Notes under the pieces: model-generated | Databases searched by the model: none | Seen by the model: only the letters and a program-made list of their open reading frames with translations | Told to the model about the DNA's origin: nothing | Shown here: one piece after another, positions 1-64,000 of the stretch | Numbering within the stretch: the first letter of the stretch is position 1 | Layout: every line of letters starts with the position of its first letter | Program-made: the position numbers and the translations under genes | Source of the DNA: Nitrospirota bacterium | GTDB taxonomy: Bacteria > Nitrospirota > JACRHJ01 | Assembly: GCA_021784575.1 (NCBI GenBank) | Contig: JAJYHX010000003.1 | Location: 248,001 to 312,000 of the forward strand | Reading direction: 5' to 3' | DNA length: 64,000 bases

Positions 1-1
1 C

Positions 2-1267
2 TCGGATATTAAGTCCAGCCGGGCGGCAAGGGACATCGCCGCCGCGCACGAGGAAATATTCTTCTCCCCCGGATTCCACCCGCACGACGTAAAGTCCGCG
101 ACCGAAGCCGACTACGGGGAGATGGAAGAACTACTTAAGTACCCCAAGGCCGTCGCGGTGGGCGAGATCGGCCTCGACTACCACTACGACTACTCCCCCA
201 GAGATACGCAGACGGAGCATTTTAAAAGACAGCTTGCGGTTGCGAAAAAGGTAAACAAGCCGGTAATAATCCATTCCCGCGAGGCCGAAACCGAAACCAT
301 GGACATCATCGCATCCGCCGGGCTTCCGGAGGCGGGCGGGACACTCCACTGCTTCTCCGGCGGGCCGGGAATGGCAAGGCGGGCGCTGGAACTCGGCATG
401 TACCTGTCAGTCGGCGGGACGCTCACGTTCAATAACTCCGGCGCGCTCAGGGACGTCATAAAGACGGCGCCAATAGAAAAGCTTCTCCTTGAGACGGACT
501 GCCCGTACCTGGCCCCGAAGCCGCTCAGGGGCAAAAGGAACGAGCCGTCATACCTCAAATACATTGCAGAGGCGCTCGCGCAGCTGAAGGGACTCTCGCC
601 CGAGGACGTTATGCGCATAACCAGCCTCAACGCATCGCTCCTATTCGGAATATGCGAGCCGCCAAAAGACGGCGCAATCGTGTATCCCATACGGGATTCG
701 CTCTACCTGAACATCACGAACCGGTGCACGAACGCCTGCGTGTTCTGCGTAAGGAACTCCACGGACTTCGTAAAAGGCCATAACCTCCGGATTAGAAACG
801 AGCCGACAGCGCGGGAGATAATATCCGCGATGGAACGGGCTGATTTCACGCGCTACAGGGAGGTCGTTTTCTGCGGGTACGGGGAGCCGTTTTTGCGGCT
901 GGATGTTATAAAGGAGGTTGCCAGGGCGGTAAAGGCGCGGGGGGTTAAGGTGCGCATAAACACGAACGGCCACGCCCTGCTCATAAACGGCGACAGGTTC
1001 ATGCCGGAGCTCAAGGGACTAATCGACGCCGTCAGCGTCAGTCTGAACTTCCCGACGGAAGCGGAATACGAAAAATATTGCAGGCCGCAAAGGGAAGGCG
1101 CGTACAAGTCCCTGAAGGAATTTGTGAGGCGCGCGAAGGAATACATCCCCGAGGTGGGCGTTACGGCCCTGGCCATGCCGGGCGTGGATATTGAGGAATG
1201 CCAAAGAATCGCCAAAGACGAGCTTGGCGCAGACCTGAGGGTCAGGAAATACGACGAGGTGGGATAG
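2..1267 (+). CDS. TatD-family hydrolase fused to radical SAM domain (5' partial)
   Basis: The reading frame is open from the left edge, so the true start lies outside the window. The N-terminal part is a TatD metal-dependent nuclease/hydrolase: GFHPHD near 92, GEIGLDYHYD at about 161-190, a metal-binding HSRE at about 272, TLHCFSG at about 344 and LLLETDCPYLAP at about 482-517. After the TatD domain ends (SLNASLLFG) the chain continues without a stop into a radical SAM domain with the cluster motif CTNACVFC (CxxxCxxC, codons at about 725-748) and the GYGEP and INTNGH motifs of the SAM core. This matches the TatD-linked radical SAM family, normally a separate neighbour gene and here one polypeptide. 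TatD enzymes act as DNases or deacylases in the cytoplasm; the radical SAM substrate is unknown. Confidence 0.9.
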   Translation, partial: SDIKSSRAARDIAAAHEEIFFSPGFHPHDVKSATEADYGEMEELLKYPKAVAVGEIGLDYHYDYSPRDTQTEHFKRQLAVAKKVNKPVIIHSREAETETMDIIASAGLPEAGGTLHCFSGGPGMARRALELGMYLSVGGTLTFNNSGALRDVIKTAPIEKLLLETDCPYLAPKPLRGKRNEPSYLKYIAEALAQLKGLSPEDVMRITSLNASLLFGICEPPKDGAIVYPIRDSLYLNITNRCTNACVFCVRNSTDFVKGHNLRIRNEPTAREIISAMERADFTRYREVVFCGYGEPFLRLDVIKEVARAVKARGVKVRINTNGHALLINGDRFMPELKGLIDAVSVSLNFPTEAEYEKYCRPQREGAYKSLKEFVRRAKEYIPEVGVTALAMPGVDIEECQRIAKDELGADLRVRKYDEVG

Positions 1268-1293
1268 TATTATGAGACGAACTTACACTTTTA

Positions 1294-1302
1294 TGATATA
1301 AT
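1294..1302 (+). promoter_or_regulatory. extended -10 promoter of the sensor kinase gene
   Basis: TGATATAAT at 1294-1302 is an extended -10 element (TGn followed by a perfect TATAAT). The -35 position (about 1274) is poor, as is common for extended -10 promoters. It lies 70 bp before the proposed TTG start at 1372. Confidence 0.5.
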
Positions 1303-1320
1303 GACGTAAAATTTGCTTGT

Positions 1321-1341
1321 CATCCCGCGCGCTTCGGGATG
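1321..1341 (+). repeat. short inverted repeat/hairpin in the kinase leader
   Basis: CATCCCG (1321-1327) pairs with CGGGATG (1335-1341) around a 7-nt loop. It resembles a fragment of the common REP-type 'GTCATCCCGC' element and contains the ATG at 1339, which argues against that ATG being the start. Confidence 0.45.
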
Positions 1342-1371
1342 ATGTCTGCGAGGTTTCAGCGGAGATGCGGG

Positions 1372-2784
1372 TTGAAGGACAAGAACTCCATAGATGACTT
1401 GAAGAGAGCCAACAGGGACCTCCTTGCCCTATACGACATCAACCGCCTGCTTCAGACCCAGCTTCCCACCGAAGAAAAGCTTTACATAATCCTTACATCG
1501 CTTACCGCCGACGATGCCTTCGGCTATCTGCGCGCATATCTTCTGCTCGTGAACGACCAGCAGAACACGCTCGAAGGCTGGCTCGGCGTCGGGGCGCTCA
1601 AGGGAGACGAAGCCAGGGAGATATGGGAGTGCGTAACGGCGATCGAGGAGGAGGACACGGATCCCGGGCGCAGGAACATCGCCGAGCTCCTTGAACGCGC
1701 GCCTTTCGACATAAATGTCCGTTCTTTCGTGGTCCCTATATCAAGGGGGCAGGGGCATCCGGTTCAGACGGTCATAAACCGTCGTCCAAAGCTCATAAAG
1801 GACATAAGAAGCGGAAAGGAACCCCTGCACCCGGACTTTTTAAAGCTCCTCTCGTCCAACGAACTGGCCATCATACCCATGCTCTCGAAAAAGCGCGTCA
1901 TGGGCGCGATAGCTGTGGAATCTCCCGACGGGAAGCGCTCCATAGACGAACAACGCTTAAGGACACTGACGATATTCGGGAACCTGGCGGCTATCGCCCT
2001 CGAGAACTCGAAACTTTATCATGACCTGGAGGAAAAGGTTTCGACGCTCGAGAAGGTCAACCGCGACCTCCAGGAGGCCCAGGCGAAGATAATGCAGCTC
2101 GACCGCCTGGCCTCGATGGGCGCGATAGCGGCCGGGGTCGCGCACGAGATAAAGAACCCGCTTAACTCCCTCTTCATAAACCTGCATCTCCTCAAGGACG
2201 AGCTTAAACGTCCGGAGGCCAAGAAGCTGATGGAGGTTGTGGAAAAAGAGACGGAGCGCCTAAGCGATACCGTGATAGAGTTCCTGAACTACTCCAAGCT
2301 TCCCAAACCTTCCTTCGCCCCCGCGTATCCGCACAGGGTGCTCGATTCCGTTCTGGAGATGGTCGAGTTCCAGGGGATAAGCATGGGGGTCAGCATAGCG
2401 AGGGAATATGACCAGAAGCTGACTGAGGTGTTCATAGACGAGAAGAGGATGAAACAGGCCTTTCTGAATATCATAATAAACGCCCTCCAGGCGATGCCGG
2501 AAGGAGGCGCCCTTACCGTGAAGACGGAGATAAGGAACGAAACGGAAAACTCGCGCTGTTTTTATGTGCAGTTCAAAGACACGGGCTATGGCATACCCAG
2601 GGACTGCATGGACAGGCTATTCGACCCGTTCTTTACGACAAAGGAGGAAGGCACCGGCATGGGCCTTCCTATAGTTGACTCCATCCTGCGCTCGCACGGT
2701 GGACGGATAAACATAGAAAGCGCCCCCGGAAAGGGCACTACCGTTACCCTCCGCATTCCACTGGCCGGCGCACCGGCAATCTGA
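1372..2784 (+). CDS. GAF-domain sensor histidine kinase
   Basis: Cytoplasmic two-component sensor kinase of about 470 aa. A GAF-like sensory domain fills roughly residues 15-210, followed by a short coiled coil (about 218-245) and a HisKA domain with the phospho-acceptor His in GVAHEIKNPLNS (near residue 258). The HATPase_c domain shows NIIINALQAMPEGG (N box), DTGYGIP (G1), FDPFFTTKEEGTGMGLP (F and G2 boxes). There are no membrane segments, so the signal is probably intracellular. I prefer the TTG at 1372 because GGAGA at 1361-1365 is 6 nt upstream; the in-frame ATGs at 1339 and 1342 sit in a hairpin with no ribosome site. No response regulator is adjacent, so its partner is unknown. Confidence 0.88.
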   Translation: MKDKNSIDDLKRANRDLLALYDINRLLQTQLPTEEKLYIILTSLTADDAFGYLRAYLLLVNDQQNTLEGWLGVGALKGDEAREIWECVTAIEEEDTDPGRRNIAELLERAPFDINVRSFVVPISRGQGHPVQTVINRRPKLIKDIRSGKEPLHPDFLKLLSSNELAIIPMLSKKRVMGAIAVESPDGKRSIDEQRLRTLTIFGNLAAIALENSKLYHDLEEKVSTLEKVNRDLQEAQAKIMQLDRLASMGAIAAGVAHEIKNPLNSLFINLHLLKDELKRPEAKKLMEVVEKETERLSDTVIEFLNYSKLPKPSFAPAYPHRVLDSVLEMVEFQGISMGVSIAREYDQKLTEVFIDEKRMKQAFLNIIINALQAMPEGGALTVKTEIRNETENSRCFYVQFKDTGYGIPRDCMDRLFDPFFTTKEEGTGMGLPIVDSILRSHGGRINIESAPGKGTTVTLRIPLAGAPAI

Positions 2785-2802
2785 CCTTTTTCAATTCCAC
2801 TC

Positions 2803-2831
2803 TTGACCTGCCGATTTGCTCCTGTTAATAT
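2803..2831 (+). promoter_or_regulatory. sigma-70 promoter of glgC
   Basis: TTGACC at 2803-2808, a 17-bp spacer and TAATAT at 2826-2831. The expected transcript starts near 2838, upstream of the glgC ATG at 2879, so an upstream in-frame start at 2816 is excluded. Confidence 0.7.
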
Positions 2832-2878
2832 TTGTTAATGCGCCCGCATTCATCCACGCCGAAAATCTCAGGAGATCC

Positions 2879-4105
2879 ATGGTGACCTATAACGTCCTGA
2901 CTATGATAATGGCCGGAGGAAAGGGGGAAAGGCTCCATCCCCTTACGCTCCACCGCGCAAAGCCCGCCGTCCCGTTCGGCGGCCAGTACCGCATTATCGA
3001 CTTTACGCTCTCCAACTGCATCAACTCCAAGCTCCGCAAGATAATCGTCCTCACGCAATACAAATCCCACTCGCTTGAGCGGCACATAAACCTCGGCTGG
3101 AACTTCCTGAACCCGGAGATGGACGAGTATATAATGACGCTCCCGCCCCAGCAGAGGATAGACGAGCACTGGTACCGGGGGACTGCGGACGCGATATACC
3201 AGAACATCTATACCATTGAGAAAGAGCGGCCAAGCGAGCTGATTGTCCTCTCCGGAGACCACGTCTACAAGATGGACTACACAAAGATGCTCGCCTACCA
3301 CAGGCGGAAGAAGGCCGAGGCCACGGTAAGCGCGATAGAGGTCAGGAAGGAAGAGGCGTCAGAGTTCGGGATAATAGAAGTGGACAAGGAATACAATATA
3401 GTAGGCTTCGAGGAGAAGCCAAAGTCCAGCCCTAAAATCATACCCGGCAAAAAAGACAAGTGTTTCGCCTCCATGGGAATATACATATTCAATACCGAGA
3501 GCATTGTTCAGATGTTGAGGGAGGACGCGGAGAAGGCCTCGTCCCACGATTTCGGCAAGGACATAATCCCCACGATGTACAAGCGCTGCCGGGTGCTGGC
3601 GTATAACTTCATAGACGAGAACAAGAAGCGCTCCAAATACTGGCGCGACGTCGGGACCATAGACGCATACTGGGAAGCGAACATGGACTTAAGGTCAACC
3701 CTCCCGCTCTTCAATCTCTACGACCAGCGCTGGCCTTTAAGGACTTACGAGAGGCAGTATCCTCCGGCCAAATTCGTGTTCGCGCAGGAATACAAGGGCG
3801 GCAGGCTCGGCCTCGCGCTCGACTCGATAGTTTCCTCCGGCTGCATCATCTCCGGCGGCAGGATTCAGGACTCCGTCCTCTCGCACGCCGTCAGGGTAAA
3901 CAGCTACGCCGATGTGCGGGAGTCCATCATAATGGAGCGCGTGGACATAGGCCGGCAATGCAAGATCAGGAAGGCTATCATAGACAAGGACGTCAAGCTC
4001 CCGGCAGGCACGACCATAGGCTACGACCCGGTAGATGACAGGCGCAGATTCACGGTGTCGCCTGGAGGCGTCGTAGTCGTGGCCAAGGGGCAGAAGATCG
4101 AGTAA
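2879..4105 (+). CDS. glgC: glucose-1-phosphate adenylyltransferase (ADP-glucose pyrophosphorylase)
   Basis: Makes ADP-glucose from glucose-1-phosphate and ATP, the committed step of glycogen synthesis. The 408-aa protein has the nucleotidyltransferase signature AGGKGERLHPLT near residue 11, AKPAVPFGGQYRIIDFTLSN, the sugar-phosphate region FEEKPK and YWRDVGTIDAYWEANMDL, and a C-terminal left-handed beta-helix region of hexapeptide-like repeats. Length is normal for the family. ATG 2879 has AGGAG 4 nt upstream; an earlier in-frame start would lie before the promoter. No other glycogen genes are in the window. Confidence 0.95.
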   Translation: MVTYNVLTMIMAGGKGERLHPLTLHRAKPAVPFGGQYRIIDFTLSNCINSKLRKIIVLTQYKSHSLERHINLGWNFLNPEMDEYIMTLPPQQRIDEHWYRGTADAIYQNIYTIEKERPSELIVLSGDHVYKMDYTKMLAYHRRKKAEATVSAIEVRKEEASEFGIIEVDKEYNIVGFEEKPKSSPKIIPGKKDKCFASMGIYIFNTESIVQMLREDAEKASSHDFGKDIIPTMYKRCRVLAYNFIDENKKRSKYWRDVGTIDAYWEANMDLRSTLPLFNLYDQRWPLRTYERQYPPAKFVFAQEYKGGRLGLALDSIVSSGCIISGGRIQDSVLSHAVRVNSYADVRESIIMERVDIGRQCKIRKAIIDKDVKLPAGTTIGYDPVDDRRRFTVSPGGVVVVAKGQKIE

Positions 4106-4118
4106 CCAGGAGAGCGTT

Positions 4119-4556
4119 ATGCAATATCGAACAGGCAGCATTAACCGCGTTTTTATACTCAAATACGAAGACGGGGACAGTCTCCTCGACGGCATTGTAA
4201 AGGTGGCGCGGGAGGAAAAGGTATCCACGGGTTTCTTCTTCCTCCTGGGCGGTATGCGAGCCGCCTCGATGGTCTGCGGGCCCAAAGAGCCCGTGCTCCC
4301 GCCGGAACCTGTATGGCAGAGTTTTACGGACGGGCGCGAGATAGCCGGAATCGGCTCCGTCTTCCTCAAAGACGGCGAACCGGCCATACACCTGCACGGG
4401 GCTGTAGGGAAGGGAGACGGCGCCCTTGCCGGATGCGTCCGTAAGGACGACAGGGTCTTCCTTGTCGTGGAAGCGATGCTTGTCGAAGTAACGGGCATAA
4501 GGGCCGAGAAGAAAGTCAGCGAGCGGACGGGTATCGCCATGCTTGAATTCGACTGA
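4119..4556 (+). CDS. PPC/DUF296 domain protein
   Basis: A 145-aa single-domain protein of the PPC (plants and prokaryotes conserved, DUF296) family. The pattern fits: a start of the type RVFILKYEDGDSLLDGI, GGMRAASM in the middle, and the conserved PAIHLHGAVG His-rich strand followed by GCVRKDD. Bacterial PPC proteins form trimers with a metal site and are described as possibly DNA-binding, but the biochemical role is unsettled. The gene starts 14 nt after glgC, with AGGAG before the ATG, so it is likely cotranscribed with glgC and the following membrane protein. Confidence 0.85.
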   Translation: MQYRTGSINRVFILKYEDGDSLLDGIVKVAREEKVSTGFFFLLGGMRAASMVCGPKEPVLPPEPVWQSFTDGREIAGIGSVFLKDGEPAIHLHGAVGKGDGALAGCVRKDDRVFLVVEAMLVEVTGIRAEKKVSERTGIAMLEFD

Positions 4557-4567
4557 GGCCTGAAAAC

Positions 4568-6202
4568 ATGAAGAAGAGTTTTCTGGTTCTGTTTGCCCTT
4601 ACATGCCTGTCGTTTCTTATTTACGCAAGGACGCTGAACTATCCCCTGGTCTTCGACGACCATCACGTAATTACGGGAAATACCTTCATCCAAAACCTTG
4701 CGGACGTGCCGCACCTGTTTGTCTCGGCGCACATGGAGTCGAACGAAAAAGCGTCGTCATACCGTCCGTTCCTTTACGCGACCTACGCCCTGAACTACGC
4801 CGTATCCGGGGTTAATCCCTGGTCTTACAGGCTGTTCGACATTTTCTCTCATGCGCTCTGCTCCTTCCTGGTATACCTCATTTCCATGATAATAATAAAG
4901 GAGCGCGGAGACAAAAATACCTGGCCTGCCGCCGCCATGGCGGTCATTTTCTGCGTGCATCCGGCTCAGACGGAATCCGTGATATACGTATCCGCAAGGA
5001 GCGCAGAGCTTGTCTGCACGCTCTTTCTGGCGTCGGTATATTTCTATCTCAAGGCCCGCACAGGACCGGGCAATGTCCTGCGGAAACGCGGTCTTGTTGC
5101 CGTTTCGCTCGTTGCGCTCGCGCTGGCGCTCCTTACAAAGGAGACCGCTGCGGCCCTTCTGCCGTTCTTTTTTGCCCTTGAATATTACTTCCGAAAGAAA
5201 AAGAGCGCCCGTATCTCCCGGGCATTCCCTGTCCTGGCAACCGTGATGACCGTCATATATACGGTCTACCGGTTCTATCTGATTTTCGGAAGCGGCAAGG
5301 GGGCCAAGTCGGATTATTCGGATTATGTTGGCCACTGGGCCGGATGGATAAGCCGCTTTCCAAGCTACATACGGCTTCTCGTCGTCCCGTTCAGCCAGAG
5401 CATAGAACATCCGGAAGCCGGTAAGTTAATAAATATCCACTTGTTCATCGGCATTGCCGTAATTGCCGTTTCGCTGTTTCTTATCTTTAGGCAGTTCAGG
5501 CGCGGGAATTATCTTGTGGCCGCTCTCCTGCTCCTGGCCGCCCTGTCGTTCCTGCCGGAGTTCTGCTATACGATATGGGACCTGGTGGTGGACTACCGCC
5601 TGTACCTGCCGCTTGCGGCGTTCTGTATTGCCGGCGCGGCTGCGCTTGCGCGGCTGTCCGGCCCGCGCGCCGTTATGGCGGCAAAATACGGAGCCGCCGT
5701 GGCGGCGGCTATGTTCCTTGTCCTTTCTTTTTCCAGGGCGGGGGCCTGGGCGTCGGATAAGAGTCTCTGGGGAGACGCGGAGGCAAAATACCCTATGCTT
5801 GCCAGGCCGCATAACGAGCTTGGGATATACTACCTGAAGCATGGCCGGTTCGACAAGGCGCGGATGGAATTTGAGACCGTGCTTTCGCTCAACCCTTCCT
5901 TTGTGAAGGCCTACGACAACCTTGGCGCGGATTATATATGCATGGGGAATTTTTCAAAGGCGCAGGAGGTGCTTTCGAGGGGCCTGGCGCTTGCTAATCT
6001 GTACTCCATGCGGTTCAACCTTGAAACGGCCTACATAAATGAGGGGAATAGCGGGGCGGCCATGCGGAATTTCGCTGCGACGCGGGACCGTTTCCCGGGC
6101 CAAGAAGTATTGCGGGACTTCACGAATACGGCCGTTAGATTGGGCAGGCCGGACCTGGCGCGGGCTTTTGCCGAGGCAGCCGCCGGGCAAAGAAATCCCT
6201 GA
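4568..6202 (+). CDS. Tmtc-like membrane protein with C-terminal TPR repeats
   Basis: A 544-aa polytopic protein: an N-terminal hydrophobic segment, a first extracytoplasmic loop with the FDDHHVI motif, about 9-10 transmembrane helices up to residue 400, then two or three tetratricopeptide repeats (PHNELGIYYLKHGRFDKA and following). This layout matches Tmtc/DUF1736-type and PMT-like GT-C glycosyltransferases, in which the acidic pair of the first loop binds the lipid-linked sugar. Transfer of a sugar to a protein in the periplasm is therefore a plausible but untested role. Its last 68 nt overlap antisense with the 3' end of dusB. Confidence 0.72.
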   Translation: MKKSFLVLFALTCLSFLIYARTLNYPLVFDDHHVITGNTFIQNLADVPHLFVSAHMESNEKASSYRPFLYATYALNYAVSGVNPWSYRLFDIFSHALCSFLVYLISMIIIKERGDKNTWPAAAMAVIFCVHPAQTESVIYVSARSAELVCTLFLASVYFYLKARTGPGNVLRKRGLVAVSLVALALALLTKETAAALLPFFFALEYYFRKKKSARISRAFPVLATVMTVIYTVYRFYLIFGSGKGAKSDYSDYVGHWAGWISRFPSYIRLLVVPFSQSIEHPEAGKLINIHLFIGIAVIAVSLFLIFRQFRRGNYLVAALLLLAALSFLPEFCYTIWDLVVDYRLYLPLAAFCIAGAAALARLSGPRAVMAAKYGAAVAAAMFLVLSFSRAGAWASDKSLWGDAEAKYPMLARPHNELGIYYLKHGRFDKARMEFETVLSLNPSFVKAYDNLGADYICMGNFSKAQEVLSRGLALANLYSMRFNLETAYINEGNSGAAMRNFAATRDRFPGQEVLRDFTNTAVRLGRPDLARAFAEAAAGQRNP

Positions 6203-7154
6203 CGGCCTCCTCGAATTCAGCCGCCGTATCGACATGATTTATCCTGCGCCGAAATTCGGCCCCGCCACATGGCCGCGCGTGCGGTCTCGATGCCGCGCGC
6301 GAATACCATGCGGCATGTTTGCGCATCAGCTTCACGGCGGTCGTTTCGCTCATCCGCGCAAGCTGCATCGAGAGGTGTCTTGTCAGCATCGCTCCTATCT
6401 CCTCGATTTCCGGCGCCTCCGGGATACTCCCGTTATATAAATATGCGCTTATATCCCTGAATATCCACGGGTTGCCGAGCGCTCCCCTGCCAGTCATTAC
6501 GAAATCGCACCCCGTCTCTTGCAGCATCCGGGCGGCGTCACGGGCCGAGCAGACATCGCCGTTTCCGATGACCGGAATTTTCACGGCCTGTTTCACCTTC
6601 GCTATTTCAGACCAGTCCGCCTTCCCCGAGAAGCCCTGTTTTGCCGTCCTTCCGTGCACGGCGACCGCCGCCGCTCCCAGGGCTTCTGCGGCCTTTGAAA
6701 GCTCCACGGCCATGTCCGGCCTGTCCCAGCCTGTGCGGATTTTCACGCTCACAGGGACGCTCGATGCCATTACCACCGCCTTTATAATTTCCCCGGCACA
6801 AGAAATGTCCTTGAGAAGCGCCGCGCCTGAGCCGCCTTTCACGACCTTCTTCACCGGGCATCCCATGTTTATGTCTATAATGTCGGCGATTTCAGAGAGC
6901 CGTCTTGCGGCCTCGGCCATCGCATCGGGCCTTTGCCCGAATATCTGGAATGCTACGGGCCGCTCCTCCAGGCATGTCTCAATTAGGGACTCTGTCGCCT
7001 TCTGCTTGCGGATAAGCCCTTCGGCGCTTATCATCTCCGTGTATACAAGCGCCGCGCCCATCTCCCTGCATATAAGACGGAACGGCATGTCCGTTATACC
7101 CGCGAGCGGCGCGAGGACTGCGCGGCCTGCAATATCGACGGTCCCGATTTTCAT
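6135..7154 (-). CDS. dusB: tRNA-dihydrouridine synthase
   Basis: Flavoprotein that reduces uridine to dihydrouridine in tRNA D-loops. The 339-aa product has the FMN-barrel start VLAPLAGITDMPFRLICRE, EMISAEGL, the family hallmark DINMGCPVKKVVKGGSGAALL with the catalytic Cys, VKIRTGWD, AVHGRTAKQGF, IPVIGNGDV and MTGRGALGNPWIF. The C-terminal helical domain starts normally (MRKHAAWYSR) but then runs through an unusual Arg/Pro-rich stretch encoded at about 6250-6299 before the usual FRRRIN returns, which looks like two compensating indels. It is the last gene of the yibQ-tsaD-dusB run and converges on the preceding membrane protein gene. Confidence 0.92.
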   Translation of the reverse strand: MKIGTVDIAGRAVLAPLAGITDMPFRLICREMGAALVYTEMISAEGLIRKQKATESLIETCLEERPVAFQIFGQRPDAMAEAARRLSEIADIIDINMGCPVKKVVKGGSGAALLKDISCAGEIIKAVVMASSVPVSVKIRTGWDRPDMAVELSKAAEALGAAAVAVHGRTAKQGFSGKADWSEIAKVKQAVKIPVIGNGDVCSARDAARMLQETGCDFVMTGRGALGNPWIFRDISAYLYNGSIPEAPEIEEIGAMLTRHLSMQLARMSETTAVKLMRKHAAWYSRAASRPHARPCGGAEFRRRINHVDTAAEFEEAVRDFFARRLPRQKPAPGPACPI

Positions 7155-7180
7155 GGTTACTTTCCCAAACAGTCAGGCGC

Positions 7181-7209
7181 AGAAGGCCTGCAATTAATGC
7201 AGGCCTTCT
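7181..7209 (-). terminator. perfect 12-bp hairpin between tsaD and dusB
   Basis: AGAAGGCCTGCA (7181-7192) and TGCAGGCCTTCT (7198-7209) form a perfect 12-bp stem with a 5-nt loop directly after the tsaD stop. There is no T-tract on the minus strand, so it may only attenuate or protect the mRNA 3' end rather than terminate fully. Confidence 0.55.
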
Positions 7210-7210
7210 A

Positions 7211-8239
7211 TCAGCCCCCTGCCTTCATTTTCTCCATCGGCAGATTGGCCTGCGGGTTTAGGTCAAGCCCCGCCGTCGCTCCCATCTTAAACAAACGATA
7301 CCCCGATGCGGCAACCATCGCGGCGTTGTCCGTGCAGAATTCGGGCCTTGGAATGACAAGGCGGAAACCATCCTCCCGCGAGGCAATGAGAAGCGCGCTC
7401 CTCAGCGCCGAGTTGGACGCTACCCCTCCTGCCACGACAAGGGTTCCGGCATTCTTGTTTTTCACCGCCCGCACGGATTTTTTTACCAGCACCTCGACCG
7501 CCGCATCCTGAAATTCCCTGCACACAAGACCGACGGTTTCATCCGACATCTCCCGTCCCCGGACGTAATTCAGAACGGCAGTCTTCAACCCCGAAAAAGA
7601 AAAATCGAGCGACCCGGCCTCAAGGTATGCGCGCGGAAATTTCGGCCCACCGTTCGCCGGCGCATGACCGTATTCGCCCGCCAATCTGTCTATAACGGGC
7701 CCGCCGGGATATGGAAGACCCATGAGCTTCGCAACCTTGTCGTAGGCCTCGCCCGCCGCGTCGTCTCTCGTCTGGCCAAGCTTTTCGTAATCGCGGAAGC
7801 CCCGCACGTAATAAAGGTGCGTGTGCCCTCCGGAGACAACGAGCATGACGAACGGCATAGATATGTCCGACGCCTCAAGCAGCGCCGCGCCCATGTGTCC
7901 CTCGATGTGGTTCACGCCGACAAGCGGGATATTAGCGGAATACGCCAGAGCCTTCGCCGCCGACACGCCGACAAGCAGCGCGCCGATAAGCCCCGGGCCT
8001 ATGGTAACGGCAATCGCTCCCATATCGTGAAGACCCTTTCCGGAAACGCTTAAGGCCTCGTTTAGCACGGGCATGATGTTCTCCATGTGCGCGCGAGAGG
8101 CAATCTCCGGGACTATCCCGCCCCATTTCCTGTGCAGGTCAACCTGGGACGACACGATATTCGACAAAACAAGAGCGCCGTCTTCCACTACCGCCGCCGC
8201 CGTCTCGTCGCATGATGTCTCGATACCGAGAACGTACAT
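7211..8239 (-). CDS. tsaD: tRNA N6-adenosine threonylcarbamoyltransferase
   Basis: Transfers the threonylcarbamoyl group to A37 of ANN-decoding tRNAs, with TsaB and TsaE. The 342-aa sequence begins MYVLGIETSCDETAAAVVE and carries the metal-binding NHIEGHMGA (HxxxH), the VSGGHTHLY phosphate loop, LGQTRDDAAGEAYDKVAKLMGLPYPGGP, FSFSGLKTA and the C-terminal ASNSALR and FCTDNAAMVA motifs of the ASKHA fold. Length is standard. The ribosome site GGGGGA is 4 nt before the ATG. Transcribed with yibQ upstream. Confidence 0.97.
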   Translation of the reverse strand: MYVLGIETSCDETAAAVVEDGALVLSNIVSSQVDLHRKWGGIVPEIASRAHMENIMPVLNEALSVSGKGLHDMGAIAVTIGPGLIGALLVGVSAAKALAYSANIPLVGVNHIEGHMGAALLEASDISMPFVMLVVSGGHTHLYYVRGFRDYEKLGQTRDDAAGEAYDKVAKLMGLPYPGGPVIDRLAGEYGHAPANGGPKFPRAYLEAGSLDFSFSGLKTAVLNYVRGREMSDETVGLVCREFQDAAVEVLVKKSVRAVKNKNAGTLVVAGGVASNSALRSALLIASREDGFRLVIPRPEFCTDNAAMVAASGYRLFKMGATAGLDLNPQANLPMEKMKAGG

Positions 8240-8249
8240 AATCCCCCGT

Positions 8250-9116
8250 TTATTTATGCGGTCCTGAGTTTACCGCGTTCGCACCGGAACCCGCCCCCTT
8301 CAGCGCCTCTGAAACCCTAACAAGACGCACACCCTGCTTCGGGAGATCCGGAAGCTCCTCTCCGAGCGCCTTCAGCGTCATTGGCCTCGGATGGCCAATA
8401 GCCACGGCTATTCCCCTTTTTTTCGCAATTGCGACCAGCCGCGCAAACTGCGCCTTTATATATGCCTCGTCCGACAGATCGTCCAGAAAGACGTCCCTGC
8501 GCGTAAACGGCACGCCGGCTTTTTCCGCCATGCGCCACCCTTCACTCCCGGCGGTGGTAAGGCTGTCCACGAAGAAGAGCTTCCTGGATTTAAGGCCGGC
8601 CATTACCGCGCCCATCGCCGCTTTGTCTTCCGTGAGGAGTGAACCCATGTGGTTGTTAACCCCTTCCGCCCCCGGCACGCTCGCAAGGTCTTTTGATAAA
8701 ATATCATTTATATCTTTCGGACTCATGCCCTTCATAAGCCTGCCGGGCCCAAGGCCCTTGATATGCCCTTTCGGCTGCATGGGCAGGTGCAGGAGGACCG
8801 TCAGGCCTTTCTTTTCCGCCATCTTTGCCGTTTCCTCGGAATATCTCAGAAGCGGGAGCACCGCCACGGCCACCGGCCCGGGCAGGGCCAGGACATCGTC
8901 AAGCTCTTTTGGATTATTGCCCATGTCGTCTATGATGATTACTATCGCCGCCTCTTTGGCTCGGGCGGGCCGGACGCTTTTCGGGGCGGGTTTCACGGCT
9001 GTCTTTGGAGGCGCGGCGGGCCGGACTTTTCTTCCCGCTTCTTCCCGCTTGCCGCAAGACGTTATAAAAACCGCGAACGCAAGCAGGGCGGCAAGCGCTA
9101 AAAGTTTCTTTGTCAT
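8250..9116 (-). CDS. divergent polysaccharide deacetylase lipoprotein (YibQ/DUF610)
   Basis: The 288-aa protein starts with a lipoprotein signal ending in the lipobox ITSC (Cys near residue 20), then a Pro/Ala/Lys-rich linker. The catalytic-type domain has IVIIIDDMGNNPKELDDVLAL, VAVAVLPLLRYS, VLLHLPMQPKG, NNHMGSLLTED, LFFVDSLTT and AVAIGHPRPMTL, the conserved blocks of the divergent polysaccharide deacetylase (YibQ) family, thought to act in the cell envelope. ATG 9116 is preferred over the TTG at 9119; GGGGAG lies just upstream. Confidence 0.88.
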   Translation of the reverse strand: MTKKLLALAALLAFAVFITSCGKREEAGRKVRPAAPPKTAVKPAPKSVRPARAKEAAIVIIIDDMGNNPKELDDVLALPGPVAVAVLPLLRYSEETAKMAEKKGLTVLLHLPMQPKGHIKGLGPGRLMKGMSPKDINDILSKDLASVPGAEGVNNHMGSLLTEDKAAMGAVMAGLKSRKLFFVDSLTTAGSEGWRMAEKAGVPFTRRDVFLDDLSDEAYIKAQFARLVAIAKKRGIAVAIGHPRPMTLKALGEELPDLPKQGVRLVRVSEALKGAGSGANAVNSGPHK

Positions 9117-9142
9117 CAAAGCTCCCCATAAAAGGAAGTGAT

Positions 9143-9171
9143 ATTTTAAGCCGGAGCGGTTTTTAAGTCAA
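9143..9171 (-). promoter_or_regulatory. sigma-70 promoter of the yibQ-tsaD-dusB run
   Basis: On the minus strand TTGACT (9171-9166), a 17-bp spacer and TAAAAT (9148-9143), about 27 bp before the yibQ start. It is divergent from the promoter at 9198-9226. Confidence 0.65.
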
Positions 9172-9197
9172 GGTTTCAAAATCGGTCAAAAATACAG

Positions 9198-9226
9198 TTG
9201 ACACGGCCCCGCGGATGCCGGATAAT
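9198..9226 (+). promoter_or_regulatory. sigma-70 promoter of the lytic transglycosylase gene
   Basis: TTGACA (9198-9203), a 17-bp spacer, GATAAT (9221-9226). Transcription should begin near 9233, which excludes the in-frame ATG at 9215 and supports the start at 9260. Confidence 0.7.
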
Positions 9227-9259
9227 CAATCCGGAGTGGATTTCCAAGGCCCGTCTTTT

Positions 9260-11593
9260 ATGAAGTTGTTTTTTCTCTCATTATTTGTTTTTGCGTCCGC
9301 AGTCCTTGCGCAAGCCGCCCTTGGCGTGTCCTCAGGCTTACCTCCGGATCCCCCGGCCCCGATGCAGACTCATTCCATTGCGCCCCCGTCCGGCGGCTAT
9401 TCCGTTCCCGCGCCACAGGTTCCGCTCAGGGACTATTCCATCCTCGCGCCGGACGAGCGGCCCGAATTTCATTTCGACGTCCACAGGAAACCGCGCAGGG
9501 GCGCCGCCGCCGCAGCTAAGTTCGAGTCGGCGCTTGAGCTTTTCCAGGGAGGGAATTACTCCGGGGCTGCCGCCGCGGCCAGGAAAGTCTACCGTAATTA
9601 CTCCGGCGCCGCCTGGGGGGGCCGCGGTCTTTTCCTGACGGCCCGCGCCTATGGCGCCGAGGGGAACCTCGACAAGGCCGCCGAATATTTCAAAATGTCC
9701 AAACGGAAACTGCCTGCGCTCTCCGGGTATGCGGACTTCCTGCTTGCCGAGCGGCTAAGGCGGGCCGGGGATTACCACGACGCGCTCAGGCTGTATCTCG
9801 GCGCGGCTGACAAGGCCAGGGCGATTTCCGCCGATTGTATTCTTCAGGCCGGCGACATATGCCTGCTGCTTGGCAGATATACGGAGGCGGCGGAACTGAT
9901 GGGGCGTCTGCCAATAAAACGGATTTCCGGCGGGAATGCGGCCCGGGCGGATTACATCATGGCTGTTTCTCTTGCCGGGTCCGGTAATTCAAGACAAGCG
10001 GTTAAATATTACGGCATCCTGTGGCGGGAATATCCGGGGCTGTCGTTCGGTCCGAAGGCCGAAAAGCGGCTCCGGGCGTTTGGCATAAACATTAAAAGAT
10101 TCAACGCGGCTGATTATGCGCGGAGGGCGGCATCATTTATGAGATGGGGCATATACGATGAGGCGCTCAAGACGTGCAGAATAGCGTACAGGCTTAAGGA
10201 AAAGTCCGGGTTCCGCTCCGAAGTCCTGCTGGATGAGGGAGAGTGTTGCTTCCGCCTGAAGGACGATGTCGGCTCCATAAAGGCCGCGCTTTCGGCCCTT
10301 GCCGGCGATATTCCGGATTACAGGGCTTCGGAGGCGTATCTGCTGCTCGCGAGGGTTTATCTCCGCGAGGGCGACACGGCCAGGCTCTCGGCAGCGGTGA
10401 ACCGTTGCTTCCGAAAATATCCGCAGGAACCCGACAGCGCCGAAGCCCTGTACCTTCTCGGCACGGCGCTATCCGAGAAGGGAGATTACGACGGCGCGCT
10501 TGACGCGCTTGGCCGGCTTGTCAATGCCTTTCCCCGGTGGCCCCGGATGGACGAGGCGCTCTGGCAGGCTGGATGGGCGCATTACAAAAAACAAGACTAT
10601 GCAAGCGCCCAGGAAAGTTTCCGCGCCCTTTACTCCGGCTATCCGAACTCCTCCCTCGCCCCGCAGGCGCTCTACTGGCGCTCGAAGGCATTGGGACTTG
10701 AGGGAGATAAAAAGAACGCCTCGCGCCTCATCGGCCAACTCGAAGCGTCCTATCCGTACTCCTTTTACGGCCTCATCTCGTCCCAGCCCTCCCGGATATT
10801 TTCTGACAACCCAGAGCAAGGCGGCCTCCCGGGCCCGCAGGATATAGACGACGGGCCGGATACACCTCCGGCAGCGCCTGACCCAAGGCTCGCGGCCGCA
10901 TACGAGCTGGGCCTCCAGGGCCTGGACAGTCTCGCGCTGAAGGAGCTCAGGCGCGACGAGGCCTTATTCAAAATCCCGGAAGAGGCGGACAAGCTTACCG
11001 ACGCATACCATTTCATAGGAGAGTACAGAAGACCCTTGGAACTCCTCGCTTCCGCATACGCCAAAAGCTTCCATGCCGGCAAGGCGGATATTCCGCCTGA
11101 AGTCCTGCGGGCTCTCTTTCCGCTTCCATACTGGGATGCCGTATACCTCGAAGCCAAGGGCTACGGCCTTGACCCGTGGCTTATAAGCGCCGTAATCCGC
11201 GAGGAGTCCCACTGCTCGCCCGATGCCGTATCGTCCGTGGGCGCAGTCGGGCTTATGCAGCTTATGAATGGGACGGCGGATATCGTATGCCGGAACATGA
11301 ACGTGGACGAACCGGAGAAGGGAGACCTTAAAAACTACTGTTTCAATATCCCGATAGGCTCCTATTATATCCGCCAGCTTTTAAAGAAGCATAACGGGCG
11401 GCTTGCGTACGTTCTCGCAGAATACAACGCCGGGGCCGTGGCGCTGGCGAGGTGGACTTCCGCCGGGAACATGCCGGACGATTTCTTCATTGAGAACATC
11501 GATTACCCGGAGACACGCGGATACGTGAAGAAGGTGCTCAGGGATTACTTCATATACAAGGAACTGTATTCCGGGCAAAGCGCGGGAAAATGA
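9260..11593 (+). CDS. soluble lytic murein transglycosylase with TPR-like repeats
   Basis: Periplasmic enzyme of about 777 aa that cleaves peptidoglycan between MurNAc and GlcNAc to 1,6-anhydro products. It starts with a Sec signal (MKLFFLSLFVFASAVLAQA), then a Pro-rich stretch and a long superhelical region of TPR-like repeats (about residues 80-560). The C-terminal SLT domain shows LISAVIREESHCSPDAVSS with the catalytic Glu, VGAVGLMQLMNGTA, NIPIGSYYIRQLL and VLAEYNAGA. The many N-terminal repeats resemble Slt70's helical ring but are more numerous. Confidence 0.9.
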   Translation: MKLFFLSLFVFASAVLAQAALGVSSGLPPDPPAPMQTHSIAPPSGGYSVPAPQVPLRDYSILAPDERPEFHFDVHRKPRRGAAAAAKFESALELFQGGNYSGAAAAARKVYRNYSGAAWGGRGLFLTARAYGAEGNLDKAAEYFKMSKRKLPALSGYADFLLAERLRRAGDYHDALRLYLGAADKARAISADCILQAGDICLLLGRYTEAAELMGRLPIKRISGGNAARADYIMAVSLAGSGNSRQAVKYYGILWREYPGLSFGPKAEKRLRAFGINIKRFNAADYARRAASFMRWGIYDEALKTCRIAYRLKEKSGFRSEVLLDEGECCFRLKDDVGSIKAALSALAGDIPDYRASEAYLLLARVYLREGDTARLSAAVNRCFRKYPQEPDSAEALYLLGTALSEKGDYDGALDALGRLVNAFPRWPRMDEALWQAGWAHYKKQDYASAQESFRALYSGYPNSSLAPQALYWRSKALGLEGDKKNASRLIGQLEASYPYSFYGLISSQPSRIFSDNPEQGGLPGPQDIDDGPDTPPAAPDPRLAAAYELGLQGLDSLALKELRRDEALFKIPEEADKLTDAYHFIGEYRRPLELLASAYAKSFHAGKADIPPEVLRALFPLPYWDAVYLEAKGYGLDPWLISAVIREESHCSPDAVSSVGAVGLMQLMNGTADIVCRNMNVDEPEKGDLKNYCFNIPIGSYYIRQLLKKHNGRLAYVLAEYNAGAVALARWTSAGNMPDDFFIENIDYPETRGYVKKVLRDYFIYKELYSGQSAGK

Positions 11594-11647
11594 ATACAAA
11601 TTTCTCGACGAAAACGCCAGGGCCGCAATAAGCGCGGAACGGGAAGT

Positions 11648-11664
11648 TTGTAACTTTTGTCACA
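11648..11664 (+). promoter_or_regulatory. Crp/Fnr-type operator upstream of the regulator gene
   Basis: TTGTAAC-N4-GTCACA palindrome (11648-11664). A near-identical site lies at 12426-12442. Its centre is about 40 bp before the start expected from the -10 element TATAGA at 11684, the class II activator position, so autoregulation is likely. Confidence 0.62.
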
Positions 11665-11683
11665 GACACCCCGGCACATCGTG

Positions 11684-11689
11684 TATAGA
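11684..11689 (+). promoter_or_regulatory. -10 element of the Crp/Fnr gene promoter
   Basis: TATAGA within GTGTATAGAAT; no good -35 hexamer is present and the Crp/Fnr operator takes its place. The same spacing occurs at the second site (TATACT at 12463). Confidence 0.5.
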
Positions 11690-11715
11690 ATGTCATATTT
11701 GAACCGGAGGAAATA

Positions 11716-12408
11716 ATGCTTAAGGAAAGTACGATAAGTTTAGGAAAAAAAGACTTGAAATGCGAGTTCCTGGAAAAATTCCCGGCCTTCGGCAAGATGC
11801 CGGATGCCCTTGTAGATAAAATACTTTCAAACTCGCGCCACCAGGTTATACCGAAAGGCAGATATGTATGCAGGGAGGGCGAATTCAGCCAGACGTTCGC
11901 GTTCCTTCTGTCGGGCGAAGTGCGGGTTTTTAAGGATGGAATAGACGGAAGGGAAATCACTCTTTATGAAGTCGGGACCGGCGAGATATGCATTATAAAT
12001 GCGCTCTGCATACTTGCCAGGATGCCTGCGCCCGCCAACGGCATAGCCCAGACCGCATGTGACACTATACTTCTTCCGGCTCAGATGTTCAGGTGCCTTG
12101 CAGAGAAGCACGGCACAGTGAGGGAATATGTCTTCGGAGTGCTGTCCAAGAAATTCGTAGATATAATAGCCCTGGTCGAGGAAATCGCATTTGAACATAT
12201 CGATGAACGGCTTACGGAATACCTCGTCGAGAAATCCGAGGACGGAGTGCTGCACTCCACTCACAGGAAAATAGCCAGCGACCTTGGCACCTCACGAGAG
12301 GTTATAAGCAGGCTTCTGAAAGACTTCGAAAGAAAAGGCAAGCTCACCCTTTCCAGAAACTTCATCCGCCTCATGGACCCCAGCAATATGCCCACCCCCT
12401 GTTTGTGA
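11716..12408 (+). CDS. Crp/Fnr-family transcriptional regulator
   Basis: A 230-aa regulator with an N-terminal cyclic-nucleotide-binding-type jelly roll (about 20-140: GRYVCREGEFSQTFAFLLSGEVRVF), a dimer helix (about 145-165) and a C-terminal winged helix with HRKIASDLGTSREVISRLLKDFE. The E..SR recognition-helix pattern is Fnr-like. There is no N-terminal four-Cys iron-sulfur motif; Cys residues sit at about 16, 53 and in GEICIINALCILAR, so heme, NO or thiol sensing is possible but unproven. The ATG has GGAGG upstream. The matching operators before this gene and before the TusA operon suggest it controls both. Confidence 0.9.
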   Translation: MLKESTISLGKKDLKCEFLEKFPAFGKMPDALVDKILSNSRHQVIPKGRYVCREGEFSQTFAFLLSGEVRVFKDGIDGREITLYEVGTGEICIINALCILARMPAPANGIAQTACDTILLPAQMFRCLAEKHGTVREYVFGVLSKKFVDIIALVEEIAFEHIDERLTEYLVEKSEDGVLHSTHRKIASDLGTSREVISRLLKDFERKGKLTLSRNFIRLMDPSNMPTPCL

Positions 12409-12425
12409 CTTTAAGCACATAAAGT

Positions 12426-12442
12426 TTGTGATATCGATTACA
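12426..12442 (+). promoter_or_regulatory. Crp/Fnr-type operator of the tusA operon
   Basis: TTGTGAT-N4-ATTACA palindrome followed by GACACC, matching the 11648 site including flanks. The -10 TATACT at 12463-12468 is placed as at the first promoter. Confidence 0.62.
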
Positions 12443-12469
12443 GACACCTCCGCGTCAATGTGTATACTG

Positions 12470-12483
12470 GTGACTAAAGTCAC
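12470..12483 (+). promoter_or_regulatory. second palindrome over the tusA start point
   Basis: GTGAC-taaa-GTCAC, a perfect 5-4-5 palindrome with the same half-site core, lying over the predicted transcription start (about 12475). A site here would repress, in contrast to the upstream activator-position site. Confidence 0.45.
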
Positions 12484-12537
12484 AGAGCATGTTGGCACTT
12501 GCTCAAAATCAACCATTAATGAACGGAGGTAAACAAG

Positions 12538-12774
12538 ATGTCAGTAGCTGTCGACAACACGATAGACGCGCGCGGTTCCGCATGTCCCGGCCCTACGATG
12601 GAACTCATCAAGGCCATGAAATCGTCTTCCGTAGGGACGGTGGTGGAGGTCCTCTCGTCAGACAAAATGACCACCATCGACGGTGCGGCATGGCTGAAGA
12701 AGGTGGGACAGGAGCTGGTGGAAACCAGCGACAAGGGTGGCTATTGGAGCATAATCGCAAAAAAAATCAAATAG
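12538..12774 (+). CDS. TusA-family sulfurtransferase
   Basis: Small cytoplasmic persulfide carrier of 78 aa with the diagnostic CPGP motif (IDARGSACPGPTMELIKAMK) near residue 17. TusA-like proteins pass sulfane sulfur for tRNA thiolation, molybdopterin or sulfur oxidation. Here it heads an operon with an SQR-like flavoprotein, a DUF1641 protein and a CBS protein, so dissimilatory sulfur or persulfide handling is more likely than tRNA modification. GGAGG precedes the ATG. Confidence 0.9.
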   Translation: MSVAVDNTIDARGSACPGPTMELIKAMKSSSVGTVVEVLSSDKMTTIDGAAWLKKVGQELVETSDKGGYWSIIAKKIK

Positions 12775-12784
12775 GGAAAAATAA

Positions 12785-13924
12785 ATGCCAAAGAGAATAG
12801 TAATTATCGGAGGAGGCGCGGGAGGAACCATAACCGCGAATCTCTTAGCGCGAAATCTGTATCGCCAGTTGGTTAGCGGCCATGTCGTCATCAACATGAT
12901 CACCGACAAGGCCGAGCATGTATATCAGCCGGGGTTTCTCTATGTAGTCTTCGACAAGGTGCGCCCGGACGAGATCGTAAGGAAGCAGAAAGAGATACTC
13001 GACCAGAATATCAATCTTTTCGTTGACCCGGCGGTAAAAATCGACAAGGAAAACAAAATCGTGCGGACGCAGAGCGGCAAGGAATTTCCGTACGATTTCC
13101 TTGTCATAGCCACGGGCTCAAGGATTGTGCCCGAGGACATTCCCGGCCTTAAAGAAGGCGGGCACTGGTTCTACGACATGGAAGGCGCCAAAAAACTCCG
13201 CCAGGCCTTGAAGGATTTCTCCGGCGGCAGAATAGCCATTACGGTAGGGGTGCCTCACAAATGTCCGGTGGCTCCTCTTGAGATGACCTTCATGCTTTAC
13301 GAGTATTTCAAGCAGAAGGAGATGCTCGACAAGGTGGAGCTTTTCTATACCTATCCCATCAACAGGCTGCATTCCCTCGAACCTGTCGCCAACTGGGCGG
13401 TGCCGGAGTTTGAGAAGAAGGGCATAAAGTCCGAGACGTTCTTCAACATGGAAGAGATCGACGCGGAGAAGAAGGTCGTGCGCTCAATGGAAGGGAGCGA
13501 GCTTAATTACGACCTTTTAATAACCGTCCCGCCGCACAAGGGCGCTCCGGTCATTGCAGATTCCGGGTTTGGTAAAGACGGATGGATTCCGACAAACAAG
13601 AAGACGCTTCATAACGAAGGCTCCGACGACGTGTATGTCGTGGGAGACACGACCAACCTGCCGATAAGCAAGGCGGGCTCCACGGCCCATTTCGAATCGC
13701 ATATAGTCGCCGAGAGGATTTCCTCGGAGATAACGGAAGGCTTCAGCGAAACGGAATACGACGGCAAGGTCATCTGTTTCGTGGAGACCTCGTTCGACGA
13801 GGCTACATACATCTGGTTCAACTATAAGACGCCGCCTACGCCGGTCCCTCCTTCTAAGATGATCCACTGGATGAAACTTGGTTATAACCGTCTCTATTGG
13901 CTTTCCGCGAAGGGTATACTATGA
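12785..13924 (+). CDS. SQR-like FAD-dependent pyridine-disulfide oxidoreductase
   Basis: A 379-aa flavoprotein with the FAD-binding GGGAGG (residues 9-14), LVIATGSRIVPEDIPG, and a second FAD contact VYVVGDTTNLPISKAGS. Cys160 in HKCPVAPLE aligns with a redox Cys of sulfide:quinone oxidoreductases, and a second Cys lies in KVICFVET near residue 324; other SQR cysteines are not visible. The C-terminus (KMIHWMKLGYNRLYWLSAKG) is the amphipathic membrane-docking type. It probably feeds electrons from sulfide or a persulfide to quinone. It overlaps the next gene by ATGA. Confidence 0.85.
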   Translation: MPKRIVIIGGGAGGTITANLLARNLYRQLVSGHVVINMITDKAEHVYQPGFLYVVFDKVRPDEIVRKQKEILDQNINLFVDPAVKIDKENKIVRTQSGKEFPYDFLVIATGSRIVPEDIPGLKEGGHWFYDMEGAKKLRQALKDFSGGRIAITVGVPHKCPVAPLEMTFMLYEYFKQKEMLDKVELFYTYPINRLHSLEPVANWAVPEFEKKGIKSETFFNMEEIDAEKKVVRSMEGSELNYDLLITVPPHKGAPVIADSGFGKDGWIPTNKKTLHNEGSDDVYVVGDTTNLPISKAGSTAHFESHIVAERISSEITEGFSETEYDGKVICFVETSFDEATYIWFNYKTPPTPVPPSKMIHWMKLGYNRLYWLSAKGIL

Positions 13925-14595
13925 TGGACAACGCCGCCATTACATTAACCGAAAAACTCTCCCAGCCCAATACGGCGGAAGCCCTGCTTCAGGCCGTAGA
14001 CGCCCTGACAAAGCTTCAGGAGTCCGGGGCGCTGGAATTGCTCGCGCAGGCCGCCAAGGCGATTCCCGCGGCGAATGCGGCCGCGCCCGCTGATGACGCA
14101 GCCATTGCGGACATCAAGAGCGTAATCTCCTTCATGTCCAATTCCGTTACGGAAAAGATGGTAGAGCACAACGCGATTATGATGGGAGAATTGCTGGCCA
14201 TTGCGGACGAAGCTGCGGACCCCTGTATGCTTGAGGCCGTAAGGGAGCTGAAACGACTCCAGAAATCCGGCAACCTCAAGACGCTTTCGGAGGCCTCCGA
14301 TATGCTGGCCGTAATATCCAATGCCATTACGGATACCATGGTTCAGCGGATGGCAAGCCTTATGGCCTCGTTTGTGGAAGAACTGGCCTCGCCGCATATT
14401 CTCGACAGCATGAAGGGCATGACGAAATGCCTGTCCAAGACCATCAATGAGTTCGCGGCGCATCCACCGAAGCCCGGCATAAAAAGTCTCGTGACCCTCA
14501 TGAGAGAACCGGATGTTCAAATGGGGATGATGTTCATGGCCACGCTTGCGAAGAATATGCGCAACTGTATGCTGGATAGCTATTCAGGCGATTGA
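13921..14595 (+). CDS. DUF1641 protein
   Basis: A 224-aa mostly helical protein with two similar halves (DALTKLQESGALELLAQAAK and ELKRLQKSGNLKTLSEASD), typical of DUF1641. Members are commonly found beside SQR-like flavoproteins and are thought to be accessory to them; function is unknown. The start ATG overlaps the flavoprotein stop as ATGA (13921-13924), indicating translational coupling; an ATG at 13924 is the alternative. Confidence 0.8.
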   Translation: MMDNAAITLTEKLSQPNTAEALLQAVDALTKLQESGALELLAQAAKAIPAANAAAPADDAAIADIKSVISFMSNSVTEKMVEHNAIMMGELLAIADEAADPCMLEAVRELKRLQKSGNLKTLSEASDMLAVISNAITDTMVQRMASLMASFVEELASPHILDSMKGMTKCLSKTINEFAAHPPKPGIKSLVTLMREPDVQMGMMFMATLAKNMRNCMLDSYSGD

Positions 14596-14621
14596 ATGTC
14601 AATCAGCGTTCGAGGTGCCGT

Positions 14622-15023
14622 ATGATCGCGAAACAGGTTATGGGCAAAGTCAAGGCGCCCAGGAAAAATGCGAAATGCAGGGACGTCGCGCGGTACATGA
14701 TAAGCGAGGACTACGGCCACATGCCCGTGGTTGACGATTCGGAGAAGATTATCGGAATAATCTCTGAATTCGATCTTTTAAAGGCCGTCAGGATGGGCAA
14801 GGACCTTGACGAAGTCACGGTCGGCGAGTTGATGAGTCCGAAAGTGATAACTGTGAATCACGATGATTCCATGGAAGACGTTATGGACATCATGACAAAA
14901 CATTACATCGTCTCGCTGCCCGTAATAAAGTACGACAAGGTCATCGGCATAATCAACCGCAGAAACGTTCTTCACAGCATCGTTGATCACGAATACATAG
15001 AGTATTTCATGACAATCCGCTGA
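14622..15023 (+). CDS. paired CBS-domain protein
   Basis: A 133-aa protein made of two CBS domains: DVARYMISEDYGHMPVVDDSEKIIGIISEFDLLKA and VGELMSPKVITVNHDDSMEDVMDIM followed by SLPVIKYDKVIGIINRRNVL. Such stand-alone pairs bind adenine nucleotides and regulate partner proteins. ATG 14622 has GAGGTG upstream; the earlier in-frame ATG at 14592 has no ribosome site. It is the last gene of the sulfur operon before a strong terminator. Confidence 0.88.
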   Translation: MIAKQVMGKVKAPRKNAKCRDVARYMISEDYGHMPVVDDSEKIIGIISEFDLLKAVRMGKDLDEVTVGELMSPKVITVNHDDSMEDVMDIMTKHYIVSLPVIKYDKVIGIINRRNVLHSIVDHEYIEYFMTIR

Positions 15024-15050
15024 AGTTGTCCTATATAAATTCCCGCATGA

Positions 15051-15089
15051 AACACGCAATGCATCGTCTTGAGCATTGCGTGTTTTTTT
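15051..15089 (+). terminator. Rho-independent terminator of the sulfur operon
   Basis: AACACGCAATGC (15051-15062) pairs with GCATTGCGTGTT (15073-15084), 10-nt loop, followed by a run of seven T. Confidence 0.9.
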
Positions 15090-15494
15090 ATTATTCTTCT
15101 TAAACAAGATAACGCATATCGATAACGTGTCTAATTGCTTGATTAACGGCGCTTAATTACTGTCCCGTAGGACAGAAATCACGAACCGCGCCGCAAGTCC
15201 CCGCATACGGCATCGGCATCTGCGAATACCCGAATCAATAATAAATATCTATCAAAATAAAAATTGTTGCTAATTACACCCAACTCTTTCTCATTATCAA
15301 TAATATGAATCAGATTGATATTGCGAAAGATTATCGATTTGACAAAATTAAAGTATTTTGGTATGCGTTATAATATCAAGTTTTTTAGCAGTCACTGAAT
15401 AGCTTCCGAGTTTTAAGAAATCAGAACTTTCTTTGCTTCTTATCTGCAATCAGGGTCACACGATAGCCCGCTCACCCGGACAAGGAGGAGCCAA
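15090..15494. other. AT-rich intergenic regulatory region without a gene
   Basis: No supported gene. The sequence is clearly more AT-rich than its surroundings. It holds a perfect palindrome CTGTCC-CGTA-GGACAG at 15160-15175; an inverted repeat TATCAAT/ATTGATA around 15295-15320; a minus-strand GATAATGAGAA-like string near 15287-15299 that resembles half of a Fur box; and TTGACA (15339) and TATAAT (15369) hexamers that are 24 bp apart, too far for one promoter. It is the leader of the cytochrome/porin genes. Confidence 0.55.
15160..15175. promoter_or_regulatory. perfect 6-4-6 palindrome upstream of the cytochrome gene
   Basis: CTGTCC-CGTA-GGACAG. Its dyad symmetry suggests a dimeric regulator site; no specific family can be named. 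Confidence 0.4.
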
Positions 15495-16430
15495 ATGAAT
15501 GGGAGGATGAGCTTTTTCAGGGTCATTGTCGAGGCCGCGGCAATATGCTTACTGGCTGCGTCCGTCGTCTATGCGGAAGACGGTGTCACGGCCAAGGTTC
15601 CGGATGGAAATGGATACGCAGGCTCCAAGGTCTGCGCAGGCTGCCATAAATACGAAGCGGTAAGTTTCCAGACCAACCCGCACATGCAGGCCGGGAAGCT
15701 GTTTACGGAGTTCGAGGGCTGCGAGACCTGCCACGGCCCGGGCGCGCTGCACGCAGAGACGCAGAACCCGGCGGACATACGCGACCCAGGGAAGATGGAG
15801 CCTGCGGCGGTCAACGCGATATGCCTGGGGTGCCATGACCGGGGGAAGCAGGCCCTCTGGATGGGCAGCACGCACGAGACAAGGAGCCTCGCCTGCACAA
15901 CATGCCATTCCATACACCACGGCTACAAACACCTCCTTGTGAAAGAGGACGAGAAAGACGTCTGCTTTCAATGCCATCAGGACGTCCGGGCCCAGCTCTG
16001 GCGCCAGAGTCATCATCCCATACGCGAAGGGAAACTCACGTGCACGTCATGCCATAACCCGCATGGGACGATTGCGCCCCATCTTATCGACGCCCTGACC
16101 GTAAACGACAAGTGCTTCCAGTGTCATCCGGAAAAGCGCGGGCCGTATCTCTTCGAGCACAAGCCCGTGGTGGAGAACTGCCTGAACTGCCACACCCCGC
16201 ACGGCTCGAACCACAACAAGCTGCTTGCAAGAAAGAGTCTCTACCTCTGCCAGTCGTGCCACTCGGGCGAGTTCCATCCCGGCACCATGTATGCCATGGG
16301 CGCATCGTCAAACGTGCCGGGAAACCCGTTTGTAAGCCTTGGCGTCCAGGGCGTCTACCGGGACTGCCTGAACTGCCACGCGAATATTCACGGCTCAAAC
16401 AGCCCGTCGGGCCAATACTTCTTACGCTAA
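15495..16430 (+). CDS. DmsE/MtrA-type decaheme c-type cytochrome
   Basis: Periplasmic 311-aa cytochrome with an N-terminal Sec signal (about residues 1-29, ending VYAEDG) and exactly ten CXXCH heme motifs (CAGCH, CETCH, CLGCH, CTTCH, CFQCH, CTSCH, CFQCH, CLNCH, CQSCH, CLNCH), the count and spacing of the DmsE/MtrA/PioA family. In known systems this protein threads through an MtrB-type barrel and carries electrons across the outer membrane. The next gene, 16 bp on, encodes that barrel. AAGGAGGAG precedes the ATG. Confidence 0.95.
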   Translation: MNGRMSFFRVIVEAAAICLLAASVVYAEDGVTAKVPDGNGYAGSKVCAGCHKYEAVSFQTNPHMQAGKLFTEFEGCETCHGPGALHAETQNPADIRDPGKMEPAAVNAICLGCHDRGKQALWMGSTHETRSLACTTCHSIHHGYKHLLVKEDEKDVCFQCHQDVRAQLWRQSHHPIREGKLTCTSCHNPHGTIAPHLIDALTVNDKCFQCHPEKRGPYLFEHKPVVENCLNCHTPHGSNHNKLLARKSLYLCQSCHSGEFHPGTMYAMGASSNVPGNPFVSLGVQGVYRDCLNCHANIHGSNSPSGQYFLR

Positions 16431-16446
16431 GGAAAGGAGAGAGGCG

Positions 16447-18804
16447 ATGAAAAAACTCCTACTGATAACGACAAGCCTGCTGCTCCTTGCGGGTTTGAAC
16501 GGGATAGCAACTGCCCAGGACAACACACCCGCGTCCGGCGCTCCAGGCTCGTCCGCTCCGGCGGCAGCCGCACCCTCAACCGCCGCTTTTTCTCAGTATA
16601 CTTCGGTCTCCTATACCGAAGACGGCCTCCCCGCGCTGCACAACGGTCCGGGCGGATGGACCGTACACGGTAGTCTGACCGGCGGGCTCGAATACTTCTG
16701 GGAGGACAGCGGCAGCGCGAAGTTTAACGAATACCGCTATGAGCAGGCGGAACCCTGGGGCGGGTATGCGGGGATTGAAAAATACGCAATCTCCCCGGAC
16801 GGCTCGCACAGGATAGACTTCAGCGCATTCTGGAGAAGCCCGCAGGACATAAACATCGACCTCGAAAGCCAGGCGTACGGGAAATACAGCTTCGACTTCG
16901 GTTACCAGAGGTTCGGGCACGTCTTCGCATATGGAGCAAGGACACTTTACAACGGCCTCGACACGGGAAACCTGACGATTAACCCGGACACAAAGGCCGC
17001 GATACTGGCCGGCGTCTCGGCGGGAGGAACCGCCCTGCCCGATGTCTTGAATTCGGAGCTTATTAATGACGCGAACATCGATGACATAGAGCTTAGGCGG
17101 GACAGGATAAATACCAACCTCGAGCTGACCCTCCTCTGGCCCGTGGACGTTGACTTTGGCTTTAACTACGAACACCGCGCCGGAGACCGTCCCTACGGCG
17201 GCACGTTCGGGTTCTCTGACGCGGTGGAGATAGCCGAGCCGATAAATTACGATACCTACGACGCCAACACCGGGCTGGAATACGCAGACAAGACCTTTTA
17301 TGCCAGCCTGAAATACTACCACTCAAGCTTCTTCAACCACACCCAGTCCGTAACTTACGAAAACCCGTTCAGGGCCGCAGACCTCAACGCAATCACCGGC
17401 GGCGGCCTCGGCACCGCGAACGGCTCGTCCGTATTCGGGCGGAACGCGCTCGCGCCCAGCAATTACTACGACAACTTGAACGGCGCGTTCGCTGTAAACC
17501 TGCCGCTCGACAGCCGGGCGCTATTCATCGGAAGCTACGCATGGTCTCACCAGAACTCGCCCCTTATCGGCCCGACGGTCAACACCGCAACCACCGGGCT
17601 TATCGCCATGCCCCGGACTCATGCGGACGCCGAGGTGGAGTCGAAGCAGTTTGAGCTGAGGCTGACATCCCAGCCAACCGAGAAGCTGTCATTGAAGGCG
17701 GATTTAAGATATTTCGACCACATAAACAACACTCCCGTGGAAACCTTTCCGGCGGTGCAGGTGGACGACGGGGTGGCATCCGTGTCAATCCCGGAATACA
17801 ACAGCTGGATTACGCGCTCCGCCGAGGCGGAAGCAGCATATGAGTTCCTGCCCAGGACAAACTTCGGCGTGGACTACGAATACGACGGCGATACGTACTT
17901 CTACGACTTCTCCAGGACGCTGATTCAGAATACCTGGAAGGTCTTTCTCGACACAAGGAACCTCGGCTGGCTCACCGCGAAACTCGATTTCCTCTATTCC
18001 AACCGGGACTCCAATTACCCCAACGAGACCGACTCGGGGCAGCCTCCGTTCATGCGCAAGTTCCACATGGCGGACAGGGACCGCTACATGGCGGACGCCA
18101 TCGTGACCGTCACGCCCGTGGACCCGCTCTCGTTCTCGCTGGAATATACCTATGGCAGGGACCACTACGACAACGACATCTTCGGCCTGCAGCTGAGCAA
18201 GTTCCAGACAGTCTCGCTGGATACAGACGTGGAGCTTGCGAGATGGCTGTCCGTGGATGCGTTCTACTCTTTTGAATACAGCAGCCAGAGCCAGGAAGAC
18301 AGACAGTCCAACGCCGCGACGCTCGATGGCCTGTCGAACCCCAACAGCCCCAGCAACTGGCACCTGCGCACAAGGACGGAAATACACACCGTCGGCCTGG
18401 GGGCGAATGCGACGATAATACCGGAATTTCTGAAGTTCAAGACGGAAGGGACATTTTCTAAGGTGCACGGATGGGCATTCTTCTCGAGCCCGGTCGGTCC
18501 CACGGTCAGCTTAAACCCGGCAGACGTAGACTTGAACGCGTTCGTTCCCGAAAATTTCAACAACCTCGACTCCAACGAGTTCTGGAAGGTGCTGGCGGAA
18601 TTCAAGGTAAAACTCACAACGAAGCTCCAGGCCTCGATTGGATACCAGTATGAAAGGTGGACCGTAAGCGACTATGAGCGCCAGGGGCTTACATATGTCA
18701 AGACAAACAGCGCCGGCGACTACAACGGACTGCTCGACATGAATACCCTGTACCAGCCCTACGAAGTTCACTCGGTGTTCACCGCGCTCACGTACTTCTT
18801 CTAA
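16447..18804 (+). CDS. MtrB/PioB-family outer-membrane porin
   Basis: A 785-aa protein with a signal peptide (cleavage after about IATAQ), an Ala/Pro/Ser-rich linker and then alternating amphipathic strands rich in Tyr, Asn and Asp, ending in the outer-membrane signature aromatic residue (ALTYFF). Blocks such as FDFGYQRFGHVFAYG, DRINTNLELTLLWPVDVDFGFNY and IGYQYERW fit the decaheme-associated MtrB/PioB family. It forms the sheath of the electron conduit with the cytochrome just upstream. The N-terminal CXXC of Shewanella MtrB is absent. No extracellular MtrC-type cytochrome follows. Confidence 0.92.
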   Translation: MKKLLLITTSLLLLAGLNGIATAQDNTPASGAPGSSAPAAAAPSTAAFSQYTSVSYTEDGLPALHNGPGGWTVHGSLTGGLEYFWEDSGSAKFNEYRYEQAEPWGGYAGIEKYAISPDGSHRIDFSAFWRSPQDINIDLESQAYGKYSFDFGYQRFGHVFAYGARTLYNGLDTGNLTINPDTKAAILAGVSAGGTALPDVLNSELINDANIDDIELRRDRINTNLELTLLWPVDVDFGFNYEHRAGDRPYGGTFGFSDAVEIAEPINYDTYDANTGLEYADKTFYASLKYYHSSFFNHTQSVTYENPFRAADLNAITGGGLGTANGSSVFGRNALAPSNYYDNLNGAFAVNLPLDSRALFIGSYAWSHQNSPLIGPTVNTATTGLIAMPRTHADAEVESKQFELRLTSQPTEKLSLKADLRYFDHINNTPVETFPAVQVDDGVASVSIPEYNSWITRSAEAEAAYEFLPRTNFGVDYEYDGDTYFYDFSRTLIQNTWKVFLDTRNLGWLTAKLDFLYSNRDSNYPNETDSGQPPFMRKFHMADRDRYMADAIVTVTPVDPLSFSLEYTYGRDHYDNDIFGLQLSKFQTVSLDTDVELARWLSVDAFYSFEYSSQSQEDRQSNAATLDGLSNPNSPSNWHLRTRTEIHTVGLGANATIIPEFLKFKTEGTFSKVHGWAFFSSPVGPTVSLNPADVDLNAFVPENFNNLDSNEFWKVLAEFKVKLTTKLQASIGYQYERWTVSDYERQGLTYVKTNSAGDYNGLLDMNTLYQPYEVHSVFTALTYFF

Positions 18805-18831
18805 GGCGGCAGTTCGAATTGTGGTTGCCAA

Positions 18832-18861
18832 ATGGGGGGCTTTAAGCCCCCCATTTTTTTC
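18832..18861. terminator. terminator between convergent porin and SYLF genes
   Basis: ATGGGGGGC (18832-18840), loop TTTAA, GCCCCCCAT (18846-18854), then TTTTTTCTTTTT on the plus strand. Strong for the plus strand; the minus-strand tail is poor. Confidence 0.9.
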
Positions 18862-18864
18862 TTT

Positions 18865-19548
18865 TTACAGCCCGGCACGCTCGAATGCGGTGCACAGGCC
18901 GCCCGCGCTGCCTTTCTCCCCCGCGATGAGAATTTCCGCAGGGCTTAGGTTTTTGCCGTAATAAGTCCTGTTGTAGTCCTTGTTGATGGTAACCACCGTG
19001 CCTTCAAGCGTCAGGCCGCCATATACGCCCCGGTTCCTTGAGAACACGATAAACGACGCAGCCGGAAGGCTCGCCTGCGCCGCCGCGCCCCTGCCCGTCA
19101 TGCCGAGCGCGGCAGAGGCGTCCGCGCCCAATTTGAACTGCGGAGACAACATCGCATTGACCGCCGCGTCGTCCATCGCAAAAATCACGACCGACGCCTT
19201 CTCGAAACCCGCCTGGAGACCGAAGGTGAAGGAACCCATGTTATAAAACGCCGGACCTTTGCAAAGACCGCTGGCCTTGTCCTTCATGAAGAATACCCCC
19301 GCGCCTCCCGAGCCGCCAAGTATAAGCCCTGCCTTAACAAGGTCCGGGACGACCAGCACACCCTTTGAATCCCTCATGGCTTTGTGAAACCATCTCATGT
19401 TCGGGGTCTTCCGGAAATCATTCAAGGTCAGTCTTGCCTGGTCCACGAGGATATTGGCCTTCGAGGGCGTAATGGCATATGCCTTGAAAGCCATGCCGGG
19501 GCCCAACGCCGTCATACTCAGAACAGCAGCTATCAGAAGCTTTTTCAT
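18865..19548 (-). CDS. SYLF (Ysc84-type) lipid-binding protein
   Basis: A 227-aa secreted protein with a signal peptide ending near FKAYA and a Ysc84/SYLF domain (DUF500): RDSKGVLVVPDLVKAGLILGGSGGAGVFF, PAFYNMGSFTFGLQAGFEKASVVIFAMDD, and SRNRGVYGGLTLEGTVV. Bacterial members are periplasmic or outer-membrane associated and thought to bind lipids. GGGAGG lies upstream of the ATG. It converges on the porin gene, sharing a terminator. Confidence 0.88.
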   Translation of the reverse strand: MKKLLIAAVLSMTALGPGMAFKAYAITPSKANILVDQARLTLNDFRKTPNMRWFHKAMRDSKGVLVVPDLVKAGLILGGSGGAGVFFMKDKASGLCKGPAFYNMGSFTFGLQAGFEKASVVIFAMDDAAVNAMLSPQFKLGADASAALGMTGRGAAAQASLPAASFIVFSRNRGVYGGLTLEGTVVTINKDYNRTYYGKNLSPAEILIAGEKGSAGGLCTAFERAGL

Positions 19549-19588
19549 GTGTTACCTCCCGCGTTTCCGTTGATGAGCGATACTGATA

Positions 19589-19617
19589 ATTATAGCCTCG
19601 GACAGAGATTATGGCAA
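19589..19617 (-). promoter_or_regulatory. sigma-70 promoter of the SYLF gene
   Basis: On the minus strand TTGCCA (19617-19612), a 17-bp spacer and a perfect TATAAT (19594-19589). Confidence 0.68.
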
Positions 19618-19668
19618 AAGGCAAAATACTAAAAAACGCGCACTTTTCTTGACATCGCGCCCCTCCGG

Positions 19669-20436
19669 ATGTTAACTTTATCTACCTTGAGCAGGACTTT
19701 GAAAAACATCGTCAGGAAAGCCGGCAGGGCCATAGGCGACTTCGGCCTGATAGCAGACGGAGACCGGGTAATGGTCGCCTTGTCGGGAGGAAAGGACTCC
19801 TGGACGCTTCTGCACGTTCTCGACGAGCTGAGAAGGAAGGCGCCTGTAGATTTCTCGCTCCTGCCGGTGTGCATAAACCCCGGTTTCCCTGGGTTTTCGT
19901 CCGATATTGTCGAGAAAAGACTTTCGTCCCTGGGCTTTGAATACCATATTGAAAAGTCAAATATTTTCAAGGTAATACAGGATAAGAAAGGCGACCGGGA
20001 GGAAACCTACTGCTCGTTTTGCGCAAGACTTCGGCGAGGGGTGATATATAGAATCGCCCGCGAGAGGGGCTGCACGAAAATCGCTCTCGGCCACCATGCG
20101 GACGACCTTATCGAGACCCTCCTGATGAGCGCATTTTATAATGGGGAGCTCCGTTCCATGCCGCCCAGGCTTCTGGCTGAAGACGGGGTGAACGTGGTTA
20201 TCAGGCCGCTCTGCTATGTCTTCGAGGAAGAGACGGCGGCGTTTGCCGACGAGGCGGAAATACCGTTAATCGGCTGCGGTTGTCCCGTGTGCAAAGGCTC
20301 CGGCCAGAGGAGATACAAAATAAAATCACTCCTCGGCGGACTGGAAGATATGGAGCCGGGCATAAAAGACAACCTCCTTGCGGCATTGGGGAATATTAAG
20401 CCGAAGTATCTGATGGACAAGAAATATTGGAAGTAA
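19669..20436 (+). CDS. TtcA-like tRNA thiolation enzyme (PP-loop ATPase)
   Basis: A 255-aa cytoplasmic enzyme with the PP-loop VALSGGKDSWTLLHVLDEL (near residue 38), the paired CSFCARLRRG and GCPVCKGSG cysteine motifs, and GHHADDLIETLLM. These features define TtcA, which uses an iron-sulfur cluster to 2-thiolate C32 in tRNA. The ATG start is weak: a TTGACA at 19649 and TTAACT at 19672 form a promoter-like pair over it, so a TTG at 19687 may be the real start. Confidence 0.85.
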   Translation: MLTLSTLSRTLKNIVRKAGRAIGDFGLIADGDRVMVALSGGKDSWTLLHVLDELRRKAPVDFSLLPVCINPGFPGFSSDIVEKRLSSLGFEYHIEKSNIFKVIQDKKGDREETYCSFCARLRRGVIYRIARERGCTKIALGHHADDLIETLLMSAFYNGELRSMPPRLLAEDGVNVVIRPLCYVFEEETAAFADEAEIPLIGCGCPVCKGSGQRRYKIKSLLGGLEDMEPGIKDNLLAALGNIKPKYLMDKKYWK

Positions 20437-20445
20437 CGCCCCCTC

Positions 20446-20492
20446 CTGTCCCCCTCTTAATATAAGAGGGGAAAGTGAAGCAGGGGGAGTTA
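20446..20492. repeat. C/G-rich inverted repeat between ttcA-like gene and dtd
   Basis: CCCCTCTTA-ATA-TAAGAGGGG forms a perfect 9-bp hairpin, flanked by outer CCCCCTCCTG and CAGGGGGAG arms. It looks like a dispersed intergenic repeat; other copies are not in this window. Confidence 0.5.
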
Positions 20493-20509
20493 TGATATGA
20501 AAGGTTTTT

Positions 20510-20959
20510 ATGCGCGCAGTCGTTCAGAGAATACAGGAATCGAGCGTCAGGGTAAATTCCGAGGTTGCCGGCGAAACCGGGGCGGGGCTGCTCGTATTCC
20601 TTGGCGTAGGCAGGGACGACACGGAAAAAGACGCCGATTATCTCCTTGAAAAAATTATAAATTTAAGGATATTCGAGGACGCGGAAGGAAAATTTAACCA
20701 AAGCCTGCTGGACTTGAAGGGTGAGCTTATGGTAATATCGCAGTTCACGCTCTACGGCGATGCGAGAAAGGGCCGCAGACCTTCATTTTCCGAGGCCGCA
20801 AAAGGAGAGCGGGCGGAGGAGCTTTACGAATATTTCATATACAGGGCAAAGGATATGAAAATACCGGTCTCGCAGGGGCGGTTTGGTGAGCATATGGAAG
20901 TTAGGTTGATTAACGACGGGCCGGTAACGATACTCTTAGACAGCGGGAGGCTTTTCTAA
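20510..20959 (+). CDS. dtd: D-aminoacyl-tRNA deacylase
   Basis: Hydrolyses D-amino acids (and glycine) mischarged on tRNA. The 149-aa sequence has the family start MRAVVQRIQESSVRV, the catalytic-pocket motif LMVISQFTLYGDARKGRRPSF (the SQxTL block) and the cross-subunit NDGPVT (Gly-Pro motif variant) near the C-terminus. Length is exact for the family. Confidence 0.97.
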   Translation: MRAVVQRIQESSVRVNSEVAGETGAGLLVFLGVGRDDTEKDADYLLEKIINLRIFEDAEGKFNQSLLDLKGELMVISQFTLYGDARKGRRPSFSEAAKGERAEELYEYFIYRAKDMKIPVSQGRFGEHMEVRLINDGPVTILLDSGRLF

Positions 20960-21035
20960 AAGGGAGAATGTCGCCGGGGGGATTAAAAAAGCGCGGGAAT
21001 TAGGCGGGGGAGAACAACAATCCGGAGGTGTTTTG

Positions 21036-21404
21036 GTGCCTAAGATCCTCATTGTGGAAGACGAAGAGAGCGTAAGACAGGCACTCGTCAAGATCCTCGA
21101 AAATTTCGGGCATAAGGTTCTGGCGGCGGCGGATGCGAGCGAAGGGCTTGAAAAATTTAAAGACGGCGCGGACATAGTATTTACGGACCTGGGTCTGCCA
21201 GGCCCATCGGGGTGGGATGTGGCGCGGGCCATAAAGAAAAAGGCCCCGAAGACCCCTGTGGTCCTGCTTTCGGGATGGGACATCGAAGCGGAAGACAAAT
21301 CACTGAAGGCGCTCGTGGAAAAGGTATTGTCGAAACCGGTAAAAATAAAAGAAATGCTTGACACAATCGACCAACTGGCAATAAAACCGGAGGCTAAAGT
21401 TTGA
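21036..21404 (+). CDS. stand-alone response-regulator receiver
   Basis: A 122-aa CheY-like receiver with the acidic pocket VEDEES, phospho-acceptor Asp in DIVFTDLGLPGPSG (near residue 49), VVLLSGWD and a switch Lys in VLSKPVK. No output domain. GTG 21036 is preferred because GGAGG (21024-21028) is 7 nt upstream; TTG 21033 is the alternative. It overlaps pyrE by TTGA. A partner kinase is not adjacent. Confidence 0.9.
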   Translation: MPKILIVEDEESVRQALVKILENFGHKVLAAADASEGLEKFKDGADIVFTDLGLPGPSGWDVARAIKKKAPKTPVVLLSGWDIEAEDKSLKALVEKVLSKPVKIKEMLDTIDQLAIKPEAKV

Positions 21405-21994
21405 GCGAACAGAAAGACGACGTGCTTCAGATATTCAGACAGAAGGCCGCCCTCCTTGAGGGGCATTTTCTGCTCTCATCGGGCCTGCACAGCCCCACCT
21501 ACCTCCAGTGCGCCCTGGTGCTCCAGTACCCGGATCTTGCGACAGAGCTTGGATTCAAGCTGGGGAGCAATTTCCGCTCGGAGAAAATAGACCTGGTAAT
21601 CGCGCCTGCGCTCGGCGGGATAATCGTAGCGCAGGAGGTGGCCAAATCCCTTGGAGTGCGGGCCATTTTTGCCGAAAGGGCGGAGGGGAAGCTTACCCTG
21701 CGGCGCGGATTTGCCATATCCGAAGGCGAGCGGGCGCTTGTTGTGGAGGATGTTATAACTACCGGCGGCTCTACCCGCGAGACAATGCGCGTAGTCAGGG
21801 AATCCGGCGGCATAGTGGCCGCGGCGGGAGCCATTATAGACAGAAGCGGCGGCAATACGGAGCTTGACGTGCCGTACAAGGCCCTTGTGACTCTCGCCAT
21901 CGAAACATACCAGCCAAAGGACTGCCCGCTCTGCGCGCAGGGACTCCCAACCGTAAAACCCGGAAGCAGGGACTTCAAAAAAAGTAAATTATGA
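21401..21994 (+). CDS. pyrE: orotate phosphoribosyltransferase
   Basis: Forms orotidine 5'-phosphate from orotate and PRPP in pyrimidine synthesis. 197 aa with the PRPP loop ALVVEDVITTGGSTRETM, the orotate-side GHFLLSSGLHSPTYLQC and IAPALGGIIVAQEVA. The C-terminal DCPLCAQGLP is seen in archaeal-like and deep-branching PyrE. The start is TTG at 21401 overlapping the preceding stop (TTGA) with CGGAGG 7 nt before. The next gene overlaps by ATGA, so the three genes are coupled. Confidence 0.95.
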   Translation: MSEQKDDVLQIFRQKAALLEGHFLLSSGLHSPTYLQCALVLQYPDLATELGFKLGSNFRSEKIDLVIAPALGGIIVAQEVAKSLGVRAIFAERAEGKLTLRRGFAISEGERALVVEDVITTGGSTRETMRVVRESGGIVAAAGAIIDRSGGNTELDVPYKALVTLAIETYQPKDCPLCAQGLPTVKPGSRDFKKSKL

Positions 21995-23625
21995 ACCTTC
22001 CGACCAGGGATGAGTTTCTTAAAAATGCGGACAAGGGGCTTTTAAGGCCCCTTTATTTTATGCGGGAGATGCCGCGTTTCGACCCATCCCTCGCCTTCGC
22101 CGCGCTGCTTGAAGACAAAAACCCTTTCCTGCTCGAATCCGCACGCGTAAACCCGGTCACGGGCAGATATTCCTTCATGGGATCCGAGCCTTTCATGTCC
22201 TTGAAATGCAAGGGGAATCGGGTAGAGATAACCAGGGACGGCAAAAGGTCGGTCGCCTCGCGCCCGCCGCTCGCAAAACTCCGGGAGCTTGTAACCTCTT
22301 GTCGTGTCGAAGGAATTCCGGGATTGCCGCCGTTTACCGGCGGGTGCGTGGGTTTTATCTCTTATGACTTTGTGCGGAATTTTGAACAAATTCCTGCGGT
22401 TGCAAAGGACGACCTGGGTATTCCCGACGCACAGTTCATTTTTGTAGACCTGCTCTTAGCCTTTGATAACATTGATAAAAAACTCTTTGTAATCGGGACG
22501 CCGGGTGCGGCGGAGACGGGTTTGGGGTTTTCCGCGCCGGAGAGCGATAAGTGGCCGGAATTATACGATAAAATGATCGAGAGGATGCGCGCGCTGGAGG
22601 GAAAAATCCTCTCCCGCGAGGGAGGCGGAAGATGCCGCAACTCCGCCCCCGGCGCGGTAAAAACGTCTGACAAGCGTCCCGCAAATTTTCGCCGCGGCTC
22701 GGAACCCGGCGAATGCGCCGATGCGGGGTTTGAGCGTTCCGGCGCAGGGCCTGTAGCCGGTCAACCGGTTGCAGCCGATCGATCGGCAACAGCCGGTCGG
22801 CCAGTCGCCGTGCCGCTCATGTCGAAAGAGGACTATGAGCGGATGGTGCGCCGGGCGAAGGAATATATCGCCGCCGGGGACATATTCCAGGCGAACCTCT
22901 CCCAGCGCCTCATGGCCGACGTGAGCGGGATCCACCCCTACGACATATACCGGGTGCTGCGGGAGGTCAACCCATCGCCCTTCGCCTGCTATCTGGACTT
23001 GCCGGAAGTAAAGATTATAAGCTCGTCCCCGGAGCGGCTCGTCCGCCTGGAAAGCAGCCGCGTCGATACGCGCCCCATCGCCGGGACAAGGCCCCGCGGC
23101 AGGGACAAAAACGGCGACAATGCCATGCGCTCGGAGCTTCTCTTAAACGAAAAGGAACGCGCGGAGCATATAATGTTAATCGACCTCGAACGAAACGACA
23201 TGGGCCGTGTGTGCGACTACGGCAGCGTCCACGTGGACGAGCTTATGGTTACGGAGGACTACTCGCACGTGATACATATCGTCTCGAACGTCACGGGAAA
23301 GCTGGCCGACGGCAAGGACGCCTTCGACGTGATACGGGCGACGTTCCCCGGCGGGACGATTACCGGCGTTCCGAAGGTGCGGTGCATGGAGATAATCGAC
23401 GAGCTTGAGCCTGTGGCGCGCGGGCCGTATACCGGCTCCGTCGGCTACATCGGCTACAACGGCAACATGGATTTTAATATCATAATCCGCACGTTTGTGA
23501 TAAAAGACAACAAGGCATACGTCCAGGTCGGCGCAGGGATCGTCGCGGACAGTGACCCGGAGCGCGAATACTACGAGACCTTGCACAAGGCCGAGGCGCT
23601 GATAAAGACGCTGGAGAGATTATAG
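21991..23625 (+). CDS. chorismate-utilising enzyme, anthranilate/aminodeoxychorismate synthase component I
   Basis: A 544-aa chorismate-binding enzyme: TrpE/PabB N-terminal domain (NPFLLESARVNPVTGRYSFMG), then the catalytic domain with RPIAGTRPRG, LLLNEKERAEHIMLIDLERNDMGRVC, TFPGGTITGVPKVRCMEIIDELE and GNMDFNIIIRT. FPGGTITGVPK is more PabB-like than the AGTVSGAPK of TrpE, and a class IV aminotransferase follows, so aminodeoxychorismate synthase (p-aminobenzoate) is my preference. A low-complexity Arg/Gly/Ala insert of about 65 residues (about 22610-22810) separates the two domains. Confidence 0.85.
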   Translation: MNLPTRDEFLKNADKGLLRPLYFMREMPRFDPSLAFAALLEDKNPFLLESARVNPVTGRYSFMGSEPFMSLKCKGNRVEITRDGKRSVASRPPLAKLRELVTSCRVEGIPGLPPFTGGCVGFISYDFVRNFEQIPAVAKDDLGIPDAQFIFVDLLLAFDNIDKKLFVIGTPGAAETGLGFSAPESDKWPELYDKMIERMRALEGKILSREGGGRCRNSAPGAVKTSDKRPANFRRGSEPGECADAGFERSGAGPVAGQPVAADRSATAGRPVAVPLMSKEDYERMVRRAKEYIAAGDIFQANLSQRLMADVSGIHPYDIYRVLREVNPSPFACYLDLPEVKIISSSPERLVRLESSRVDTRPIAGTRPRGRDKNGDNAMRSELLLNEKERAEHIMLIDLERNDMGRVCDYGSVHVDELMVTEDYSHVIHIVSNVTGKLADGKDAFDVIRATFPGGTITGVPKVRCMEIIDELEPVARGPYTGSVGYIGYNGNMDFNIIIRTFVIKDNKAYVQVGAGIVADSDPEREYYETLHKAEALIKTLERL

Positions 23626-23644
23626 CCGACAAACGGGAGCATAT

Positions 23645-24517
23645 ATGCAAATCTATATTAACGGCGCGTTCTATCCGAAGGAAGAGGCGAAGGTATCCGT
23701 GTTCGACCACGGATACCTCTACGGGGACGGGATTTACGAGACGCTCAGGGCGTACGACGGATACGTGTTCCACCTGGACGAGCATATCGAAAGGCTTAAA
23801 CACTCCGCGAAACTGATGGAGATGGCCCTGCCTCTGGACGAGGACGGAATAAAAAAGGCAATCTCCGATACCCTGGCCAGAAACGGCCTGAAGGACGCCT
23901 ACATCCGCGTCAGCGTATCGCGCGGGCCGGGAGAGATTGGGCTCGACCCGGAGCTCTGCCCCGTCCCGACGTTCCTGATAATCGCAAAACAGTTCGTCGA
24001 TTACCCGAAGGAGCTTTACGAGAAGGGCGTAAATATCGCCGTCGTGAATACGAGGAGGAACCACCCGGAGACGCTGGACCCGGCCATAAAATCCACAAAC
24101 TTCCTGAACAACATATTTGCCAAGATGGAGGCGAAAAAGGCCGGGGCCTTCGAGGGGATTATGCTGAACCACGCGAATTTCGTCGCGGAAGGCACGATTT
24201 CCAACATATTCATTGTGAAAAACGGCGAGCTTGTCACCCCGCCACTCATCGCCGGGATACTCGAAGGCGTAACGCGCGGCCTCGTCATCGGGCTTGCGGA
24301 GAGGCTCGGGATTACGGTATTCGAGGAGATGTTCTCCGAGGCGGCGTTAAAGGCGGCGGACGAGGTCTTCATAACGAACACGACGATGGAAGTTATGCCC
24401 GTCCGGGAGGTGGACGACAAAACAATCGGCGCGCCGGGCAAGGTGACGAAGATGCTCGCGGAGGCATACAGGCGGGAGGCGCTACATTGCCTGAAAACGA
24501 GAAAACTGACGGACTGA
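23645..24517 (+). CDS. class IV PLP aminotransferase (IlvE/PabC-like)
   Basis: A 290-aa fold-type IV PLP enzyme: SVFDHGYLYGDGIYETLRAYDG, an Arg pair IRVSVSRGPGEIGLD, PAIKSTNFLNNIFAKMEAKKAG with the PLP Lys, FVAEGTISNIFIV and TNTTMEVMPV. The NFLNN and VMPV motifs favour branched-chain aminotransferase, the YET after GDG and the PabB-like neighbour favour aminodeoxychorismate lyase; both remain open. Confidence 0.8.
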   Translation: MQIYINGAFYPKEEAKVSVFDHGYLYGDGIYETLRAYDGYVFHLDEHIERLKHSAKLMEMALPLDEDGIKKAISDTLARNGLKDAYIRVSVSRGPGEIGLDPELCPVPTFLIIAKQFVDYPKELYEKGVNIAVVNTRRNHPETLDPAIKSTNFLNNIFAKMEAKKAGAFEGIMLNHANFVAEGTISNIFIVKNGELVTPPLIAGILEGVTRGLVIGLAERLGITVFEEMFSEAALKAADEVFITNTTMEVMPVREVDDKTIGAPGKVTKMLAEAYRREALHCLKTRKLTD

Positions 24518-24619
24518 CGCGTTTTTTTATAAGCCCGTATGTTATAATTGAAAAAGGGAGGCGCAGAGCCTGTATGCTGCTGCCGATGGCAAGAACCGAT
24601 TAAACGACAGGAGAGTTCT

Positions 24620-24838
24620 ATGAAAGAGAAAGTGGAAGCGGTGCTGGATAAAATAAGGCCTTTCCTCCAGGCGGACGGCGGGAGCGTGGAGCTTGTCGGC
24701 GTGGAAGGGAGCGTTGTAAAGGTGCGCCTGATGGGGGCGTGCGGAAGCTGCCCGATGTCCCAGATGACACTGAAGATGGGCGTCGAGCGCGCCATAAAGG
24801 AAGAGGTGCCGGAGGTGACCGAGGTCATAAACGTCTGA
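24620..24838 (+). CDS. NifU C-terminal (Nfu) domain iron-sulfur protein
   Basis: A 72-aa Nfu domain with the cluster-binding CGSCPMSQ (CxxC) and the start [22 protein letters not shown]. Stand-alone Nfu proteins carry [4Fe-4S] clusters to client enzymes; radical SAM AmrS just downstream is a possible client. ATG 24620 has AGGAG upstream and matches the family N-terminus; the longer in-frame ORF from 24548 has no homology. Confidence 0.93.
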
Positions 24839-24866
24839 CCGAGGTTTTAGTCAAAGGAGGCGGGTT

Positions 24867-25658
24867 ATGCTTGCGATAGCGAATAACCTGAACTTTAAAA
24901 ACCGTGAATTCCTCTCCGCCGTTAGGACGGGGAATACGGACTGGATTGCCAGGCAGGCCCTGGCGCTTAAGGCCGCCGGCGCGGACATGCTCGCCGTAAG
25001 TCTGAGCCTCGACGGAGACGGAGACGAAAAATACATGAAGACCGCCGTCCTCGGCGCGCGCGAGGCGGGCCTTACGCTCTCGATAGACAGCAGAAACCCC
25101 GATGCCCAGGAAATCGCCGCCGAGGCGGCCGGAAGCAAGATTATCATAAACTACCTCTCTGCCGACTTCCGGCGCGAAAAGGAGATGGCGGAAATCCTTG
25201 GCGCGGCGGCTTCGGCAAACGCCGACCTCGTCATATACCCCTTGCGCAAAGGCATACCGGCTGACGCCGACGAACGGCTGGGCATAATCGAGGATTTGAT
25301 GGAAAAGGCGAACACGGCGGGAATAGCAAACGACCGGCTGATTATCGACCTCATGGTCCTGCACATGGCAGGGAACGTCCGGGGGCAGGAACAGGCGGTC
25401 GCCGTGCAGGAGACGCTCTACGGCTTGAGCGAGCTTGTCGAGCCGCCCGTCAGGACGACGTGCTGGCTCTCCAACATCTCCGCCGGTTCTGCCAGGGACC
25501 TGCGCCCGGAGATAAACCGGACTTACCTCGCAATGCTCGCGGGGCTTGGGCTGTGGTCGGCATACATTGACGTCCTGGATAAAGAAACGATGCGCACGGT
25601 GCGCCTTGTAAGGGCGTTTAAAAACGAGAGCGTATATTCGCAGGCAGACGCGGCATGA
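24867..25658 (+). CDS. AcsE-like pterin-binding protein (methyltetrahydrofolate methyltransferase family)
   Basis: A 263-aa TIM-barrel protein of the DHPS/methyltransferase pterin-binding family, closest in pattern to AcsE (methyl-THF:corrinoid methyltransferase): LALKAAGADMLAVSLS, LSIDSRNPDA, IINYLSADFRREKEMAEI, RLIIDLMVLHMAGNVR, TTCWLSNIS and RPEINRTYLAMLAGLGLWSAYIDV. Asp74, the Asn of IINY and the Asn of LSNIS are kept, but the Asp of the usual DLNVG motif is replaced (AVSLS). It may bind a pterin without the standard reaction. AAAGGAGG before the ATG; overlaps the next gene by ATGA. Confidence 0.75.
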   Translation: MLAIANNLNFKNREFLSAVRTGNTDWIARQALALKAAGADMLAVSLSLDGDGDEKYMKTAVLGAREAGLTLSIDSRNPDAQEIAAEAAGSKIIINYLSADFRREKEMAEILGAAASANADLVIYPLRKGIPADADERLGIIEDLMEKANTAGIANDRLIIDLMVLHMAGNVRGQEQAVAVQETLYGLSELVEPPVRTTCWLSNISAGSARDLRPEINRTYLAMLAGLGLWSAYIDVLDKETMRTVRLVRAFKNESVYSQADAA

Positions 25659-26419
25659 CGGGTTTGAGTCTTTCGCTTTCAGGCAAAAGGGCCGTGGTTT
25701 CCGGCTCTTCACGAGGTGTCGGCCTTGCGGTCGCAAAGGTCCTGGCTTCCGCCGGGGCGGACGTGGCCATAAATTATCTCGCAGACGACAAGAGGGCGCA
25801 GGCCGCGCTCGATGCGCTTAAAGAGATAAACCCGTCCTCAATATCGGTAAAGTCTGACGTATCGACTCCCGAAGGGGCCGGGCGGCTCATAACCGAGGCG
25901 GAAAAGGCCTTCGGCGGCGTGGACATATTGGTGAACAACGCCCACGGGCGCATAATCCGCAATATGTTTTTGAAGTCCGGCTGGGAGGAACATCAGTCTC
26001 ATATGGACGGCATCCTGCGCCCGGCGTTCTATCTCTCCCGGAGAGTAATCGACGGCATGAAATCCCGGGACTGGGGCAGAATCGTCAATATCGGGAACAA
26101 CATGCTCATACAGCCCGTGAAGGGCTACAGCGCCCTGACTTCCGCAATGGGCGCGCTTCTCGGTTTTACGAAGAACCTTGCCGCCGAGGCCGGGCCCTGG
26201 GGCGTTACTGTAAACATGGTCTCGCCCGGATTTGTCCTTACGGAGGAGGCCCCGAATACAAACGAAGCGGTTCGCCGGGCGATATGCGACTGCACCCCTC
26301 TTGGGAGGCTCGCGCTTCCGGAGGACGCGGCGGGAGCCGTCCTCTTCTTCTGCTCGGAGGCGGGCCGGTTCGTAACGGGCGCGAACCTCTCCGTGGACGG
26401 CGGAAGGATTATGGGATAA
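25655..26419 (+). CDS. short-chain dehydrogenase/reductase with altered active site
   Basis: A 254-aa Rossmann-fold SDR. The cofactor motif is intact (SGSSRGVGLAVAKVL) and the fold landmarks are present (VDILVNNAHG, AAEAGPWGVTVNMVSPG, GANLSVDGGRIM). The catalytic part is not: the usual YxxxK reads Tyr158-SAL-Thr162, and the preceding loop is NIGNNM with no catalytic Ser. Either the protein is non-catalytic or it uses another mechanism. It is translationally coupled to the AcsE-like gene. FabG-like by general sequence only. Confidence 0.8.
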   Translation: MTGLSLSLSGKRAVVSGSSRGVGLAVAKVLASAGADVAINYLADDKRAQAALDALKEINPSSISVKSDVSTPEGAGRLITEAEKAFGGVDILVNNAHGRIIRNMFLKSGWEEHQSHMDGILRPAFYLSRRVIDGMKSRDWGRIVNIGNNMLIQPVKGYSALTSAMGALLGFTKNLAAEAGPWGVTVNMVSPGFVLTEEAPNTNEAVRRAICDCTPLGRLALPEDAAGAVLFFCSEAGRFVTGANLSVDGGRIMG

Positions 26420-26439
26420 GGCGCGGACGGGGGCCTCGC

Positions 26440-27447
26440 ATGAAACAGGCTTCTCTCTGGGAGCCGCTTGAGGATAAAAAAGTATACTGTTTCCTGTGCG
26501 GGCACAGGTGCAGGATACGCGACGGAGCAATGGGCGTCTGCCGGGTCCGGGAGAACAAAGACGGGATACTCTACAGCCTGGTTTACGACAAGGTCATCGC
26601 CGGCCATATCGACCCCATAGAAAAGAAGCCGCTTTTTCACTTCCTTCCCGGCTCCGGTTCATATTCCATAGCCGCGCCCGGATGCAACTTCAAGTGCCTC
26701 TTCTGCCAGAACGCCGACATCGCCCAGATGCCGAGGGACGCAGAATACATCGCCGGAGAGCCGTTACCGCCTGAGTCCATAGTAAAAGAGGCTTTGAAAT
26801 ACGGCTGCGAGAGCATATCCTACACCTACACCGAACCGACCATATTCTTCGAGCTTGCTTTTGATACTGCGAAGCTCGCGCACGAGGCGGGGATTAAAAA
26901 CGTCTTCGTTACAAACGGATATATCACGCCTGAAGCCCTGAAAACGATAGCCCCGTACCTCGATGCGGCCAACATAGACCTGAAAGGGTTCAGCGCGGAT
27001 TTTTATCTCAAGGTCTGCGGAGCGAAGCTCGAACTCGTCCTTGATGCCATACGGAACTACTGCGAGGCCGGGATATGGATAGAGCTTACGACGCTTATAA
27101 TCCCGAACCACAACGACTCCGAAGACGAGCTTCGCGGCATCGCCCGGTTCATATCTTCCTTAAACCCAGAGATCCCCTGGCACGTATCGCGCTTCCATCC
27201 GACTTACAGGCTTACCGACCAGCCCCCTACCCCGCTTTCGACTTTATCCCTCGCCCGAAATACGGGCATGGACGAAGGGCTGAAATACGTCTACGAAGGC
27301 AACGCGCCGGGGCATGGCGGCGAGGATACGATATGCCCGGCTTGCGGCAGGGTTCTCATTGCCAGACGCGGCAACATGATGACCGGCAATTACCTGAAAA
27401 ACGGCGTATGCGAATGCGGCCGGGTTATTCCCGGAGTGGGGCTTTGA
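26440..27447 (+). CDS. amrS: AmmeMemoRadiSam-system radical SAM enzyme
   Basis: A 335-aa radical SAM protein with the cluster motif CNFKCLFCQN (CxxxCxxC) near residue 88, an N-terminal CFLCGHRCRIRDGAMGVCRVREN, SYTYTEPTIFFE, NVFVTNGYI, ANIDLKGFSADFY and the C-terminal CPACG and CECG zinc-ribbon-like pairs. This matches AmrS (PflA-like). The usual partners AMMECR1 and Memo are not in the window. The stop overlaps the nrdJ ATG (TGATG). Confidence 0.9.
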   Translation: MKQASLWEPLEDKKVYCFLCGHRCRIRDGAMGVCRVRENKDGILYSLVYDKVIAGHIDPIEKKPLFHFLPGSGSYSIAAPGCNFKCLFCQNADIAQMPRDAEYIAGEPLPPESIVKEALKYGCESISYTYTEPTIFFELAFDTAKLAHEAGIKNVFVTNGYITPEALKTIAPYLDAANIDLKGFSADFYLKVCGAKLELVLDAIRNYCEAGIWIELTTLIIPNHNDSEDELRGIARFISSLNPEIPWHVSRFHPTYRLTDQPPTPLSTLSLARNTGMDEGLKYVYEGNAPGHGGEDTICPACGRVLIARRGNMMTGNYLKNGVCECGRVIPGVGL

Positions 27448-29213
27448 TGGAAACAGGACTGACTGAAAACGCGCTCCGCGTGCTGGAGAGAAGATATTTG
27501 AGGAAAGACCGCGAGGGGCGCATAATCGAGGCCCCGGAAGACCTCTTCGGGAGGGTTGCCAAAACAATCGCCTCCGCGGACGAGAAACACTCTCCCGGCG
27601 CGGGGGCCGGGCGCGCGGAAATATACCGCCGGATGATGTCGGAGCTTAAATTCCTGCCGAACTCCCCGGCTCTTATGAACGCGGGCACGAGGATCAGGCA
27701 GTATTCCGCCTGCTTCGTCATACCCGTCGAAGACAGCGTAAAGAAGATATTCGGCGCGCTTTCCGCAATGGCCGGTATACACCAGTCCGGCGGCGGGACG
27801 GGATTCTCGTTCTCGCGTCTCAGGCCCAAAAACGACATCGTAAAGTCCACCGGCTCGGCTGCTTCGGGGCCGGTCTCTTTCATGCGGATATTCGACCAGG
27901 CGACGGATGTCATAAAGCAGGGCGGCAGGCGCCGCGGGGCGAACATGGGGATGCTGCGCGCCGACCACCCGGACGTCATGGAGTTCATCCGGGCGAAGGA
28001 AAACGGAGCGTTCAGGAACTTCAACCTCTCCGTGAGCATACCGGATTCGTTCATGCAGGCGCTGGATAACGGGGCGGATTTCGCGCTGAAAAACCCCAGG
28101 GACGGGCGCATAGTCAGAAAAATCCCGGCGCGTGAGATATGGGATTTAATCGCCCTCACGGCCTGGAAGACGGGCGATCCCGGAGTGGTATTCATCGACA
28201 GGATTAACGCCGCAAACCCTACGCCAAAGGCCGGGACGATAGAAGCGACTAACCCCTGCGGGGAACAGCCGCTTCTGCCGTACGAGTCGTGCAACCTGGG
28301 TTCAATCAACCTGAGCCGGTTCGTCCTGGGCCGGTCTGACGGCTCCGGCCGGCCGAGCGACCCAGGCCCCGCGAGTATCGATTGGGACGGTCTTCGGGAT
28401 ACGGTAAGGGACGGCGTGCAGTTACTGGACAATGTAATCGACGCGAGCGTCTATCCGCTCCCGGAGATAACAAAAATAACCCGCGCTAACAGAAAAATCG
28501 GCCTTGGCGTGATGGGTTTTGCGGACATGCTCGTCATGCTCGGCATCCCATACGCCTCGGACGAAGCGGTGAGGCTCGGCGGAGAAGTCATGCGGTTCAT
28601 AAGCGAAGAGGCGATAAAAAAATCCTCCGAACTGGGGAAGGAGCGCGGGAATTTCCCGAACTTCGCCGGAAGCTCATGGGAGAAAAGGGGCTTGAAGCAT
28701 ATGCGGAACGCAACGGTCACGACGGTCGCTCCCACAGGCACAATCAGCATCATCGCCGGAACGTCGAGCGGGATCGAGCCGCTTTTCGCGCTCTCGTTTG
28801 TCCGTCGGGTGCTGGACGGCTCCGAGCTCAGGGAGGTCAACCGTGTCTTCCTCGAAACCGCGGCAAGGGAGGGATTCTATTCCGACGGCCTGCTCCGGGA
28901 AATCGACGCCAGAGGCGGGGTGTCAAGGCTTCCGGGGATACCGGCCAAGGTCAGGGACGTTTTCAGGACAGCCCTCGAAATTCCGCCGGAGAGGCACGTG
29001 ATTATGCAGGCGGAGTTCCAGAAATATACGGACAACGCTGTATCCAAGACGATTAACCTCCCGGAGGAGGCGGCTCCGGGCGACGTCGAGGAGATTTATT
29101 CGCTCGCCTACAGGCTCGGCTGCAAAGGGATAACGGTATACCGCTACGGCAGCAAGGAGCAGGTGCTGGCACATGCGGGACAGCCGCCCTCGTGCCGGGT
29201 ATGCTCAACATAA
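27447..29213 (+). CDS. nrdJ: adenosylcobalamin-dependent ribonucleotide reductase (class II)
   Basis: Reduces ribonucleotides to deoxyribonucleotides without oxygen, using adenosylcobalamin. 588 aa with SPALMNAGTRIRQYSACFVI (first redox Cys), GGGTGFSFSRLRP, RRRGANMGML, the active-site NPCGEQPLLPYESCNLGSINLSRF, TVAPTGTISIIAGTSSGIEP and a C-terminal Cys pair (SCRVCST) that re-reduces the active site. It is on the short side for NrdJ. Start at 27447; the longer ORF upstream overlaps amrS. Confidence 0.93.
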   Translation: METGLTENALRVLERRYLRKDREGRIIEAPEDLFGRVAKTIASADEKHSPGAGAGRAEIYRRMMSELKFLPNSPALMNAGTRIRQYSACFVIPVEDSVKKIFGALSAMAGIHQSGGGTGFSFSRLRPKNDIVKSTGSAASGPVSFMRIFDQATDVIKQGGRRRGANMGMLRADHPDVMEFIRAKENGAFRNFNLSVSIPDSFMQALDNGADFALKNPRDGRIVRKIPAREIWDLIALTAWKTGDPGVVFIDRINAANPTPKAGTIEATNPCGEQPLLPYESCNLGSINLSRFVLGRSDGSGRPSDPGPASIDWDGLRDTVRDGVQLLDNVIDASVYPLPEITKITRANRKIGLGVMGFADMLVMLGIPYASDEAVRLGGEVMRFISEEAIKKSSELGKERGNFPNFAGSSWEKRGLKHMRNATVTTVAPTGTISIIAGTSSGIEPLFALSFVRRVLDGSELREVNRVFLETAAREGFYSDGLLREIDARGGVSRLPGIPAKVRDVFRTALEIPPERHVIMQAEFQKYTDNAVSKTINLPEEAAPGDVEEIYSLAYRLGCKGITVYRYGSKEQVLAHAGQPPSCRVCST

Positions 29214-29225
29214 ACTTTAGCGGGC

Positions 29226-29248
29226 CCGGAGGCTCTCCTCCGGCCTTT
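29226..29248 (+). terminator. weak hairpin after nrdJ
   Basis: CCGGAGG-CTCT-CCTCCGG (29226-29243) followed only by CCTTTG; a weak terminator at best. Confidence 0.35.
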
Positions 29249-29297
29249 GTTCGACATGATATGTTTTTATTAAGACCAACATAAGGAGAAACAACAA

Positions 29298-29492
29298 ATG
29301 GCGAAAATACCTGTCGTTGACAAAAGACTGTGTTCAAGCTGCGGGCTTTGCACGGAAATCGCCCCGAATACCATAAAGCTGAACAAGGACGACCTGGCCG
29401 AGGTATATAACCCGAAGGGCGACCCGGAGGGCGTGATACAGGAGGCCATAGACTCCTGCCCGATGGAGGCAATATTCTGGAAGGAGGAGTGA
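29298..29492 (+). CDS. single-cluster [4Fe-4S] ferredoxin
   Basis: A 64-aa ferredoxin with one cluster set: LCSSCGLC near residue 12 and a distant CPMEAI near residue 54. The sequence matches the small monocluster ferredoxins of anaerobes that donate electrons at low potential. AAGGAG before the ATG. Stands alone; it converges on the minus-strand gene at 29497. Confidence 0.93.
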   Translation: MAKIPVVDKRLCSSCGLCTEIAPNTIKLNKDDLAEVYNPKGDPEGVIQEAIDSCPMEAIFWKEE

Positions 29493-29496
29493 AGCT

Positions 29497-29838
29497 CTAA
29501 TCCCCGGCGACAAAGTCTACGCTTTTGTTCTCAGCCCGGGCGATAAGACATATCTCTTTCAGTTTGCCTATGAAATTAAGGCACTTTCCCTTCACCTCGG
29601 GCGACATCATCTTCTCGTCATGGAGGTAGTTCTCCAGTTTCTCGACCTCGGTTATCAGATCCGGGACATCCTCCTGCGCGAATATTACATCCTCCTTGTC
29701 GCCTGTGGCCCTCCCAAGGTTCGGGTAGTCTGCCGGGTTTATTATCCTGCGCCAAAGCGCCCCGTGGATGCCCGGGTCGAGGTGAAGCTCTTTTATGAAT
29801 TTGTATTCATCGTCGAACACGACAATATCGAACGGCAT
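29497..29838 (-). CDS. hypothetical protein in the exporter operon
   Basis: A 113-aa soluble protein I do not recognise. It begins MPFDIVVFDDEYKFIKELHL, has a central GALWRRIINPADYPNLGR segment and a C-terminal helical part (LITEVEKLENYLHDEK, CLNFIGKLKEICLIAR). AAGGAA lies before the ATG at 29838; the longer ORF to 30033 runs back into the permease gene. Last gene of the hlyD-ABC operon, 20 nt after the permease. Confidence 0.65.
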   Translation of the reverse strand: MPFDIVVFDDEYKFIKELHLDPGIHGALWRRIINPADYPNLGRATGDKEDVIFAQEDVPDLITEVEKLENYLHDEKMMSPEVKGKCLNFIGKLKEICLIARAENKSVDFVAGD

Positions 29839-29858
29839 CTTATGAAGTTCCTTTCTAT

Positions 29859-30974
29859 CTATAATGTCCTTTTGAATGTAACGACGGCCAGCGTCATCAT
29901 AACGGCCAGAAAACACGTCAGGAACAGAATATCTCCGTATATTGCCCAAAGGGAGTTGCCCTTGAATATTATGGCCTTGAGCGCATGCACGGCGTAGTAT
30001 TCCGGGTTCACCTTCGAGAAGGCCCGAAGCCACTTCGGAAAACCCTCCACCGGATATACCGCGCCGGAAGGGAAGAAAAATATCACGTTCATGAACCCCT
30101 GGAACACCCCGACCATCCTGGGATGGTTCGCCCGGCCGAGCATCAGGAATATCATGCTTAAAAGCCCCATTGTCGTCAGGGCAAGGACGGTAAGAATGCC
30201 CAAAAACCGCGGGATTGAGCCGACGACCGTTATGCCGGTTATCAGCGCGCTCACAACATAAACGACCGTCGCCATGAGCATGGTGATTACAAACCCGGAG
30301 ACTACAAGCCCGCCGACAATATCCGTCTTCGTAACCGGCGTCATAAGAATGGCCTCGTCCAGCCCCAGGAAACGGTCCATAACGAGATTGAATACGCCCG
30401 TTATCATTGTGCCTATGAATATCGCCATCACGACGACGCCCGGCACGAGCGCCTGGTCGTAATCGACCATCCTGTAAAGCTCAATCCTCCGGGCCTGCAC
30501 GACAGTCCTGTTGGGACGCACCGGCACAAACGCCTCGCGCACCGAGTTCACCGCGCCCGTCAGGGCGCCGGTCAAGGCTCCTTCCGAAATCTGGTCGGTG
30601 TTGTCGACGAATATCCCTACCTCCGGGTTTATTCCGAGCGCCATCCTGCGCGAGAAGTCAGGCGGGACAATCAACGCGCCCTTGAATTTCCCGTCCCGCA
30701 CGTCCTCGACCGCTTTGCCCTGGTCGGACATATACGTAAGCTTCACGGTCTTCGGCCCGACCACCACTGCCTTCAGGCGCTCGTCCAGCCGCCTGCCCCA
30801 GTAGCCGTCGTCCTGGTTCACAACAGCCACCGGCAGGCCCTTCAGCTTCCCCTGGAAGGAGTTGCCGAGGATTACGAGATAGACTATCGGCATGACAACG
30901 GCCATCACCATGATGACCGGGTTCCGGGAGAACTTGCGCATATCGCGCTCTATCACCGCGTAAAGCCTGCGCAT
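29859..30974 (-). CDS. ABC-2 type exporter permease
   Basis: A 371-aa inner-membrane permease: one N-terminal helix (NPVIMVMAVVMPIVYLVILG), a large extracytoplasmic domain (about residues 45-165) and five C-terminal helices including PRMVGVFQGFMNVIFFFPSGAVYPVEGFP. This is the ABC-2/YhhJ-type half of a drug or multi-substrate efflux pump, working with the ATPase and HlyD protein encoded just upstream. The substrate cannot be inferred. Confidence 0.9.
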   Translation of the reverse strand: MRRLYAVIERDMRKFSRNPVIMVMAVVMPIVYLVILGNSFQGKLKGLPVAVVNQDDGYWGRRLDERLKAVVVGPKTVKLTYMSDQGKAVEDVRDGKFKGALIVPPDFSRRMALGINPEVGIFVDNTDQISEGALTGALTGAVNSVREAFVPVRPNRTVVQARRIELYRMVDYDQALVPGVVVMAIFIGTMITGVFNLVMDRFLGLDEAILMTPVTKTDIVGGLVVSGFVITMLMATVVYVVSALITGITVVGSIPRFLGILTVLALTTMGLLSMIFLMLGRANHPRMVGVFQGFMNVIFFFPSGAVYPVEGFPKWLRAFSKVNPEYYAVHALKAIIFKGNSLWAIYGDILFLTCFLAVMMTLAVVTFKRTL

Positions 30975-30976
30975 AG

Positions 30977-31975
30977 CTACCTCCCCAGCTTTTGCGGAAT
31001 GCCCGCGCCAAGGAACATGCTCACCTTCTTCGTCTCTTCCTCGCGTATGGAGCGGCCCGTGTAATGTATGAATACGTCTTCAAGGGAGAGCTTCTGTATA
31101 GAGACGGCCCGCACCTCCGCGCCCGCGTCAGTGGCGAGCTTCATAAGCCTCGGCGCGTCCTCGCTGCCGTTGTCCACATAGCACCGCAAGTCTCCGTTTT
31201 CAAGCTGCGTCTTGTGCACGTATCCTTCCGCCGCCGCCAGGTCCCGCACGTTTTCCTGTTCCATCGAGAGGGAAAGTATCACGATGTCGTTGCCCGGTAT
31301 GCCGGATTTCAGCTCGTCCGGCGTCCCCATCGCAATTACGCTGCCGTGGTCTATTATGGCGACCCTCGTGCAGAGCGCCTCCGCCTCTTCCATGTAGTGC
31401 GTGGTCAGGAAGATGGTCATGCTGTAGTCCTTCATAAAATCCCGGAGCATGTCCCAGACGACCCTGCGGCTCTGAGGGTCGAGCCCCGAAGTCGGCTCGT
31501 CGAGGAAAAGAATCGCGGGCTTGTGCACCAGGACGCGCGCGATGTCGAGCCTTCGGCGCATCCCGCCGGAGAACGTCGCGGCAAGCTCGTCCGCCTTCTT
31601 AGCAAGGCCGACGCGCTCCAGAAGCTCTGCGACACGCTCCTGCCGGGCCTTCTTCGGCACCTCGTAGAACTTCCCGAAGATGTCCATGTTCTCGCGGGCG
31701 GTAAGGTCAAGGTCTGAGGCCATGTTCTGCGTGACTACGCCGATGGAGCGGCGCACCTTCCCCGGCTCCTTCGTTACGTCATATCCCCCTACTCTTGCCG
31801 TGCCGGACGTTGGCCGAAGGACTGTCGTCAGCATACGTATGAGCGTGCTCTTGCCCGCGCCGTTCGGCCCCAGAAAGCCGAAGAACTCGCCCTCGTTAAT
31901 CTGTATGCTGATGTCCTTTACAGCCGTCAGCTCGCCGAAGGTTTTTCGTATGCCGAAGGTTTCAACCGCTAACAT
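30977..31975 (-). CDS. ABC transporter ATP-binding protein
   Basis: A 332-aa ATPase with Walker A GPNGAGKSTLIRML, the signature motif TFSGGMRRRLDIARVL, Walker B ILFLDEPTSGLD and the H-loop TTHYMEEAE. The C-terminal 90 residues are the extra domain found in DrrA/CcmA-like exporters. ATG 31975 starts at the natural domain start (MLAVETFGIRKTFG), 8 nt after the hlyD stop; ATG 31999 would overlap hlyD. Two nt separate its stop from the permease start. Confidence 0.93.
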   Translation of the reverse strand: MLAVETFGIRKTFGELTAVKDISIQINEGEFFGFLGPNGAGKSTLIRMLTTVLRPTSGTARVGGYDVTKEPGKVRRSIGVVTQNMASDLDLTARENMDIFGKFYEVPKKARQERVAELLERVGLAKKADELAATFSGGMRRRLDIARVLVHKPAILFLDEPTSGLDPQSRRVVWDMLRDFMKDYSMTIFLTTHYMEEAEALCTRVAIIDHGSVIAMGTPDELKSGIPGNDIVILSLSMEQENVRDLAAAEGYVHKTQLENGDLRCYVDNGSEDAPRLMKLATDAGAEVRAVSIQKLSLEDVFIHYTGRSIREEETKKVSMFLGAGIPQKLGR

Positions 31976-31982
31976 AATTATT

Positions 31983-33020
31983 CTACGGTATCCCCACAAG
32001 CACCGTCATGCCGGGCTTGAGGATTCCTTTCGGGTCGTCTATCTTTATCCTTGTGCGGAAGGTCTTGATGTCCTGGCGGCCACGGGTAACATCGCGCTCC
32101 ACCGCGAACTCGCCTTCGCGCCCGATGTCGAAGACCTCGCCGGTAAATATCATCTCCGGGTGATGCTCCAGCCATATCCTGGCCTTCGTCCCCACATGCA
32201 CCCGCGTAATGAACCTCTGCCCAAGGTCTATCCGCGCCCAGAGAGTCGCCGGGTTCACGATTGTCATAATGCTCATGCCGGGAGACACTACCTCGCCCGC
32301 CTCCACGGAACGATACTCCACAACGCCGTCCGACGGCGCGTAAATGTCGGAATAGGAAAGCTGCGCCCGGCTGAACTTCACGCCGTCACGCGCCTGCTTT
32401 ACGCGCGCGCCCTGGGTGGTCATATCGTCTTTCGATTTCTTAAGCGTCGCCCGCGCCGCGGAAAGCCGGGACTCTGCAAGGTTTATCCCCGCGTCCGCGG
32501 CCTCGAAGTCCGCCTTTGCGGAATCCCGCTTCGTCCGGGCGTTGTCGAGGTCGGCCTTTGCCACAATGCCTTTTTTATAAAGCGCCTTCTCGCGGAACAA
32601 GTCCAGCTCCGCCTGGGCAAGCTGGGCCTGCGCACGGCTTGCCTGGGCCTTCTGGCTGGCAACGTCCGCATGCTCCACCCGGACCTGGTCTCTGGCGTTG
32701 GCGATAACCTGCCCAAGCGATGTCAGGGTAAGCTCCGCGGCTTTAAGCGCGGCCCTGGACTGCCCGAGCGCGGCCTTTAAATCCCTGTTCTCCATGCGGG
32801 CCAGAAGCTCTCCTTTCCTGACCGTATCACCTGTCCGGACCGCGATGAACGTAACCCGGCCGGGTATTTTGGAAGATATGTTAGTCTCTATGCCTCCCAC
32901 GACGCCGGTCGTCCGGACAGGCTGCGGCCCTGTTTTGCGCCCGGCATAGAAGTGCATGTATGCCCAGACGCCCGCGGCGACAATTATTATCAATACGAGT
33001 ATCTTTGTTCTTTTTTTCAT
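31983..33020 (-). CDS. HlyD/EmrA-family periplasmic adaptor
   Basis: A 345-aa membrane-fusion protein: one N-terminal helix (ILVLIIIVAAGVWAYMHF), a lipoyl-like half motif (GIETNISSKIPGRVTFIAVRTGDTVRKGELLARME), a long coiled-coil hairpin (about residues 80-200) and the second half (YAPSDGVVEYRSVEAGEVVSPGMSIM). It joins the ABC-2 pump to an outer-membrane channel encoded elsewhere. First gene of the operon. Confidence 0.92.
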   Translation of the reverse strand: MKKRTKILVLIIIVAAGVWAYMHFYAGRKTGPQPVRTTGVVGGIETNISSKIPGRVTFIAVRTGDTVRKGELLARMENRDLKAALGQSRAALKAAELTLTSLGQVIANARDQVRVEHADVASQKAQASRAQAQLAQAELDLFREKALYKKGIVAKADLDNARTKRDSAKADFEAADAGINLAESRLSAARATLKKSKDDMTTQGARVKQARDGVKFSRAQLSYSDIYAPSDGVVEYRSVEAGEVVSPGMSIMTIVNPATLWARIDLGQRFITRVHVGTKARIWLEHHPEMIFTGEVFDIGREGEFAVERDVTRGRQDIKTFRTRIKIDDPKGILKPGMTVLVGIP

Positions 33021-33072
33021 GCGTGCCTTTTAAAGTTATGACGGCTGGGGACTTGTCAGGTTACAATTTATC

Positions 33073-33101
33073 ATTATCCAATCAGAAAGACTTTTTGTCA
33101 A
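33073..33101 (-). promoter_or_regulatory. sigma-70 promoter of the hlyD-ABC operon
   Basis: On the minus strand TTGACA (33101-33096), 17-bp spacer, GATAAT (33078-33073). Confidence 0.75.
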
Positions 33102-33132
33102 TGGTATAAGTCCCTATTGCAAAAGAAATTTA

Positions 33133-33161
33133 TTGACAAATCAGAGAGTCGAGATTATCTT
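33133..33161 (+). promoter_or_regulatory. sigma-70 promoter of the small lipoprotein gene
   Basis: TTGACA (33133-33138), 17-bp spacer, TATCTT (33156-33161). The start point would be within a few nt of the ATG at 33170, so the message may be leaderless. Confidence 0.65.
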
Positions 33162-33169
33162 TAACCGAT

Positions 33170-33472
33170 ATGTTCCGGCCCATAGCATCCCTTGCGTGTT
33201 TTATGTTTTTAATGGCCCTCGGCGCATGCGGCAAGCCGGCCCCGGTCGCTCCGGCAAGTTTAAGCGCCATAAAGGCCGTGCCGTCCGAGGCGGTGTCCGG
33301 CAAGGTGATGAGGGCCGGGGAAAAGGCCGAGCAGCTTAAAATAAAACTGAAAAGGGACAAAAACGGCGCATACGCATGGGAAATAGACGGCGGGAAGGCG
33401 GCCGACGTGCTGAAGGCGGACAGGCTTCTTGAAAGGAGACTTCCCGTCCGGAAGCCGGATACGGTAGAATAA
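33170..33472 (+). CDS. small hypothetical lipoprotein
   Basis: A 100-aa protein with a lipoprotein signal (MFRPIASLACFMFLMALGAC, lipidated Cys at about 20) and a short soluble domain ending LERRLPVRKPDTVE. No family recognised. No ribosome site precedes the ATG, consistent with the leaderless promoter at 33133-33161. Five nt separate it from the next membrane-protein gene. Confidence 0.65.
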   Translation: MFRPIASLACFMFLMALGACGKPAPVAPASLSAIKAVPSEAVSGKVMRAGEKAEQLKIKLKRDKNGAYAWEIDGGKAADVLKADRLLERRLPVRKPDTVE

Positions 33473-33477
33473 AAAAT

Positions 33478-34497
33478 ATGAAATATTTCGAGATAATAAA
33501 AGAAGGCTTCCGTGTGGCGAACAGGAACCTGGCCGTGCTCCTGACTCAGGTATTGGCCGGGATTGTCATGCTGTTCTTTTTCCTGCTGCTCACGGTAATA
33601 TTCGTTCTCGCAGCCATAAGTGCCGTCCCAAGCCTGAACCTTCAGACGCTCTCCACGGACAACCTCTCCGGGCTTGTAAAGACCTCCCTGACGCTCGTTG
33701 CGGCAGGGGCGCTGCTCGTTATAATCTTCGTGCTTGCCGTCGCTTTCATTACCGCATTTGTCCATTCCGGAAACCTCGGCTGTATGCTCAAAACTGCGCG
33801 GAAAAAAGCCCGTGGATTTACGACCGGGGAGTTTTTCGCCTCCGGGGGCCGCTCCGTATGGGCCATGCTGGGCCTATACATAATCTGGGGGGTCGTAACC
33901 CTCTTCGCCGCATTTGTTTTCGGCGCTGTCGGCGCCACAGGATACCAGGCCGTGCTAAGCCCGTTGATGGTGGAAGGCAGGCGCGTCCTGGCCTTTTCGC
34001 TTGGCGTGCCGTTTATCACCGCGCTTATTTTGGGGGGTCTTCTTTTCCTGTTTTTCGTGTATGCGGGGTGGACATTTTCCGCGATAATCCTTGTCGGGGA
34101 AGGCCTTGGCGCGTCCTCGTCCCTTGGCGCATCCTACCGTTTTATAAAGAAAAACTTCTGGGACGCGCTCCTTTTCGCGCTCCTTATGTTCGCGCTGGTT
34201 TTCTTTGCGAATATCCTGTGGAATATTGCGACGATGCCTTTCCACATCACAAAGGAGACAGACCCATCTGTTGCGGCGGGTCTTTTGCCGGTTGTCCTTT
34301 TCGGGCTTCTCCTCCAGATGTATATCGGCCTTATCGCCCGTTCCGGATTCGTCGTTTTTTATATCGACAGGACTACGCCCGCGCCGCCTGCCGATGCAGG
34401 TTTTTCGGCTCCCTCGGGCACAATATCCGGCCCGGATAACGCCCCGGAATCCCCTTCGGACGCCGGGCCGCCCCAGGAAAATTCTCCGGAATCTTGA
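33478..34497 (+). CDS. polytopic membrane protein of unknown function
   Basis: A 339-aa protein with about six transmembrane segments (e.g. VLLTQVLAGIVMLFFFLLLT, LALALILGG-like stretches and ALLFALLMFALVFFANILW) and a disordered Pro/Ser/Gly-rich C-terminal tail of about 45 residues. The helix pattern resembles the DUF7544/GDPD-type membrane domains, but I cannot assign a function. It follows the lipoprotein gene by 5 nt. Confidence 0.75.
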   Translation: MKYFEIIKEGFRVANRNLAVLLTQVLAGIVMLFFFLLLTVIFVLAAISAVPSLNLQTLSTDNLSGLVKTSLTLVAAGALLVIIFVLAVAFITAFVHSGNLGCMLKTARKKARGFTTGEFFASGGRSVWAMLGLYIIWGVVTLFAAFVFGAVGATGYQAVLSPLMVEGRRVLAFSLGVPFITALILGGLLFLFFVYAGWTFSAIILVGEGLGASSSLGASYRFIKKNFWDALLFALLMFALVFFANILWNIATMPFHITKETDPSVAAGLLPVVLFGLLLQMYIGLIARSGFVVFYIDRTTPAPPADAGFSAPSGTISGPDNAPESPSDAGPPQENSPES

Positions 34498-34534
34498 CCG
34501 GGACGCCCGTTTTACGCTACAATACGCTACAATT
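34494..34534 (+). promoter_or_regulatory. promoter with duplicated -10 element
   Basis: TTGACC (34494-34499), 18-bp spacer, TACAAT (34518-34523), then the 10-bp unit TACGCTACAA is repeated in tandem, giving a second TACAAT 10 bp on. It would serve the gene at 34564. Confidence 0.55.
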
Positions 34535-34563
34535 TGTCAAGTAAAATTCCTCGAGGTATTACC

Positions 34564-35208
34564 ATGAGAAAAGTCTTTGCCGGTATGGCCCTGGCGGTTG
34601 CCGCGGCATTTATTCTCACGGCCTGCGCAACCCAGCGCGAGGCGCAGTATACCGCGACGGGCGCGGGCATCGGAGCCATAACCGGCGCGGTGCTTGGAGC
34701 GGCCCTGGGGAGCGTCGGCGGACACGCCGGAGCGGGCGCGGTAATCGGCAGCGTTTTCGGGGGATTGGCGGGCGCATCCATAGGCAACAACGAATATCAC
34801 CTCCAGCGCTCCGAGGATTACGCCGCAAGGCAGTATAGTTACAACGAAGCTCGCGCGCGGAGGGATTTCATAAGGATTGAGGACGCCTATGCATCCCCGA
34901 AGACAGTCGCGCCGGGAGACACGGTAGACCTCATCTCCAGGTATACCCTGCTCACGCCCTACAGGCGCCTGGCGCTGGTTCACGAGGTGCGGGAGGTGCG
35001 GGACGACACAGGCCGGATAATCGGCAGGCCGGAGATTACGCTCAGGCGTGAGGGCGGCACCTGGACGAGCTCCATGCCCATGACAATCCCGGAGGACGCC
35101 CGCCCCGGCAGGTACATGGTCAGGACGATTGTCGAGACGGACAGCGACGGCGACGCAAGGGATTTCGTCTTTTATGTAAGAGAGCCGCAGGGGCGCTGGA
35201 GGAGATAA
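34564..35208 (+). CDS. glycine-zipper outer-membrane lipoprotein
   Basis: A 214-aa protein with lipobox LTAC (lipidated Cys near residue 20), a glycine-zipper segment (GAGIGAITGAVLGAALGSVGG, then GAVIGSVFGGLAGASIG) of the kind that spans or packs in the outer membrane, and a C-terminal beta-sandwich-like domain (VAPGDTVDLISRYTLLTP to FVFYVRE). GAGGT precedes ATG 34564; the upstream in-frame ATG at 34534 gives a non-signal start. Confidence 0.8.
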   Translation: MRKVFAGMALAVAAAFILTACATQREAQYTATGAGIGAITGAVLGAALGSVGGHAGAGAVIGSVFGGLAGASIGNNEYHLQRSEDYAARQYSYNEARARRDFIRIEDAYASPKTVAPGDTVDLISRYTLLTPYRRLALVHEVREVRDDTGRIIGRPEITLRREGGTWTSSMPMTIPEDARPGRYMVRTIVETDSDGDARDFVFYVREPQGRWRR

Positions 35209-35274
35209 CGAGCGGAGAACCTGAGCGCGAAAAGGACAGACGACACGCAATCTTGCGCCTTATTGCCAGCGATA

Positions 35275-35310
35275 AAAAGCCCCGGCGGAAAACCTCCGGG
35301 GCTTTTCTAT
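35275..35310. terminator. bidirectional terminator
   Basis: AAAAGCCCCGG (35275-35285) and CCGGGGCTTTT (35296-35306) with a 10-nt loop and T-rich tails on both strands, between the glycine-zipper gene and the isochorismatase-like gene. Confidence 0.88.
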
Positions 35311-35311
35311 T

Positions 35312-35962
35312 TTATGCGGCCTTCGAGTACCTGCCGAGCATGGACTTCACGTAAAGCACGCCTTGTCCATATGCGCCCGCGTGTTTGCGGACGATGTCGA
35401 GTGTCGCATCGTAGGTCTCGCTCCTGGCCCAGTCACGCTGATACTCAAGGAGCAACTGAAGCCATGTCAGGGGTATTACGCCGGCCTGCACCATCCTCTG
35501 CATGGCATACTTGTGAGAGGCATGGCTGGACCCGCCTATGGCGTCCGAGACCACATAAACCTCGTAGCCGTCCTCAAGCGCGGACAACGCCGGAAACGCC
35601 ACGCAGACTTCAGTCCACAGCCCGGCTATAATGAGCTTGTTCCTCCCGGTCTCCTTTACCGCATCCACCACGCGCCTGTCTTCCCATGCGTTCATGGTAG
35701 TGCGGTCTATCGGTTTCACTCCGGAGAATACGTCCTCGATCTCGGGCAGGTCCGGCCCGCTGAAAGTGTCGGCGGCTATTGTGGTTACAATAGTCGGGAC
35801 GTGAAAGACCCTGGCCGCCTCGGCAAGCCCGACGATGTTGTTGATAAGCAGCTGCCTGTCAATAGACTGAACGCCGAAAAACATCTGCGGCTGGTAGTCA
35901 ATCATTATCAGCGCAGAGTTCTGTGGCGTTAGCAACCCGCCCTTTTTTATATCCTTCGCCAT
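35312..35962 (-). CDS. isochorismatase-family cysteine hydrolase (YcaC-like)
   Basis: A 216-aa cytoplasmic hydrolase with the catalytic triad motifs: LIMIDYQPQMFFG (Asp), a Lys in the middle strand region and LIIAGLWTEVCVAFPALSALEDGYEVYVVSDA with the nucleophilic Cys. AFPAL-SALEDGYEVYVV and SHKYAMQRMVQAGVIPLTW are typical of the YcaC branch, substrate unknown. ATG 35962 has AGGAGG upstream and lies downstream of the promoter at 36018-36046. Confidence 0.88.
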   Translation of the reverse strand: MAKDIKKGGLLTPQNSALIMIDYQPQMFFGVQSIDRQLLINNIVGLAEAARVFHVPTIVTTIAADTFSGPDLPEIEDVFSGVKPIDRTTMNAWEDRRVVDAVKETGRNKLIIAGLWTEVCVAFPALSALEDGYEVYVVSDAIGGSSHASHKYAMQRMVQAGVIPLTWLQLLLEYQRDWARSETYDATLDIVRKHAGAYGQGVLYVKSMLGRYSKAA

Positions 35963-36017
35963 AACAAACCTCCTGTTAACCCCGTCGAAATAATCAGGTT
36001 TTTGCCCACTTCCCCAA

Positions 36018-36046
36018 AGTGTATCACCGATACTTGCGGCCGTCAA
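36018..36046 (-). promoter_or_regulatory. sigma-70 promoter of the isochorismatase-like gene
   Basis: On the minus strand TTGACG (36046-36041), 17-bp spacer, TACACT (36023-36018). Confidence 0.65.
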
Positions 36047-36085
36047 AGCAGGGGCCGCCTCTTAAAGTATCCGGGCGGAGAGGTG

Positions 36086-36114
36086 TTGCATTAATACCCC
36101 TGCGGTGCTATGAT
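36086..36114 (+). promoter_or_regulatory. sigma-70 promoter of the PBP1A gene
   Basis: TTGCAT (36086-36091), 17-bp spacer, TATGAT (36109-36114), about 40 bp before ATG 36156. Confidence 0.65.
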
Positions 36115-36155
36115 TCTTCACATCGGTTTTTTTATTGGCACTATTAGGGAAGGCA

Positions 36156-38507
36156 ATGAAAAAGATACATGTAATAATTCTCGCGGCGATTGCCATAATC
36201 GCCGTATCATGCGGCGCGAGCTACGCGATTTTCACCTCCGTAAACAAAGACCTGCCGGAAATCACCTCGCTCAAGAACTACAAGCCGCCCATAGGCACAC
36301 GCGTATACTCGGAAGACGGCCACCTCATAGGCCGCATAAAGGTGGACAAGGGCATATTCGTGCCGCTCTCGCAGATGCCGGACGACTTGAAAAACGCCGT
36401 CATAGCCGTCGAGGATGCGCGCTTCTACAAGCACGGCGCGCTGGACTTCGAGGGCATTGCCCGCGCGCTGGTGACGGACATTTTCACGCTCTCTTTCAAG
36501 GAAGGCGGAAGCACCATCACCCAGCAGCTCGCCAAGGTGCTGTTCCTCACGCCGGAGAAAAGCATTAGCCGCAAGCTCAAAGAGATGGTCCTCGCCCGGA
36601 AGATAGAGCAGAAACTGACGAAGAACGAGATACTGGAACTTTATCTGAACAAGATATATTTCGGGCACGGAGCGTATGGCGTGGAGATGGCGGCGAGGAC
36701 GTATTTCGGCAAACACGTGGGAGACTTGAGCCTCCCGGAATGCGCCATGATTGCCGGACTTATCCGCTCTCCGGAGGGCTACTCGCCTTACAATAACATG
36801 CGGGCGGCAAAGCTCCGCCAGAAAATCGTATTGAAAAGGATGGTCGAGGAGCGGTATATCTCCCGCGGGGAGGAAAAGCTTGCCGCGGCCCGTCCGCTCG
36901 TGCTTAAGAACGGCTGGGTGGACGAAGACGTGGCCCCTTATCTTGTGGAGCAGCTGCGCGCATACCTCGAGAAGAAATACGGGGCGCAAAAAGTCTATAT
37001 CGACGGCCTGGACGTAAAAACGGCCATAGACTACAGGATGCAGGCGGAGGCGAATCGGGCGGTGGAGTCCGGGGCGCGGGATATTGCGAAGCGCGAGGGA
37101 TGGCAGGGACCGCTTGCGGTAAGGAGCGCTAAAGAGATAAGAAGGCTTTTCGGAGAAAAACCCGTCGCGGCTTCGGCCTTCCAGCCGGGCGAGGTTGTGA
37201 ACGCGACGGTGCTGAAAGTGGACAAAAAGGGCGCCGTCATATCCGTGCGCGGCGGCAAGGGCTATATCGCCTGGCCGGACATGAGATGGGCCGCGGGCTG
37301 GGGCCCGAAAAAGAAGAATATCTCGGAGATACTGAAACCGGGATACGTCATAGAGGTCGAACGCAGGGCGTTCAACAGGCGCGTAAAGTTACTTGGTTTT
37401 ACGCTTGAACAGGAGCCTCTGTGCGAGGCGGCGCTCGTGGCGATGGACCCCATGACCGGGGAGGTAAAGGCGCTTGTCGGAGGGGTTGACTTCCAGAAGA
37501 GCCAGTTCAACCACGCGACAATGGCCCACAGGCAGCCGGGTTCCGCGTTCAAGCCGCTCGTTTACGCCACGGCCATGGAAAACGGCTTCACGCCCGCGTC
37601 AATCATAAACGACGAGCCAAGGAGCTACGATAACGACCACTGGAAGCCAAACAACTACGACCACGAGTACTATGGGCCGACCCGCCTCAGGGAGGCCCTG
37701 GTATTTTCAAGGAATGTCGTAACAATCGAGCTTTTAAACCGCATTGGCGTGGACAAGGTAATCGCCCTCGCGCAAAAACTCGGCATGACCGGGCCTTTCG
37801 CGCGGAACCTTACGCTTGCGCTCGGCTCATGCAGCGCGACTCCTCTTGAGATGGCCTCCGCCTATTGCGCGTTCGCAAACGGAGGCTATGCCATAGACCC
37901 GGTTACCATCCTACGGGTGACGGACAGGCTAGGCCGGGCGCTGGAACAGCACGAGTCTTCGCATACGGAGGTCATGTCCCCCGAGGCGACTTACCAGGTA
38001 ACGAGTATGCTCGAAGACGCCGTCCTGCGCGGCACCGGCAGACTGGCCGCGACGCTCGGCAGGCCGGTGGCGGGAAAGACCGGGACGACCAACGACTACA
38101 GGGACGCCTGGTTCGTGGGATATACGCCGCATCTCGTGGCCGGGGTGTGGGTGGGCTTCGATGACGGCAGGAGCCTCGGGCACGGAGAGTCAGGCGCGAG
38201 GGCCGCGCTGCCCATATGGGTTCGGTTTATGGCCCCGGCGGTCGCCTCGGAGCCGCCCGACGACTTCACCGTCCCCGACGACATGGACTTCGTGAAAATT
38301 GACGCCGCGACGGGGCTTCTGCCGACCGCAGCAAGCCAGGACGTCATAACCGAGGTATTCAAGAAGGGCACCGAACCCACGCAATATGCCCCGCCGCCCG
38401 CGCTTGCGCAACCGGTCCCGGCATCCAACGGGAACCAGGCTTCCACTCCTGCGAAGGGGGTGCTGAAACAGGAAAAGATGCTTAAACTGCTTCAGGATGT
38501 GGATTGA
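36156..38507 (+). CDS. mrcA: penicillin-binding protein 1A
   Basis: Bifunctional peptidoglycan synthase of 783 aa. An N-terminal membrane anchor, then the GT51 glycosyltransferase domain (AVEDARFYKHGALDFEGIAR with the catalytic Glu; GGSTITQQLAK), an OB-like insert (about residues 340-415: VNATVLKVDKKGAVISVRGGKGYIAWPD), and the transpeptidase domain with SAFK, SRN in VFSRNVVTIELL and KTGTTNDYRDAWFVGY. The C-terminal tail is Pro/Ala-rich. ATG 36156 has AGGGAAGG upstream. Confidence 0.95.
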   Translation: MKKIHVIILAAIAIIAVSCGASYAIFTSVNKDLPEITSLKNYKPPIGTRVYSEDGHLIGRIKVDKGIFVPLSQMPDDLKNAVIAVEDARFYKHGALDFEGIARALVTDIFTLSFKEGGSTITQQLAKVLFLTPEKSISRKLKEMVLARKIEQKLTKNEILELYLNKIYFGHGAYGVEMAARTYFGKHVGDLSLPECAMIAGLIRSPEGYSPYNNMRAAKLRQKIVLKRMVEERYISRGEEKLAAARPLVLKNGWVDEDVAPYLVEQLRAYLEKKYGAQKVYIDGLDVKTAIDYRMQAEANRAVESGARDIAKREGWQGPLAVRSAKEIRRLFGEKPVAASAFQPGEVVNATVLKVDKKGAVISVRGGKGYIAWPDMRWAAGWGPKKKNISEILKPGYVIEVERRAFNRRVKLLGFTLEQEPLCEAALVAMDPMTGEVKALVGGVDFQKSQFNHATMAHRQPGSAFKPLVYATAMENGFTPASIINDEPRSYDNDHWKPNNYDHEYYGPTRLREALVFSRNVVTIELLNRIGVDKVIALAQKLGMTGPFARNLTLALGSCSATPLEMASAYCAFANGGYAIDPVTILRVTDRLGRALEQHESSHTEVMSPEATYQVTSMLEDAVLRGTGRLAATLGRPVAGKTGTTNDYRDAWFVGYTPHLVAGVWVGFDDGRSLGHGESGARAALPIWVRFMAPAVASEPPDDFTVPDDMDFVKIDAATGLLPTAASQDVITEVFKKGTEPTQYAPPPALAQPVPASNGNQASTPAKGVLKQEKMLKLLQDVD

Positions 38508-38604
38508 AAGAGGAGGCCGATTTCGGATGTTCGCGTAGCCTGCCATGATGAGCCGAAGCTCTGGGCGAAGCCGAACGGGTAAGTCATAAACGCTGCGGGC
38601 CGGT

Positions 38605-39090
38605 TTACTTATCCGAAGACTTTTCGGGGCTGGGCGTTTTGAAATAATCGTCGAATACCTTGTCCATACGCTTGTCCATTTTACCCTGAGTCTTTGTGTC
38701 AGCCTGCCAGTATTTGTTGAAGAACTCGTTGAATTTCTTCTCCCTTTCCGCCTGTGCCGGGTCCACGGCATAGTCCGGCCCGGCGGAGCCTGCCTCCTCC
38801 CCGGGGCTTGGCGGCTGATACGTTCCCTTGTCCCGGAACAAACTCGAGATGCCGGATCCTCCGGTTATGGACTTCACCTCAGAGAGGTTGAAAGAGGCCT
38901 CGCCGAGCGCGAACTTCAGGTATATCCTGTGCCCCTTTTCATGGCAGGATTTGGCTTCTATCGTGTTCCCGTTTTTAAGTGTTACGACGCAGAATCGCTG
39001 TTGCTGTCCGAACGCGGGGGATGCGGAAAAGACCAGGCAAAGTATTGCAGGGAGCAAAAATTTATGGCACAAACCCGCCTCCGGAAGCAT
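38605..39090 (-). CDS. secreted hypothetical protein
   Basis: A 161-aa protein with a signal peptide ending near SPAFGQ, a short beta domain (VTLKNGNTIEAKSCHEKGHRIYLKFALGEASFNLSEVKSI) that resembles small SH3-like 'response to redox' folds, and a charged C-terminal helix region. Two Cys (in FCVV and KSCHE) could form a disulfide. No family assigned. Convergent with the PBP1A gene. Confidence 0.65.
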   Translation of the reverse strand: MLPEAGLCHKFLLPAILCLVFSASPAFGQQQRFCVVTLKNGNTIEAKSCHEKGHRIYLKFALGEASFNLSEVKSITGGSGISSLFRDKGTYQPPSPGEEAGSAGPDYAVDPAQAEREKKFNEFFNKYWQADTKTQGKMDKRMDKVFDDYFKTPSPEKSSDK

Positions 39091-39229
39091 TAATATTCAT
39101 AACTGCAACCGACATGGCGCAGTAGTCAGGAGAAATCCCTGCCATTCCGGTTTATCGCTCTTAAATTATTATCATGGCCGCCGGATGCTGTCAAATTAGT
39201 CTTGACCACAGGAACGGATTGTGATAGTA

Positions 39230-39261
39230 GTTACTTTCTTTTCAGGTGAAAAGAAAGTAAC
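39230..39261 (+). repeat. perfect 14-bp hairpin just before a ribosome site
   Basis: GTTACTTTCTTTTC (39230-39243) and GAAAAGAAAGTAAC (39248-39261) with loop AGGT, ending 0 nt before AAGGAG of the cyclodeaminase gene. The sequence resembles a dispersed repeat type found in many Gram-negative genomes. It may stabilise the mRNA or control ribosome access. Confidence 0.6.
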
Positions 39262-39275
39262 AAGGAGTGAAATGT

Positions 39276-39902
39276 ATGTATATAGATCAACCCATGCGGC
39301 ATTTCCTGGACAAGCTGTCATCCAAGTCCCCGGAACCGGGCGGCGGCAGCGCGGCCGCGCTCGTCGGCTCGGCGGCGGCGGCGCTTGTCGGGATGGTATG
39401 TTATCTTACACTTGGGAAAGAGAAATATGCCGGCGTCCAGGATGAGATAGAAAAAATCAAGGACGAATCTGAGCGCCTGCGTGCGGAGCTTGTGCGGCTC
39501 TTGCAGGAAGACACGGAGGCATTCGCCGCGGCGTCTGCGGCATTCAAAATGCCCAAAGACACGGATGAGCAGAAGGCATTGCGGGACTTTAAAGTCCAGG
39601 AGGGCCTAAAGGCCGCGACAGAGATCCCGTTTGCGATAGGTCTTCGGGCGCTCGAGGTGGCGAGACTGACCGTCCCGGCGGGCGAGAAAGGGAACAAGGG
39701 CGCCGTGTCGGACGCCGGCGTGGCGGCCCTGTTCGCGGACGCCGCCGTGAACGCCGCGGCAATGAACGTGCGGATTAACCTTGTGTCTATAAAGGACGCG
39801 GGATACGTGAAAGAGAAATGGGATTCCATGCAGGCCATGGTCAAGGAAGCGGGAGAGTTGCGGGAAAAGGCCGCAAAAATAACATACGGCAAGATAGGAT
39901 AA
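39276..39902 (+). CDS. cyclodeaminase/cyclohydrolase family protein
   Basis: A 208-aa helical protein of the FTCD cyclodeaminase (FchA-like) family: PEPGGGSAAALVGSAAAALVGMV (the conserved Gly/Ala-rich helix), DTEAFAAASAAFKMPK, EIPFAIGLRALEVARL and GNKGAVSDAGVAALFADAAVNAAAMNVRINL. Members convert 5-formimino-THF or 5,10-methenyl-THF. The next gene is folD, giving a one-carbon folate pair. AAGGAG is 8 nt before ATG 39276; the GTG at 39267 is inside that ribosome site. Confidence 0.9.
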   Translation: MYIDQPMRHFLDKLSSKSPEPGGGSAAALVGSAAAALVGMVCYLTLGKEKYAGVQDEIEKIKDESERLRAELVRLLQEDTEAFAAASAAFKMPKDTDEQKALRDFKVQEGLKAATEIPFAIGLRALEVARLTVPAGEKGNKGAVSDAGVAALFADAAVNAAAMNVRINLVSIKDAGYVKEKWDSMQAMVKEAGELREKAAKITYGKIG

Positions 39903-39985
39903 AGTCACTGGGTTCCCGCTGGAGTTTACCCCGGCACGCTTAAAACCGGGGCGGGAATGACAATCTACCACCTGGGGAGGCAAAG

Positions 39986-40900
39986 ATGTCTGCGACAATT
40001 ATTGACGGGAACGGGATAGGCGAGGAAATAAAGCGGGAGATAATAAAAGAGGTGGAGTCCCTTAAGTCTAAGGGAATCGCGCCGGGGATCGCGACGCTCC
40101 TCGTCGGCGACAACTACGGCGCGAAGATGTACCGCGGCCAGGTGGAGAAGAACTGCGCCGAGGTGGGATTTACGTATGTGAACTGCAACCCCGCCGAGAG
40201 CTCGACAGAGGCACAGGTTGTGGAAGAAGTGAAAAGGCTTAACGCCGATAAATCCGTCTCCGGGATACTCCCGCTCAGGCCGTTCCCGGCCCAGATAAGC
40301 GACTCCGCAATCATAAATTGCATAGACGTGAATAAGGACATAGACTGTTTCCACCCGTCCAACATGGGCAAACTCGCCCTGGGCGAGCCGACGTTCCCGC
40401 CCGCGACCCCGGCGGCCTGCATAGAGATGCTCGACAGGCTGGGAGTCGATTTCACGGGAGCCGAAATAGTGGTCGTAGGGCATAGCAACATCGTCGGCAA
40501 GCCCGCGATGCTCATCGCCCTGAACCGCAACGCCACTACAAGCAACGTGCACATCTTTACGTCCCAGAAGGGCAACACCAAGAAGCACACCCTCGGCGCG
40601 GACATACTCATCGTCGCCGCGGGCAAGGCGGGGCTCGTTACAAAGGACATGGTAAAGCCCGGCGCTATCGTCATAGACGTGGGCATCAACCGCGTGAACG
40701 TTCTTGACGCCGAAGGCAAGCCTGTGTTAAACGACAAGGGCAAACCCAAGACTAAGACTGTCGGCGACGTGGACTTCGAGAACGTCAGGGAAGTGGCAGG
40801 CGCCATCTCGCCCGTCCCCGGCGGCGTCGGGAGCGTTACGAACATGATGCTCATGAAGAACGCGCTCCGGGCCTGCAAGATGCAGCACGGAATAGTGTAA
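39986..40900 (+). CDS. folD: methylene-THF dehydrogenase/methenyl-THF cyclohydrolase
   Basis: A 304-aa bifunctional enzyme interconverting 5,10-methylene-, 5,10-methenyl- and 10-formyl-tetrahydrofolate. Motifs: ATLLVGDNYGAKMYRGQVEKNC (the catalytic Lys region has a substituted flank), GILPLRPFP, FHPSNMGKLALG, AEIVVVGHSNIVGKPAMLI, ADILIVAAGKAGLV and PVPGGVGSVTNMMLM. The usual YxxxK reads Y-RGQVEK here (Tyr in KMYRG). Followed by a strong terminator. Confidence 0.93.
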   Translation: MSATIIDGNGIGEEIKREIIKEVESLKSKGIAPGIATLLVGDNYGAKMYRGQVEKNCAEVGFTYVNCNPAESSTEAQVVEEVKRLNADKSVSGILPLRPFPAQISDSAIINCIDVNKDIDCFHPSNMGKLALGEPTFPPATPAACIEMLDRLGVDFTGAEIVVVGHSNIVGKPAMLIALNRNATTSNVHIFTSQKGNTKKHTLGADILIVAAGKAGLVTKDMVKPGAIVIDVGINRVNVLDAEGKPVLNDKGKPKTKTVGDVDFENVREVAGAISPVPGGVGSVTNMMLMKNALRACKMQHGIV

Positions 40901-40917
40901 TATTCATAATGAGTAAA

Positions 40918-40947
40918 AGGTCGACCGATTCGGTCGGCCTTTTTTAT
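40918..40947 (+). terminator. Rho-independent terminator after folD
   Basis: AGGTCGACCG (40918-40927), loop ATT, CGGTCGGCCT (40931-40940), then a T-run. Confidence 0.88.
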
Positions 40948-42179
40948 TCCTTAGCCCTCCCCGCGCGCTCCTTCCCATAAACAATTATGTATACGACAAA
41001 CAGCATGGCGGAAACAAGCGCCGTGGCCGAGCCGTAGTAAAAGGTCGCGGCGGGCGAGACATTGTCCCAGAGCCAGCCGCCGATTATGCTCGCCGGGAGG
41101 AGCGCCAGGCCGACCATCATGTTATAGAGACCGAACGCCGTGGCCTTGAATTCAGGCGGCAGGACCTCGGCTATGTACGCCTTCTGTATGCCCTCCGTCA
41201 GGCCCATGAAAATGCCGTATGCGCCGAACAAGTACCATACGCTCCGGACACCCGCGAACCTCGCAAACCCGTAATATACGCCGGAGAACAGAATAAACCC
41301 CGCCAGTATTATGCGCTTCCTGCCGAACCTGTCCGCAGCAATCCCGGCCGGCAGGGATACAAGCGAATAAATCGTATTGAACATCATATACAAGAGCGGG
41401 ATTATCGCGGCGCTTATTCCCGCGCTTCTGGCGCGCAGGATAAGGAATGCGTCGCTCGAATTGCCGACGGAGAATATTGTTGCGATTATGACAAAGAACT
41501 TAAACCTCCCGGACAGCGCGCGGAAAGATAATTTTGGCGGGTCGGTTGGCCGGCTTCCTTTCTGCCCGGAAACCGCGGTTCTCCGCCGCTCACCAGCCTG
41601 CTTACCCGCGGTTTCGCGTATAAAGAGGAAAATCGTGATTACCGCAAGCGCCCCCGGTATCATCGAGACCCAGAAGACTTTGCGGAAGTCGCCGGAGAAG
41701 GCCTTCAACATGAAGAACGCAGTCGCCGGGCCGATTACCGCGCCGACGGTGTCCATTGCGCGATGGAAGCCGAAGGCCGCTCCGTACCTGCCGGGTTCCG
41801 TCGATTCGGCGATTATGGCGTCCCTTGGAGCGGTGCGCACGCCCTTGCCGACCCGGTCGAGAAACCTTGCTGTCAGCGCCATGTGCCAGCCGGTGGCGAG
41901 CGCGAGGACAGGGCGGCTCAAGGTGGATATGCCGTATCCGCCCGCCGTCAGGCCCTTGCGCTTCCCGGCCCTGTCGGAAAGCCAGCCGGAGAAGATTTTG
42001 AGTATGCTCGCCGTGGACTCGGCGACGCCCTCTATAATGCCTATCAGGGACTTGCTCGCCCCCAGGACGCTGGAGAGAAAAAGCGGCATCAGGGGATATA
42101 TCATCTCGCTCGATACGTCCATGAGCAGGCTGACAAACCCCGCCGCGTATATGTTCCGGCTGAGGCCAAGTTTTTTCAT
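40944..42179 (-). CDS. MFS transporter
   Basis: A 411-aa permease with 12 predicted helices. Motif A-like loops are present (GWLSDRAGKRKGLTAGGYG and AADRFGRKRIILAG), and a charged central loop (about residues 190-225) separates the halves. The LDRVGKGVRTAPRDAIIAES and EGIQKAYIAEVLPPEFKATAFG motifs are shared by a widespread uncharacterised MFS group of Gram-negatives. Substrate unknown. Confidence 0.88.
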   Translation of the reverse strand: MKKLGLSRNIYAAGFVSLLMDVSSEMIYPLMPLFLSSVLGASKSLIGIIEGVAESTASILKIFSGWLSDRAGKRKGLTAGGYGISTLSRPVLALATGWHMALTARFLDRVGKGVRTAPRDAIIAESTEPGRYGAAFGFHRAMDTVGAVIGPATAFFMLKAFSGDFRKVFWVSMIPGALAVITIFLFIRETAGKQAGERRRTAVSGQKGSRPTDPPKLSFRALSGRFKFFVIIATIFSVGNSSDAFLILRARSAGISAAIIPLLYMMFNTIYSLVSLPAGIAADRFGRKRIILAGFILFSGVYYGFARFAGVRSVWYLFGAYGIFMGLTEGIQKAYIAEVLPPEFKATAFGLYNMMVGLALLPASIIGGWLWDNVSPAATFYYGSATALVSAMLFVVYIIVYGKERAGRAKE

Positions 42180-42239
42180 CGCCCTTGCCCGCCGGCACCA
42201 TGCCTGACGCCGGTCGACCGGCCACCCGGCCCCTGTTTT

Positions 42240-42671
42240 TTACTTTACTATTGTAACGGAGCAGTGCGAGTATGAGGCCACTCTCCTCGAAACCGAGCCG
42301 AGCAGCCAGTCGGCGACCTTGGACCTGCCCCGATGGCCTATCACGATCATGTCGCAGCCCTTTTCCTGCGCGTATTTGACAACCATGTCGGCAGGATGCC
42401 CGACGATTACCTTCGTGTCTATTTTTATCCCTTTCTTCTCCGCCTCGGCCTTCAGGCCTTTGAAGAGGTCCTCGTAATACTTGGTGATGCCGTCCATGAT
42501 GGCGCCGGGGTTCATCTCGACATAATCCATCGGCTCCGGCATCTGCGCCACGGAAACGACGACAAGTTTTGTGGAGGCGTCCGGACAGTTAACGGCCATC
42601 TCCAGAGCAAAATTGAATGCGTCATGGGCCTTTTCCGAGCCGTCGTATGCGACAAGCACCTTTTTGTACAT
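42240..42671 (-). CDS. universal stress protein (UspA family)
   Basis: A 143-aa UspA domain: KKVLVAYDGSEKAHDAFNFALEMA at the N-terminus and the ATP-binding VIVGHPADMVVKYAQ and IVIGHRGRSKVADWLLGSVSRRVASYSHCSVTIVK (G2xG9xGS motif). Cytoplasmic stress protein binding ATP. AAGGAGG before the ATG. Confidence 0.95.
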   Translation of the reverse strand: MYKKVLVAYDGSEKAHDAFNFALEMAVNCPDASTKLVVVSVAQMPEPMDYVEMNPGAIMDGITKYYEDLFKGLKAEAEKKGIKIDTKVIVGHPADMVVKYAQEKGCDMIVIGHRGRSKVADWLLGSVSRRVASYSHCSVTIVK

Positions 42672-42782
42672 ACCGTCCTCCTTTTAAGAAACGGGTTTCT
42701 GGTTATACGTCTTCCTTGGAGCTATTCATACAAAGATATAGTGAACCGGACACGCGGTCAAGCGGAAATCGTAATATCACGT

Positions 42783-42790
42783 AAAAGCAT
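42783..42790. repeat. target-site duplication, left copy
   Basis: AAAAGCAT directly before the left inverted repeat; identical to 45964-45971 directly after the right one. Eight bp fits IS1-family transposition. Confidence 0.9.
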
Positions 42791-42809
42791 GGTAGTGGGT
42801 CAGTTTGAA
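42791..42809 (+). repeat. left terminal inverted repeat
   Basis: GGTAGTGGGTCAGTTTGAA, exact complement of 45945-45963. Confidence 0.95.
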
Positions 42810-42820
42810 ATTTGCTCCCC

Positions 42821-42853
42821 TTGAAATGCTTGAGCGGTTATGCTATGCTCAAG
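42821..42853 (+). promoter_or_regulatory. promoter and operator-like dyad of the small basic protein gene
   Basis: TTGAAA (42821-42826), 17-bp spacer, TATGCT (42844-42849), about 7 nt before the ATG at 42856, so the message is probably leaderless. A dyad CTTGAGC (42829-42835)/GCTCAAG (42847-42853) covers the promoter. The transposase promoter has the same layout with CTTGA/TCAAG. Confidence 0.6.
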
Positions 42854-42855
42854 AC

Positions 42856-43104
42856 ATGGACAAGCCCAAGAAGAAAAGACCGAGAGACTTAAATCAACTC
42901 GCTAAGGCTATCGTTGACGAGGCCACAGGCGAAGCTCCGCAAGAAGAACCCTCCACAAAGAATCCCGCCGCCGTCGCTTTGGGCCGTTTAGGTGGCCTTA
43001 AGGGCGGCAAGGCCCGCGCTGAGAAGTTATCCGCAAAAAAACGGAAAGATATAGCTAAAAAGGCCGCTCAAGCAAGATGGTCAAATCCCCCCAAGTCAGA
43101 ATAA
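42856..43104 (+). CDS. small basic protein of the transposon
   Basis: An 82-aa Lys/Arg/Ala-rich protein: MDKPKKKRPRDLNQLAKAIV at the start and GRLGGLKGGKARAEKLSAKK with KAAQARW at the end. The GGLKGGKARA-type motif is widespread in short proteins of bacterial mobile regions; a nucleic-acid-binding role is inferred from charge only. The ATG at 42856 lies 7 nt after its -10 box with no ribosome site; the in-frame start at 42805 would be before the promoter and inside the inverted repeat. Confidence 0.75.
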   Translation: MDKPKKKRPRDLNQLAKAIVDEATGEAPQEEPSTKNPAAVALGRLGGLKGGKARAEKLSAKKRKDIAKKAAQARWSNPPKSE

Positions 43105-43207
43105 CCCATATAATCAATAGCTTACGCTTGAATATTTTTTTGAATATTTTTTGTTGATTTTTCTAAAAATCATGCTATCATTTGGAGCATCAAAAGGGAG
43201 GCTTCAA

Positions 43208-43807
43208 ATGAGCATATCAAAGTATCAGGCGAGCGATTTTTTAACTCCGTATCTAAAAGCATTTCAAGCGAGTGCAGACTATGCACAAAAGGAATTTTGG
43301 GGTAAGGGTCTACGAAAATATCGGCCAATAATGCGGGGCCGCACACAGGCAAGCCTCCTATTTGATTTGATGATTCAGGGTTTTTATAATGAGTTTGATG
43401 GAAAAAAAGGTGCATACATCCACGAAAACAAAGGTATCGTTTCCCTTGACTTTGACAGTGGCTTATCGGTTCGGTGCAAGAAAGTAAATAAGAAAAATTT
43501 ACCGAGCTATATCCCGACTACTCAGTCGCTTGCCTACTTTGGCCAACTTGAAATTCCAGGGCTTCCCACATCTGAAAGAATTATTTTCGGATACCGCCTG
43601 AATAAAGCCAAGACAGGATTTGAGATTTTGAACTTTGTCTATTTAAATGGCAAACAAGTAATATGGGAATTGCCACTATCCACCGCCACCAAAGAGAATG
43701 TAGTTGATATACCGGCTAATCAGGAGATGATAGAGCAAGAACTAATAACCACTGATGAGCGGATAGCTGTAGTGGCCGAAATAGACCATGAACAAACAAC
43801 CGAATAA
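43208..43807 (+). CDS. unknown passenger protein paired with XRE-ImmA gene
   Basis: A 199-aa soluble protein with no recognised family. It starts MSISKYQASDFLTPYLKAFQ, has a basic segment (GKGLRKYRPIMRGRTQASLLFD), a beta-rich middle (KGIVSLDFDSGLSVRCKKVNK, IIFGYRLNKAKTGFEILNFV) and an acidic C-terminus (ELITTDERIAVVAEIDHEQTTE). GGGAGG is 6 nt before ATG 43208. It overlaps the next gene by 20 nt, a tight operon, and is clearly more AT-rich than the chromosome. Position and overlap make it the likely partner of the ImmA protein (for example toxin, antitoxin or protease target). Confidence 0.72.
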   Translation: MSISKYQASDFLTPYLKAFQASADYAQKEFWGKGLRKYRPIMRGRTQASLLFDLMIQGFYNEFDGKKGAYIHENKGIVSLDFDSGLSVRCKKVNKKNLPSYIPTTQSLAYFGQLEIPGLPTSERIIFGYRLNKAKTGFEILNFVYLNGKQVIWELPLSTATKENVVDIPANQEMIEQELITTDERIAVVAEIDHEQTTE

Positions 43808-44864
43808 AGATATTATACGATTAGCAAGAGAGTCAAGGGGCTTCACCCAAAAAGACCTTGCAGAGGCTATTCCCACGCCTCAAGGCAATATATCAAAGTG
43901 GGAAAACGGGATGCTCGGATTATCTGAGGACACGCTAAAAAGAATATCTCAGATTCTTAAGTATCCTGAACACTTTTTTTATTTTGACGACCAAATTTAT
44001 GGGCCGGGCATAAGCGGTCTTGGAATTTTTTTTCATAGAAAGAGGCAAAGCGTTTCCAATAAAACGCTTGACGAGATTCATGCTCAAATCAATGTGAGAG
44101 CAATACATCTGAGAAGGCTATTGAAGTCCATACGGCTGAAAAATAATCTATTCAGGTTTTATGACCTGGAAGATTTTAAAGATAAGCCGGAGGATGTGGC
44201 AAAAGCCATCCGTCATCAGTGGGGCCTTCCCAGGGGGCCGGTTGCTAATTTAACGAAGTCAATTGAAAACGCTGGAGGCATTGTAATTGAATTTGATTTT
44301 GGCACGAGGGCGATAGATGCTATCAGCCAATGGATGCCGGATTTGCCGCCGCTTTTCTTTGTAAATAAAAGCTCACCCGGAGATCGGTTAAGGTTTAGCC
44401 TTGCCCATGAGTTACTCCATGTGCTTTGCCATAACCATAAAACATATGACCCAACGAAAGAAGATGAGGCGGATAAATTTGCGGCAGAGTTTCTAATGCC
44501 AAAAGCGGAAATATCTTCTTCTTTGTATGCTCTAAACCTGGCAAAACTTGCGGCCTTGAAAGAGAACTGGAAAACAGCAATGGCTGCTATTTTACATCGT
44601 GCAACCGATTTAGAGAAAATAAAGAAAAGCTATGCTCAGTATCTTTGGATGCAAATGGGTAAATCAGGTTATCGTTTACATGAGCCGATTGAGATACCAA
44701 GAGAAGAACCTTCTTTGTTAAGCAGGATAATAGAGACATACTGTAAAAACTATAATTATTCAATTGAGGAACTTAGCAATCTCTTAGGTCTTTTTGAACA
44801 AGAAACAAAAGACCTTTATTTTCCTCAAAAGAATCGACCTGCTTATTTGTCGGTAGTGAAATAA
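43788..44864 (+). CDS. XRE-HTH / ImmA-IrrE metallopeptidase regulator
   Basis: A 358-aa two-domain protein. Residues about 5-70 are an XRE helix-turn-helix (DIIRLARESRGFTQKDLAEA, TPQGNISKWENG). Residues about 150-260 are an ImmA/IrrE (M78) zinc peptidase with the HExxH motif in FSLAHELLHVLCH and the downstream Glu in EDEADKFAAEFLMP. Such fusions act as stress or prophage regulators that cleave a repressor, or as part of toxin-antitoxin/defence pairs. The 199-aa partner overlaps its 5' end. Base composition matches its partner, not the chromosome. Confidence 0.9.
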   Translation: MNKQPNKDIIRLARESRGFTQKDLAEAIPTPQGNISKWENGMLGLSEDTLKRISQILKYPEHFFYFDDQIYGPGISGLGIFFHRKRQSVSNKTLDEIHAQINVRAIHLRRLLKSIRLKNNLFRFYDLEDFKDKPEDVAKAIRHQWGLPRGPVANLTKSIENAGGIVIEFDFGTRAIDAISQWMPDLPPLFFVNKSSPGDRLRFSLAHELLHVLCHNHKTYDPTKEDEADKFAAEFLMPKAEISSSLYALNLAKLAALKENWKTAMAAILHRATDLEKIKKSYAQYLWMQMGKSGYRLHEPIEIPREEPSLLSRIIETYCKNYNYSIEELSNLLGLFEQETKDLYFPQKNRPAYLSVVK

Positions 44865-44866
44865 AA

Positions 44867-44914
44867 ATAAAGGGTGAATGCGGTAGCGTGGCAGCTTATA
44901 CATTCACCCTTTAT
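44867..44914 (+). terminator. 14-bp stem-loop after the ImmA gene
   Basis: ATAAAGGGTGAATG (44867-44880) pairs with CATTCACCCTTTAT (44901-44914), 20-nt loop; no T-run follows. It ends 5 nt before the tRNA-like gene. Confidence 0.6.
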
Positions 44915-44919
44915 GATTG

Positions 44920-44996
44920 GCCCCCGTAACTCAGTCGGATAGAGTGGACGACTACTAATCGTACTGACGCCAGTTCAAGTCTGGCCGGGGGCTCCA
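44920..44996 (+). tRNA. tRNA-like gene with ACT anticodon, inside the transposon
   Basis: A 77-nt cloverleaf with encoded CCA: acceptor GCCCCCG/CGGGGGC (7 of 7), D stem ACTC/GAGT, anticodon loop CTACTAA (anticodon ACT, codon AGU), five-nt variable loop, T stem GCCAG/CTGGC with loop TTCAAGT. The anticodon stem has a G27-A43 mismatch and the discriminator base is T. Serine tRNAs in bacteria have a long variable arm, which this lacks. The body and loop look like tRNA-Arg(ACG) with G36 changed to T. It could be a decayed tRNA or a working tRNA of odd identity. Confidence 0.75.
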
Positions 44997-45063
44997 ATTT
45001 GTTTTTAAGATAGCATTTTATTTTTTTAAAGTCAAAAAAAATGATTCAATATGACTTTTATGC

Positions 45064-45092
45064 TTGACAGGTCAAGAACAATGTGCTATATT
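45064..45092 (+). promoter_or_regulatory. consensus promoter of the transposase gene
   Basis: TTGACA (45064-45069), 17-bp spacer, TATATT (45087-45092). The ATG at 45100 is 7 nt after the -10 box, so the mRNA is probably leaderless. CTTGA-CAGG-TCAAG (45063-45076) overlaps the -35. Confidence 0.75.
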
Positions 45093-45099
45093 GAAAACC

Positions 45100-45954
45100 A
45101 TGAACAAGTTATCTACAGAAAAGAGGGCACAAGTAATAGGATGCTTAGTGGAAGGCATGAGCATCCGTGCTACTGTGCGCGTTACGGGCGTTGCCAAGAA
45201 TACGATTACAAAGCTCCTGCTTGACCTGAGCCGGGCCTGCTATGACTATCAAGACAAGACCATGCGCGGCCTTAACTGCCATCGGTTTGAATGTGATGAA
45301 ATCTGGTCTTTCTGCTATGCCAAGAGTAAGAACGTCCCGGACGAGTTTAAGGGCATATTCGGATATGGCGATGTTTGGACGTGGACGGCTATATGCTCTG
45401 ATTCAAAGCTCGTTCCGAGTTGGCTTGTGGCAAACCGGACACCAGAGGCCGCTAACGCTTTCATGGAGGATTTAGCCTCACGCCTGAATCATCGGATTCA
45501 GCTTACTACGGACGGCTATAGGGCTTATGCTCAGGCTGTGGAAGGGGCTTTCGGCTGTGATGTCGATTATGCCATGCTGGTTAAAATGTATGGCAATGAC
45601 GGGCCACCGAGTAAGAGTAACCCGGAAAGTAAATATAGTCCAAGTAGCTTCTCCGGCGCAAAGAAGCAGATTATCTCAGGAAGGCCGGACAAGCGGAAGG
45701 TTTCTACCTCAATAGCAGAGCGTAATAACCTGACCATGCGCATGAGCATGAGGCGGTTTACGAGGCTGACCAATGGCTTTTCAAAGAAGATAGAAAACCT
45801 TGAGGCGGCTGTAGCTCTGCATTTCATGTATTACAACTTTGGCAGGATTCACAAGACGCTCAGGGTAACTCCGGCAATGGAGGCGGGAATATCTGACCAC
45901 GTTTGGAGCTTGGAGGAAATAGCGGGCCTGCTTGACGATAAGAATTCAAACTGA
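45100..45954 (+). CDS. IS1-family transposase (single ORF)
   Basis: A 284-aa transposase with an N-terminal helix-turn-helix (KRAQVIGCLVEGMSIRATVRVTGVAKNTITKLLLD) and an IS1-type DDE catalytic domain: FECDEIWSFCYAKSK (first Asp), QLTTDGYRAYAQAV (second Asp) and SIAERNNLTMRMSMRRFTRLTNGFSKK (Glu) followed by FMYYNFGRIHKTLRVTPAMEAG. It is uninterrupted and so needs no frameshift, unlike IS1 itself; this fits the ISMhu11-type branch. Its TGA lies inside the right inverted repeat. Confidence 0.93.
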   Translation: MNKLSTEKRAQVIGCLVEGMSIRATVRVTGVAKNTITKLLLDLSRACYDYQDKTMRGLNCHRFECDEIWSFCYAKSKNVPDEFKGIFGYGDVWTWTAICSDSKLVPSWLVANRTPEAANAFMEDLASRLNHRIQLTTDGYRAYAQAVEGAFGCDVDYAMLVKMYGNDGPPSKSNPESKYSPSSFSGAKKQIISGRPDKRKVSTSIAERNNLTMRMSMRRFTRLTNGFSKKIENLEAAVALHFMYYNFGRIHKTLRVTPAMEAGISDHVWSLEEIAGLLDDKNSN

Positions 45955-45963
45955 CCCACTACC
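45945..45963 (-). repeat. right terminal inverted repeat
   Basis: TTCAAACTGACCCACTACC, exact complement of the left end. Confidence 0.95.
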
Positions 45964-45971
45964 AAAAGCAT
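45964..45971. repeat. target-site duplication, right copy
   Basis: AAAAGCAT, identical to 42783-42790. Confidence 0.9.
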
Positions 45972-45978
45972 GGTATTC

Positions 45979-46008
45979 TTGACATCGAATGCCCTCTGGT
46001 GATATGAT
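45979..46008 (+). promoter_or_regulatory. sigma-70 promoter of ileS
   Basis: TTGACA (45979-45984), 18-bp spacer, TATGAT (46003-46008). The transposon ends 15 bp upstream of the -35 box, so the core promoter is intact but anything further upstream has been displaced by 3.2 kb. Confidence 0.72.
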
Positions 46009-46047
46009 TCCCTATTCCGGCAATACCATAATTATTCAAGGATAATA

Positions 46048-48894
46048 ATGGACTACAAAGACACCCTGAACCTCCCGCGCACGGACTTCCCCATGCGGGC
46101 AAACCTCTCCGCGCGGGAGCTGGATTTCCTCAAGCTCTGGAAGGAGTTAGACCTCTACGGGCTTTTACGCGCGCGCGGCAAAGGCAAGGAGAAGTTCATC
46201 CTGCACGACGGCCCGCCCTACGCCAACGGCCACATCCACATCGGCCACGCGCTGAACAAGATATTAAAGGACATAATCGTGAAGGCCAAGACGATGGAGG
46301 GCTTCGACGCCCCCTATGTCCCGGGCTGGGACTGCCACGGCCTGCCGATAGAGCTTCAGGTGGACAAGGACCTGAAAGGCAAAAAAGACTCCATGCCGCC
46401 GGGCGAGTTCCGGGGGCATTGCCGGGAATACGCAAAGAAGTTCGTGGAGATACAGCGGGACGAATTTATCCGCCTCGGCGTAATCGGGGACTGGCACAAC
46501 CCATACCTCACGATGAACTATCCTTACGAAGCCGCAATCGTCCGGGAGTTCGGGAAGTTCGTCGGCAACGGCGGAGTCTACAAGGGCAAAAAGCCCATAC
46601 ACTGGTGCGCGTCCTGCGTCACGGCCCTTGCCGAGGCGGAGGTGGAATACGCAGACCACGAATCAGATTCGATATATGTGAAATTTAAGTTGGATGGCAC
46701 ATTAGCGTCCTGGGCTAATGAGAGAAATCCCAAAGCAGCCGAAACTCTTAAAGGAATTCAGGACAAAGCAAAAGGCAAATCCGTATATGCCGTCGTCTGG
46801 ACAACCACTCCGTGGACGTTGCCAGCGAATTTGGCACTTAGTGTACATCCTACAAATCGTTATTTATTAGAATATGATAAGGACGCGGATGAATACTTAA
46901 TAATGGCGCTAAGTCATGATGAAGATGGCAAGCCGGGGCATGAGTCCACCTCAGGTATTATCGGCAGAGACTTAGAAGGTCTCAATTTCCGTCATCCCTT
47001 CTTAGATCGTCTCTCCCCTATTTTAGTCGGTGAACACGTGGCTATGGATACGGGCACTGGTATAGTGCATACCGCACCGGGACATGGCCAAGAAGATTAT
47101 GAGATAGGAATGAAATATGGGCTGGACATCTATACTCCTGTGGATGACAAAGGCCGTTTTACGGGCGAAGTGAAATTTTTCGCAGGAATGTTTGTGTTCA
47201 AAGCAAATAAAGCAGTAATCGAAAAATTGGGTGAAGTTAAAGCACTTTTTGGCGCCGAAAAATTAAGACACTCCTACCCGCACTGCTGGCGGTGCAAGAA
47301 CCCGGTTCTGTTCCGCGCGACGGAGCAGTGGTTCATCTCTATGGAGAAGAACGGCCTGCGCAGGAAAGCGCTGGAATACATAAACAAAATTAAATGGGTT
47401 CCGGAATGGGGCATAGACCGCATACGCGGCATGATTGAGAACCGCCCGGACTGGTGCATCTCCCGCCAGAGGTCGTGGGGCGTGCCGATTACGATATTCC
47501 AGTGCGCCGGCTGCGGCGAGCGGCTGATGGACGAAAAGATCGTCGGGCACGTGGCGAATCTCATGGAGAAGGAGGGCGCGGATATCTGGTTTACGAAGGA
47601 CGCAGGCGAACTGCTGCCCGGCGGGACGAAGTGCCCGAAGTGCGGCGGGACGGAGTTCAAAAAGGAATCCGACATACTCGACGTGTGGTTCGACTCCGGC
47701 GTCAGCCAGGCGGCGGTGCTGAAGAAACGTCCTGAGCTTTCCTGGCCCGCGGATTTATACCTCGAAGGGAGCGACCAGCACAGGGGCTGGTTCCAGTCCT
47801 CGCTCCTCGCGTCCGTCGGCACAGTCGGCGAAGCCCCGTTTGCGAGCGTCCTCACCCACGGCTTCACGATGGACGGCGAGGGCAAGAAGATGTCCAAGTC
47901 CAAGGGCAACGTCATCGCGCCGCAGAAGGTAATCGACCAATACGGGGCGGAGATACTTAGGCTGTGGGTGTCGGCGTCCGACTATACGGAGGACGTGCGC
48001 ATCTCCGGCGAGATATTAAAACGCCTCTCCGAGGCGTACCGGCGCATAAGGAACACGGCGCGATACATACTCGGCAATTTATACGACTTCTACCCGGCCA
48101 AAGACGCCGTGCCGTATAAGGATATGGCGGAGCTTGACCGGTGGGCGCTGCACCGCTTCCAGGCGCTGAACAAGAAAATCCGGCAGGCGTACGACGACAG
48201 CCAGTTCCATCTCATATACCACACGCTGCACAACTTCTGCGCCGTGGACATGAGCGCGTTTTACCTGGACATCCTGAAAGACAGGCTCTATACGGAAAAA
48301 CCCGATGGAACCCTTCGCCGTTCGGCGCAGACGGCAATGTACGAGATACTTTCCGGCATGGTGCGGCTGATGGCCCCGGTGCTCTCTTTCACGGCGGAGG
48401 AGGTATGGTCGTTTCTCCCGGCATCGGAAGGAAAAGAAAAGAGCGTGCATCTGGCAAGGTTCCCGGAGATGCATGAGGAATGGATGGATGATGTTCTGTC
48501 CGCAAAGTGGGACGTAATACTCTCGGTCAGGATGGAGACGGCGAAAGCCCTTGAGTCTATTCGTGCAGAAAGAAAAATAGGCCATTCGTTGGATGCGCGG
48601 GTAGACCTTTACGCGGAACCAGTGTTATACGAGTTCCTGGAAAAATACGAATCGGAATTATCTTCAATTTTCATCGTATCGGATGTTGAATTACATCGCG
48701 GACTTGAGAATGCTCCGGCAAACTCGTGCGAATGTAATATCCTAATGCAAGCGATATCCGCAGGTCTTAAAATCTCCGCCTCCCCCGCCGAAGGAGTAAA
48801 GTGCGAGCGGTGCTGGCAGATAAAGAAGGACGTTGGAAGCTCCACCGCCCATCCGACGCTGTGCGGCAGGTGCGCGGGGGTGTTGGGAGGTTAA
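46048..48894 (+). CDS. ileS: isoleucyl-tRNA synthetase
   Basis: Charges tRNA-Ile. 948 aa: HIGH-type motif [14 protein letters not shown] (near residue 54), CP1 editing domain (about 200-405, with [13 protein letters not shown] and [22 protein letters not shown]), KMSKSKGN (near 613), anticodon-binding domain and a C-terminal zinc finger ([16 protein letters not shown]). The DNA coding the editing domain (about 46670-47265) is noticeably more AT-rich with different codon choices (TTA, TTG, GAA, AAA) than the rest, as is a C-terminal patch at about 48540-48775. Both suggest past recombination. Confidence 0.97.
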
Positions 48895-48896
48895 GA

Positions 48897-49064
48897 TATT
48901 GCATCGGGACAAGCGGACATTGGGATGAGCGAGATGGAAATTCTTGGCAAAGCGAACGGCCATGCGGCAAACCTGTCTGAGGCGTGAGCCGAGTTTTTGC
49001 CGCATAGAGAGCAAGCCCGTAGAATTTCCCGAACGAATCCCCATGAAGCGAGCCTGATGCAATA
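48897..49064. repeat. 170-bp palindromic repeat/MITE-like element
   Basis: Bounded by TATTGCATC (48897-48905) and GATGCAATA (49056-49064), a perfect 9-bp inverted pair. Inside, further arms match: GAAATTC/GAATTTC, and ATGCGGCAAA/TTTGCCGCAT around a short centre, so the whole unit can fold into a long imperfect hairpin. No ORF is supported. It fills the gap between ileS and lspA. Confidence 0.6.
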
Positions 49065-49081
49065 ACATTAAGGTATTGCCA

Positions 49082-49567
49082 TTGTCCCGTAAAAGTAAGA
49101 TAATACTAATTGTCGGAAGCGTGATATTCTGCCTCGACCGGCTGACGAAGATACTGGTTGCGCGGGACATGGCGCCCGGGGAATCGCTCAGGGTAATAAG
49201 GGGGTTTTTCAACATCACCCTTGTCCATAACACCGGGGCGGCGTTCGGGATAATGGCTTACGCGCCGGAGGGCCTCAGGCTCCCGTTCCTGCTTGTCAGC
49301 GCGGTTGCGGCGGTTTTATTGCTGTTGTATTTCGCCGGGAAAACCGATGGAAACGAGACCCTGACGCTCGTCGCGCTCGCAATGGTCATAGGCGGGGCGG
49401 CGGGCAACATTGCCGACAGGATAACGCTCGGCTACGTCATCGACTTCATAGACTGGCACGCGGGGGATTTTTACCACTGGCCGGCGTTCAATATCGCCGA
49501 TTCCGGCATTACGGTCGGGGTGTTCATGCTGGGTTACGAGTTTCTTGTAAGGAAGAAGACGGGTTAG
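49082..49567 (+). CDS. lspA: prolipoprotein signal peptidase
   Basis: Aspartic protease of the inner membrane that removes signal peptides from diacylglyceryl-lipoproteins. 161 aa with four helices and the conserved LDRLTK start, VHNTGAAFGI, GGAAGNIADRITLGYVIDFID (catalytic Asp) and FNIADSGITVG (second Asp). TTG 49082 is preferred: the ribosome site TAAGG is 8 nt before it, whereas TTG 49076 is too close. Lgt, the preceding enzyme in the pathway, is encoded two genes on. Confidence 0.93.
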   Translation: MSRKSKIILIVGSVIFCLDRLTKILVARDMAPGESLRVIRGFFNITLVHNTGAAFGIMAYAPEGLRLPFLLVSAVAAVLLLLYFAGKTDGNETLTLVALAMVIGGAAGNIADRITLGYVIDFIDWHAGDFYHWPAFNIADSGITVGVFMLGYEFLVRKKTG

Positions 49568-49569
49568 GG

Positions 49570-50304
49570 ATGGCGGAGGTTGTCTTGGAGAAGAAGCTGA
49601 ACCAGGCTTACAACAAGGGCCAGGATGCGCTCGACACCGGCAACTGGCTTATGGCTGTCCAGTGGTTCAGGAAATGCATAGAGATCGACCCGAAGTATGC
49701 GCCGGTATACCACGAGCTCGCGGACATATATTTCCATAACGCGCAGTATGACGCCGCGCTCGAAATGATCATAGAGGCATTGAAGCTCGACCCTGCCGAC
49801 ATGGAATCCACCTTTGCGCTGGCCAGCGTATACGTCGCCCAGAAGAAGTTCCTTGAGGCCCTCAGGGTATTCAAACGTCTGGAGCAGGAGGCTCCGGATT
49901 TCGCGCCGGAGATTTATTACAACATGGGCGTCTGCTATAAGAGCCTTGGATACCCGGAGTACGCCCTGGACTACTTAAAGCTCGCGCTTGAGGATGACCC
50001 GTCGTATTTCGAATGTCTCGAAATAATGGGGAAACTCCATTTCGAGGCCGGGAAGCTGGATGAAGCCAAGAAATCCTTCAAGGCCGTCCTGGACGCCGAC
50101 CCCGGCAATGTCGATGCGCACCACATGCTCGGCGATATTTACGCGAAAGAAATGGACTGGGACGCCTCTATCAGGGAATGGGAGACCGTGCTCAACATCT
50201 CGCCCAAGACCGACGAGGCGCTCCGCAAGCTGGCCATAACGTCGATATCCGACGCCAAGGCCCTGAAAAAAACAAAGGACAAGAAAGAAAGCAAGGAGAA
50301 ATAA
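49570..50304 (+). CDS. TPR-repeat protein
   Basis: A 244-aa protein consisting almost wholly of five or six tetratricopeptide repeats (ALDTGNWLMAVQWFRKCIEIDP, ADIYFHNAQYDAALEMIIEALKLDP and so on). No signal peptide, so cytoplasmic scaffold is likely. It lies 2 nt after lspA and overlaps the lgt start (TAATG), so it is translated with both lipoprotein enzymes. Confidence 0.88.
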   Translation: MAEVVLEKKLNQAYNKGQDALDTGNWLMAVQWFRKCIEIDPKYAPVYHELADIYFHNAQYDAALEMIIEALKLDPADMESTFALASVYVAQKKFLEALRVFKRLEQEAPDFAPEIYYNMGVCYKSLGYPEYALDYLKLALEDDPSYFECLEIMGKLHFEAGKLDEAKKSFKAVLDADPGNVDAHHMLGDIYAKEMDWDASIREWETVLNISPKTDEALRKLAITSISDAKALKKTKDKKESKEK

Positions 50305-51092
50305 TGTACCCGGTATTGTTTCACATAGGTCCGTTTACCATCCACACATACGGCGTCCTGATCGCCACGGCGTTCCTCGTGGGAATTACGCTGGCCGCGA
50401 GAGAGGGAAAGAGAAAGGGCATAGACCCGGAGCGTATGATGGACCTGGGGCTTTACATATTAATTGCGGCGATAGTCGGCTCGCGGCTCTTTCAGGTCGC
50501 CGTGGAACACAAATATTTCTTTCAGCACCCGCTTGAGATAATAAAGATATGGAAAGGCGGGCTTGCCTTCTACGGCGGGTTTATCGGCGCGCTTCTCGCG
50601 GGGATATGGTATCTCAAAAGGCACAAGATGCCGGTATGGAAAGTGGGAGACGCCCTCGCGCCGTCTATCGCGCTTGGGCAGGCGATAGGACGCATCGGCT
50701 GCTTCTCGGCGGGCTGCTGCTACGGCCTTCCGACGAACGTCCCCTGGGCCGTCACCTTCACCGCGCCCGGGACGCTCGCCATTCCGGGCGTGCCGCTTCA
50801 CCCTACCCAGCTCTACGAGTCGTTCTCCATGTTTATACTGTTCGCCGTGCTGTGGGCGTTCAGGAAGAAAATAAAGTTCGACGGCCAGCTTTTCTGGATA
50901 TATGTCATGTCGTACAGCGTCATCCGCTTCATCATCGAGAACTATCGCGGGGACGTGGAGCGCGGTTTTATCCAGATGGGCGGTTTTGACCTCTCCACCT
51001 CCCAGGGGGTCGCCATCTTCGCATTCCTGACCGCGGCGGTCGCCCTGACGGCTCTTGGCGCGCAGGCGCGGAAAAAACGCGAGATGGAATAA
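50304..51092 (+). CDS. lgt: phosphatidylglycerol-prolipoprotein diacylglyceryl transferase
   Basis: First enzyme of lipoprotein maturation, in the inner membrane. 262 aa with seven helices and GPFTIHTYGVLIATAF, GGLAFYGGFIGALL, GQAIGRIGCFSAGCCYGLPT (the Lgt signature), LHPTQLYES and FIIENYRGD. AAGGAG precedes ATG 50304. Same operon as lspA and the TPR protein. Confidence 0.95.
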   Translation: MYPVLFHIGPFTIHTYGVLIATAFLVGITLAAREGKRKGIDPERMMDLGLYILIAAIVGSRLFQVAVEHKYFFQHPLEIIKIWKGGLAFYGGFIGALLAGIWYLKRHKMPVWKVGDALAPSIALGQAIGRIGCFSAGCCYGLPTNVPWAVTFTAPGTLAIPGVPLHPTQLYESFSMFILFAVLWAFRKKIKFDGQLFWIYVMSYSVIRFIIENYRGDVERGFIQMGGFDLSTSQGVAIFAFLTAAVALTALGAQARKKREME

Positions 51093-51100
51093 TCTTTATT

Positions 51101-51170
51101 GTCATTCCCGCGAATGCTGGAACCCAGAGACTTTAAAAGTCACTAGGCCCCAGTTTTCACGGGGGTGACG
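51101..51170. repeat. REP-like 'GTCATTCCCGCGAA' repeat
   Basis: Starts GTCATTCCCGCGAATGCTGG and ends TTTTCACGGGGGTGAC; the ends are inverted (GTCATTCCCGCG versus CACGGGGGTGAC). This is a degenerate copy of the intergenic repeat found in many Gram-negative genomes. Confidence 0.6.
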
Positions 51171-51182
51171 GACCAAGTAACT

Positions 51183-51473
51183 ATGCAGAGAGCCTGCGAT
51201 ATAGGTAAAAGGAACAAGCTGGACCCAGCCCTTCGGCGCTGGGTCCTGTCATTTGCGTCGGCCTTCGGCGCCGCGGGCCTCATAGGCGGGTTTTACATAG
51301 GCTTCGGGTTCGTAACTTCAGCCGCCGCCCTGCGCTCCCCCCTTATGGAAAAATTTTTTCTTAACACCTTCATCGCCATATCCTGCGCCGCCGCCGCCAT
51401 GATAATCGGCGCGTTCACAGGGAGCACGATTTACAGATTCATAGAGCGCTCAAGGCGCAAAAAACGTGCCTGA
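51183..51473 (+). CDS. small two-helix membrane protein
   Basis: About 96 aa, with two hydrophobic segments (FGAAGLIGGFYIGFGFVTSA and FIAISCAAAAMIIGAFTGST) and basic ends, including C-terminal SRRKKRA. No family assigned. The start is uncertain: ATG 51183 lacks a good ribosome site, and the upstream GTG 51165 lies at the edge of a repeat element. Confidence 0.5.
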   Translation: MQRACDIGKRNKLDPALRRWVLSFASAFGAAGLIGGFYIGFGFVTSAAALRSPLMEKFFLNTFIAISCAAAAMIIGAFTGSTIYRFIERSRRKKRA

Positions 51474-51532
51474 AACACCTCTCTCCCGGCGGCGCGTTTC
51501 ACCCGGATTTTTAATAATATTCCCGCCATCCC

Positions 51533-51561
51533 TTGACAATAGCACCCGATTACGTTATTTT
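51533..51561 (+). promoter_or_regulatory. sigma-70 promoter of the ferritin-like gene
   Basis: TTGACA (51533-51538), 17-bp spacer, TATTTT (51556-51561). Confidence 0.7.
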
Positions 51562-51597
51562 ATTTAAACACCTTTTATCACTTTCCGGAGGGGAATC

Positions 51598-52017
51598 ATG
51601 GCGAGCAAAAAGTTAATTGGGATGCTAAACGACGCTATCGCGCGGGAGTTGCAGGTGAGTATCCAGTACATGTGGCAGCACGTCGTCATTCGCGGCATCA
51701 ATTCCGAATCCATCGGCGGTGCAATCAAGAAAATATCCGTAGCCGAGATGAAACACGCCGAAAAGATTGCGGAAAGGCTCGATTACCTTGGCGGGGTTCC
51801 GACGACCAAGCCTACTTCCATAGAGGTTGGAGGCGGCGCCAAGGAAATGCTGACCCTCGACAGGAAGGCGGAGGAAGACGCCATAAAGCTTTACAAGGAA
51901 ATCGCCGCCCTGGCCGACAAGGAAGGAGACATCGTTACCAGGAAGCTTTTCGAAGACATCCTGGCGGAAGAAGAAGACCACCACAACACGTTTGTAACAC
52001 TGCTTGAGAAGGACTGA
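51598..52017 (+). CDS. bacterioferritin-like ferritin
   Basis: A 139-aa four-helix ferritin-like protein with the di-iron ligands placed as in bacterioferritins: ARELQVSIQYMWQHV (Glu), VAEMKHAEKIAERL (ExxH), and FEDILAEEEDHHNTF (ExxH). Stores iron or detoxifies oxidants. The chain is slightly shorter than classical Bfr (about 155 aa), and no heme-ligand Met is obvious. GGAGG before the ATG. Confidence 0.88.
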   Translation: MASKKLIGMLNDAIARELQVSIQYMWQHVVIRGINSESIGGAIKKISVAEMKHAEKIAERLDYLGGVPTTKPTSIEVGGGAKEMLTLDRKAEEDAIKLYKEIAALADKEGDIVTRKLFEDILAEEEDHHNTFVTLLEKD

Positions 52018-52031
52018 CAGGGTTTGGCGGG

Positions 52032-52388
52032 TTATCTTGTCTCGCCGCCGGCCCAGCGGTCTATACGGTTCATAAGGGCGGGCTCCAGGTCAATGAACCG
52101 GATCCCGCCCCTGCTGACTCTGCTTTCTCCCCTCTTGAAACTGCCGGCCCATATAACACGGACACGGCACTTGATTGCCGATTCCGTCCCCGGCAGGGTA
52201 AATTCCATGTCGAGCTCGTCCCCTTCGGCTATCGGCATGTAGGTGTGGATAAGCATTCCGGTGCGGCTTATGTTCTGGGCATGTCCGAAAAACTGCCTCC
52301 CGGCGTCCATCACCGGCGTTATGGTGATGACTCGGCCCGTAGAGCTTCTCCTGAAGCCGGACCTCTTCTCCAAACCCTTTGCGCTCAT
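52032..52388 (-). CDS. PilZ-domain protein
   Basis: A 118-aa stand-alone PilZ domain with the c-di-GMP-binding pair: KRSGFRRSSTGRV (R-rich RxxxR) and NISRTGMLIHTYMP (D/NxSxxG). The acid residue of the second motif is replaced by Asn, so binding strength is uncertain. Could link c-di-GMP to the type IV pili encoded nearby. GAGGGGA upstream of the ATG. Confidence 0.85.
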   Translation of the reverse strand: MSAKGLEKRSGFRRSSTGRVITITPVMDAGRQFFGHAQNISRTGMLIHTYMPIAEGDELDMEFTLPGTESAIKCRVRVIWAGSFKRGESRVSRGGIRFIDLEPALMNRIDRWAGGETR

Positions 52389-52479
52389 GTTCCCCTCTCC
52401 CCAATCCGATTATAACCGTTTTTAATTATTATTTGCTAAAAATGCGCATAAGTCAAGAACATCGGACAGAAAGTTCCTG

Positions 52480-52509
52480 TTGACAAGCCGGGGCTTTTTA
52501 GGCTAAATT
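52480..52509 (+). promoter_or_regulatory. promoter of the tRNA-Met/tilS unit
   Basis: TTGACA (52480-52485), 18-bp spacer, TAAATT (52504-52509), 14 bp before the tRNA. Confidence 0.65.
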
Positions 52510-52522
52510 ATCATCCTTTCAG

Positions 52523-52599
52523 GGCGGTGTAGCTCAGGTGGTCAGAGCATGCGGCTCATATCCGCAGTGTCCGGGGTTCAAATCCCTGCACCGCCACCA
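52523..52599 (+). tRNA. tRNA-Met (CAT)
   Basis: A 77-nt cloverleaf with encoded CCA: acceptor GGCGGTG/CACCGCC, D stem GCTC/GAGC, anticodon stem TGCGG/CCGCA with loop CTCATAT (CAT), T stem CGGGG/CCCTG and loop TTCAAAT. Elongator tRNA-Met is preferred from the acceptor sequence. tRNA-Ile2, which also has CAT and is modified by TilS (next gene), is the alternative. Confidence 0.9.
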
Positions 52600-52604
52600 T
52601 AAAC

Positions 52605-52629
52605 AAACCCTCCCGCCGGGAGGGTTTTT
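52605..52629 (+). terminator. tRNA terminator whose 3' arm carries the tilS ribosome site
   Basis: AAACCCTCCC (52605-52614), loop GCC, GGGAGGGTTT (52618-52627) and a T-run. The GGGAGGG of the 3' arm is also the only ribosome-binding sequence for tilS (ATG at 52633). Confidence 0.75.
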
Positions 52630-52632
52630 CAT

Positions 52633-54075
52633 ATGTCTGAAAATATCCGACGCCTGTCCACGGGTCTCATCTCAAAAATCAGGAAGTGCTGCCGAGCGCA
52701 CAGGATGTTCGAGCCGGGCGATACGGCGGTCTGCGCGGTCTCCGGCGGCCCGGACTCCATCGCAATGCTGCACGGCCTCCTGGAACTTAAGGACGAACTC
52801 GGTATCTCCCTCTCCGTGGCGCATCTCGACCACGGCTTCAGGGAAGAGTCCGCCTCGGAGGCGGAGTTCGTCGGTAAAACGGCTGAGTCCCTGGGGCTTC
52901 CTTTTTATACCGAGAAGGCCCGGCTGAAAGAGCGGCTCGAAGGGCTGTCCGTAAACAAACAGGCGAAGGCAAGGGAGGCCCGCTACGAGTTCCTCGAAAG
53001 GGCGGCGACAGCATTGAAGGCCGACAGGATTGCCATTGCCCACACAGCCGACGACCAGGCGGAGACAGTCCTTATGCGGATTATCCGCGGCTCCGGCACG
53101 CATGGCCTTGCCGCGATACCGCCAATAAGGGGGACGGTGGTCAGGCCCCTGATATACGCAACCCGGAGCGAGGTTGAAAGCTACCTTGCGGAAAGGGAAA
53201 TCGAAAGCGTATCCGACCCGTCCAATCTGAAAAAGATATACATCCGGAACCGCGTCCGGCTGGAACTTCTGCCGGAGCTTCGGGAATACAACCCGCGCAT
53301 AACAGAGGCCCTCTCGAAGACGGCGGAGCTTCTGCGGACGGACGAAGAGTTTCTGGATGCCTGCTCGCGCGAGGCCCTGGGGAAGGTTGCCCGGCGCGGA
53401 AAAGGCTTGCCGGATGGATGCATCGCGCTCGACCTTGGCAGGCTGGAACGGCTCCCGCAGGCGATAAAAAGGCGCGTGGTCAGGCTTTCCGTGGAAGAAA
53501 TCAGGGATGCGCCCGGTCTTTCATACGGACATGTCCTGAAGGCCGTAAATGAAATATCCGAAGGCCCCACGGGCCGGGGAATAGACGTTCCGGGGGGCCT
53601 GCGGGTGGAGAAAAGCTACCGGGAAATCCTTGTGCGCATCCCAGGAGAGGCGCCGCCTTTCAGCGTTTCCCTGCCCATGCCCGAAGCCGGGACATCGTCA
53701 TGCGCGGAGATTCCCGTCTCCGGGATTAGGGTCAGCGCGGAGATAATTCCCGTAACGCCCTCGCTTGAAGATCTGCAATTAACCGGGCCGGGCGATAACA
53801 ATACGGCGTTATTCGACCCCGGCAGGCTTGCGGGGCCGCTCCTGATACGAAGCCGCAGACCGGGGGACTTCTTTTATCCCGCGGGGATGGAAGGGAAGAA
53901 AAAGCTCAAGGAATACTTCATGGATTTGAAGCTTGCGAGGGCATCGAGGTCTTGCGTGCCGCTCCTTGAGTCCGGAGGCGAGATCGCCTGGGTCATGGGA
54001 TACAGGCGGGACGGGAGGTTTATTCCAGGGCCGGGGAGCAAGGAAGTTATAAAAATTACCATGGTAAATCTATAG
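52633..54075 (+). CDS. tilS: tRNA(Ile)-lysidine synthetase
   Basis: Converts C34 of tRNA-Ile(CAU) to lysidine so that it reads AUA. 480 aa with the PP-loop VCAVSGGPDSIAMLHGLLEL, AHLDHGFREESASEAEFV, IAIAHTADDQAETVLMRIIRGSGTHGLAAIPP and the C-terminal domain (RSRRPGDFFYPAGMEGKKKLKEYFMDLK). AUA codons are frequent in this genome, so the enzyme is important. The gene lies just behind a CAT-anticodon tRNA. Confidence 0.95.
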   Translation: MSENIRRLSTGLISKIRKCCRAHRMFEPGDTAVCAVSGGPDSIAMLHGLLELKDELGISLSVAHLDHGFREESASEAEFVGKTAESLGLPFYTEKARLKERLEGLSVNKQAKAREARYEFLERAATALKADRIAIAHTADDQAETVLMRIIRGSGTHGLAAIPPIRGTVVRPLIYATRSEVESYLAEREIESVSDPSNLKKIYIRNRVRLELLPELREYNPRITEALSKTAELLRTDEEFLDACSREALGKVARRGKGLPDGCIALDLGRLERLPQAIKRRVVRLSVEEIRDAPGLSYGHVLKAVNEISEGPTGRGIDVPGGLRVEKSYREILVRIPGEAPPFSVSLPMPEAGTSSCAEIPVSGIRVSAEIIPVTPSLEDLQLTGPGDNNTALFDPGRLAGPLLIRSRRPGDFFYPAGMEGKKKLKEYFMDLKLARASRSCVPLLESGGEIAWVMGYRRDGRFIPGPGSKEVIKITMVNL

Positions 54076-54097
54076 CCGTCAAACGGAGGATTTCGGG

Positions 54098-54625
54098 ATG
54101 CCAAATTACGGCAAGGTGGTGTTTTCAAGGGCCGAGATACAAAAGAGGGTGCAGGAACTGGGAGAGAGGATTTCCAAGGATTACAAGGGAGAGGACCTGC
54201 TGCTCGTCGGGGTTATGAAGGGCGCGTTCATTTTCATGGCCGACCTTGCCCGCGCCATAAGCATTCCGGTGTCGATAGACTATGTCGGCATCTCGGCGTT
54301 CAACTCGCGCTCGAAGGGCAGGGGCGCAGTCAGGCTGTCCTCGGATATAAACGAGAACATATCGGGGAAAAACATCCTGCTCGTAGAAGACATAATAAAC
54401 AGCGGCCTGACGGTGGAGTATATCATAAACAACCTGAAGGCGCGGGAGCCGAAGAGCGTAAAAATCTGCACACTCCTGGACAAGACGGACAAGCGCAGGA
54501 ACGACTTCCGTCCGGACTATGCCGGATTTACCATCCCGAACATTTATGTAATCGGCTACGGGCTGGACCACCAGGACAGATACAGGAACCTGCCGTATAT
54601 AGCGGCGCTGGAAGAGAATATGTGA
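54098..54625 (+). CDS. hpt: hypoxanthine phosphoribosyltransferase
   Basis: Purine salvage enzyme, 175 aa, with LLLVGVMKGAFIFMADLARAI, the PRPP-binding ILLVEDIINSGLTVEYI and the catalytic-loop region RNDFRPDYAGFTIPNIYVIGYGLDHQDRYRNLPYIAAL. Usual order tilS-hpt is kept, but ftsH, which often follows, is replaced by aroE. Confidence 0.95.
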   Translation: MPNYGKVVFSRAEIQKRVQELGERISKDYKGEDLLLVGVMKGAFIFMADLARAISIPVSIDYVGISAFNSRSKGRGAVRLSSDINENISGKNILLVEDIINSGLTVEYIINNLKAREPKSVKICTLLDKTDKRRNDFRPDYAGFTIPNIYVIGYGLDHQDRYRNLPYIAALEENM

Positions 54626-54698
54626 GGAAGAACAAAGTGCGCGAGAACACGCGGGCGATAAACGCGTGAACTTCCACGTCCGTCATTTGGGAGGTTCT

Positions 54699-55550
54699 AT
54701 GAAAATTTCCGGACATACACGAGTGGTCGCGATATTCGGCGACCCTGTCGAACACACGCTCTCTCCGGCCATGCACAACGCCGCATTCGGCGCGCTGGGG
54801 ATGGACTGCGTCTACGCGCCGTTCCACGTGCGGTCAAACGGCCTCAAGGGCGCCGTCTCCGGGCTTCGGGCGATGGGCTTCGCCGGCGCGAACATAACCG
54901 TTCCGCACAAGGAACACGTCATCGAATTTCTCGACGAGGTGGACGAGGAGGCGAGGCTCCTCGGCGCCGTAAATACCATCGTGAACAAGGGCGGGATACT
55001 TACCGGCTACAACACCGACGGGCGCGGGTTCGTGAAATCTCTCAAGGACGACGCGAGATTCGACCCGAAGGGGAAAAAGGTCTTTATTCTCGGCGCGGGC
55101 GGCGCGGCAAGAGGCATTGCGTTCGCCCTCGTGAACGCGGGCGCGGGCCCTGTATTTCTCTACGACGTTGACGGCCCCAAAAGGGACAAGCTTGTGCTCG
55201 ACCTCAACACCGCCCTGAAGAAGGACGCGGCGCGCGCGGAACCTCTCGACCCGGATTTCATAAGCTCCTGCGCCCTGGTGATAAACGCGACCCCGCTCGG
55301 AATGCGCGAAGGAGACCCTGCGCCATTCCCGGCGGATTCTTTCAAGAAAGGCCAGATGTTCTGCGACATAATATACAACCCGCCGAAAACGGCCGCAATG
55401 GCCGCCGCCGAGGGCGCGGGAGCGCGGGTTTTAAACGGCCTGGGTATGCTCCTGCACCAGGGCGTGATAGCCTTCGAGCACTGGTTTGGCGTTGCTCCGC
55501 CTGTGGAGGTTATGAGGGATGCGTTGAAACAGGGACTAAAGGAGCATTAA
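54699..55550 (+). CDS. aroE: shikimate dehydrogenase
   Basis: NADPH-dependent reduction of dehydroshikimate. 283 aa with VAIFGDPVEHTLSPAMHNAAF, NITVPHKEHVIEF (catalytic Lys), AVNTIVNKGGILTGYNTDGRGF (Asp), the NADP motif LGAGGAARGIAFAL and the C-terminal LGMLLHQGVIAFEHW. GGGAGG precedes ATG 54699. Confidence 0.96.
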   Translation: MKISGHTRVVAIFGDPVEHTLSPAMHNAAFGALGMDCVYAPFHVRSNGLKGAVSGLRAMGFAGANITVPHKEHVIEFLDEVDEEARLLGAVNTIVNKGGILTGYNTDGRGFVKSLKDDARFDPKGKKVFILGAGGAARGIAFALVNAGAGPVFLYDVDGPKRDKLVLDLNTALKKDAARAEPLDPDFISSCALVINATPLGMREGDPAPFPADSFKKGQMFCDIIYNPPKTAAMAAAEGAGARVLNGLGMLLHQGVIAFEHWFGVAPPVEVMRDALKQGLKEH

Positions 55551-55592
55551 AAAGAATTAATATGCCGGTGTCTTAGGGAAATCCGATTGTCC

Positions 55593-55622
55593 TTGACACC
55601 ACAGCCTTCCGTAACATAAAAT
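55593..55622 (+). promoter_or_regulatory. sigma-70 promoter of the pilus operon
   Basis: TTGACA (55593-55598), 18-bp spacer, TAAAAT (55617-55622), 46 bp before pilB. Confidence 0.68.
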
Positions 55623-55667
55623 TAGTCGTTAATTTCGAGCGTTACGTGCTCCCTGGGAGAACCTTTA

Positions 55668-57368
55668 ATGGCCGGCAGGCTCGGACAGTTGCTTGTGTCC
55701 GCCAACATTATAACGGATGAACAGCTGAAAAGGGCGCTTGCCGTCCAGCAGAAAGACGGCGGACGGCTGGGCTCCAACCTTGTCAAGCTCGGCTTTATCG
55801 ACGAAGACAAGCTTATCTCCTTCCTCAGCAAACAATACGGTATACCGGCGGTAAACCTCCAGGACCTGGAAATCGACCAGGGCCTCTGCAAGCTCATCCC
55901 CTCGGACGTGGTCCAGAAATACCAGATAATGCCCATAAACAGGACCGGCGCGGTCATCACAATAGCGATGGTTGATCCCTCCAACGTCTTCGCGCTGGAC
56001 GACGTGAAGTTTATGACTGGCTACAACGTCGAGCCGGTCGTCGCGTCCGAGGGCGGGATAAAGGCCGCGATAAACAAATATTACGACACCGCGGAGGCCC
56101 TCCAGGACGTCATGGCCACGCTCAAGGAAGGCGACGAAAACGTGGACCTCATCATGGAGGAAGAGGAGGACGTAAACCTTGGCGAACTAAAGCAGGCGGT
56201 CGAGGACGCGCCTGTCGTAAAGCTCGTTAACCTCATCCTTACCGACGCAATCGCCAAGGGCGCAAGCGACATCCACATCGAGCCGTACGAAAAATCCTTC
56301 CGTGTGCGCTACAGGGTGGACGGCGTGCTCTACGAGACCATGCAGCCGCCGATGAGGCTCCGGGCCGCGCTCACGTCCCGCCTGAAGATAATGTCCGAAC
56401 TGGACATCTCGGAGCGCAGGCTCCCGCAGGACGGGCGCATCAAGCTCAAGATGAAGGGCAAGGAGGTAGACCTCCGGGTATCGACCCTCCCGACGCTATT
56501 CGGCGAGAAGATCGTCATGCGAATCCTCGACAAAGGCAACCTCCAGCTCGACCTGGGCAAGCTGGGTTTCGAGGAAAGGGCCGGGGCTGACTTTTCCAAG
56601 GCCATAAACAGCCCGTACGGGATGGTCCTTGTCACGGGCCCCACGGGATCCGGCAAGTCCACGACGCTATATTCCGCCCTCTCGAACGTCAACAAGGTGG
56701 ACGTGAACATCATGACGGCGGAAGACCCCGTCGAGTATAACCTGATGGGCATAAACCAGGTCCAGATGAAGGACGAGATAGGGCTTAATTTCGCCGCGAC
56801 CCTTCGCTCTTTCCTTAGGCAGGACCCGGACATAATAATGGTCGGCGAGATAAGAGACTACGAGACCGCCGAGATTGCCGTCAAGGCCGCCCTCACGGGC
56901 CACCTTGTGCTTTCAACGCTCCACACGAACGACGCGCCCTCCACGATAAACCGCCTTCTCAACATGGGCATAGAGCCGTTCCTTGTCGCCTCCTCCACGA
57001 TACTCATCCTTGCCCAGAGACTCTGCCGGAGGATATGCCAGAACTGCAAGGAGCCGGAGAAGGTTCCACCGCAGGCGCTCATCGACATCGGCTTTACGGA
57101 GGAGGAGGCGCGTGAGGTCGTGCCGTACAAGGGGCACGGCTGCGACATCTGCGGCGGCACGGGCTACAAGGGCCGCGTCGCTCTCTACGAGGTCATGCCC
57201 GTCTCCGAGGGGATAAAGGAACTGATACTCGAGGGCGCGACCGCGACCGAGATAAAGAAGTGCATGTTAAACGAGGGGTGCAAGTCGCTCAGGAAGAGCG
57301 GCCTCACCAAAATAAAGCAGGGCATCTCTTCCGTCGAAGAGGTGCTTAGGGTTACGTTCGGAGATTAA
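55668..57368 (+). CDS. pilB: type IV pilus extension ATPase
   Basis: Hexameric ATPase driving pilin polymerisation at the inner membrane. 566 aa: N-terminal MshEN/GspE-N domain (about 1-150), Walker A GPTGSGKSTTLYSAL, Asp and His boxes (EDPVEYNLMGINQVQMKDEIGLNF; TGHLVLSTLHTNDAPSTINRLLNMG), Walker B IIMVGEIRD and the tetracysteine zinc site (CRRICQNC, CDICGGTG). First gene of the operon; pilT follows after 4 nt. Confidence 0.97.
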   Translation: MAGRLGQLLVSANIITDEQLKRALAVQQKDGGRLGSNLVKLGFIDEDKLISFLSKQYGIPAVNLQDLEIDQGLCKLIPSDVVQKYQIMPINRTGAVITIAMVDPSNVFALDDVKFMTGYNVEPVVASEGGIKAAINKYYDTAEALQDVMATLKEGDENVDLIMEEEEDVNLGELKQAVEDAPVVKLVNLILTDAIAKGASDIHIEPYEKSFRVRYRVDGVLYETMQPPMRLRAALTSRLKIMSELDISERRLPQDGRIKLKMKGKEVDLRVSTLPTLFGEKIVMRILDKGNLQLDLGKLGFEERAGADFSKAINSPYGMVLVTGPTGSGKSTTLYSALSNVNKVDVNIMTAEDPVEYNLMGINQVQMKDEIGLNFAATLRSFLRQDPDIIMVGEIRDYETAEIAVKAALTGHLVLSTLHTNDAPSTINRLLNMGIEPFLVASSTILILAQRLCRRICQNCKEPEKVPPQALIDIGFTEEEAREVVPYKGHGCDICGGTGYKGRVALYEVMPVSEGIKELILEGATATEIKKCMLNEGCKSLRKSGLTKIKQGISSVEEVLRVTFGD

Positions 57369-57372
57369 CACC

Positions 57373-58461
57373 ATGGCAAATCTGCACCAGCTTCTTCAGA
57401 CGATGATAGACAAGGGGGCTTCCGACCTGCACATAACCACGGGCTCGCCGCCGCAGCTCCGCATCGACGGCCAGCTCGTCCCGATGAACCTTCCGCCGCT
57501 CCTGGCCGCCGAGACGAAGCAGTTGTGCTACAGCATCCTGACGGACGTGCAGAAGCACAGGTTCGAGGAGAACGACGAGCTTGATCTCTCCTTCGGCATA
57601 AAGGGTCTCTCCCGTTTCAGGGCGAACGTCTTCCTGCAGAGGGGCGCTGTCGCCGCGGCCATAAGGACGATTCCCTTCAAGATACTGTCGCTTGACGAGC
57701 TCAATCTCCCGCCGATTGTGAGCGAGCTTGTAAACAAGTCAAGGGGTCTTATACTCGTTACCGGGCCGACCGGCTCCGGGAAATCCACCACGCTCGCGTC
57801 TATGATAGACAAGATAAACTCCGAGCGCCACGAGCATATCATAACCGTCGAAGACCCGATAGAGTTCCTCCACCAGCACAAAAAGGGACTTGTAAACCAG
57901 CGGGAGGTCGGAGCGGACACCAAGGGCTTCAAGCAGGCGCTGAAATACGTCCTCAGGCAGGACCCGGACATCGTCCTGATAGGCGAGATGAGAGACCTGG
58001 AGACTATGGAGGCGGCCCTGACCGTATCCGAGACGGGCCATCTTGCGCTTGCGACGCTCCACACCAACTCCGCCGTCCAGACGATAAACAGGATAATAGA
58101 CGTGTTCCCGCCGCACCAGCAGCCGCAGGTCCGCGCTCAGCTTTCATTTGTGTTGGAGGGCATCATAGCCCAGCAGCTTATACCCAAGATGAGCGGCCAG
58201 GGACGCGTTATGGCCGCAGAGGTGCTGATACCCTCGCCCGCGATAAGAAACCTTATCCGCGAGGACAAGATACACCAGCTTTATTCGTCCATGCAGACGG
58301 GGCAGGCCAAGTTCGGCATGCAGACCATGAACCAGGCTCTCTACGACCTCTTCGCAAAGAGGATAATCTCCTATGACGACGCCCTGGGCAGAAGCTCCGT
58401 CCCGGACGAGTTCATGGGGATGATAGCCAAGGGCGAAGCTCAGGCGGGCAAGCCGCGATAA
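57373..58461 (+). CDS. pilT: type IV pilus retraction ATPase
   Basis: 362-aa hexameric ATPase that depolymerises the pilus. Walker A GPTGSGKSTTLASMID, Asp box EDPIEFLHQHKKGLVNQREVG, Walker B IVLIGEMRDLETMEAAL, His box TGHLALATLHTNSAVQTINR, and AIRNLIREDKIHQL of the C-terminal retraction region. Length is standard. Confidence 0.97.
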   Translation: MANLHQLLQTMIDKGASDLHITTGSPPQLRIDGQLVPMNLPPLLAAETKQLCYSILTDVQKHRFEENDELDLSFGIKGLSRFRANVFLQRGAVAAAIRTIPFKILSLDELNLPPIVSELVNKSRGLILVTGPTGSGKSTTLASMIDKINSERHEHIITVEDPIEFLHQHKKGLVNQREVGADTKGFKQALKYVLRQDPDIVLIGEMRDLETMEAALTVSETGHLALATLHTNSAVQTINRIIDVFPPHQQPQVRAQLSFVLEGIIAQQLIPKMSGQGRVMAAEVLIPSPAIRNLIREDKIHQLYSSMQTGQAKFGMQTMNQALYDLFAKRIISYDDALGRSSVPDEFMGMIAKGEAQAGKPR

Positions 58462-58489
58462 GAAGACAGTATCTTGAAGGAGGATGATT

Positions 58490-59716
58490 ATGGCCTCGAC
58501 TCTTACTTTCACATGGTCCGGCAAAAGCAGGGATGGCAAGGCCGCAAAAGGCGAAACCATCGCGTCCAGCAAGGACGAGGCGATGTCCCAGCTTAGAAAG
58601 CAGGGGATCATTGTCACATCCATAAACTCCAAGTCCGGCATGAGCGCGGATATAAAACTCCCCTCGTTCGGGAGCGGCGTGACGGACAAGGACATTATCG
58701 TCTTTACCCGGCAGTTCGCCACCATGATAGACGCCGGACTGCCGCTTGTCCAGTGCCTTGACATCCTGGAGAAGCAGACGCCCAACAAGACGCTGGCGGC
58801 GACTATCGGCAAAATCCGGAAGGACGTCGAGGCCGGCTCGACATATGCGGACGCGCTTGGAAAACACCCGAAGATATTCAACGACCTGTATGTGAACCTT
58901 GTCGCGGCCGGCGAGGTGGGCGGCATTCTCGACACAATCCTCGGGAGGCTTACCACCTATATCGAGAAGAACATGAAGATAAAGAAGCAGATAAAAGCGG
59001 CCATGGTATATCCCTCGATAGTCATGTCCGTCGCCGTGCTCGTCATAGCCGTTCTGATGATATTCGTCATCCCGATGTTTGCGAAGATGTTCACGGACAT
59101 GGGCGGACACCTGCCCGGCCCGACACAGCTCGTAATCAACATAAGCAAGTTCTTGACAAACTGGAAAAAGATGGTGCCTATCCTCATCCTCCTCGCCGCT
59201 TCCGTTTTCGGTTTAAAAAAATATTATGCCACAAAAAAGGGACGCCTGACCATGGACAGGATGTTCCTTAACGCGCCGATAGTCGGGCCGTTGATAAGGA
59301 AGATCGCCGTCTCGAAATTCACACGCACCCTGGGCACCCTGATGTCTGCGGGCGTTCCCATTATGGACGGCCTCGAGATTGTCGCGAAGACCGCGGGCAA
59401 CAAGGTCGTGGAGAATACCGTCATGGAGACGCGCAGCAGCATCAGCGAGGGCAAAACGCTCTCGGAGCCGCTTATGCGCTCCAAGGTCTTTCCTCCGATG
59501 GTCACGCAGATGATATCTGTCGGCGAGACGACCGGCGCGCTTGATGCGATGCTCTCCAAGATTGCCGACTTTTACGACGATGAGGTGGACGCGGCGGTCG
59601 AGGCGATGACGGCGGCCCTTGAACCCGCGCTGATGGTCTTCCTGGGAATCACGGTCGGTTACATCATTATCGCCATGTATCTGCCCATATTCCACCTGGC
59701 GGACGTTGTAGGTTGA
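58490..59716 (+). CDS. pilC: type IV pilus inner-membrane platform protein
   Basis: 408 aa, with two T2SSF domains and three membrane helices (MVYPSIVMSVAVLVIAVLMIFVIPMF-type segment in the middle; ALMVFLGITVGYIIIAMYLPIF at the end). Motifs include VFTRQFATMIDAGLPLVQCLDILEKQ and FTRTLGTLMSAGVPIMDGLEIVAKTAGN. ATG 58490 is 6 nt after AAGGAGG; ATG 58484 abuts it. Overlaps the pilS start (TGATG). Confidence 0.95.
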   Translation: MASTLTFTWSGKSRDGKAAKGETIASSKDEAMSQLRKQGIIVTSINSKSGMSADIKLPSFGSGVTDKDIIVFTRQFATMIDAGLPLVQCLDILEKQTPNKTLAATIGKIRKDVEAGSTYADALGKHPKIFNDLYVNLVAAGEVGGILDTILGRLTTYIEKNMKIKKQIKAAMVYPSIVMSVAVLVIAVLMIFVIPMFAKMFTDMGGHLPGPTQLVINISKFLTNWKKMVPILILLAASVFGLKKYYATKKGRLTMDRMFLNAPIVGPLIRKIAVSKFTRTLGTLMSAGVPIMDGLEIVAKTAGNKVVENTVMETRSSISEGKTLSEPLMRSKVFPPMVTQMISVGETTGALDAMLSKIADFYDDEVDAAVEAMTAALEPALMVFLGITVGYIIIAMYLPIFHLADVVG

Positions 59717-61374
59717 TGGCGTTCGGAAGCGGCGCTCCTCCGGGAGGCGGAGCAGGTTTCGACGACCAGGATCTCAGACCCAAGCTAAAATGGCTGATGA
59801 TACTGAGGGTGACGGTGGTCACCCTCCTCCTGGGGTCGCTGGCCGTCATCCAGTTTCACCTGTTCAGCAAGGCGCCCCGCTCGATATATTTCATTATAAT
59901 CGCCACATATTTCCTTACCATATCCTACTCCATTCTTTTTAACAGGATGAAGCGCCTTGCCCCGCTCGCTTATGCGCAGATACTCGTCGACATCGGTCTT
60001 GAGACCAGCATCGTCTTTGCCACGGGCGGCATGGACAGCGTTTTCTCCTTCACCTACTTCTTCTCAATAATCGCCGCCGGGATAATGCTCTTCAAGCGCG
60101 GAGCCTTCCTGACAGCTTCCCTTGCCGGGATAGCGTACGGCACGCTGGTTAACCTCCAGTACTACGGCATCCTGTCGCCCGCGCCGGAAAGGTTTTATAC
60201 TCACGGCGAGCTGTTTTATAATATATTCCTTAACTTTATCGCCTTTTATACCGTCGCTTTCCTCTCCGGCACCCTGTCCGCAAGGCTGAAGATGGCTCGC
60301 AAGGAGCTGGCCGAGAAGGTCTTCGACCTGCGGGAGCTCCAGGCGCTGAACGAGAATATCGTCAGGAGCATGGCCGACGGCATGGCGACGGCGACCCCGG
60401 ACGGGAAAATAGGCGCATTCAACAAGGCCGCCGAGGAGATAACGGGGCTGAAATTCGAGGATGTCCGCGGGCGCGCCATCGAGGAGGTTTTCAGCCTGCG
60501 GGGGCTTAACGGATTCCCTGGGGCGGGTTCTTCGCAGACGGCGCCGTATCGCTGCGAGATGCCCTTCTTGCGGAAAGACAAGGCTCTCACGCTCGGGCTG
60601 ACCGTTTCGCCGCTCAAGGACGAAAAGGGCGATTACGGCGGCCTGCTCTGCATATTCCAGGACATTACTCCCATGAAGGAGATGGAGGCGGAGATAAAGA
60701 AGAAGGACAGGCTTGCCGCAATCGGCGAGCTTTCCGCCGGAATGGCGCACGAGATAAGGAACCCCCTGGCCTCTCTCTCCGGGTCGCTCCAGATTTTAAA
60801 GGAAGACCTCTCCCTGAGCGGCGACAGCTTGTACCTGATGGACATCGCCTTAAACGAGATGGAGCGCCTTGACAGGATTGTCACGGAATTCCTGGTTTAT
60901 GCCGGGCCGAAGGTCCCGGTAATGGAAGAATGCGACATAGCGCAGATAATCCGGGATACCGCAAATCTCGTGAAGGGCGGCGGGAAGTCCGCCGAAGACG
61001 CGGACATAAGGCTTGAACTGCCCGACGGTCCCACGCTTATTATGGCGGACCAGGGGCAGATGAGGCAGGTGCTTTTAAACCTGGCTATTAACGCCGTCCA
61101 GTCGCTTTCCGGGCCCGGGACGGTTACGATAAAACTCGTCCCGGAGAAGGAATACGTCGGCATAATCGTCGAAGACAGCGGCTCCGGCATACCGATGGAA
61201 GCCATGGACAAGATATTCTATCCGTTCTATTCCACCAAGGAAGGCGGCTCCGGGCTTGGGCTTTCGATTGTCTACAGGATTGTGGAAGATCACGGCGGCA
61301 GGATAAGCGTGGAGAGCCGGACCGGCAAGGGGAGCAAGTTTACCGTTAGGATACCTGTCGGGAGGGCGGCCTGA
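59716..61374 (+). CDS. pilS: PilS-like membrane sensor histidine kinase
   Basis: 552 aa: Gly/Pro-rich start, about six membrane helices (residues 30-190), a coiled segment, a PAS domain (about 215-330: MADGMATATPDGKIGAFNKAAEEITG), HisKA with the phospho-acceptor in SAGMAHEIRNPLASLSGS and HATPase_c with NLAINAVQSL, EDSGSGIP and GGSGLGLSIV. The partner regulator pilR starts 2 nt after it. Confidence 0.93.
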   Translation: MAFGSGAPPGGGAGFDDQDLRPKLKWLMILRVTVVTLLLGSLAVIQFHLFSKAPRSIYFIIIATYFLTISYSILFNRMKRLAPLAYAQILVDIGLETSIVFATGGMDSVFSFTYFFSIIAAGIMLFKRGAFLTASLAGIAYGTLVNLQYYGILSPAPERFYTHGELFYNIFLNFIAFYTVAFLSGTLSARLKMARKELAEKVFDLRELQALNENIVRSMADGMATATPDGKIGAFNKAAEEITGLKFEDVRGRAIEEVFSLRGLNGFPGAGSSQTAPYRCEMPFLRKDKALTLGLTVSPLKDEKGDYGGLLCIFQDITPMKEMEAEIKKKDRLAAIGELSAGMAHEIRNPLASLSGSLQILKEDLSLSGDSLYLMDIALNEMERLDRIVTEFLVYAGPKVPVMEECDIAQIIRDTANLVKGGGKSAEDADIRLELPDGPTLIMADQGQMRQVLLNLAINAVQSLSGPGTVTIKLVPEKEYVGIIVEDSGSGIPMEAMDKIFYPFYSTKEGGSGLGLSIVYRIVEDHGGRISVESRTGKGSKFTVRIPVGRAA

Positions 61375-61375
61375 T

Positions 61376-62740
61376 ATGGGCAGGATACTGATAGTTGACG
61401 ACGAGAAGTCCATGCGGGACTTCCTGTCCATCATGCTGAAGAGGGAAGGGCACGCGCCTGTCGCGGCGGAGAACGGCGATAAGGCGGCGAAGCTCCTTAA
61501 AGACGATATATTCGACCTCGTAATCACGGACGTCCGGATGCCCGGAATGGGAGGCGTGGATTTCCTGAAGGTCGTAAAGGAGCAGTCGCCTGAGACTGTG
61601 GTTGTCCTGATAACCGCTTACGCGACGCCGGAGAGCGCCGTCGAGGCTATGAAACACGGCGCGTACGACTACATAATGAAGCCCTTCAAGGTGGACGAGA
61701 TAAAGCTTGTCGTAAAGAACGCCCTCGAGAAACGCCAGCTGCGCGAGGAAAACGTCCTGCTCAGGCGGGAGCTCGAGGCCGAGAAGGGCTTCCAGAACTT
61801 CATCGGCCATTCCGCGGCGATGGAGCGCGTGTTCGAGCTCATATCGAAGGTCGCCGACAAGGCCAGCACGGTGCTTATCACGGGCGAGTCCGGCACGGGC
61901 AAGGAGCTTGCTGCGCGCGCGCTTCATAACCTGAGCGGCAGGCGAGACAAGCCGTTCATGTATATCCACTGCGGGGCGCTGCCGGAGCAGCTCCTGGAAT
62001 CCGAGCTTTTCGGGCACGTCAAGGGTTCGTTCACCGGCGCCGTGGAGAACAAGGCCGGGCTTTTCGAGGTGGCCCAGGGCGGCACCGTTTTCCTTGACGA
62101 GCTGGCCGAGACCACCCAGACATTCCAGGTAAAGCTCCTGCACGTCCTTCAGGAGAGGGAGTTCAAGAGGGTCGGCGGGACGGCGGACATAAAGGTGGAC
62201 GTCCGTATAATAGCCGCCACGAACCGGGACCTGAAGGAAGAGATAGCAAAGGGCAATTTCCGCGAGGACCTCTTCTACCGGCTGAACGTCATACCGATAC
62301 ACCTGCCCCCCCTGAGGGAGCGGAAAGAGGACATACCGGCGCTGGCCGAGCATTTCATTAAGAAGTTCTGCAAGGGCGGCGATTCCATGAGGATTACCCC
62401 GGAGGCCATGGCGCTCCTGACGGGCTGCGCCTGGAAAGGGAACGTGCGCGAGCTGGAAAACGTCCTGGAGCAAGCCTGCACCTTAAGCGAAGGCGTGTTC
62501 ATAACCGCAGACCACCTCCCTTCGGAGCTCAGGGGCGAGCGCAGGAGACGGACGGGGCCGATTCCGGATGTTATACCGGACGCCGGAATAGAGCTCGAGG
62601 GCGTGCTGGACGAGATGGAGAAGGACTTTCTTCTGAAGGCGCTTCGGAAGACGGACGGCTCTAAGACCGAGGCCGCGAGGCTCCTGGGGCTTAGTTTCCC
62701 CGCGCTAAGGCACCGCATGAAGAAGCACGGCCTGGAGTAG
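61376..62740 (+). CDS. pilR: PilR, sigma-54-dependent response regulator
   Basis: 454-aa NtrC-type regulator: receiver with Asp in LVITDVRMPGMGG, AAA+ domain with Walker A GESGTGKELAARALH, the sigma-54 contact loop GSFTGAVENK, Walker B GGTVFLDELAE, and a Fis-type HTH (DGSKTEAARLLGLSFPALRHRMKKH). The likely target is the sigma-54 promoter at 62865-62880 before pilA. Confidence 0.96.
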   Translation: MGRILIVDDEKSMRDFLSIMLKREGHAPVAAENGDKAAKLLKDDIFDLVITDVRMPGMGGVDFLKVVKEQSPETVVVLITAYATPESAVEAMKHGAYDYIMKPFKVDEIKLVVKNALEKRQLREENVLLRRELEAEKGFQNFIGHSAAMERVFELISKVADKASTVLITGESGTGKELAARALHNLSGRRDKPFMYIHCGALPEQLLESELFGHVKGSFTGAVENKAGLFEVAQGGTVFLDELAETTQTFQVKLLHVLQEREFKRVGGTADIKVDVRIIAATNRDLKEEIAKGNFREDLFYRLNVIPIHLPPLRERKEDIPALAEHFIKKFCKGGDSMRITPEAMALLTGCAWKGNVRELENVLEQACTLSEGVFITADHLPSELRGERRRRTGPIPDVIPDAGIELEGVLDEMEKDFLLKALRKTDGSKTEAARLLGLSFPALRHRMKKHGLE

Positions 62741-62751
62741 GCGCGCCGGGC

Positions 62752-62796
62752 AAAGTGATGAAAAACATCACCTCGGGTGATGTTTTTCATCACTTT
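62752..62796. terminator. perfect 21-bp palindrome between pilR and pilA
   Basis: Arms 62752-62772 and 62776-62796 are exact complements (starting AAAGTGATGAAAAACATCACC) around TCG, with T's after the 3' arm on both sides. Could terminate pilR or be an enhancer-type PilR site. Confidence 0.7.
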
Positions 62797-62864
62797 TGGA
62801 TTTCAAGTTTTTATATGCCTGTTAAAATGTCTTATTTATTGACGGGTTAAGAAAGCCGGGGTTC

Positions 62865-62880
62865 TGGCACGGATGTTGCT
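62865..62880 (+). promoter_or_regulatory. sigma-54 promoter of pilA
   Basis: TGGCAC-GGATG-TTGCT matches the -24/-12 consensus exactly in both boxes. Placed about 113 bp before the pilA ATG, just after pilR. Confidence 0.88.
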
Positions 62881-62992
62881 GTTGTAAAAAGCAGGAGAAA
62901 AACCAGACAGCCCGGGAAGGGGGGGATGGCAAAGGGAACGGCAGGGCAAGAACGGATAATAAAAACGGGGCAGAAATAAGAAAGGGAAAAAA

Positions 62993-63538
62993 ATGTTTAA
63001 AAGAATGCACGGCAAAAAAGGTTTTACCCTCATCGAACTCATGATAGTCGTCGCCATCATAGGCATCCTGGCCGCCATCGCCATACCGAACTTCCTTAGG
63101 TACCAGGCAAAGTCCAAGCAGGCCGAGGCGAAAACCAGCCTTGGCGCTATCGGGGAGAGCGCCGAGGCCTATCACGCCGAGAATAGCACGTACTTAATGT
63201 CTAAATTACCTATTGCGAACACAGGAAACAATAACACTCCTCAATATGATGCAATAAACAATGACCTTGGCTGGGCTCCGCAGGGCCATACGCGCTACAC
63301 ATATACCTATGCCTATAATTCAGGGACCGTGGCTACTCCAACGTCCAAGCCGGCAGTAATAGCTTTCGCCTCTGATAATGCCAGCGCGGGCGATACCGCC
63401 ACAGCCGATTGTTTCGCCGGCGTGAGCACCTTCCAGTCCATGGCCTCCGGCCAAATAGACACCTCTAAAGCCACCGATTCGGACTCGTGGTCGTACAACC
63501 AGATGCGTGAGCTTACCTGGGTATTACACGGTATTTAG
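62993..63538 (+). CDS. pilA: type IV major pilin
   Basis: 181-aa prepilin with a short leader ending in KKG^FTLIEL (cleavage after Gly, Phe1 and Glu5 of mature pilin), the hydrophobic spine [21 protein letters not shown] and a globular domain ending with a Cys (near DCFAG). It is a long pilin, not the 60-residue type of Geobacter. GGGAAAAAA precedes the ATG. Sigma-54 promoter upstream, strong terminator downstream. Confidence 0.95.
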   Translation: MFKRMHGKKGFTLIELMIVVAIIGILAAIAIPNFLRYQAKSKQAEAKTSLGAIGESAEAYHAENSTYLMSKLPIANTGNNNTPQYDAINNDLGWAPQGHTRYTYTYAYNSGTVATPTSKPAVIAFASDNASAGDTATADCFAGVSTFQSMASGQIDTSKATDSDSWSYNQMRELTWVLHGI

Positions 63539-63562
63539 TTCTTTGGCTTGCCTGAAACGCGA

Positions 63563-63594
63563 AACGGGGGTGAAGCGATTCACCCCCGTTTTTT
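63563..63594 (+). terminator. strong terminator between the two pilin genes
   Basis: AACGGGGGTGAA (63563-63574), loop GCGA, TTCACCCCCGTT (63579-63590) and TTTTTT. Ends 12 nt before the second pilin ATG. Confidence 0.93.
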
Positions 63595-63606
63595 CAGAGT
63601 TCAAAA

Positions 63607-64000
63607 ATGCTTAAACCAATACCCGGCAAAAAAGGCTTCACCCTCATCGAGCTCATGGTTGTCGTAGCCATCATCGGCATCCTGGCCGCCATCGCCATCC
63701 CGAACTACCTGAGATATGAGACAAAGTCCCGACAGGCCGAGGCGAAGACCAGCCTTGGCGCTATCGGAGAATGTGCCGAGGCCTGGCACGCCGAGAATAG
63801 CAACTACTTAATGTCCAAAGCACCTTCTACGAACACAGGAAACACCGGCGCTCCTCAATACGATGCAATAACCAACGACCTCGGCTGGGCTCCGGAGGGT
63901 CATACGCGCTATACATATACCTATGCCTATGATAACGCAGGGAAGTCCACGGGGGCAGTAATAGCTTTCGCCTCCGATAATGACAGCCAGGGCGACACCA
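63607..64000 (+). CDS. second type IV pilin (3' partial)
   Basis: At least 131 aa, cut by the right edge. It is nearly the same as pilA: leader KKG^FTLIEL, spine [62 protein letters not shown]. An extra Cys appears in IGECAE. There is a recent gene duplication. It has no room for its own promoter after the terminator, and only a weak ribosome site. Confidence 0.93.

Follow-up and report, generated by a model that had tools for sequence, protein, structure and literature searches.

The window analysed here, a 64,000-nucleotide stretch of contig JAJYHX010000003.1 from a Nitrospirota bacterium (assembly GCA_021784575.1), contains an insertion of 3,173 bp (positions 42791–45963) in the spacer between uspA and ileS. 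The insertion, its flanks and the basis of each assignment are as follows.

42783–42790, no strand: target duplication, left copy, AAAAGCAT (single copy at the empty site of relatives)
42791–42809, plus: left terminal inverted repeat, GGTAGTGGGTCAGTTTGAA (same ends in relatives)
42821–42849, plus: promoter-like site of the P0001 gene, TTGAAA-17-TATGCT, with an ATG within 7 bases (consensus scan only)
42856–43104, plus: small basic protein P0001, 82 aa, core gene (conservation; AlphaFold)
43154–43181, plus: promoter-like site of the cargo operon, TTGATT-16-TATCAT (consensus scan only)
43208–43807, plus: P0002, 199 aa, presumed RmrT-type toxin partner (co-occurrence with P0003 homologues)
43788–44864, plus: P0003, 358 aa, XRE/HTH and ImmA/IrrE (M78) domains, putative RmrA-type antitoxin (PADLOC, Pfam)
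44867–44914, plus: perfect 14-bp hairpin, separating cargo operon and tRNA gene (no T-run)
44920–44996, plus: tRNA gene, anticodon ACU (ARAGORN, Rfam)
45064–45092, plus: predicted strong promoter of the transposase gene, TTGACA-17-TATATT with an extended -10 (consensus scan, 11 of 12 consensus positions)
45100–45954, plus: P0004, IS1-type DDE transposase, 284 aa, single ORF (PF03400; invariant residues; annotation of relatives)
45945–45963, minus: right terminal inverted repeat, fully complementary to the left one (sequence comparison)
45964–45971, no strand: target duplication, right copy, AAAAGCAT (single copy at the empty site of relatives)

The initial annotation described perfect 19-bp inverted ends, an identical 8-bp flanking duplication and one uninterrupted transposase in an element of about 3.17 kb, and all of these features are confirmed by sequence comparison, with inverted ends that match at 19 of 19 positions and an exact 8-bp duplication. 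In three genomes of the same genus (G001, G003, and G004) the uspA-ileS spacer is found without the insert, about 88% identical and unbroken across the junction, and the empty target matches AAAAGCAT exactly in G003 and with one base of difference in G001 and G004. The element is therefore a real insertion into this spacer that postdates the split of these species. The empty sites, which the initial annotation had proposed to look for, dispose of its reservation that the flanks might be joined in relatives without any insertion, and they rule out the end repeats as a coincidence; the same ends and 8-bp duplications accompany the transposase in relatives, tying the one to the other. Seven bases downstream of the element, a TTGACA sequence resembling the -35 hexamer of an ileS promoter has been left in place, and ileS hence need not be harmed. 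The element is present as a single copy in its genome, an observation that counts against claiming present-day mobility for it.

P0004 scores above the cut-off of the Pfam IS1 model PF03400 (26.2 bits, cut-off 24.1) and below that of the NCBIfam IS1 model NF033558 (56.5 bits, cut-off 100), and its relatives are labelled IS1 family transposase by PGAP. The candidate catalytic residues D66, D138, and E207 show little or no variation across 164 aligned transposase rows, in which an ERxNLTxRM motif is also kept. Single-ORF members of the IS1 family are known; the classical insA/insB -1 frameshift is not found in P0004, which is read in one uninterrupted frame of 284 aa, and this excludes only the classical IS1 subgroup. 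Since the transposase ATG lies only 7 bases past the -10 hexamer of the predicted promoter, a leaderless transposase mRNA is likely. The notion that the tRNA might act as a leader of the transposase message was rejected, as this promoter lies downstream of the tRNA gene. As supported by the anatomy of the element, the transposase would cut at the inverted repeats and insert with an 8-bp staggered cut, and it is plausible that the element can still move. The earlier description of an intact IS1-family element that carries both an operon and a tRNA gene is supported, and we assign a probability of about 0.72 to the reading of the whole as a complete, probably functional cargo-bearing IS1-family "transporter IS."

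A scan of bacterial genomes for relatives of the transposase returned 559, of which 80 were kept, and 48 of 396 genomes of the same phylum carry one. Sixty unique elements could be bounded, with both ends placed and an exact 8-bp duplication; they range from 1,852 to 5,278 bp (median 2.7 kb). The search for other copies with or without cargo suggested in the initial annotation yielded cargo in all 60 and no bare IS among them, in a sample of nearest relatives that is not informative on the remaining IS1 family. Cargo is normal for the lineage of the window element, and the earlier judgement of an unusual combination of genes does not hold for the cargo itself; the tRNA, in turn, belongs to a recurring pattern, and its oddity resides in the mismatch between body and anticodon. 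The small basic protein P0001, initially listed among the extra genes, turns out to have a homologue in 58 of the 60 bounded elements, in every case on the same strand as the transposase, and is therefore core and not cargo. The constant part of the lineage thus comprises the P0001 gene, the transposase gene and the two ends. Relatives of P0001 are labelled "histone H1" (Mesorhizobium), and its AlphaFold model is all-helical, with low pTM and no clear fold. From its charge and constancy, P0001 is probably a DNA-binding regulator of the element, binding at or near its ends or promoters.

The stretch between the constant genes is a slot with exchangeable cargo. It lies between or beside the P0001 gene and the transposase gene, and its genes differ between elements that have the same transposase and ends. 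The lineage is widespread, and its members in many bacterial phyla have exchangeable cargo of defence type. Slot contents in relatives include RmrA-type antitoxins, HigA/HigB (HigBA-type), PD-Lambda-2 type genes, P63C-domain proteins, a type IIG restriction enzyme, GmrSD, STAND-like ATPases, a dCTP deaminase and small coiled-coil/winged-helix proteins. One of the 76 members of cargo set A5, from a locus with its transposase on the minus strand (L035), was read on the wrong strand, an error that also entered one winged-helix search seed and does not materially change the counts.

In the window element the slot holds the P0002/P0003 operon, the two genes of which overlap by 20 bases. P0003 matches 14 PADLOC RmrA models (best 8e-59, over residues 10–343) and Pfam M78 (7.7e-13) and HTH_3 (2e-11); it matches RmrA and the spr1629 antitoxin best, and its HExxH motif is invariant across seven P0003 homologues. 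RmrA is the antitoxin of RosmerTA systems, in which the RmrT toxins are diverse (PMC10440598). The "ImmA regulator" of the initial annotation thus stands as an ImmA/IrrE-HTH protein, but is more aptly interpreted as the antitoxin of a RosmerTA-like pair. P0002 falls in no family of Pfam, PADLOC or NCBIfam, matches no recognised RmrT type in PADLOC, has no relative of solved structure by sequence or by fold (model confidence moderate, 68.5) and has no relatives in phage records; one row, from a plasmid record, was left out of the structure prediction. The pair recurs in six other loci: three IS1-type elements of the same phylum (L151, L152, and L154), another IS1-type element (L085), a stretch in which no IS1 gene was seen (L153) and a Polaromonas plasmid. 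It runs against the transposase in L151, L152, L154, and L085 and with it in the window, and these two orientations indicate that the slot has been filled more than once. The partnership of P0002 and P0003 is well supported by this co-occurrence, and P0002 may be the toxin. Like RosmerTA, the operon has an RmrA-type HTH and ImmA/IrrE antitoxin gene overlapping a small partner gene (PMC10440598); it differs in being IS-borne and in its partner P0002, which matches no known RmrT, and for this reason the pair is best termed RosmerTA-like. By analogy with RosmerTA, it would serve as an addiction module that stabilises the element, possibly with phage defence for the host.

The window tRNA is 77 nt long, with a 7/5 acceptor/T architecture, an encoded CCA and a 5-nt variable loop. 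It matches Rfam RF00005 over its full length with 56.9 bits (gathering score 29), and scores 78.3 bits with a purpose-built covariance model that has this tRNA among its 21 training sequences. Pairing is complete in the acceptor, D and T stems, and the anticodon stem has one mismatch (G27-A43). The anticodon ACU corresponds to AGU, a codon for serine, but the window tRNA is without the long class II variable arm that characterises the canonical tRNA-Ser of bacteria. The nearest host tRNAs are arginine tRNAs, about 70% identical to it, and it bears A20, C35, U36, and U73; A20, C35, and U36 are the main determinants of ArgRS, and together with the nearest host tRNAs they lead us to infer an arginine identity for the body. 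The G27-A43 mismatch and U73 may weaken charging by ArgRS. The hairpin that separates the tRNA from the cargo operon is probably not a terminator, and since it lacks a T-run the tRNA, a putative accessory cargo with a conserved fold, could be co-transcribed with the operon. The host assembly has no Ser-GCU tRNA, and a role of the window tRNA as its substitute was also considered; this was rejected, because Ser-UGA, Ser-GCU, and Arg-ACG, which lie close together in three genomes of the same genus, are all missing from the host assembly, making an assembly gap likely.

Similar tRNAs recur in the lineage. A covariance-model search covered 136 loci, which reduce to 126 distinct ones; in 16 of the 126 the transposase is immediately preceded by a tRNA gene or a tRNA-like gene, in some cases by a pair, always on the transposase strand. 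Most IS1-type relatives have none. Based on a hand count of model matches, 20 are seen upstream of the transposase against about 1 expected from the density elsewhere, and relaxed ARAGORN settings returned only noise. The tRNA-bearing loci are scattered on the transposase tree, forcing at least seven gains or losses, a count that is low if anything, given that the window row and L140 were labelled "no tRNA" or omitted. ARAGORN calls were compared with fold class on the rule that long variable arms are confined to Ser, Leu, Tyr, and Sec tRNAs. Fold class and anticodon conflict in 9 of 14 element tRNAs; elsewhere in the fetched DNA they do so in 1 of 53 tRNAs, and in the host genome in 0 of 39 (Fisher p = 4e-7, a guide only, as the loci are partly related). 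The 14 include as a match an ordinary Arg-CCU tRNA near a truncated transposase (L043), and the single outside conflict (L116), adjacent to an element close to the end of a contig, may also be carried by an element. Serine anticodons occur on short-arm bodies in L001, L052, L140, L060, and L099; the long-arm bodies of L078, L108, L210, and L229 have anticodons for Arg, Ala or Thr. The type with an ACU or GCU anticodon on an arginine body recurs in different phyla, and degenerate element tRNAs also exist (L096a, L109a, and L125).

A blind pattern derived from the element tRNAs, which joins a D loop of arginine type to a serine AGY anticodon and includes no IS1 term, has three matches in the 396 genomes (the window element, G042, and G384) and none in the reversed control. 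All three lie less than 400 bases upstream of an IS1-type transposase; G384 is a new case (transposase 42% identical), the other two being already known. The pattern also matched 13 viral contigs, with an IS1 transposase nearby in none of the 13, so tRNAs of this kind are not confined to IS1 elements. A weaker signal associates tRNA-bearing elements with coiled-coil/winged-helix proteins (p = 0.003). This partnership does not explain the window case, the cargo of which is RosmerTA-like.

The features of the operon and of the tRNA admit several interpretations. Some element regulators also have XRE-HTH and ImmA/IrrE domains (PMC10440598), and P0002 and P0003 could accordingly form an ImmA/ImmR-like regulatory pair that controls the element instead of a toxin-antitoxin pair. 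This is quite unlikely: most elements that share the transposase lack the pair, which is hence not needed for the control of transposition, the pair also occurs apart from this transposase (in the Polaromonas plasmid and L153), and P0003 is closest to antitoxins. For the tRNA, the interpretation we tentatively prefer, at somewhat less than even odds, is that it works like an allo-tRNA: it would be charged according to its body and read by its anticodon, placing arginine at some AGU serine codons in low-level missense decoding. In E. coli, allo-tRNAs with a mismatched anticodon have been shown to incorporate the amino acid specified by the body, while some more irregular, transposon-linked ones were inactive there and are suspected to be parts of transposons or toxin-antitoxin systems; irregular mismatched tRNAs also occur in arrays (PMC7609411). 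The window tRNA shares with allo-tRNAs a body and an anticodon that call for different amino acids (Mukai et al. 2017, reviewed in PMC7609411). It differs from their 8/4 or 9/3 acceptor/T domains and serine identity in its 7/5 architecture, short variable loop and probable arginine-type identity, and in its location inside a bounded IS1-type element. A wider scenario, rather doubtful at present, would have the IS1-type lineage spread mistranslating tRNAs between phyla, after separate uptakes beside the transposase, and with a partner protein (often coiled-coil/winged-helix) these would constitute an RNA-based addiction, defence or stress module.

Missense decoding has to be weighed against three other roles. 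Some phage tRNAs act as decoys or spares against tRNA cleavage, and the element tRNAs might similarly soak up or withstand anticodon nucleases or toxins that cleave tRNA, with the mismatch keeping them from normal translation. The toxin-antitoxin or defence cargo of many elements, the same type of mismatched tRNA in viral contigs without an IS1 transposase and the wide variation of the anticodon on tRNA folds that are kept would all suit such a function; it is unlikely nonetheless, for none of the tRNA-bearing elements was seen to encode a known tRNA nuclease and the tRNAs go mostly with the small coiled-coil/winged-helix proteins, not with toxins. It is similarly unlikely that the tRNA is an incidental passenger, a captured duplicate left to drift, in which the changed anticodon is a sign of decay. 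Its absence from most relatives, the degenerate element tRNAs, and the limited identity of the window tRNA to any host tRNA (only about 70%, with one stem mismatch) are consistent with drift, but the intact acceptor, D and T stem pairs, the encoded CCA and the recurrence at one position and on one strand in 16 loci, where about 1 would be expected, speak against it, and the mismatch is found in several separate lineages, with the ACU/GCU-on-Arg type in different phyla. Lastly, the constant location of the tRNA between cargo and transposase, on the transposase strand, could indicate punctuation, with RNase P and RNase Z cuts parting the cargo from the transposase transcript and the decoding parts irrelevant. 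This is improbable: the window transposase has its own strong predicted promoter downstream of the tRNA, which leaves the tRNA outside the leader, and most relatives manage without a tRNA. Allo-tRNA-like missense decoding remains the preferred, if tentative, interpretation.

Insertion sequences that carry passenger genes already form a recognised class, and the window element qualifies as a transporter IS in that its ends enclose genes unnecessary for transposition and its cargo differs at the same transposase and ends. With the IS1 family, in which target duplications measure 8-9 bp, it shares ends that start with GG, 8-bp duplications and an IS1-type DDE transposase, and it differs in the absence of the insA/insB frameshift, in a second constant gene (P0001) and in the presence of cargo in every bounded relative found, with a tRNA in some. 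Tn3-family transposons also have modules with interchangeable toxin-antitoxin pairs, a feature shared by the slot described here (PMC7157771); the window element has another transposase, no resolvase that could be seen, a much smaller size and a tRNA. Passenger-bearing IS, RosmerTA, toxin-antitoxin cargo in transposons (PMC7157771) and mismatched tRNAs are thus each already known separately. In a literature search of partial coverage, with ISfinder outside its scope, we found no work on tRNA genes in IS1 elements, and no description of the constant small gene, of cargo as the rule in a lineage or of mismatched tRNAs that turn up repeatedly at a single site of bounded IS1-type elements. If the readings given above are correct, mobile elements of the smallest kind would, in this lineage, regularly carry interchangeable defence and toxin-antitoxin cargo, and some would also carry tRNAs that could rewrite codon meaning. 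They would then provide a concrete home for mismatched tRNAs that metagenomes have yielded devoid of context and that are suspected of links to transposons or toxins (PMC7609411), as well as compact bounded units in which the function of mismatched tRNAs can be tested. The host genome itself contains a second IS1-type element, on contig 6, with a transposase about 52% identical to P0004, its own ends and 8-bp duplication, and a GmrSD-type gene.

Coiled-coil/winged-helix proteins of about 110–190 aa, which make up a diverged family, are a common cargo of the compared loci (19 of 126, L060, L066, L096, L108, L109, L141 and L210 among them), and they co-occur with element tRNAs above chance. The KGG...ARAxxLS...ARW motif of the small core protein, P0001, also opens larger cargo proteins at their N-terminus (L040, L067, L070, L089, L101, L110 and L119), and a P63C domain is present in seven cargo proteins of the locus set. 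The window's genome harbors a second, diverged IS1-type element at approximately 1128–4694 of L051 (contig 6, 54000–62000), which measures 3.57 kb, displays an 8-bp duplication (GCCTGAAT) and carries a GmrSD-type restriction gene (569 aa), with no P0001-like gene in the element.

Irregular tRNA-like genes are seen as tandem pairs 5' of the transposase in four loci, and several of these genes feature a TTTGCA-like anticodon loop.

L056:4697-4861, tandem tRNA-like pair
L096:4671-4852, tandem tRNA-like pair
L108:4715-4884, tandem tRNA-like pair
L109:4766-4919, tandem tRNA-like pair

Three genes present 8-nt anticodon loops, and hence four-base anticodons, according to ARAGORN, and might function as +1 frameshift tRNAs.

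L109:4846-4920, 8-nt anticodon loop
L125:4655-4729, 8-nt anticodon loop
L238:1491-1568, 8-nt anticodon loop

Viral contigs (L239–L251) contain tRNAs that pair an arginine-type body with a serine ACU or GCU anticodon, and one such viral tRNA sequence is identical in L243, L245 and L246.

L243:6872-6948, example of a mismatched viral tRNA

A serine GCU anticodon is found on a short-arm tRNA 3' of the transposase in L116 (2676–2751), preceded by a terminator-like hairpin, on a contig whose first base coincides exactly with an IS end.

In the window, the likely -35 box of ileS (TTGACATCGAATGCCCTCTGGTGATATGAT; region 45971–46048) lies 7 bases downstream of the insertion, which may or may not alter ileS expression. 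An ordinary tRNA-Val (L223:1859-1933) lies some 54 bases beyond the left end of another IS1-type element.

Follow-up and report, generated by a model that had tools for sequence, protein, structure and literature searches.

A RosmerTA-like gene pair, a putative toxin-antitoxin module with an unrecognised toxin candidate, as cargo of an IS1-type transposon in Nitrospirota

Introduction

Islands, prophages and satellites are known to concentrate defence genes; less clear, to our knowledge, is the route by which individual two-gene modules hop between genomes. The window analysed here, a stretch of 64,000 nucleotides from a 2.1-Mb Nitrospirota genome assembly, contains two overlapping genes, the first encoding a 199-aa protein and the second a protein with XRE and ImmA-type peptidase domains. 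What is this pair, and how did it come to lie at this site?

Results

The gene pair and its XRE-ImmA protein

The pair is organised as follows.

43154..43181, + strand: promoter-like site ahead of the pair, TTGATT-16-TATCAT (consensus scan only)
43208..43807, + strand: 199-aa protein, putative toxin (unrecognised RmrT-type partner); no family match, RmrA directly 3' at 34/34 relatives, model pLDDT 69.5
43788..44864, + strand: 358-aa XRE-ImmA protein, RmrA, putative antitoxin and repressor; PADLOC RmrA E 8.4e-59, HTH_3, Peptidase_M78, HELLH
44867..44914, + strand: 14-bp perfect hairpin 3' of the pair, possible terminator (inverted repeat)

The two reading frames overlap by exactly 20 nt, and the ATG of the first is preceded by the ribosome-site-like AAAAGGGAGG; across 500 shuffles of the pair stretch, the longest stop-free frame was 149 codons. 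Both genes are AT-rich, with a GC content of 0.41 (199-aa gene) and 0.40 (XRE-ImmA gene) as compared to 0.55 in the host gene ileS. The second protein combines HTH_3 (E 2e-11) with Peptidase_M78 (E 8e-13), the zinc-peptidase motif HELLH being located at residue 207. The overlap, the composition and the XRE and HExxH peptidase domains had all been part of the original prediction, in full agreement with these data.

The XRE-ImmA protein is matched by 14 PADLOC RmrA models (best E 8.4e-59) and by phrog_2439 (E 9e-79). Judged by sequence, it is RmrA, the antitoxin of the known defence toxin-antitoxin RosmerTA. RosmerTA of phage Kita has been shown to be a toxin-antitoxin that protects against phages, and in such systems different toxins pair with the protease-bearing antitoxin RmrA, which neutralises them (PMC10440598). 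Membership is characterised by an XRE and ImmA/M78 protein matching RmrA, by a neighbouring partner gene that shares the operon and is conserved across genomes, and by a partner that is a known RmrT. The first two are found here (14 models with HELLH present; 34/34 loci), but not the third, as neither the window 199-aa protein nor its relative L089 has a PADLOC match at E<=1, although the same library does recognise RmrT in loci L057 and L127. The HigB-like first gene and three-gene operon of PD-Lambda-2, a tested toxin-antitoxin-like abortive-infection defence system (PMC9519451), were not found either; the 199-aa protein has no HigB match.

The 199-aa protein family

The first protein was originally described as lacking a recognised family, and our searches bear this out: no match better than E 0.1 was detected in Pfam or NCBIfam, none at E<=1 in PADLOC or PHROGs, and none with its profile among PDB sequences, and the family has no profile similarity to RmrT of L057 and L127. 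Single-protein pattern scans of genome_contigs and viral_contigs with the window protein gave no matches, and a first family alignment was too divergent for scanning; a tighter alignment retrieved relatives. Using tblastn, distant relatives were identified on plasmids of Polaromonas and Roseicitreum, both with an XRE-ImmA gene behind the homologue, and an iterated search added members from Rhizobium, an Acinetobacter plasmid and phage, Nitrospirota, Rhodobacteraceae, Piscinibacter and IMG/VR. The family hence spans two phyla, Nitrospirota and Pseudomonadota, and occurs on plasmids and on phage or viral contigs. Acinetobacter phage vB_AbaM_ABMM1 carries a relative of the pair (L009:3001-4706), and the same stretch is present in the A. 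baumannii plasmid record L007.

Homologues of the first gene occurring mostly without the ImmA gene would have spoken against a joint module. Instead, RmrA lies directly 3' of the 199-aa gene, on the same strand, in 34/34 loci examined; the spacing of the two genes ranges from about -169 to +21 nt. In this set the first gene is frame-broken in the Devosia locus, and a few loci are represented twice, in separate collections. Because of this obligate pairing, the 199-aa protein is, as far as its genomic context tells, most likely an unrecognised RmrT-type toxin. At about 20% identity to most relatives, the window copy is divergent, and it is devoid of some residues conserved in the others, so that it could have drifted.

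AlphaFold2 models were calculated from alignments of 27 rows for the window protein (pLDDT 69.5, pTM 0.64) and 26 rows for the Piscinibacter relative (pLDDT 75.9, pTM 0.71). The predicted fold comprises a long helix, a helix, three strands, a helix, three strands and a disordered tail. Foldseek gave no match under E 0.001 for the two models against PDB or for one of them against BFVD. For the better, Piscinibacter model, two restriction enzymes, BglI and PvuII, head the list of structural matches (E 0.025 to 0.44, TM about 0.3). The predicted fold only weakly resembles restriction-endonuclease cores: the element order fits the alpha-beta-beta-beta-alpha-beta arrangement of the PD-(D/E)XK core, the best match, BglI, being weak (E 0.025, TM about 0.3). 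The catalytic D and (D/E)xK of that core were not found; the third strand instead holds the invariant R89-x-K91-K92, and positions 76 and 126, acidic in relatives, are non-acidic in the window protein. Nine residues are invariant in the family (R45, A48, R89, K91, K92, T104, P120, Y129 and W153), and its alignment displays no recognisable catalytic site. With catalytic residues that do not fit PD-(D/E)XK, the nuclease-like leads (BglI, PvuII, EcoRV, tRNA-splicing endonuclease) are too weak to assign an activity, as are the nucleotidyltransferase-like leads. To see in the protein a basic toxin that faces nucleic acid would be no more than a guess. A membrane-pore toxin such as Kita RmrT is disfavoured, since the highest 19-residue mean hydropathy is only 0.66.

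The transposon and its insertion site

The features surrounding the pair are listed below.

42783..42790, no strand: left target-duplication copy AAAAGCAT, 8 bp; single copy in congeners
42791..42809, + strand: left terminal inverted repeat (TIR) GGTAGTGGGTCAGTTTGAA, 19 bp, perfect; same ends in 46 elements
42856..43104, + strand: 82-aa basic protein (KGGKARA...RW type), core gene of the element family; profile search, 36/37 elements; no Pfam/NCBIfam match
44920..44996, + strand: tRNA gene, anticodon ACT, encoded CCA; ARAGORN, Rfam tRNA 56.9 bits
45064..45092, + strand: transposase promoter-like site TTGACA-17-TATATT, 11/12 consensus positions
45100..45954, + strand: IS1-family transposase, 284 aa from ATG; NCBIfam transpos_IS1 E 2e-15; relatives 44-67% identical
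45945..45963, - strand: right TIR, overlapping the transposase 3' end; 19 bp, perfect
45964..45971, no strand: right target-duplication copy AAAAGCAT, exact repeat of the left copy

In line with the proposal that the pair travels in a transposon, it lies within an element of 3,173 bp (42791-45963). This element has perfectly matching inverted ends of 19 bp, is flanked by an exact target duplication of 8 bp and encodes an IS1-family transposase; the insertion site is uninterrupted in three congeners (G003, G022, G031). The element therefore entered the window lineage between a universal-stress-protein gene and ileS, and TIRs, target duplication and empty site mark the pair as a passenger of the transposon, the contrary reading being rejected. 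The small conserved gene and the tRNA, which the element also holds, had gone unnoticed in the original prediction, and the similar cargo of the whole element family lay beyond its view. IS1-type transposase, TIRs, an 8-9-bp duplication and passenger genes inside, as characteristic of IS1-family transporter IS (tIS), are all present; the transposase represents a divergent IS1-family member, as it scores 57 bits against the curated NCBIfam transpos_IS1 cut-off of 100 bits. Its -10 box ends 7 nt before the ATG (45087-45100), and the mRNA may consequently be leaderless. A strong promoter-like site of ileS (45979-46008, TTGACA-18-TATGAT), 8 bp downstream of the insertion, is left intact.

The tRNA gene closes the cargo. 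By our own reading of its sequence, the anticodon ACT is placed in a tRNA-Arg-like body (loop CUACUAA, A20, C35, U36). Long-variable-arm tRNAs with Thr or Ala anticodons are found in two relatives (L054, L078), and a third has two tRNAs.

L052:5689-5794 and 5808-5894: element tRNA genes
L054:5756-5847: element tRNA gene
L078, minus strand, element positions 999-1095: element tRNA gene

Body and anticodon seem to disagree in several of these sequences, which may be linked to allo-tRNAs, a suggestive connection based on four or five elements.

Element family and interchangeable cargo

Transposase relatives were searched for in 396 genomes of the phylum and found in 50, mostly as one copy each, and elements were delimited in the DNA around most of these relatives and in four plasmids. 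The 46 relatives delimited share ends of the type GGTA(G/C)TG... and measure 1.95-4.2 kb; 41 have an exact 8-9-bp target duplication. No bare, cargo-free element occurs among them, sampled by transposase and not by size; bare copies are possible outside this sample. Profile searches place the small basic protein in 36/37 of the first-delimited elements, encoded on the same strand as the transposase but at the other end of the element, and next to the transposase in alphaproteobacterial plasmid loci. Against plasmids, tblastn with the 82-aa protein returned no matches although the profile finds it there beside the transposase, which may be an effect of the low-complexity filter. The protein has no Pfam or NCBIfam match and is characterised by the motif GRLGGLKGGKARAEKLSxKKRxEIAxKAAxARW. 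It is labelled 'histone H1' on a Mesorhizobium plasmid (L126), and its motif also opens many P63C cargo proteins.

Beyond transposase and small gene, the element content is interchangeable cargo. RosmerTA with a PADLOC-recognised RmrT is present in two sister elements of the same architecture (L127, E 1e-97; L057, E 5e-14), and the 199-aa RosmerTA-like pair in the window element, L076 and L079, as well as beside the transposase in L080, where the ends are not set. PD-Lambda-2 is carried by L050, with homologues of its XRE-peptidase in L069, L142, L144 and L126. Further cargo includes a Gp49-type toxin with XRE (HigBA-type; L056, L081), Panacea (L052; homologue in L058), HicA of the HicAB type (L059), Fic (L067), PDC-M63 (L047), HEC-06 (L082) and proteases (L051, L070, L072); many elements have no recognisable toxin-antitoxin cargo. 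Transposases that are 90-95% identical accompany unrelated cargo in L081/L142, L054/L059, L055/L056 and L076/L077, with cargo classes assigned by us from the results above. Among phylum genomes with a close RmrA, five of seven have it inside or beside a window-type element. As dozens of relatives carry different, interchangeable toxin-antitoxin or anti-phage modules, the window-type element appears to be a shuttle of bacterial defences.

The commonest cargo are P63C-domain proteins of 340-400 aa (L049, L053, L055, L058, L061, L063, L064, L066, L068, L071, L075, L147). Short cargo proteins of about 110-195 aa (L044, L045, L052, L054, L060, L077, L078) have a coiled-coil-like part followed by a possible winged helix and belong to no clear family; in L052, L054 and L078 such a protein and tRNA share the same element. 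The window genome contains a second, divergent element (G000:C6; L082:3328-6894), the transposases being 51-52% identical, and its GmrSD-type protein matches PADLOC HEC-06 (E 2e-173).

Independent capture of the pair

The window RmrA is sister to that of L013 (50% identity), a chromosomal pair without a transposase nearby, rather than to the element-borne copies in L085, L086 and L010. Grouping of the four element-borne RmrA proteins is rejected (p-AU 2.6e-46), and with it a single ancestral capture of the pair by elements; gene orientation relative to the transposase also differs among pair-carrying elements. Because of long branches the exact RmrA tree is unsure; identity values agree with it. 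Judged by the RmrA phylogeny, the RosmerTA-like pair has been captured by elements at least twice.

Discussion

Based on these analyses, the gene pair is probably a RosmerTA-like toxin-antitoxin (abortive-infection) module carried as cargo of an IS1-type transposon, and constitutes a new variant of RosmerTA-like systems. This supports the original prediction of a stability or defence module and refines it, in that the XRE-ImmA half is the known RmrA and the partner alone is unrecognised. We propose the following mechanism. The 199-aa protein would act as a soluble toxin, and RmrA as antitoxin, repressing the operon through its XRE domain and neutralising the toxin. The zinc-peptidase half of RmrA would sense infection or perform the switch: a phage upsetting RmrA would free the toxin, and growth would cease ahead of phage spread. 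The module would be moved between sites, with 8-bp duplications, by the transposase and possibly also the small protein. The presence of PD-Lambda-2-type XRE-peptidase modules in five sister elements argues in favour of a toxin-antitoxin module.

Alternatively, the roles may be swapped, the XRE-ImmA protein being toxic alone and the 199-aa protein restraining it, still within abortive infection. Such an arrangement has precedent in PD-Lambda-2, where the XRE-peptidase component B is toxic alone and component A rescues (PMC9519451), and is compatible with a 199-aa family that has invariant residues but no recognisable catalytic site. However, the window XRE-ImmA protein is closest to RmrA rather than to PD-Lambda-2_B, and in RosmerTA it is RmrA that serves as antitoxin (PMC10440598), making this arrangement improbable. 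A slightly smaller chance is given to an addiction module that serves the element only, without phage defence, where loss of the element leaves a stable toxin unopposed. Classical toxin-antitoxin cargo (HigBA, HicA, Panacea, Fic) in many sister elements and passenger pairs of Tn3-family transposons (PMC7157771) would suit such a role, yet other sister elements carry known or proposed phage defence (RosmerTA, PD-Lambda-2, HEC-06, PDC-M63), and many others have no recognisable toxin-antitoxin. That the XRE-ImmA protein is an ImmR/ImmA-like transposon regulator with the 199-aa protein as co-regulator, by analogy to ImmA of ICEBs1, which cleaves the repressor ImmR and allows integrase expression (described in PMC10440598), is very unlikely, as XRE and ImmA form a single protein here, the pair counts among many swappable cargoes and is absent from most same-transposase elements, and it also occurs without transposase (L004-L007, L013, L087-L110).

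We regard it as an even chance that the window element belongs to an undescribed cross-phylum IS1-type lineage with a core of transposase and KGGKARA-type small protein. Elements of this lineage would never be bare but would ferry exchangeable toxin-antitoxin and anti-phage modules, some copies with tRNAs mismatched in body and anticodon; the same proposal sees in the small protein a new factor for transposition or cargo capture, and counts the 199-aa family as a new RmrT-type toxin. No IS1-type lineage that combines a second conserved gene with routine exchange of toxin-antitoxin or defence cargo was found described in the literature; ISfinder and the supplements of PMC10440598 (NetFlax clusters) lie outside this comparison. 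A 2-4-kb transposon lineage of Nitrospirota and Alphaproteobacteria carries one or a few defence or toxin-antitoxin modules, swapped while the transposase stays nearly unchanged, and its cargo therefore represents a ready list of candidate defence systems. By association, the known cargo (RosmerTA, PD-Lambda-2, HEC-06) points to the unknown, the 199-aa family included.

Compared to known systems, the pair shares with RosmerTA an XRE-ImmA protein that aligns with RmrA models end to end, a toxin-first operon of overlapping genes and an occurrence in phages, plasmids and chromosomes. It differs in its partner, which matches no RmrT model, has no profile similarity to two recognised RmrT proteins and is predicted to be soluble, in contrast to the membrane-acting RmrT of Kita. 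PD-Lambda-2, carried by sister elements (L050, L069, L142, L144, L126), likewise fuses XRE to an ImmA-type peptidase and combines this protein, within one operon, with a small partner unrelated to it, but comprises three genes with a HigB-like first component, whereas the window pair has two genes, no HigB and an XRE-ImmA protein nearer to RmrA. Transposons with a toxin-antitoxin passenger have precedents in the Tn3 family (PMC7157771) and in transporter IS (PMC9330008). The element resembles transporter IS and the IS1 family in its IS1-type transposase, short TIRs starting with GGT, 8-9-bp duplications and passengers within the TIRs; it differs in that nearly every copy contains a second, small conserved gene and no bare copy was seen, and by a cargo that is strongly toxin-antitoxin or defence and swapped between near-identical transposases. 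As in Tn3-family transposons, toxin-antitoxin pairs are passengers of a unit transposon, but the transposase is of another family, and the window-type element is much smaller, with no resolvase seen.

What the first reader, a model, noticed from the sequence alone, without database searches (positions are those of the whole stretch)
44920..44996. tRNA-like gene with an ACT (AGU) anticodon in a mobile element
The fold is complete, with encoded CCA, but the anticodon ACT reads a serine codon while the variable loop is short, ruling out a normal serine tRNA. The loop CTACTAA differs by one base from the CTACGAA of tRNA-Arg(ACG). A mismatch lies at the top of the anticodon stem. It may be a decaying tRNA-Arg, or a tRNA that puts the wrong amino acid at AGU codons, or a decoy target.
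Basis: partly seen in the sequence, partly recalled or inferred. Interest (0 to 1): 0.7.

Follow-up and report, generated by a model that had tools for sequence, protein, structure and literature searches.

The report
Transposon-borne tRNA with a mismatched anticodon
A small jumping DNA element in this bacterium carries a well-folded tRNA gene whose body looks like an arginine tRNA but whose anticodon reads a serine codon, and about one in eight related elements from many phyla carry such mismatched tRNAs at the same spot, which suggests a recurring and untested habit of mobile DNA tampering with the genetic code.

Summary
The tRNA is real (ARAGORN; Rfam tRNA 56.9 bits), at exactly 44920-44996, with anticodon ACU, short variable loop, encoded CCA and a 27-43 mismatch. 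It lies inside a precisely bounded IS1-like transposon, 42791-45963: 19-bp perfect terminal inverted repeats, 8-bp target duplication, and an empty site in three congeners. It is not isolated. Of 164 distinct complete transposases of this kind, 20 (plus one incomplete) have tRNA genes 80-670 nt upstream, always on the transposase strand, scattered over the transposase tree. Nearly all pair a body with a non-matching anticodon: Arg-type bodies reading Ser AGY (this one and four others), Leu-type bodies reading Ser, Ala, Pro or stop UAA, Ser-type bodies reading Leu, Arg, Thr, Ala or Ile. Most bodies belong to synthetases that ignore the anticodon (Leu, Ser) or do not read base 34 (Arg: A20, C35, U36, all present here). 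Best reading: a chargeable missense tRNA that would put Arg at AGU. The transposases use these codons in the normal sense, so no private code. Charging, expression and purpose are untested. It resembles published allo-tRNAs, but the fold (7/5, class I) and the defined element differ. Decay is unlikely; a non-decoding role is possible.

The parts
42783..42790 (.). left copy of the 8-bp target-site duplication AAAAGCAT
   Evidence: single copy at the empty site of congeners L344-L346
42791..45963 (+). the whole IS1-like transposon, 3173 bp
   Evidence: terminal repeats and target duplication, empty site in three congeners
42791..42809 (+). left terminal inverted repeat GGTAGTGGGTCAGTTTGAA
   Evidence: same or nearly the same repeat in about 33 related elements
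42856..43104 (+). small basic protein (MDKPKKKRPRD...ARWSNPPKSE), kept at the left end of many related elements, probably DNA-binding
   Evidence: ORF list (start chosen by comparison with relatives); no Pfam match
43151..43807 (+). passenger protein of unknown function, 218 aa
   Evidence: no significant Pfam, PADLOC or PHROGs match; one NCBIfam match only at E 0.12
43788..44864 (+). passenger HTH plus IrrE/ImmA-like metallopeptidase (phage-type regulator, RmrA-like)
   Evidence: PF01381 and PF06114; PADLOC RmrA 8e-59; phrog_2439 9e-79
44867..44914 (+). 14-bp hairpin with an inner AGC-GTGGCA-GCT hairpin, 5 nt before the tRNA
   Evidence: same design in L041, L055, L117, L160, L225
44920..44996 (+). 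tRNA with anticodon ACU on an Arg-type body, CCA encoded
44952..44958 (+). anticodon loop CTACTAA (anticodon ACU at 44954-44956)
45064..45092 (+). probable transposase promoter TTGACA-17-TATATT
   Evidence: consensus match only
45100..45954 (+). IS1-like DDE transposase, 284 aa
   Evidence: PF03400 just over its cut-off; NCBIfam IS1 model 3e-15 but under its cut-off; about 580 relatives
45945..45963 (-). right terminal inverted repeat
45964..45971 (.). right copy of the target-site duplication AAAAGCAT

Best explanation
The gene encodes a chimeric, decoding-competent tRNA carried as cargo by an IS1-like transposon. Its body keeps the determinants by which bacterial ArgRS recognises tRNA-Arg (A20, C35, U36), while base 34 has become A. 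ArgRS would therefore load arginine, and the ribosome would place it at the serine codon AGU (also AGC and AGA if A34 is deaminated to inosine). It is one of a set of missense or nonsense suppressor tRNAs that this transposon family has gained many times, always just before the transposase gene. Shown: structure, position, element boundaries, recurrence, body/anticodon mismatch. Inferred from published identity rules: charging with Arg and decoding of AGU. Speculative: the benefit. I favour conditional mistranslation, with the tRNA made together with or after the passenger operon when its HTH-protease regulator is relieved, acting as a stress, addiction or anti-phage factor.
For: Recurrence: tRNA genes at the same place in 20 of 164 distinct transposases plus L226, about six times the flanking density (9 seen against 1.4 expected, P 2e-5), all on the transposase strand. 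The label needs 16 changes on the transposase tree, at least 11 forced by well-supported branches. Body types: W, L081, L091, L221, L225 nearest Arg (L034 uncertain); L041, L086b, L160, L175 Leu; L037, L050, L062, L075, L122, L137, L226 Ser. W, L034, L081, L091 and L225 have A or G-C-U anticodons with A20, C35, U36, the published bacterial Arg set. LeuRS and SerRS do not need the anticodon, and all five Leu-like tRNAs have A73. 16 of 19 keep U33 and a purine at 37. Structure is kept through paired changes in L050/L075 and L098a/L099a, and L122/L137 share acceptor and T arm but differ in anticodon arm (GGU against CGC). Rfam scores 35-66 bits for 20 of 21 tRNA-bearing elements.
Against: No expression or charging data. 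The transposases do not avoid or recode the codons these tRNAs would misread: conserved residues at those codons fit the standard meaning (log-likelihood 250 over 84 sites), and usage is not reduced. Strong constant mistranslation is therefore unlikely. W has a G27-A43 mismatch and an A10-U25 pair. Asn is nearly as close as Arg in sequence. The Arg-like L221 has a different anticodon loop, and L041, L199 and L086a lack U33. Some elements hold tRNA-like RNAs without a D arm that cannot decode normally.
Confidence: 0.5

Rival explanations
1. The tRNA is made, but its job is not decoding. It is an RNA part of the element, for instance a partner, decoy or antidote for a passenger protein, with the hairpin before it and the tRNA fold serving as a protein-binding structure.
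For: L037, L098 and L099 carry 67-68 nt tRNA-like RNAs without a D arm, with covarying stems and a kept loop in L098/L099. Class II tRNA elements often share a coiled-coil plus winged-helix protein. A structured hairpin precedes several tRNAs. The transposase genes do not avoid the misread codons.
Against: Most of the tRNAs keep the features needed for charging and decoding: full cloverleaf, U33, purine 37, the right discriminator for Leu types, CC or CCA end. The window element lacks the coiled-coil protein, and a similar HTH-peptidase gene also occurs without a tRNA (L096).
Confidence: 0.25
2. A host tRNA-Arg was captured by the element and is decaying; the anticodon change is a random hit.
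For: G27-A43 mismatch, A10-U25, single copy, no close element relative to test. L091, also Arg-like, has a partly broken anticodon and acceptor stem.
Against: Mismatched tRNAs recur in about 21 elements with good folds and mostly ordinary Rfam scores. Five cases with A20 have the same kind of anticodon, A or G at base 34 with C35 and U36 kept. Stems are kept by paired changes.
Confidence: 0.15
3. The tRNA is charged with another amino acid (Ser, Asn or Gly) and is an ordinary or mildly odd isoacceptor that helps the element in hosts with few AGY-reading tRNAs.
For: Own tRNA-Asn is among the four nearest. U73, G1-C72 and C2-G71 occur in Gly tRNAs. AGT is used more than expected in its transposase (7 of 24 Ser codons, 2.8 expected).
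Against: SerRS needs a long variable arm, absent here. GlyRS reads C35 and C36; here U36. AsnRS needs the GUU anticodon (general knowledge). Congeners have an ordinary tRNA-Ser(GCT).
Confidence: 0.08
4. A chromosomal tRNA gene that merely lies beside the insertion.
For: None found.
Against: It lies between the terminal repeats, and the empty site in three congeners has no tRNA there.
Confidence: 0.01

Closest known systems
allo-tRNAs (Mukai et al. 2017, as reviewed in PMC7609411)
   Same: Bacterial tRNAs whose body (mostly Ser) does not fit the anticodon, anticodons very diverse, UAU common; one overlapping a transposon ORF in Edaphobacter C40; [quoted passage not shown]
   Different: Allo-tRNAs are defined by a 12-bp acceptor domain in 8/4 or 9/3 form. 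The window tRNA is 7/5 with a short variable loop and an Arg-like body. Here the element, its ends, its insertion site and its many relatives are defined.
IS1 family insertion sequences
   Same: DDE transposase matching PF03400 and the NCBIfam IS1 model, short inverted repeats, 8-bp duplications.
   Different: Carries 1-3 kb of passenger genes and, in about one in eight, tRNA genes; under the NCBIfam cut-off for IS1.
tRNA-Arg(UCU/ACG) and other bacterial tRNA-Arg
   Same: Class I fold, A20, C35, U36, one base from the CTTCTAA loop.
   Different: Anticodon ACU reads a serine codon.
missense suppressor tRNAs such as fungal Ser-tRNA(CAG) and engineered mistranslators (PMC11415595)
   Same: A body that is charged regardless of a changed anticodon.
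   Different: Here natural, bacterial and carried by a transposon; charging not shown.

Membership tests
tRNA (Rfam RF00005) | covariance score above the gathering cut-off with full cloverleaf | tested here: met
   56.9 bits against 29; ARAGORN
tRNA-Ser | long variable arm | tested here: not met
   5-nt variable loop
tRNA-Arg | A20, C35, U/G36, discriminator A/G (U also listed) | tested here: met
   GGATA in the D loop, anticodon ACU, U73; determinants as in PMC9976931
tRNA-Arg | reads an arginine codon | tested here: not met
   ACU pairs with AGU (Ser); AGA could be read only if A34 becomes inosine
tRNA-Arg | charged with arginine | not testable with these tools
   needs a charging assay
allo-tRNA (8/4 or 9/3) | 8/4 or 9/3 acceptor/T-stem lengths | tested here: not met
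   7-bp acceptor and 5-bp T stem
allo-tRNA (8/4 or 9/3) | body and anticodon of different amino acids | tested here: met
   Arg-type body with Ser-codon anticodon
IS1 family | IS1-type DDE transposase | tested here: inconclusive
   PF03400 26 bits, cut-off 24.1; NCBIfam IS1 56.5 bits, cut-off 100
IS1 family | terminal inverted repeats and 8-9 bp target duplication | tested here: met
   19-bp perfect repeats, 8-bp duplication, empty site
IS1 family | frameshifted InsA/InsB' transposase | not tested
   here one continuous ORF; single-ORF subgroups exist (general knowledge)

The most novel reading that the evidence does not exclude
A widespread family of bacterial transposons repeatedly acquires and retunes suppressor tRNAs (missense and ochre), with the anticodon arm as the changing part, and uses conditional mistranslation as a toxin, addiction or anti-phage device.
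Probability: 0.3. Interest if true: 0.88.

Novelty: new variant of a known kind. Interest (0 to 1): 0.72.

Why it matters
Mismatched bacterial tRNAs were known from metagenomes, with a suspected but unclear tie to mobile DNA. Here the tie is concrete: defined transposons, repeated gains, one fixed location, and bodies limited mostly to synthetases that would tolerate the changed anticodon. That makes the question why natural missense and nonsense suppressor tRNAs exist directly testable in laboratory strains. If the tRNAs work, translation errors would be a cargo function of mobile elements, and genome annotation would need to treat such tRNAs as cargo and not as oddities.

Tried and rejected
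Recoding of the transposase by its own tRNA: rejected, since the affected codons sit at positions where the standard residue is conserved. In the L050/L075 pair, aligned UUA codons nearly always match other Leu codons, with one UUA/UCA pair. Avoidance or enrichment of the codon in the transposase: no avoidance; weak, non-robust enrichment (combined z 1.9, permutation P 0.04). Ochre-suppressor elements (L160, L175): no in-frame UAA in a convincing gene. The missing tRNA-Ser(GCT) of the host assembly looked exciting, but congeners hold Ser(TGA), Ser(GCT) and Arg(ACG) as one cluster, so it is most likely an assembly gap. An ACU pattern scan of IMG/VR gave only two real ACU tRNAs, neither with this transposase. 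A first ACU pattern scan of the phylum used a wrong gap length and is void. Loci from the genome search were at first read in the wrong orientation; corrected, and the tree used the earlier set (the enrichment used only oriented loci). Literature searches found no description of tRNA cargo in this IS group; the original allo-tRNA paper was not held.

Full report
In this report W stands for the element in the window.

Observation. The sequence at 44920-44996 is GCCCCCGTAACTCAGTCGGATAGAGTGGACGACTACTAATCGTACTGACGCCAGTTCAAGTCTGGCCGGGGGCTCCA. ARAGORN calls it tRNA-Ser(act) from the anticodon alone. The Rfam tRNA model gives 56.9 bits, inside the range of the genome's 40 tRNA matches, 50 to 72.6. 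By hand the acceptor has 7 pairs, the D stem 4 (A10-U25 first), the anticodon stem 4 plus a G27-A43 mismatch, the variable loop 5 nt, and the T stem 5; N73 is U and CCA is encoded. The predicted fold is more stable than any of 200 shuffles, although the minimum-energy form is not the cloverleaf throughout.

Element. Perfect 19-bp inverted repeats flank the region, with 8-bp direct repeats AAAAGCAT outside. Three congeners have the uninterrupted sequence with one AAAAGCAT-like copy, upstream of ileS. The element is therefore 42791-45963. It encodes a small basic protein, an unknown 218-aa protein, an HTH-IrrE/ImmA-type peptidase and an IS1-like transposase. A 14-bp hairpin ends 5 nt before the tRNA.

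Relatives. A scan of bacterial and archaeal genome contigs found about 580 relatives of the transposase, and the best 80 were fetched. About 33 have clear repeats and 8-bp duplications with 2-4 kb of total length. tRNA genes stand just before the transposase in many. Further relatives came from the host phylum, IMG/VR and the phylum of L034. After correcting orientation the tRNA-bearing distinct elements are W, L034, L037, L041, L050, L062, L075, L081, L086, L091, L098, L099, L122, L137, L160, L175, L199, L208, L221, L225 and L226. Twenty of these are among 164 distinct complete transposases. In the first 80 loci, tRNAs within 750 nt upstream number 9 against 1.4 expected from flanks (P 2e-5); two more (L050, L075) lie just beyond that limit. 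All are on the transposase strand. On the transposase tree the label needs 16 changes, 11 of them forced by well-supported branches (made before L137 and L226 were added), so gain or exchange has been frequent.

What the tRNAs are. Against 64 reference tRNAs, mainly of the host and its relatives, W is nearest Arg (32, 31, 29) with Asn at 30. L081, L091, L221 and L225 are nearest Arg, and L034 nearest Trp then Arg. L041, L086b, L160 and L175 are Leu-type. L037, L050, L062, L075, L122, L137 and L226 are Ser-type; L208 was not resolved by this set but has a long variable arm and G73. The anticodons do not fit: ACU or GCU (Ser AGY) on five bodies with A20; UUA (reads stop UAA), AGA, UGG and UGC on Leu-like bodies; UAA, UAG, UCG, GGU, CGC and UAU on Ser-like bodies. 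Published bacterial identity sets give A20, C35, U/G36 for Arg, A73 plus large variable region for Leu, and G73 plus large variable region for Ser, without anticodon for Leu and Ser (PMC9976931; see also PMC11415595). W, L034, L081, L091 and L225 all have A20, C35 and U36. The five Leu-like ones (L099b counted by its D arm) have A73. Of the Ser-like ones about half have G73 and half U73, so charging of the latter is less sure. U33 and a purine at 37 are kept in 16 of 19. Rfam scores are 35 to 66 bits; L137 did not reach the gathering score and rests on ARAGORN.

Selection. L050 and L075 share a Ser-type tRNA(UAA), 85 of 95 identical, with a compensated T-stem pair. L098a and L099a, tRNA-like RNAs without a D arm, differ in acceptor and long stems by paired changes and keep the loop GTTTGCA. 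L122 and L137 share acceptor, much of the D region and the T arm but have different anticodon arms (GGU, CGC) and variable arms. The anticodon arm therefore looks like the part that is exchanged. The sample is small and these are two-sequence comparisons.

Mechanism. By identity rules W should accept arginine and read AGU. That step is inferred. The host should also have an ordinary tRNA-Ser(GCT), since congeners do and the assembly lacks the whole cluster, so W would compete and cause partial Ser-to-Arg substitution. The transposases do not use the codons in a changed sense: conserved residues at 84 such codons support the standard meaning by 250 log units, and the codons are not avoided. Constant strong mistranslation is thus unlikely, and conditional expression or a low dose is required. 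In W the tRNA directly follows the operon of an HTH-peptidase of a kind that controls phage and defence genes; with only 5 nt after the hairpin there is little room for a separate promoter, so co-transcription with the passenger operon is plausible but not shown. The scan gave only a weak promoter-like site ending at 44917.

Comparison with known things. [quoted passage not shown] The window tRNA fails the allo-tRNA fold definition (8/4 or 9/3) but shares the mismatch. It is best called an Arg-type missense tRNA carried by an IS1-like element. What seems new is the defined element, its wide and repeated tRNA cargo, the Arg-type AGY-reading members and the Leu-type ochre suppressors.

Limits. 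No expression, charging or phenotype data. Body assignment rests on a modest reference set. No close copy of the window element was available, so conservation was tested on distant relatives. No benefit can be ranked firmly over others.

Noticed in passing
window 44867-44914; L041 3008-3053; L055 2895-2943; L160 3704-3748; L225 1208-1250; L117 (reversed) 1953-1997: Long hairpins before the transposase whose loop holds a second 3-bp hairpin closing NTGGCN; stems vary, loop is kept. No Rfam family matches. Often just before the tRNA.
   Followed up: partly
L160-L163 (IMG/VR contigs), about 3781-3866 in L160; L175 3776-3859: Leu-type tRNAs with anticodon UUA, natural ochre suppressors, in the same transposon family on contigs classed as viral.
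   Followed up: partly
L098 5769-5838; L099 5712-5782; L037 5294-5363: tRNA-like RNAs of 67-68 nt with acceptor and T arm but no D arm, beside a second, fuller tRNA.
   Followed up: partly
L086 5643-5750: tRNA-like gene of about 105 nt with a very long variable arm and C33.
   Followed up: no
L098 5850-5924: Gly-like tRNA with an 8-nt anticodon loop (CTTCCCAC), like a frameshift suppressor.
   Followed up: no
L037, L041, L050, L062, L075, L086, L098, L099, with similar proteins in L122, L208 and L225: Passenger protein with a coiled coil and a winged-helix-like C-terminus found mostly in tRNA-bearing elements; only L038 also matched among about 298 passenger ORFs.
   Followed up: partly
window 45971-46048: The transposon inserted in the short gap upstream of ileS, the isoleucyl-tRNA synthetase gene.
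   Followed up: partly
L334 1361-1462: A short repeat near the tRNA-Ser genes of a congener has about 35 partial copies in the window's genome.
   Followed up: no
G000:C6:57863-58678 (L033): A second, 52% identical transposase of the same kind in the window's genome; no tRNA seen upstream.
   Followed up: partly
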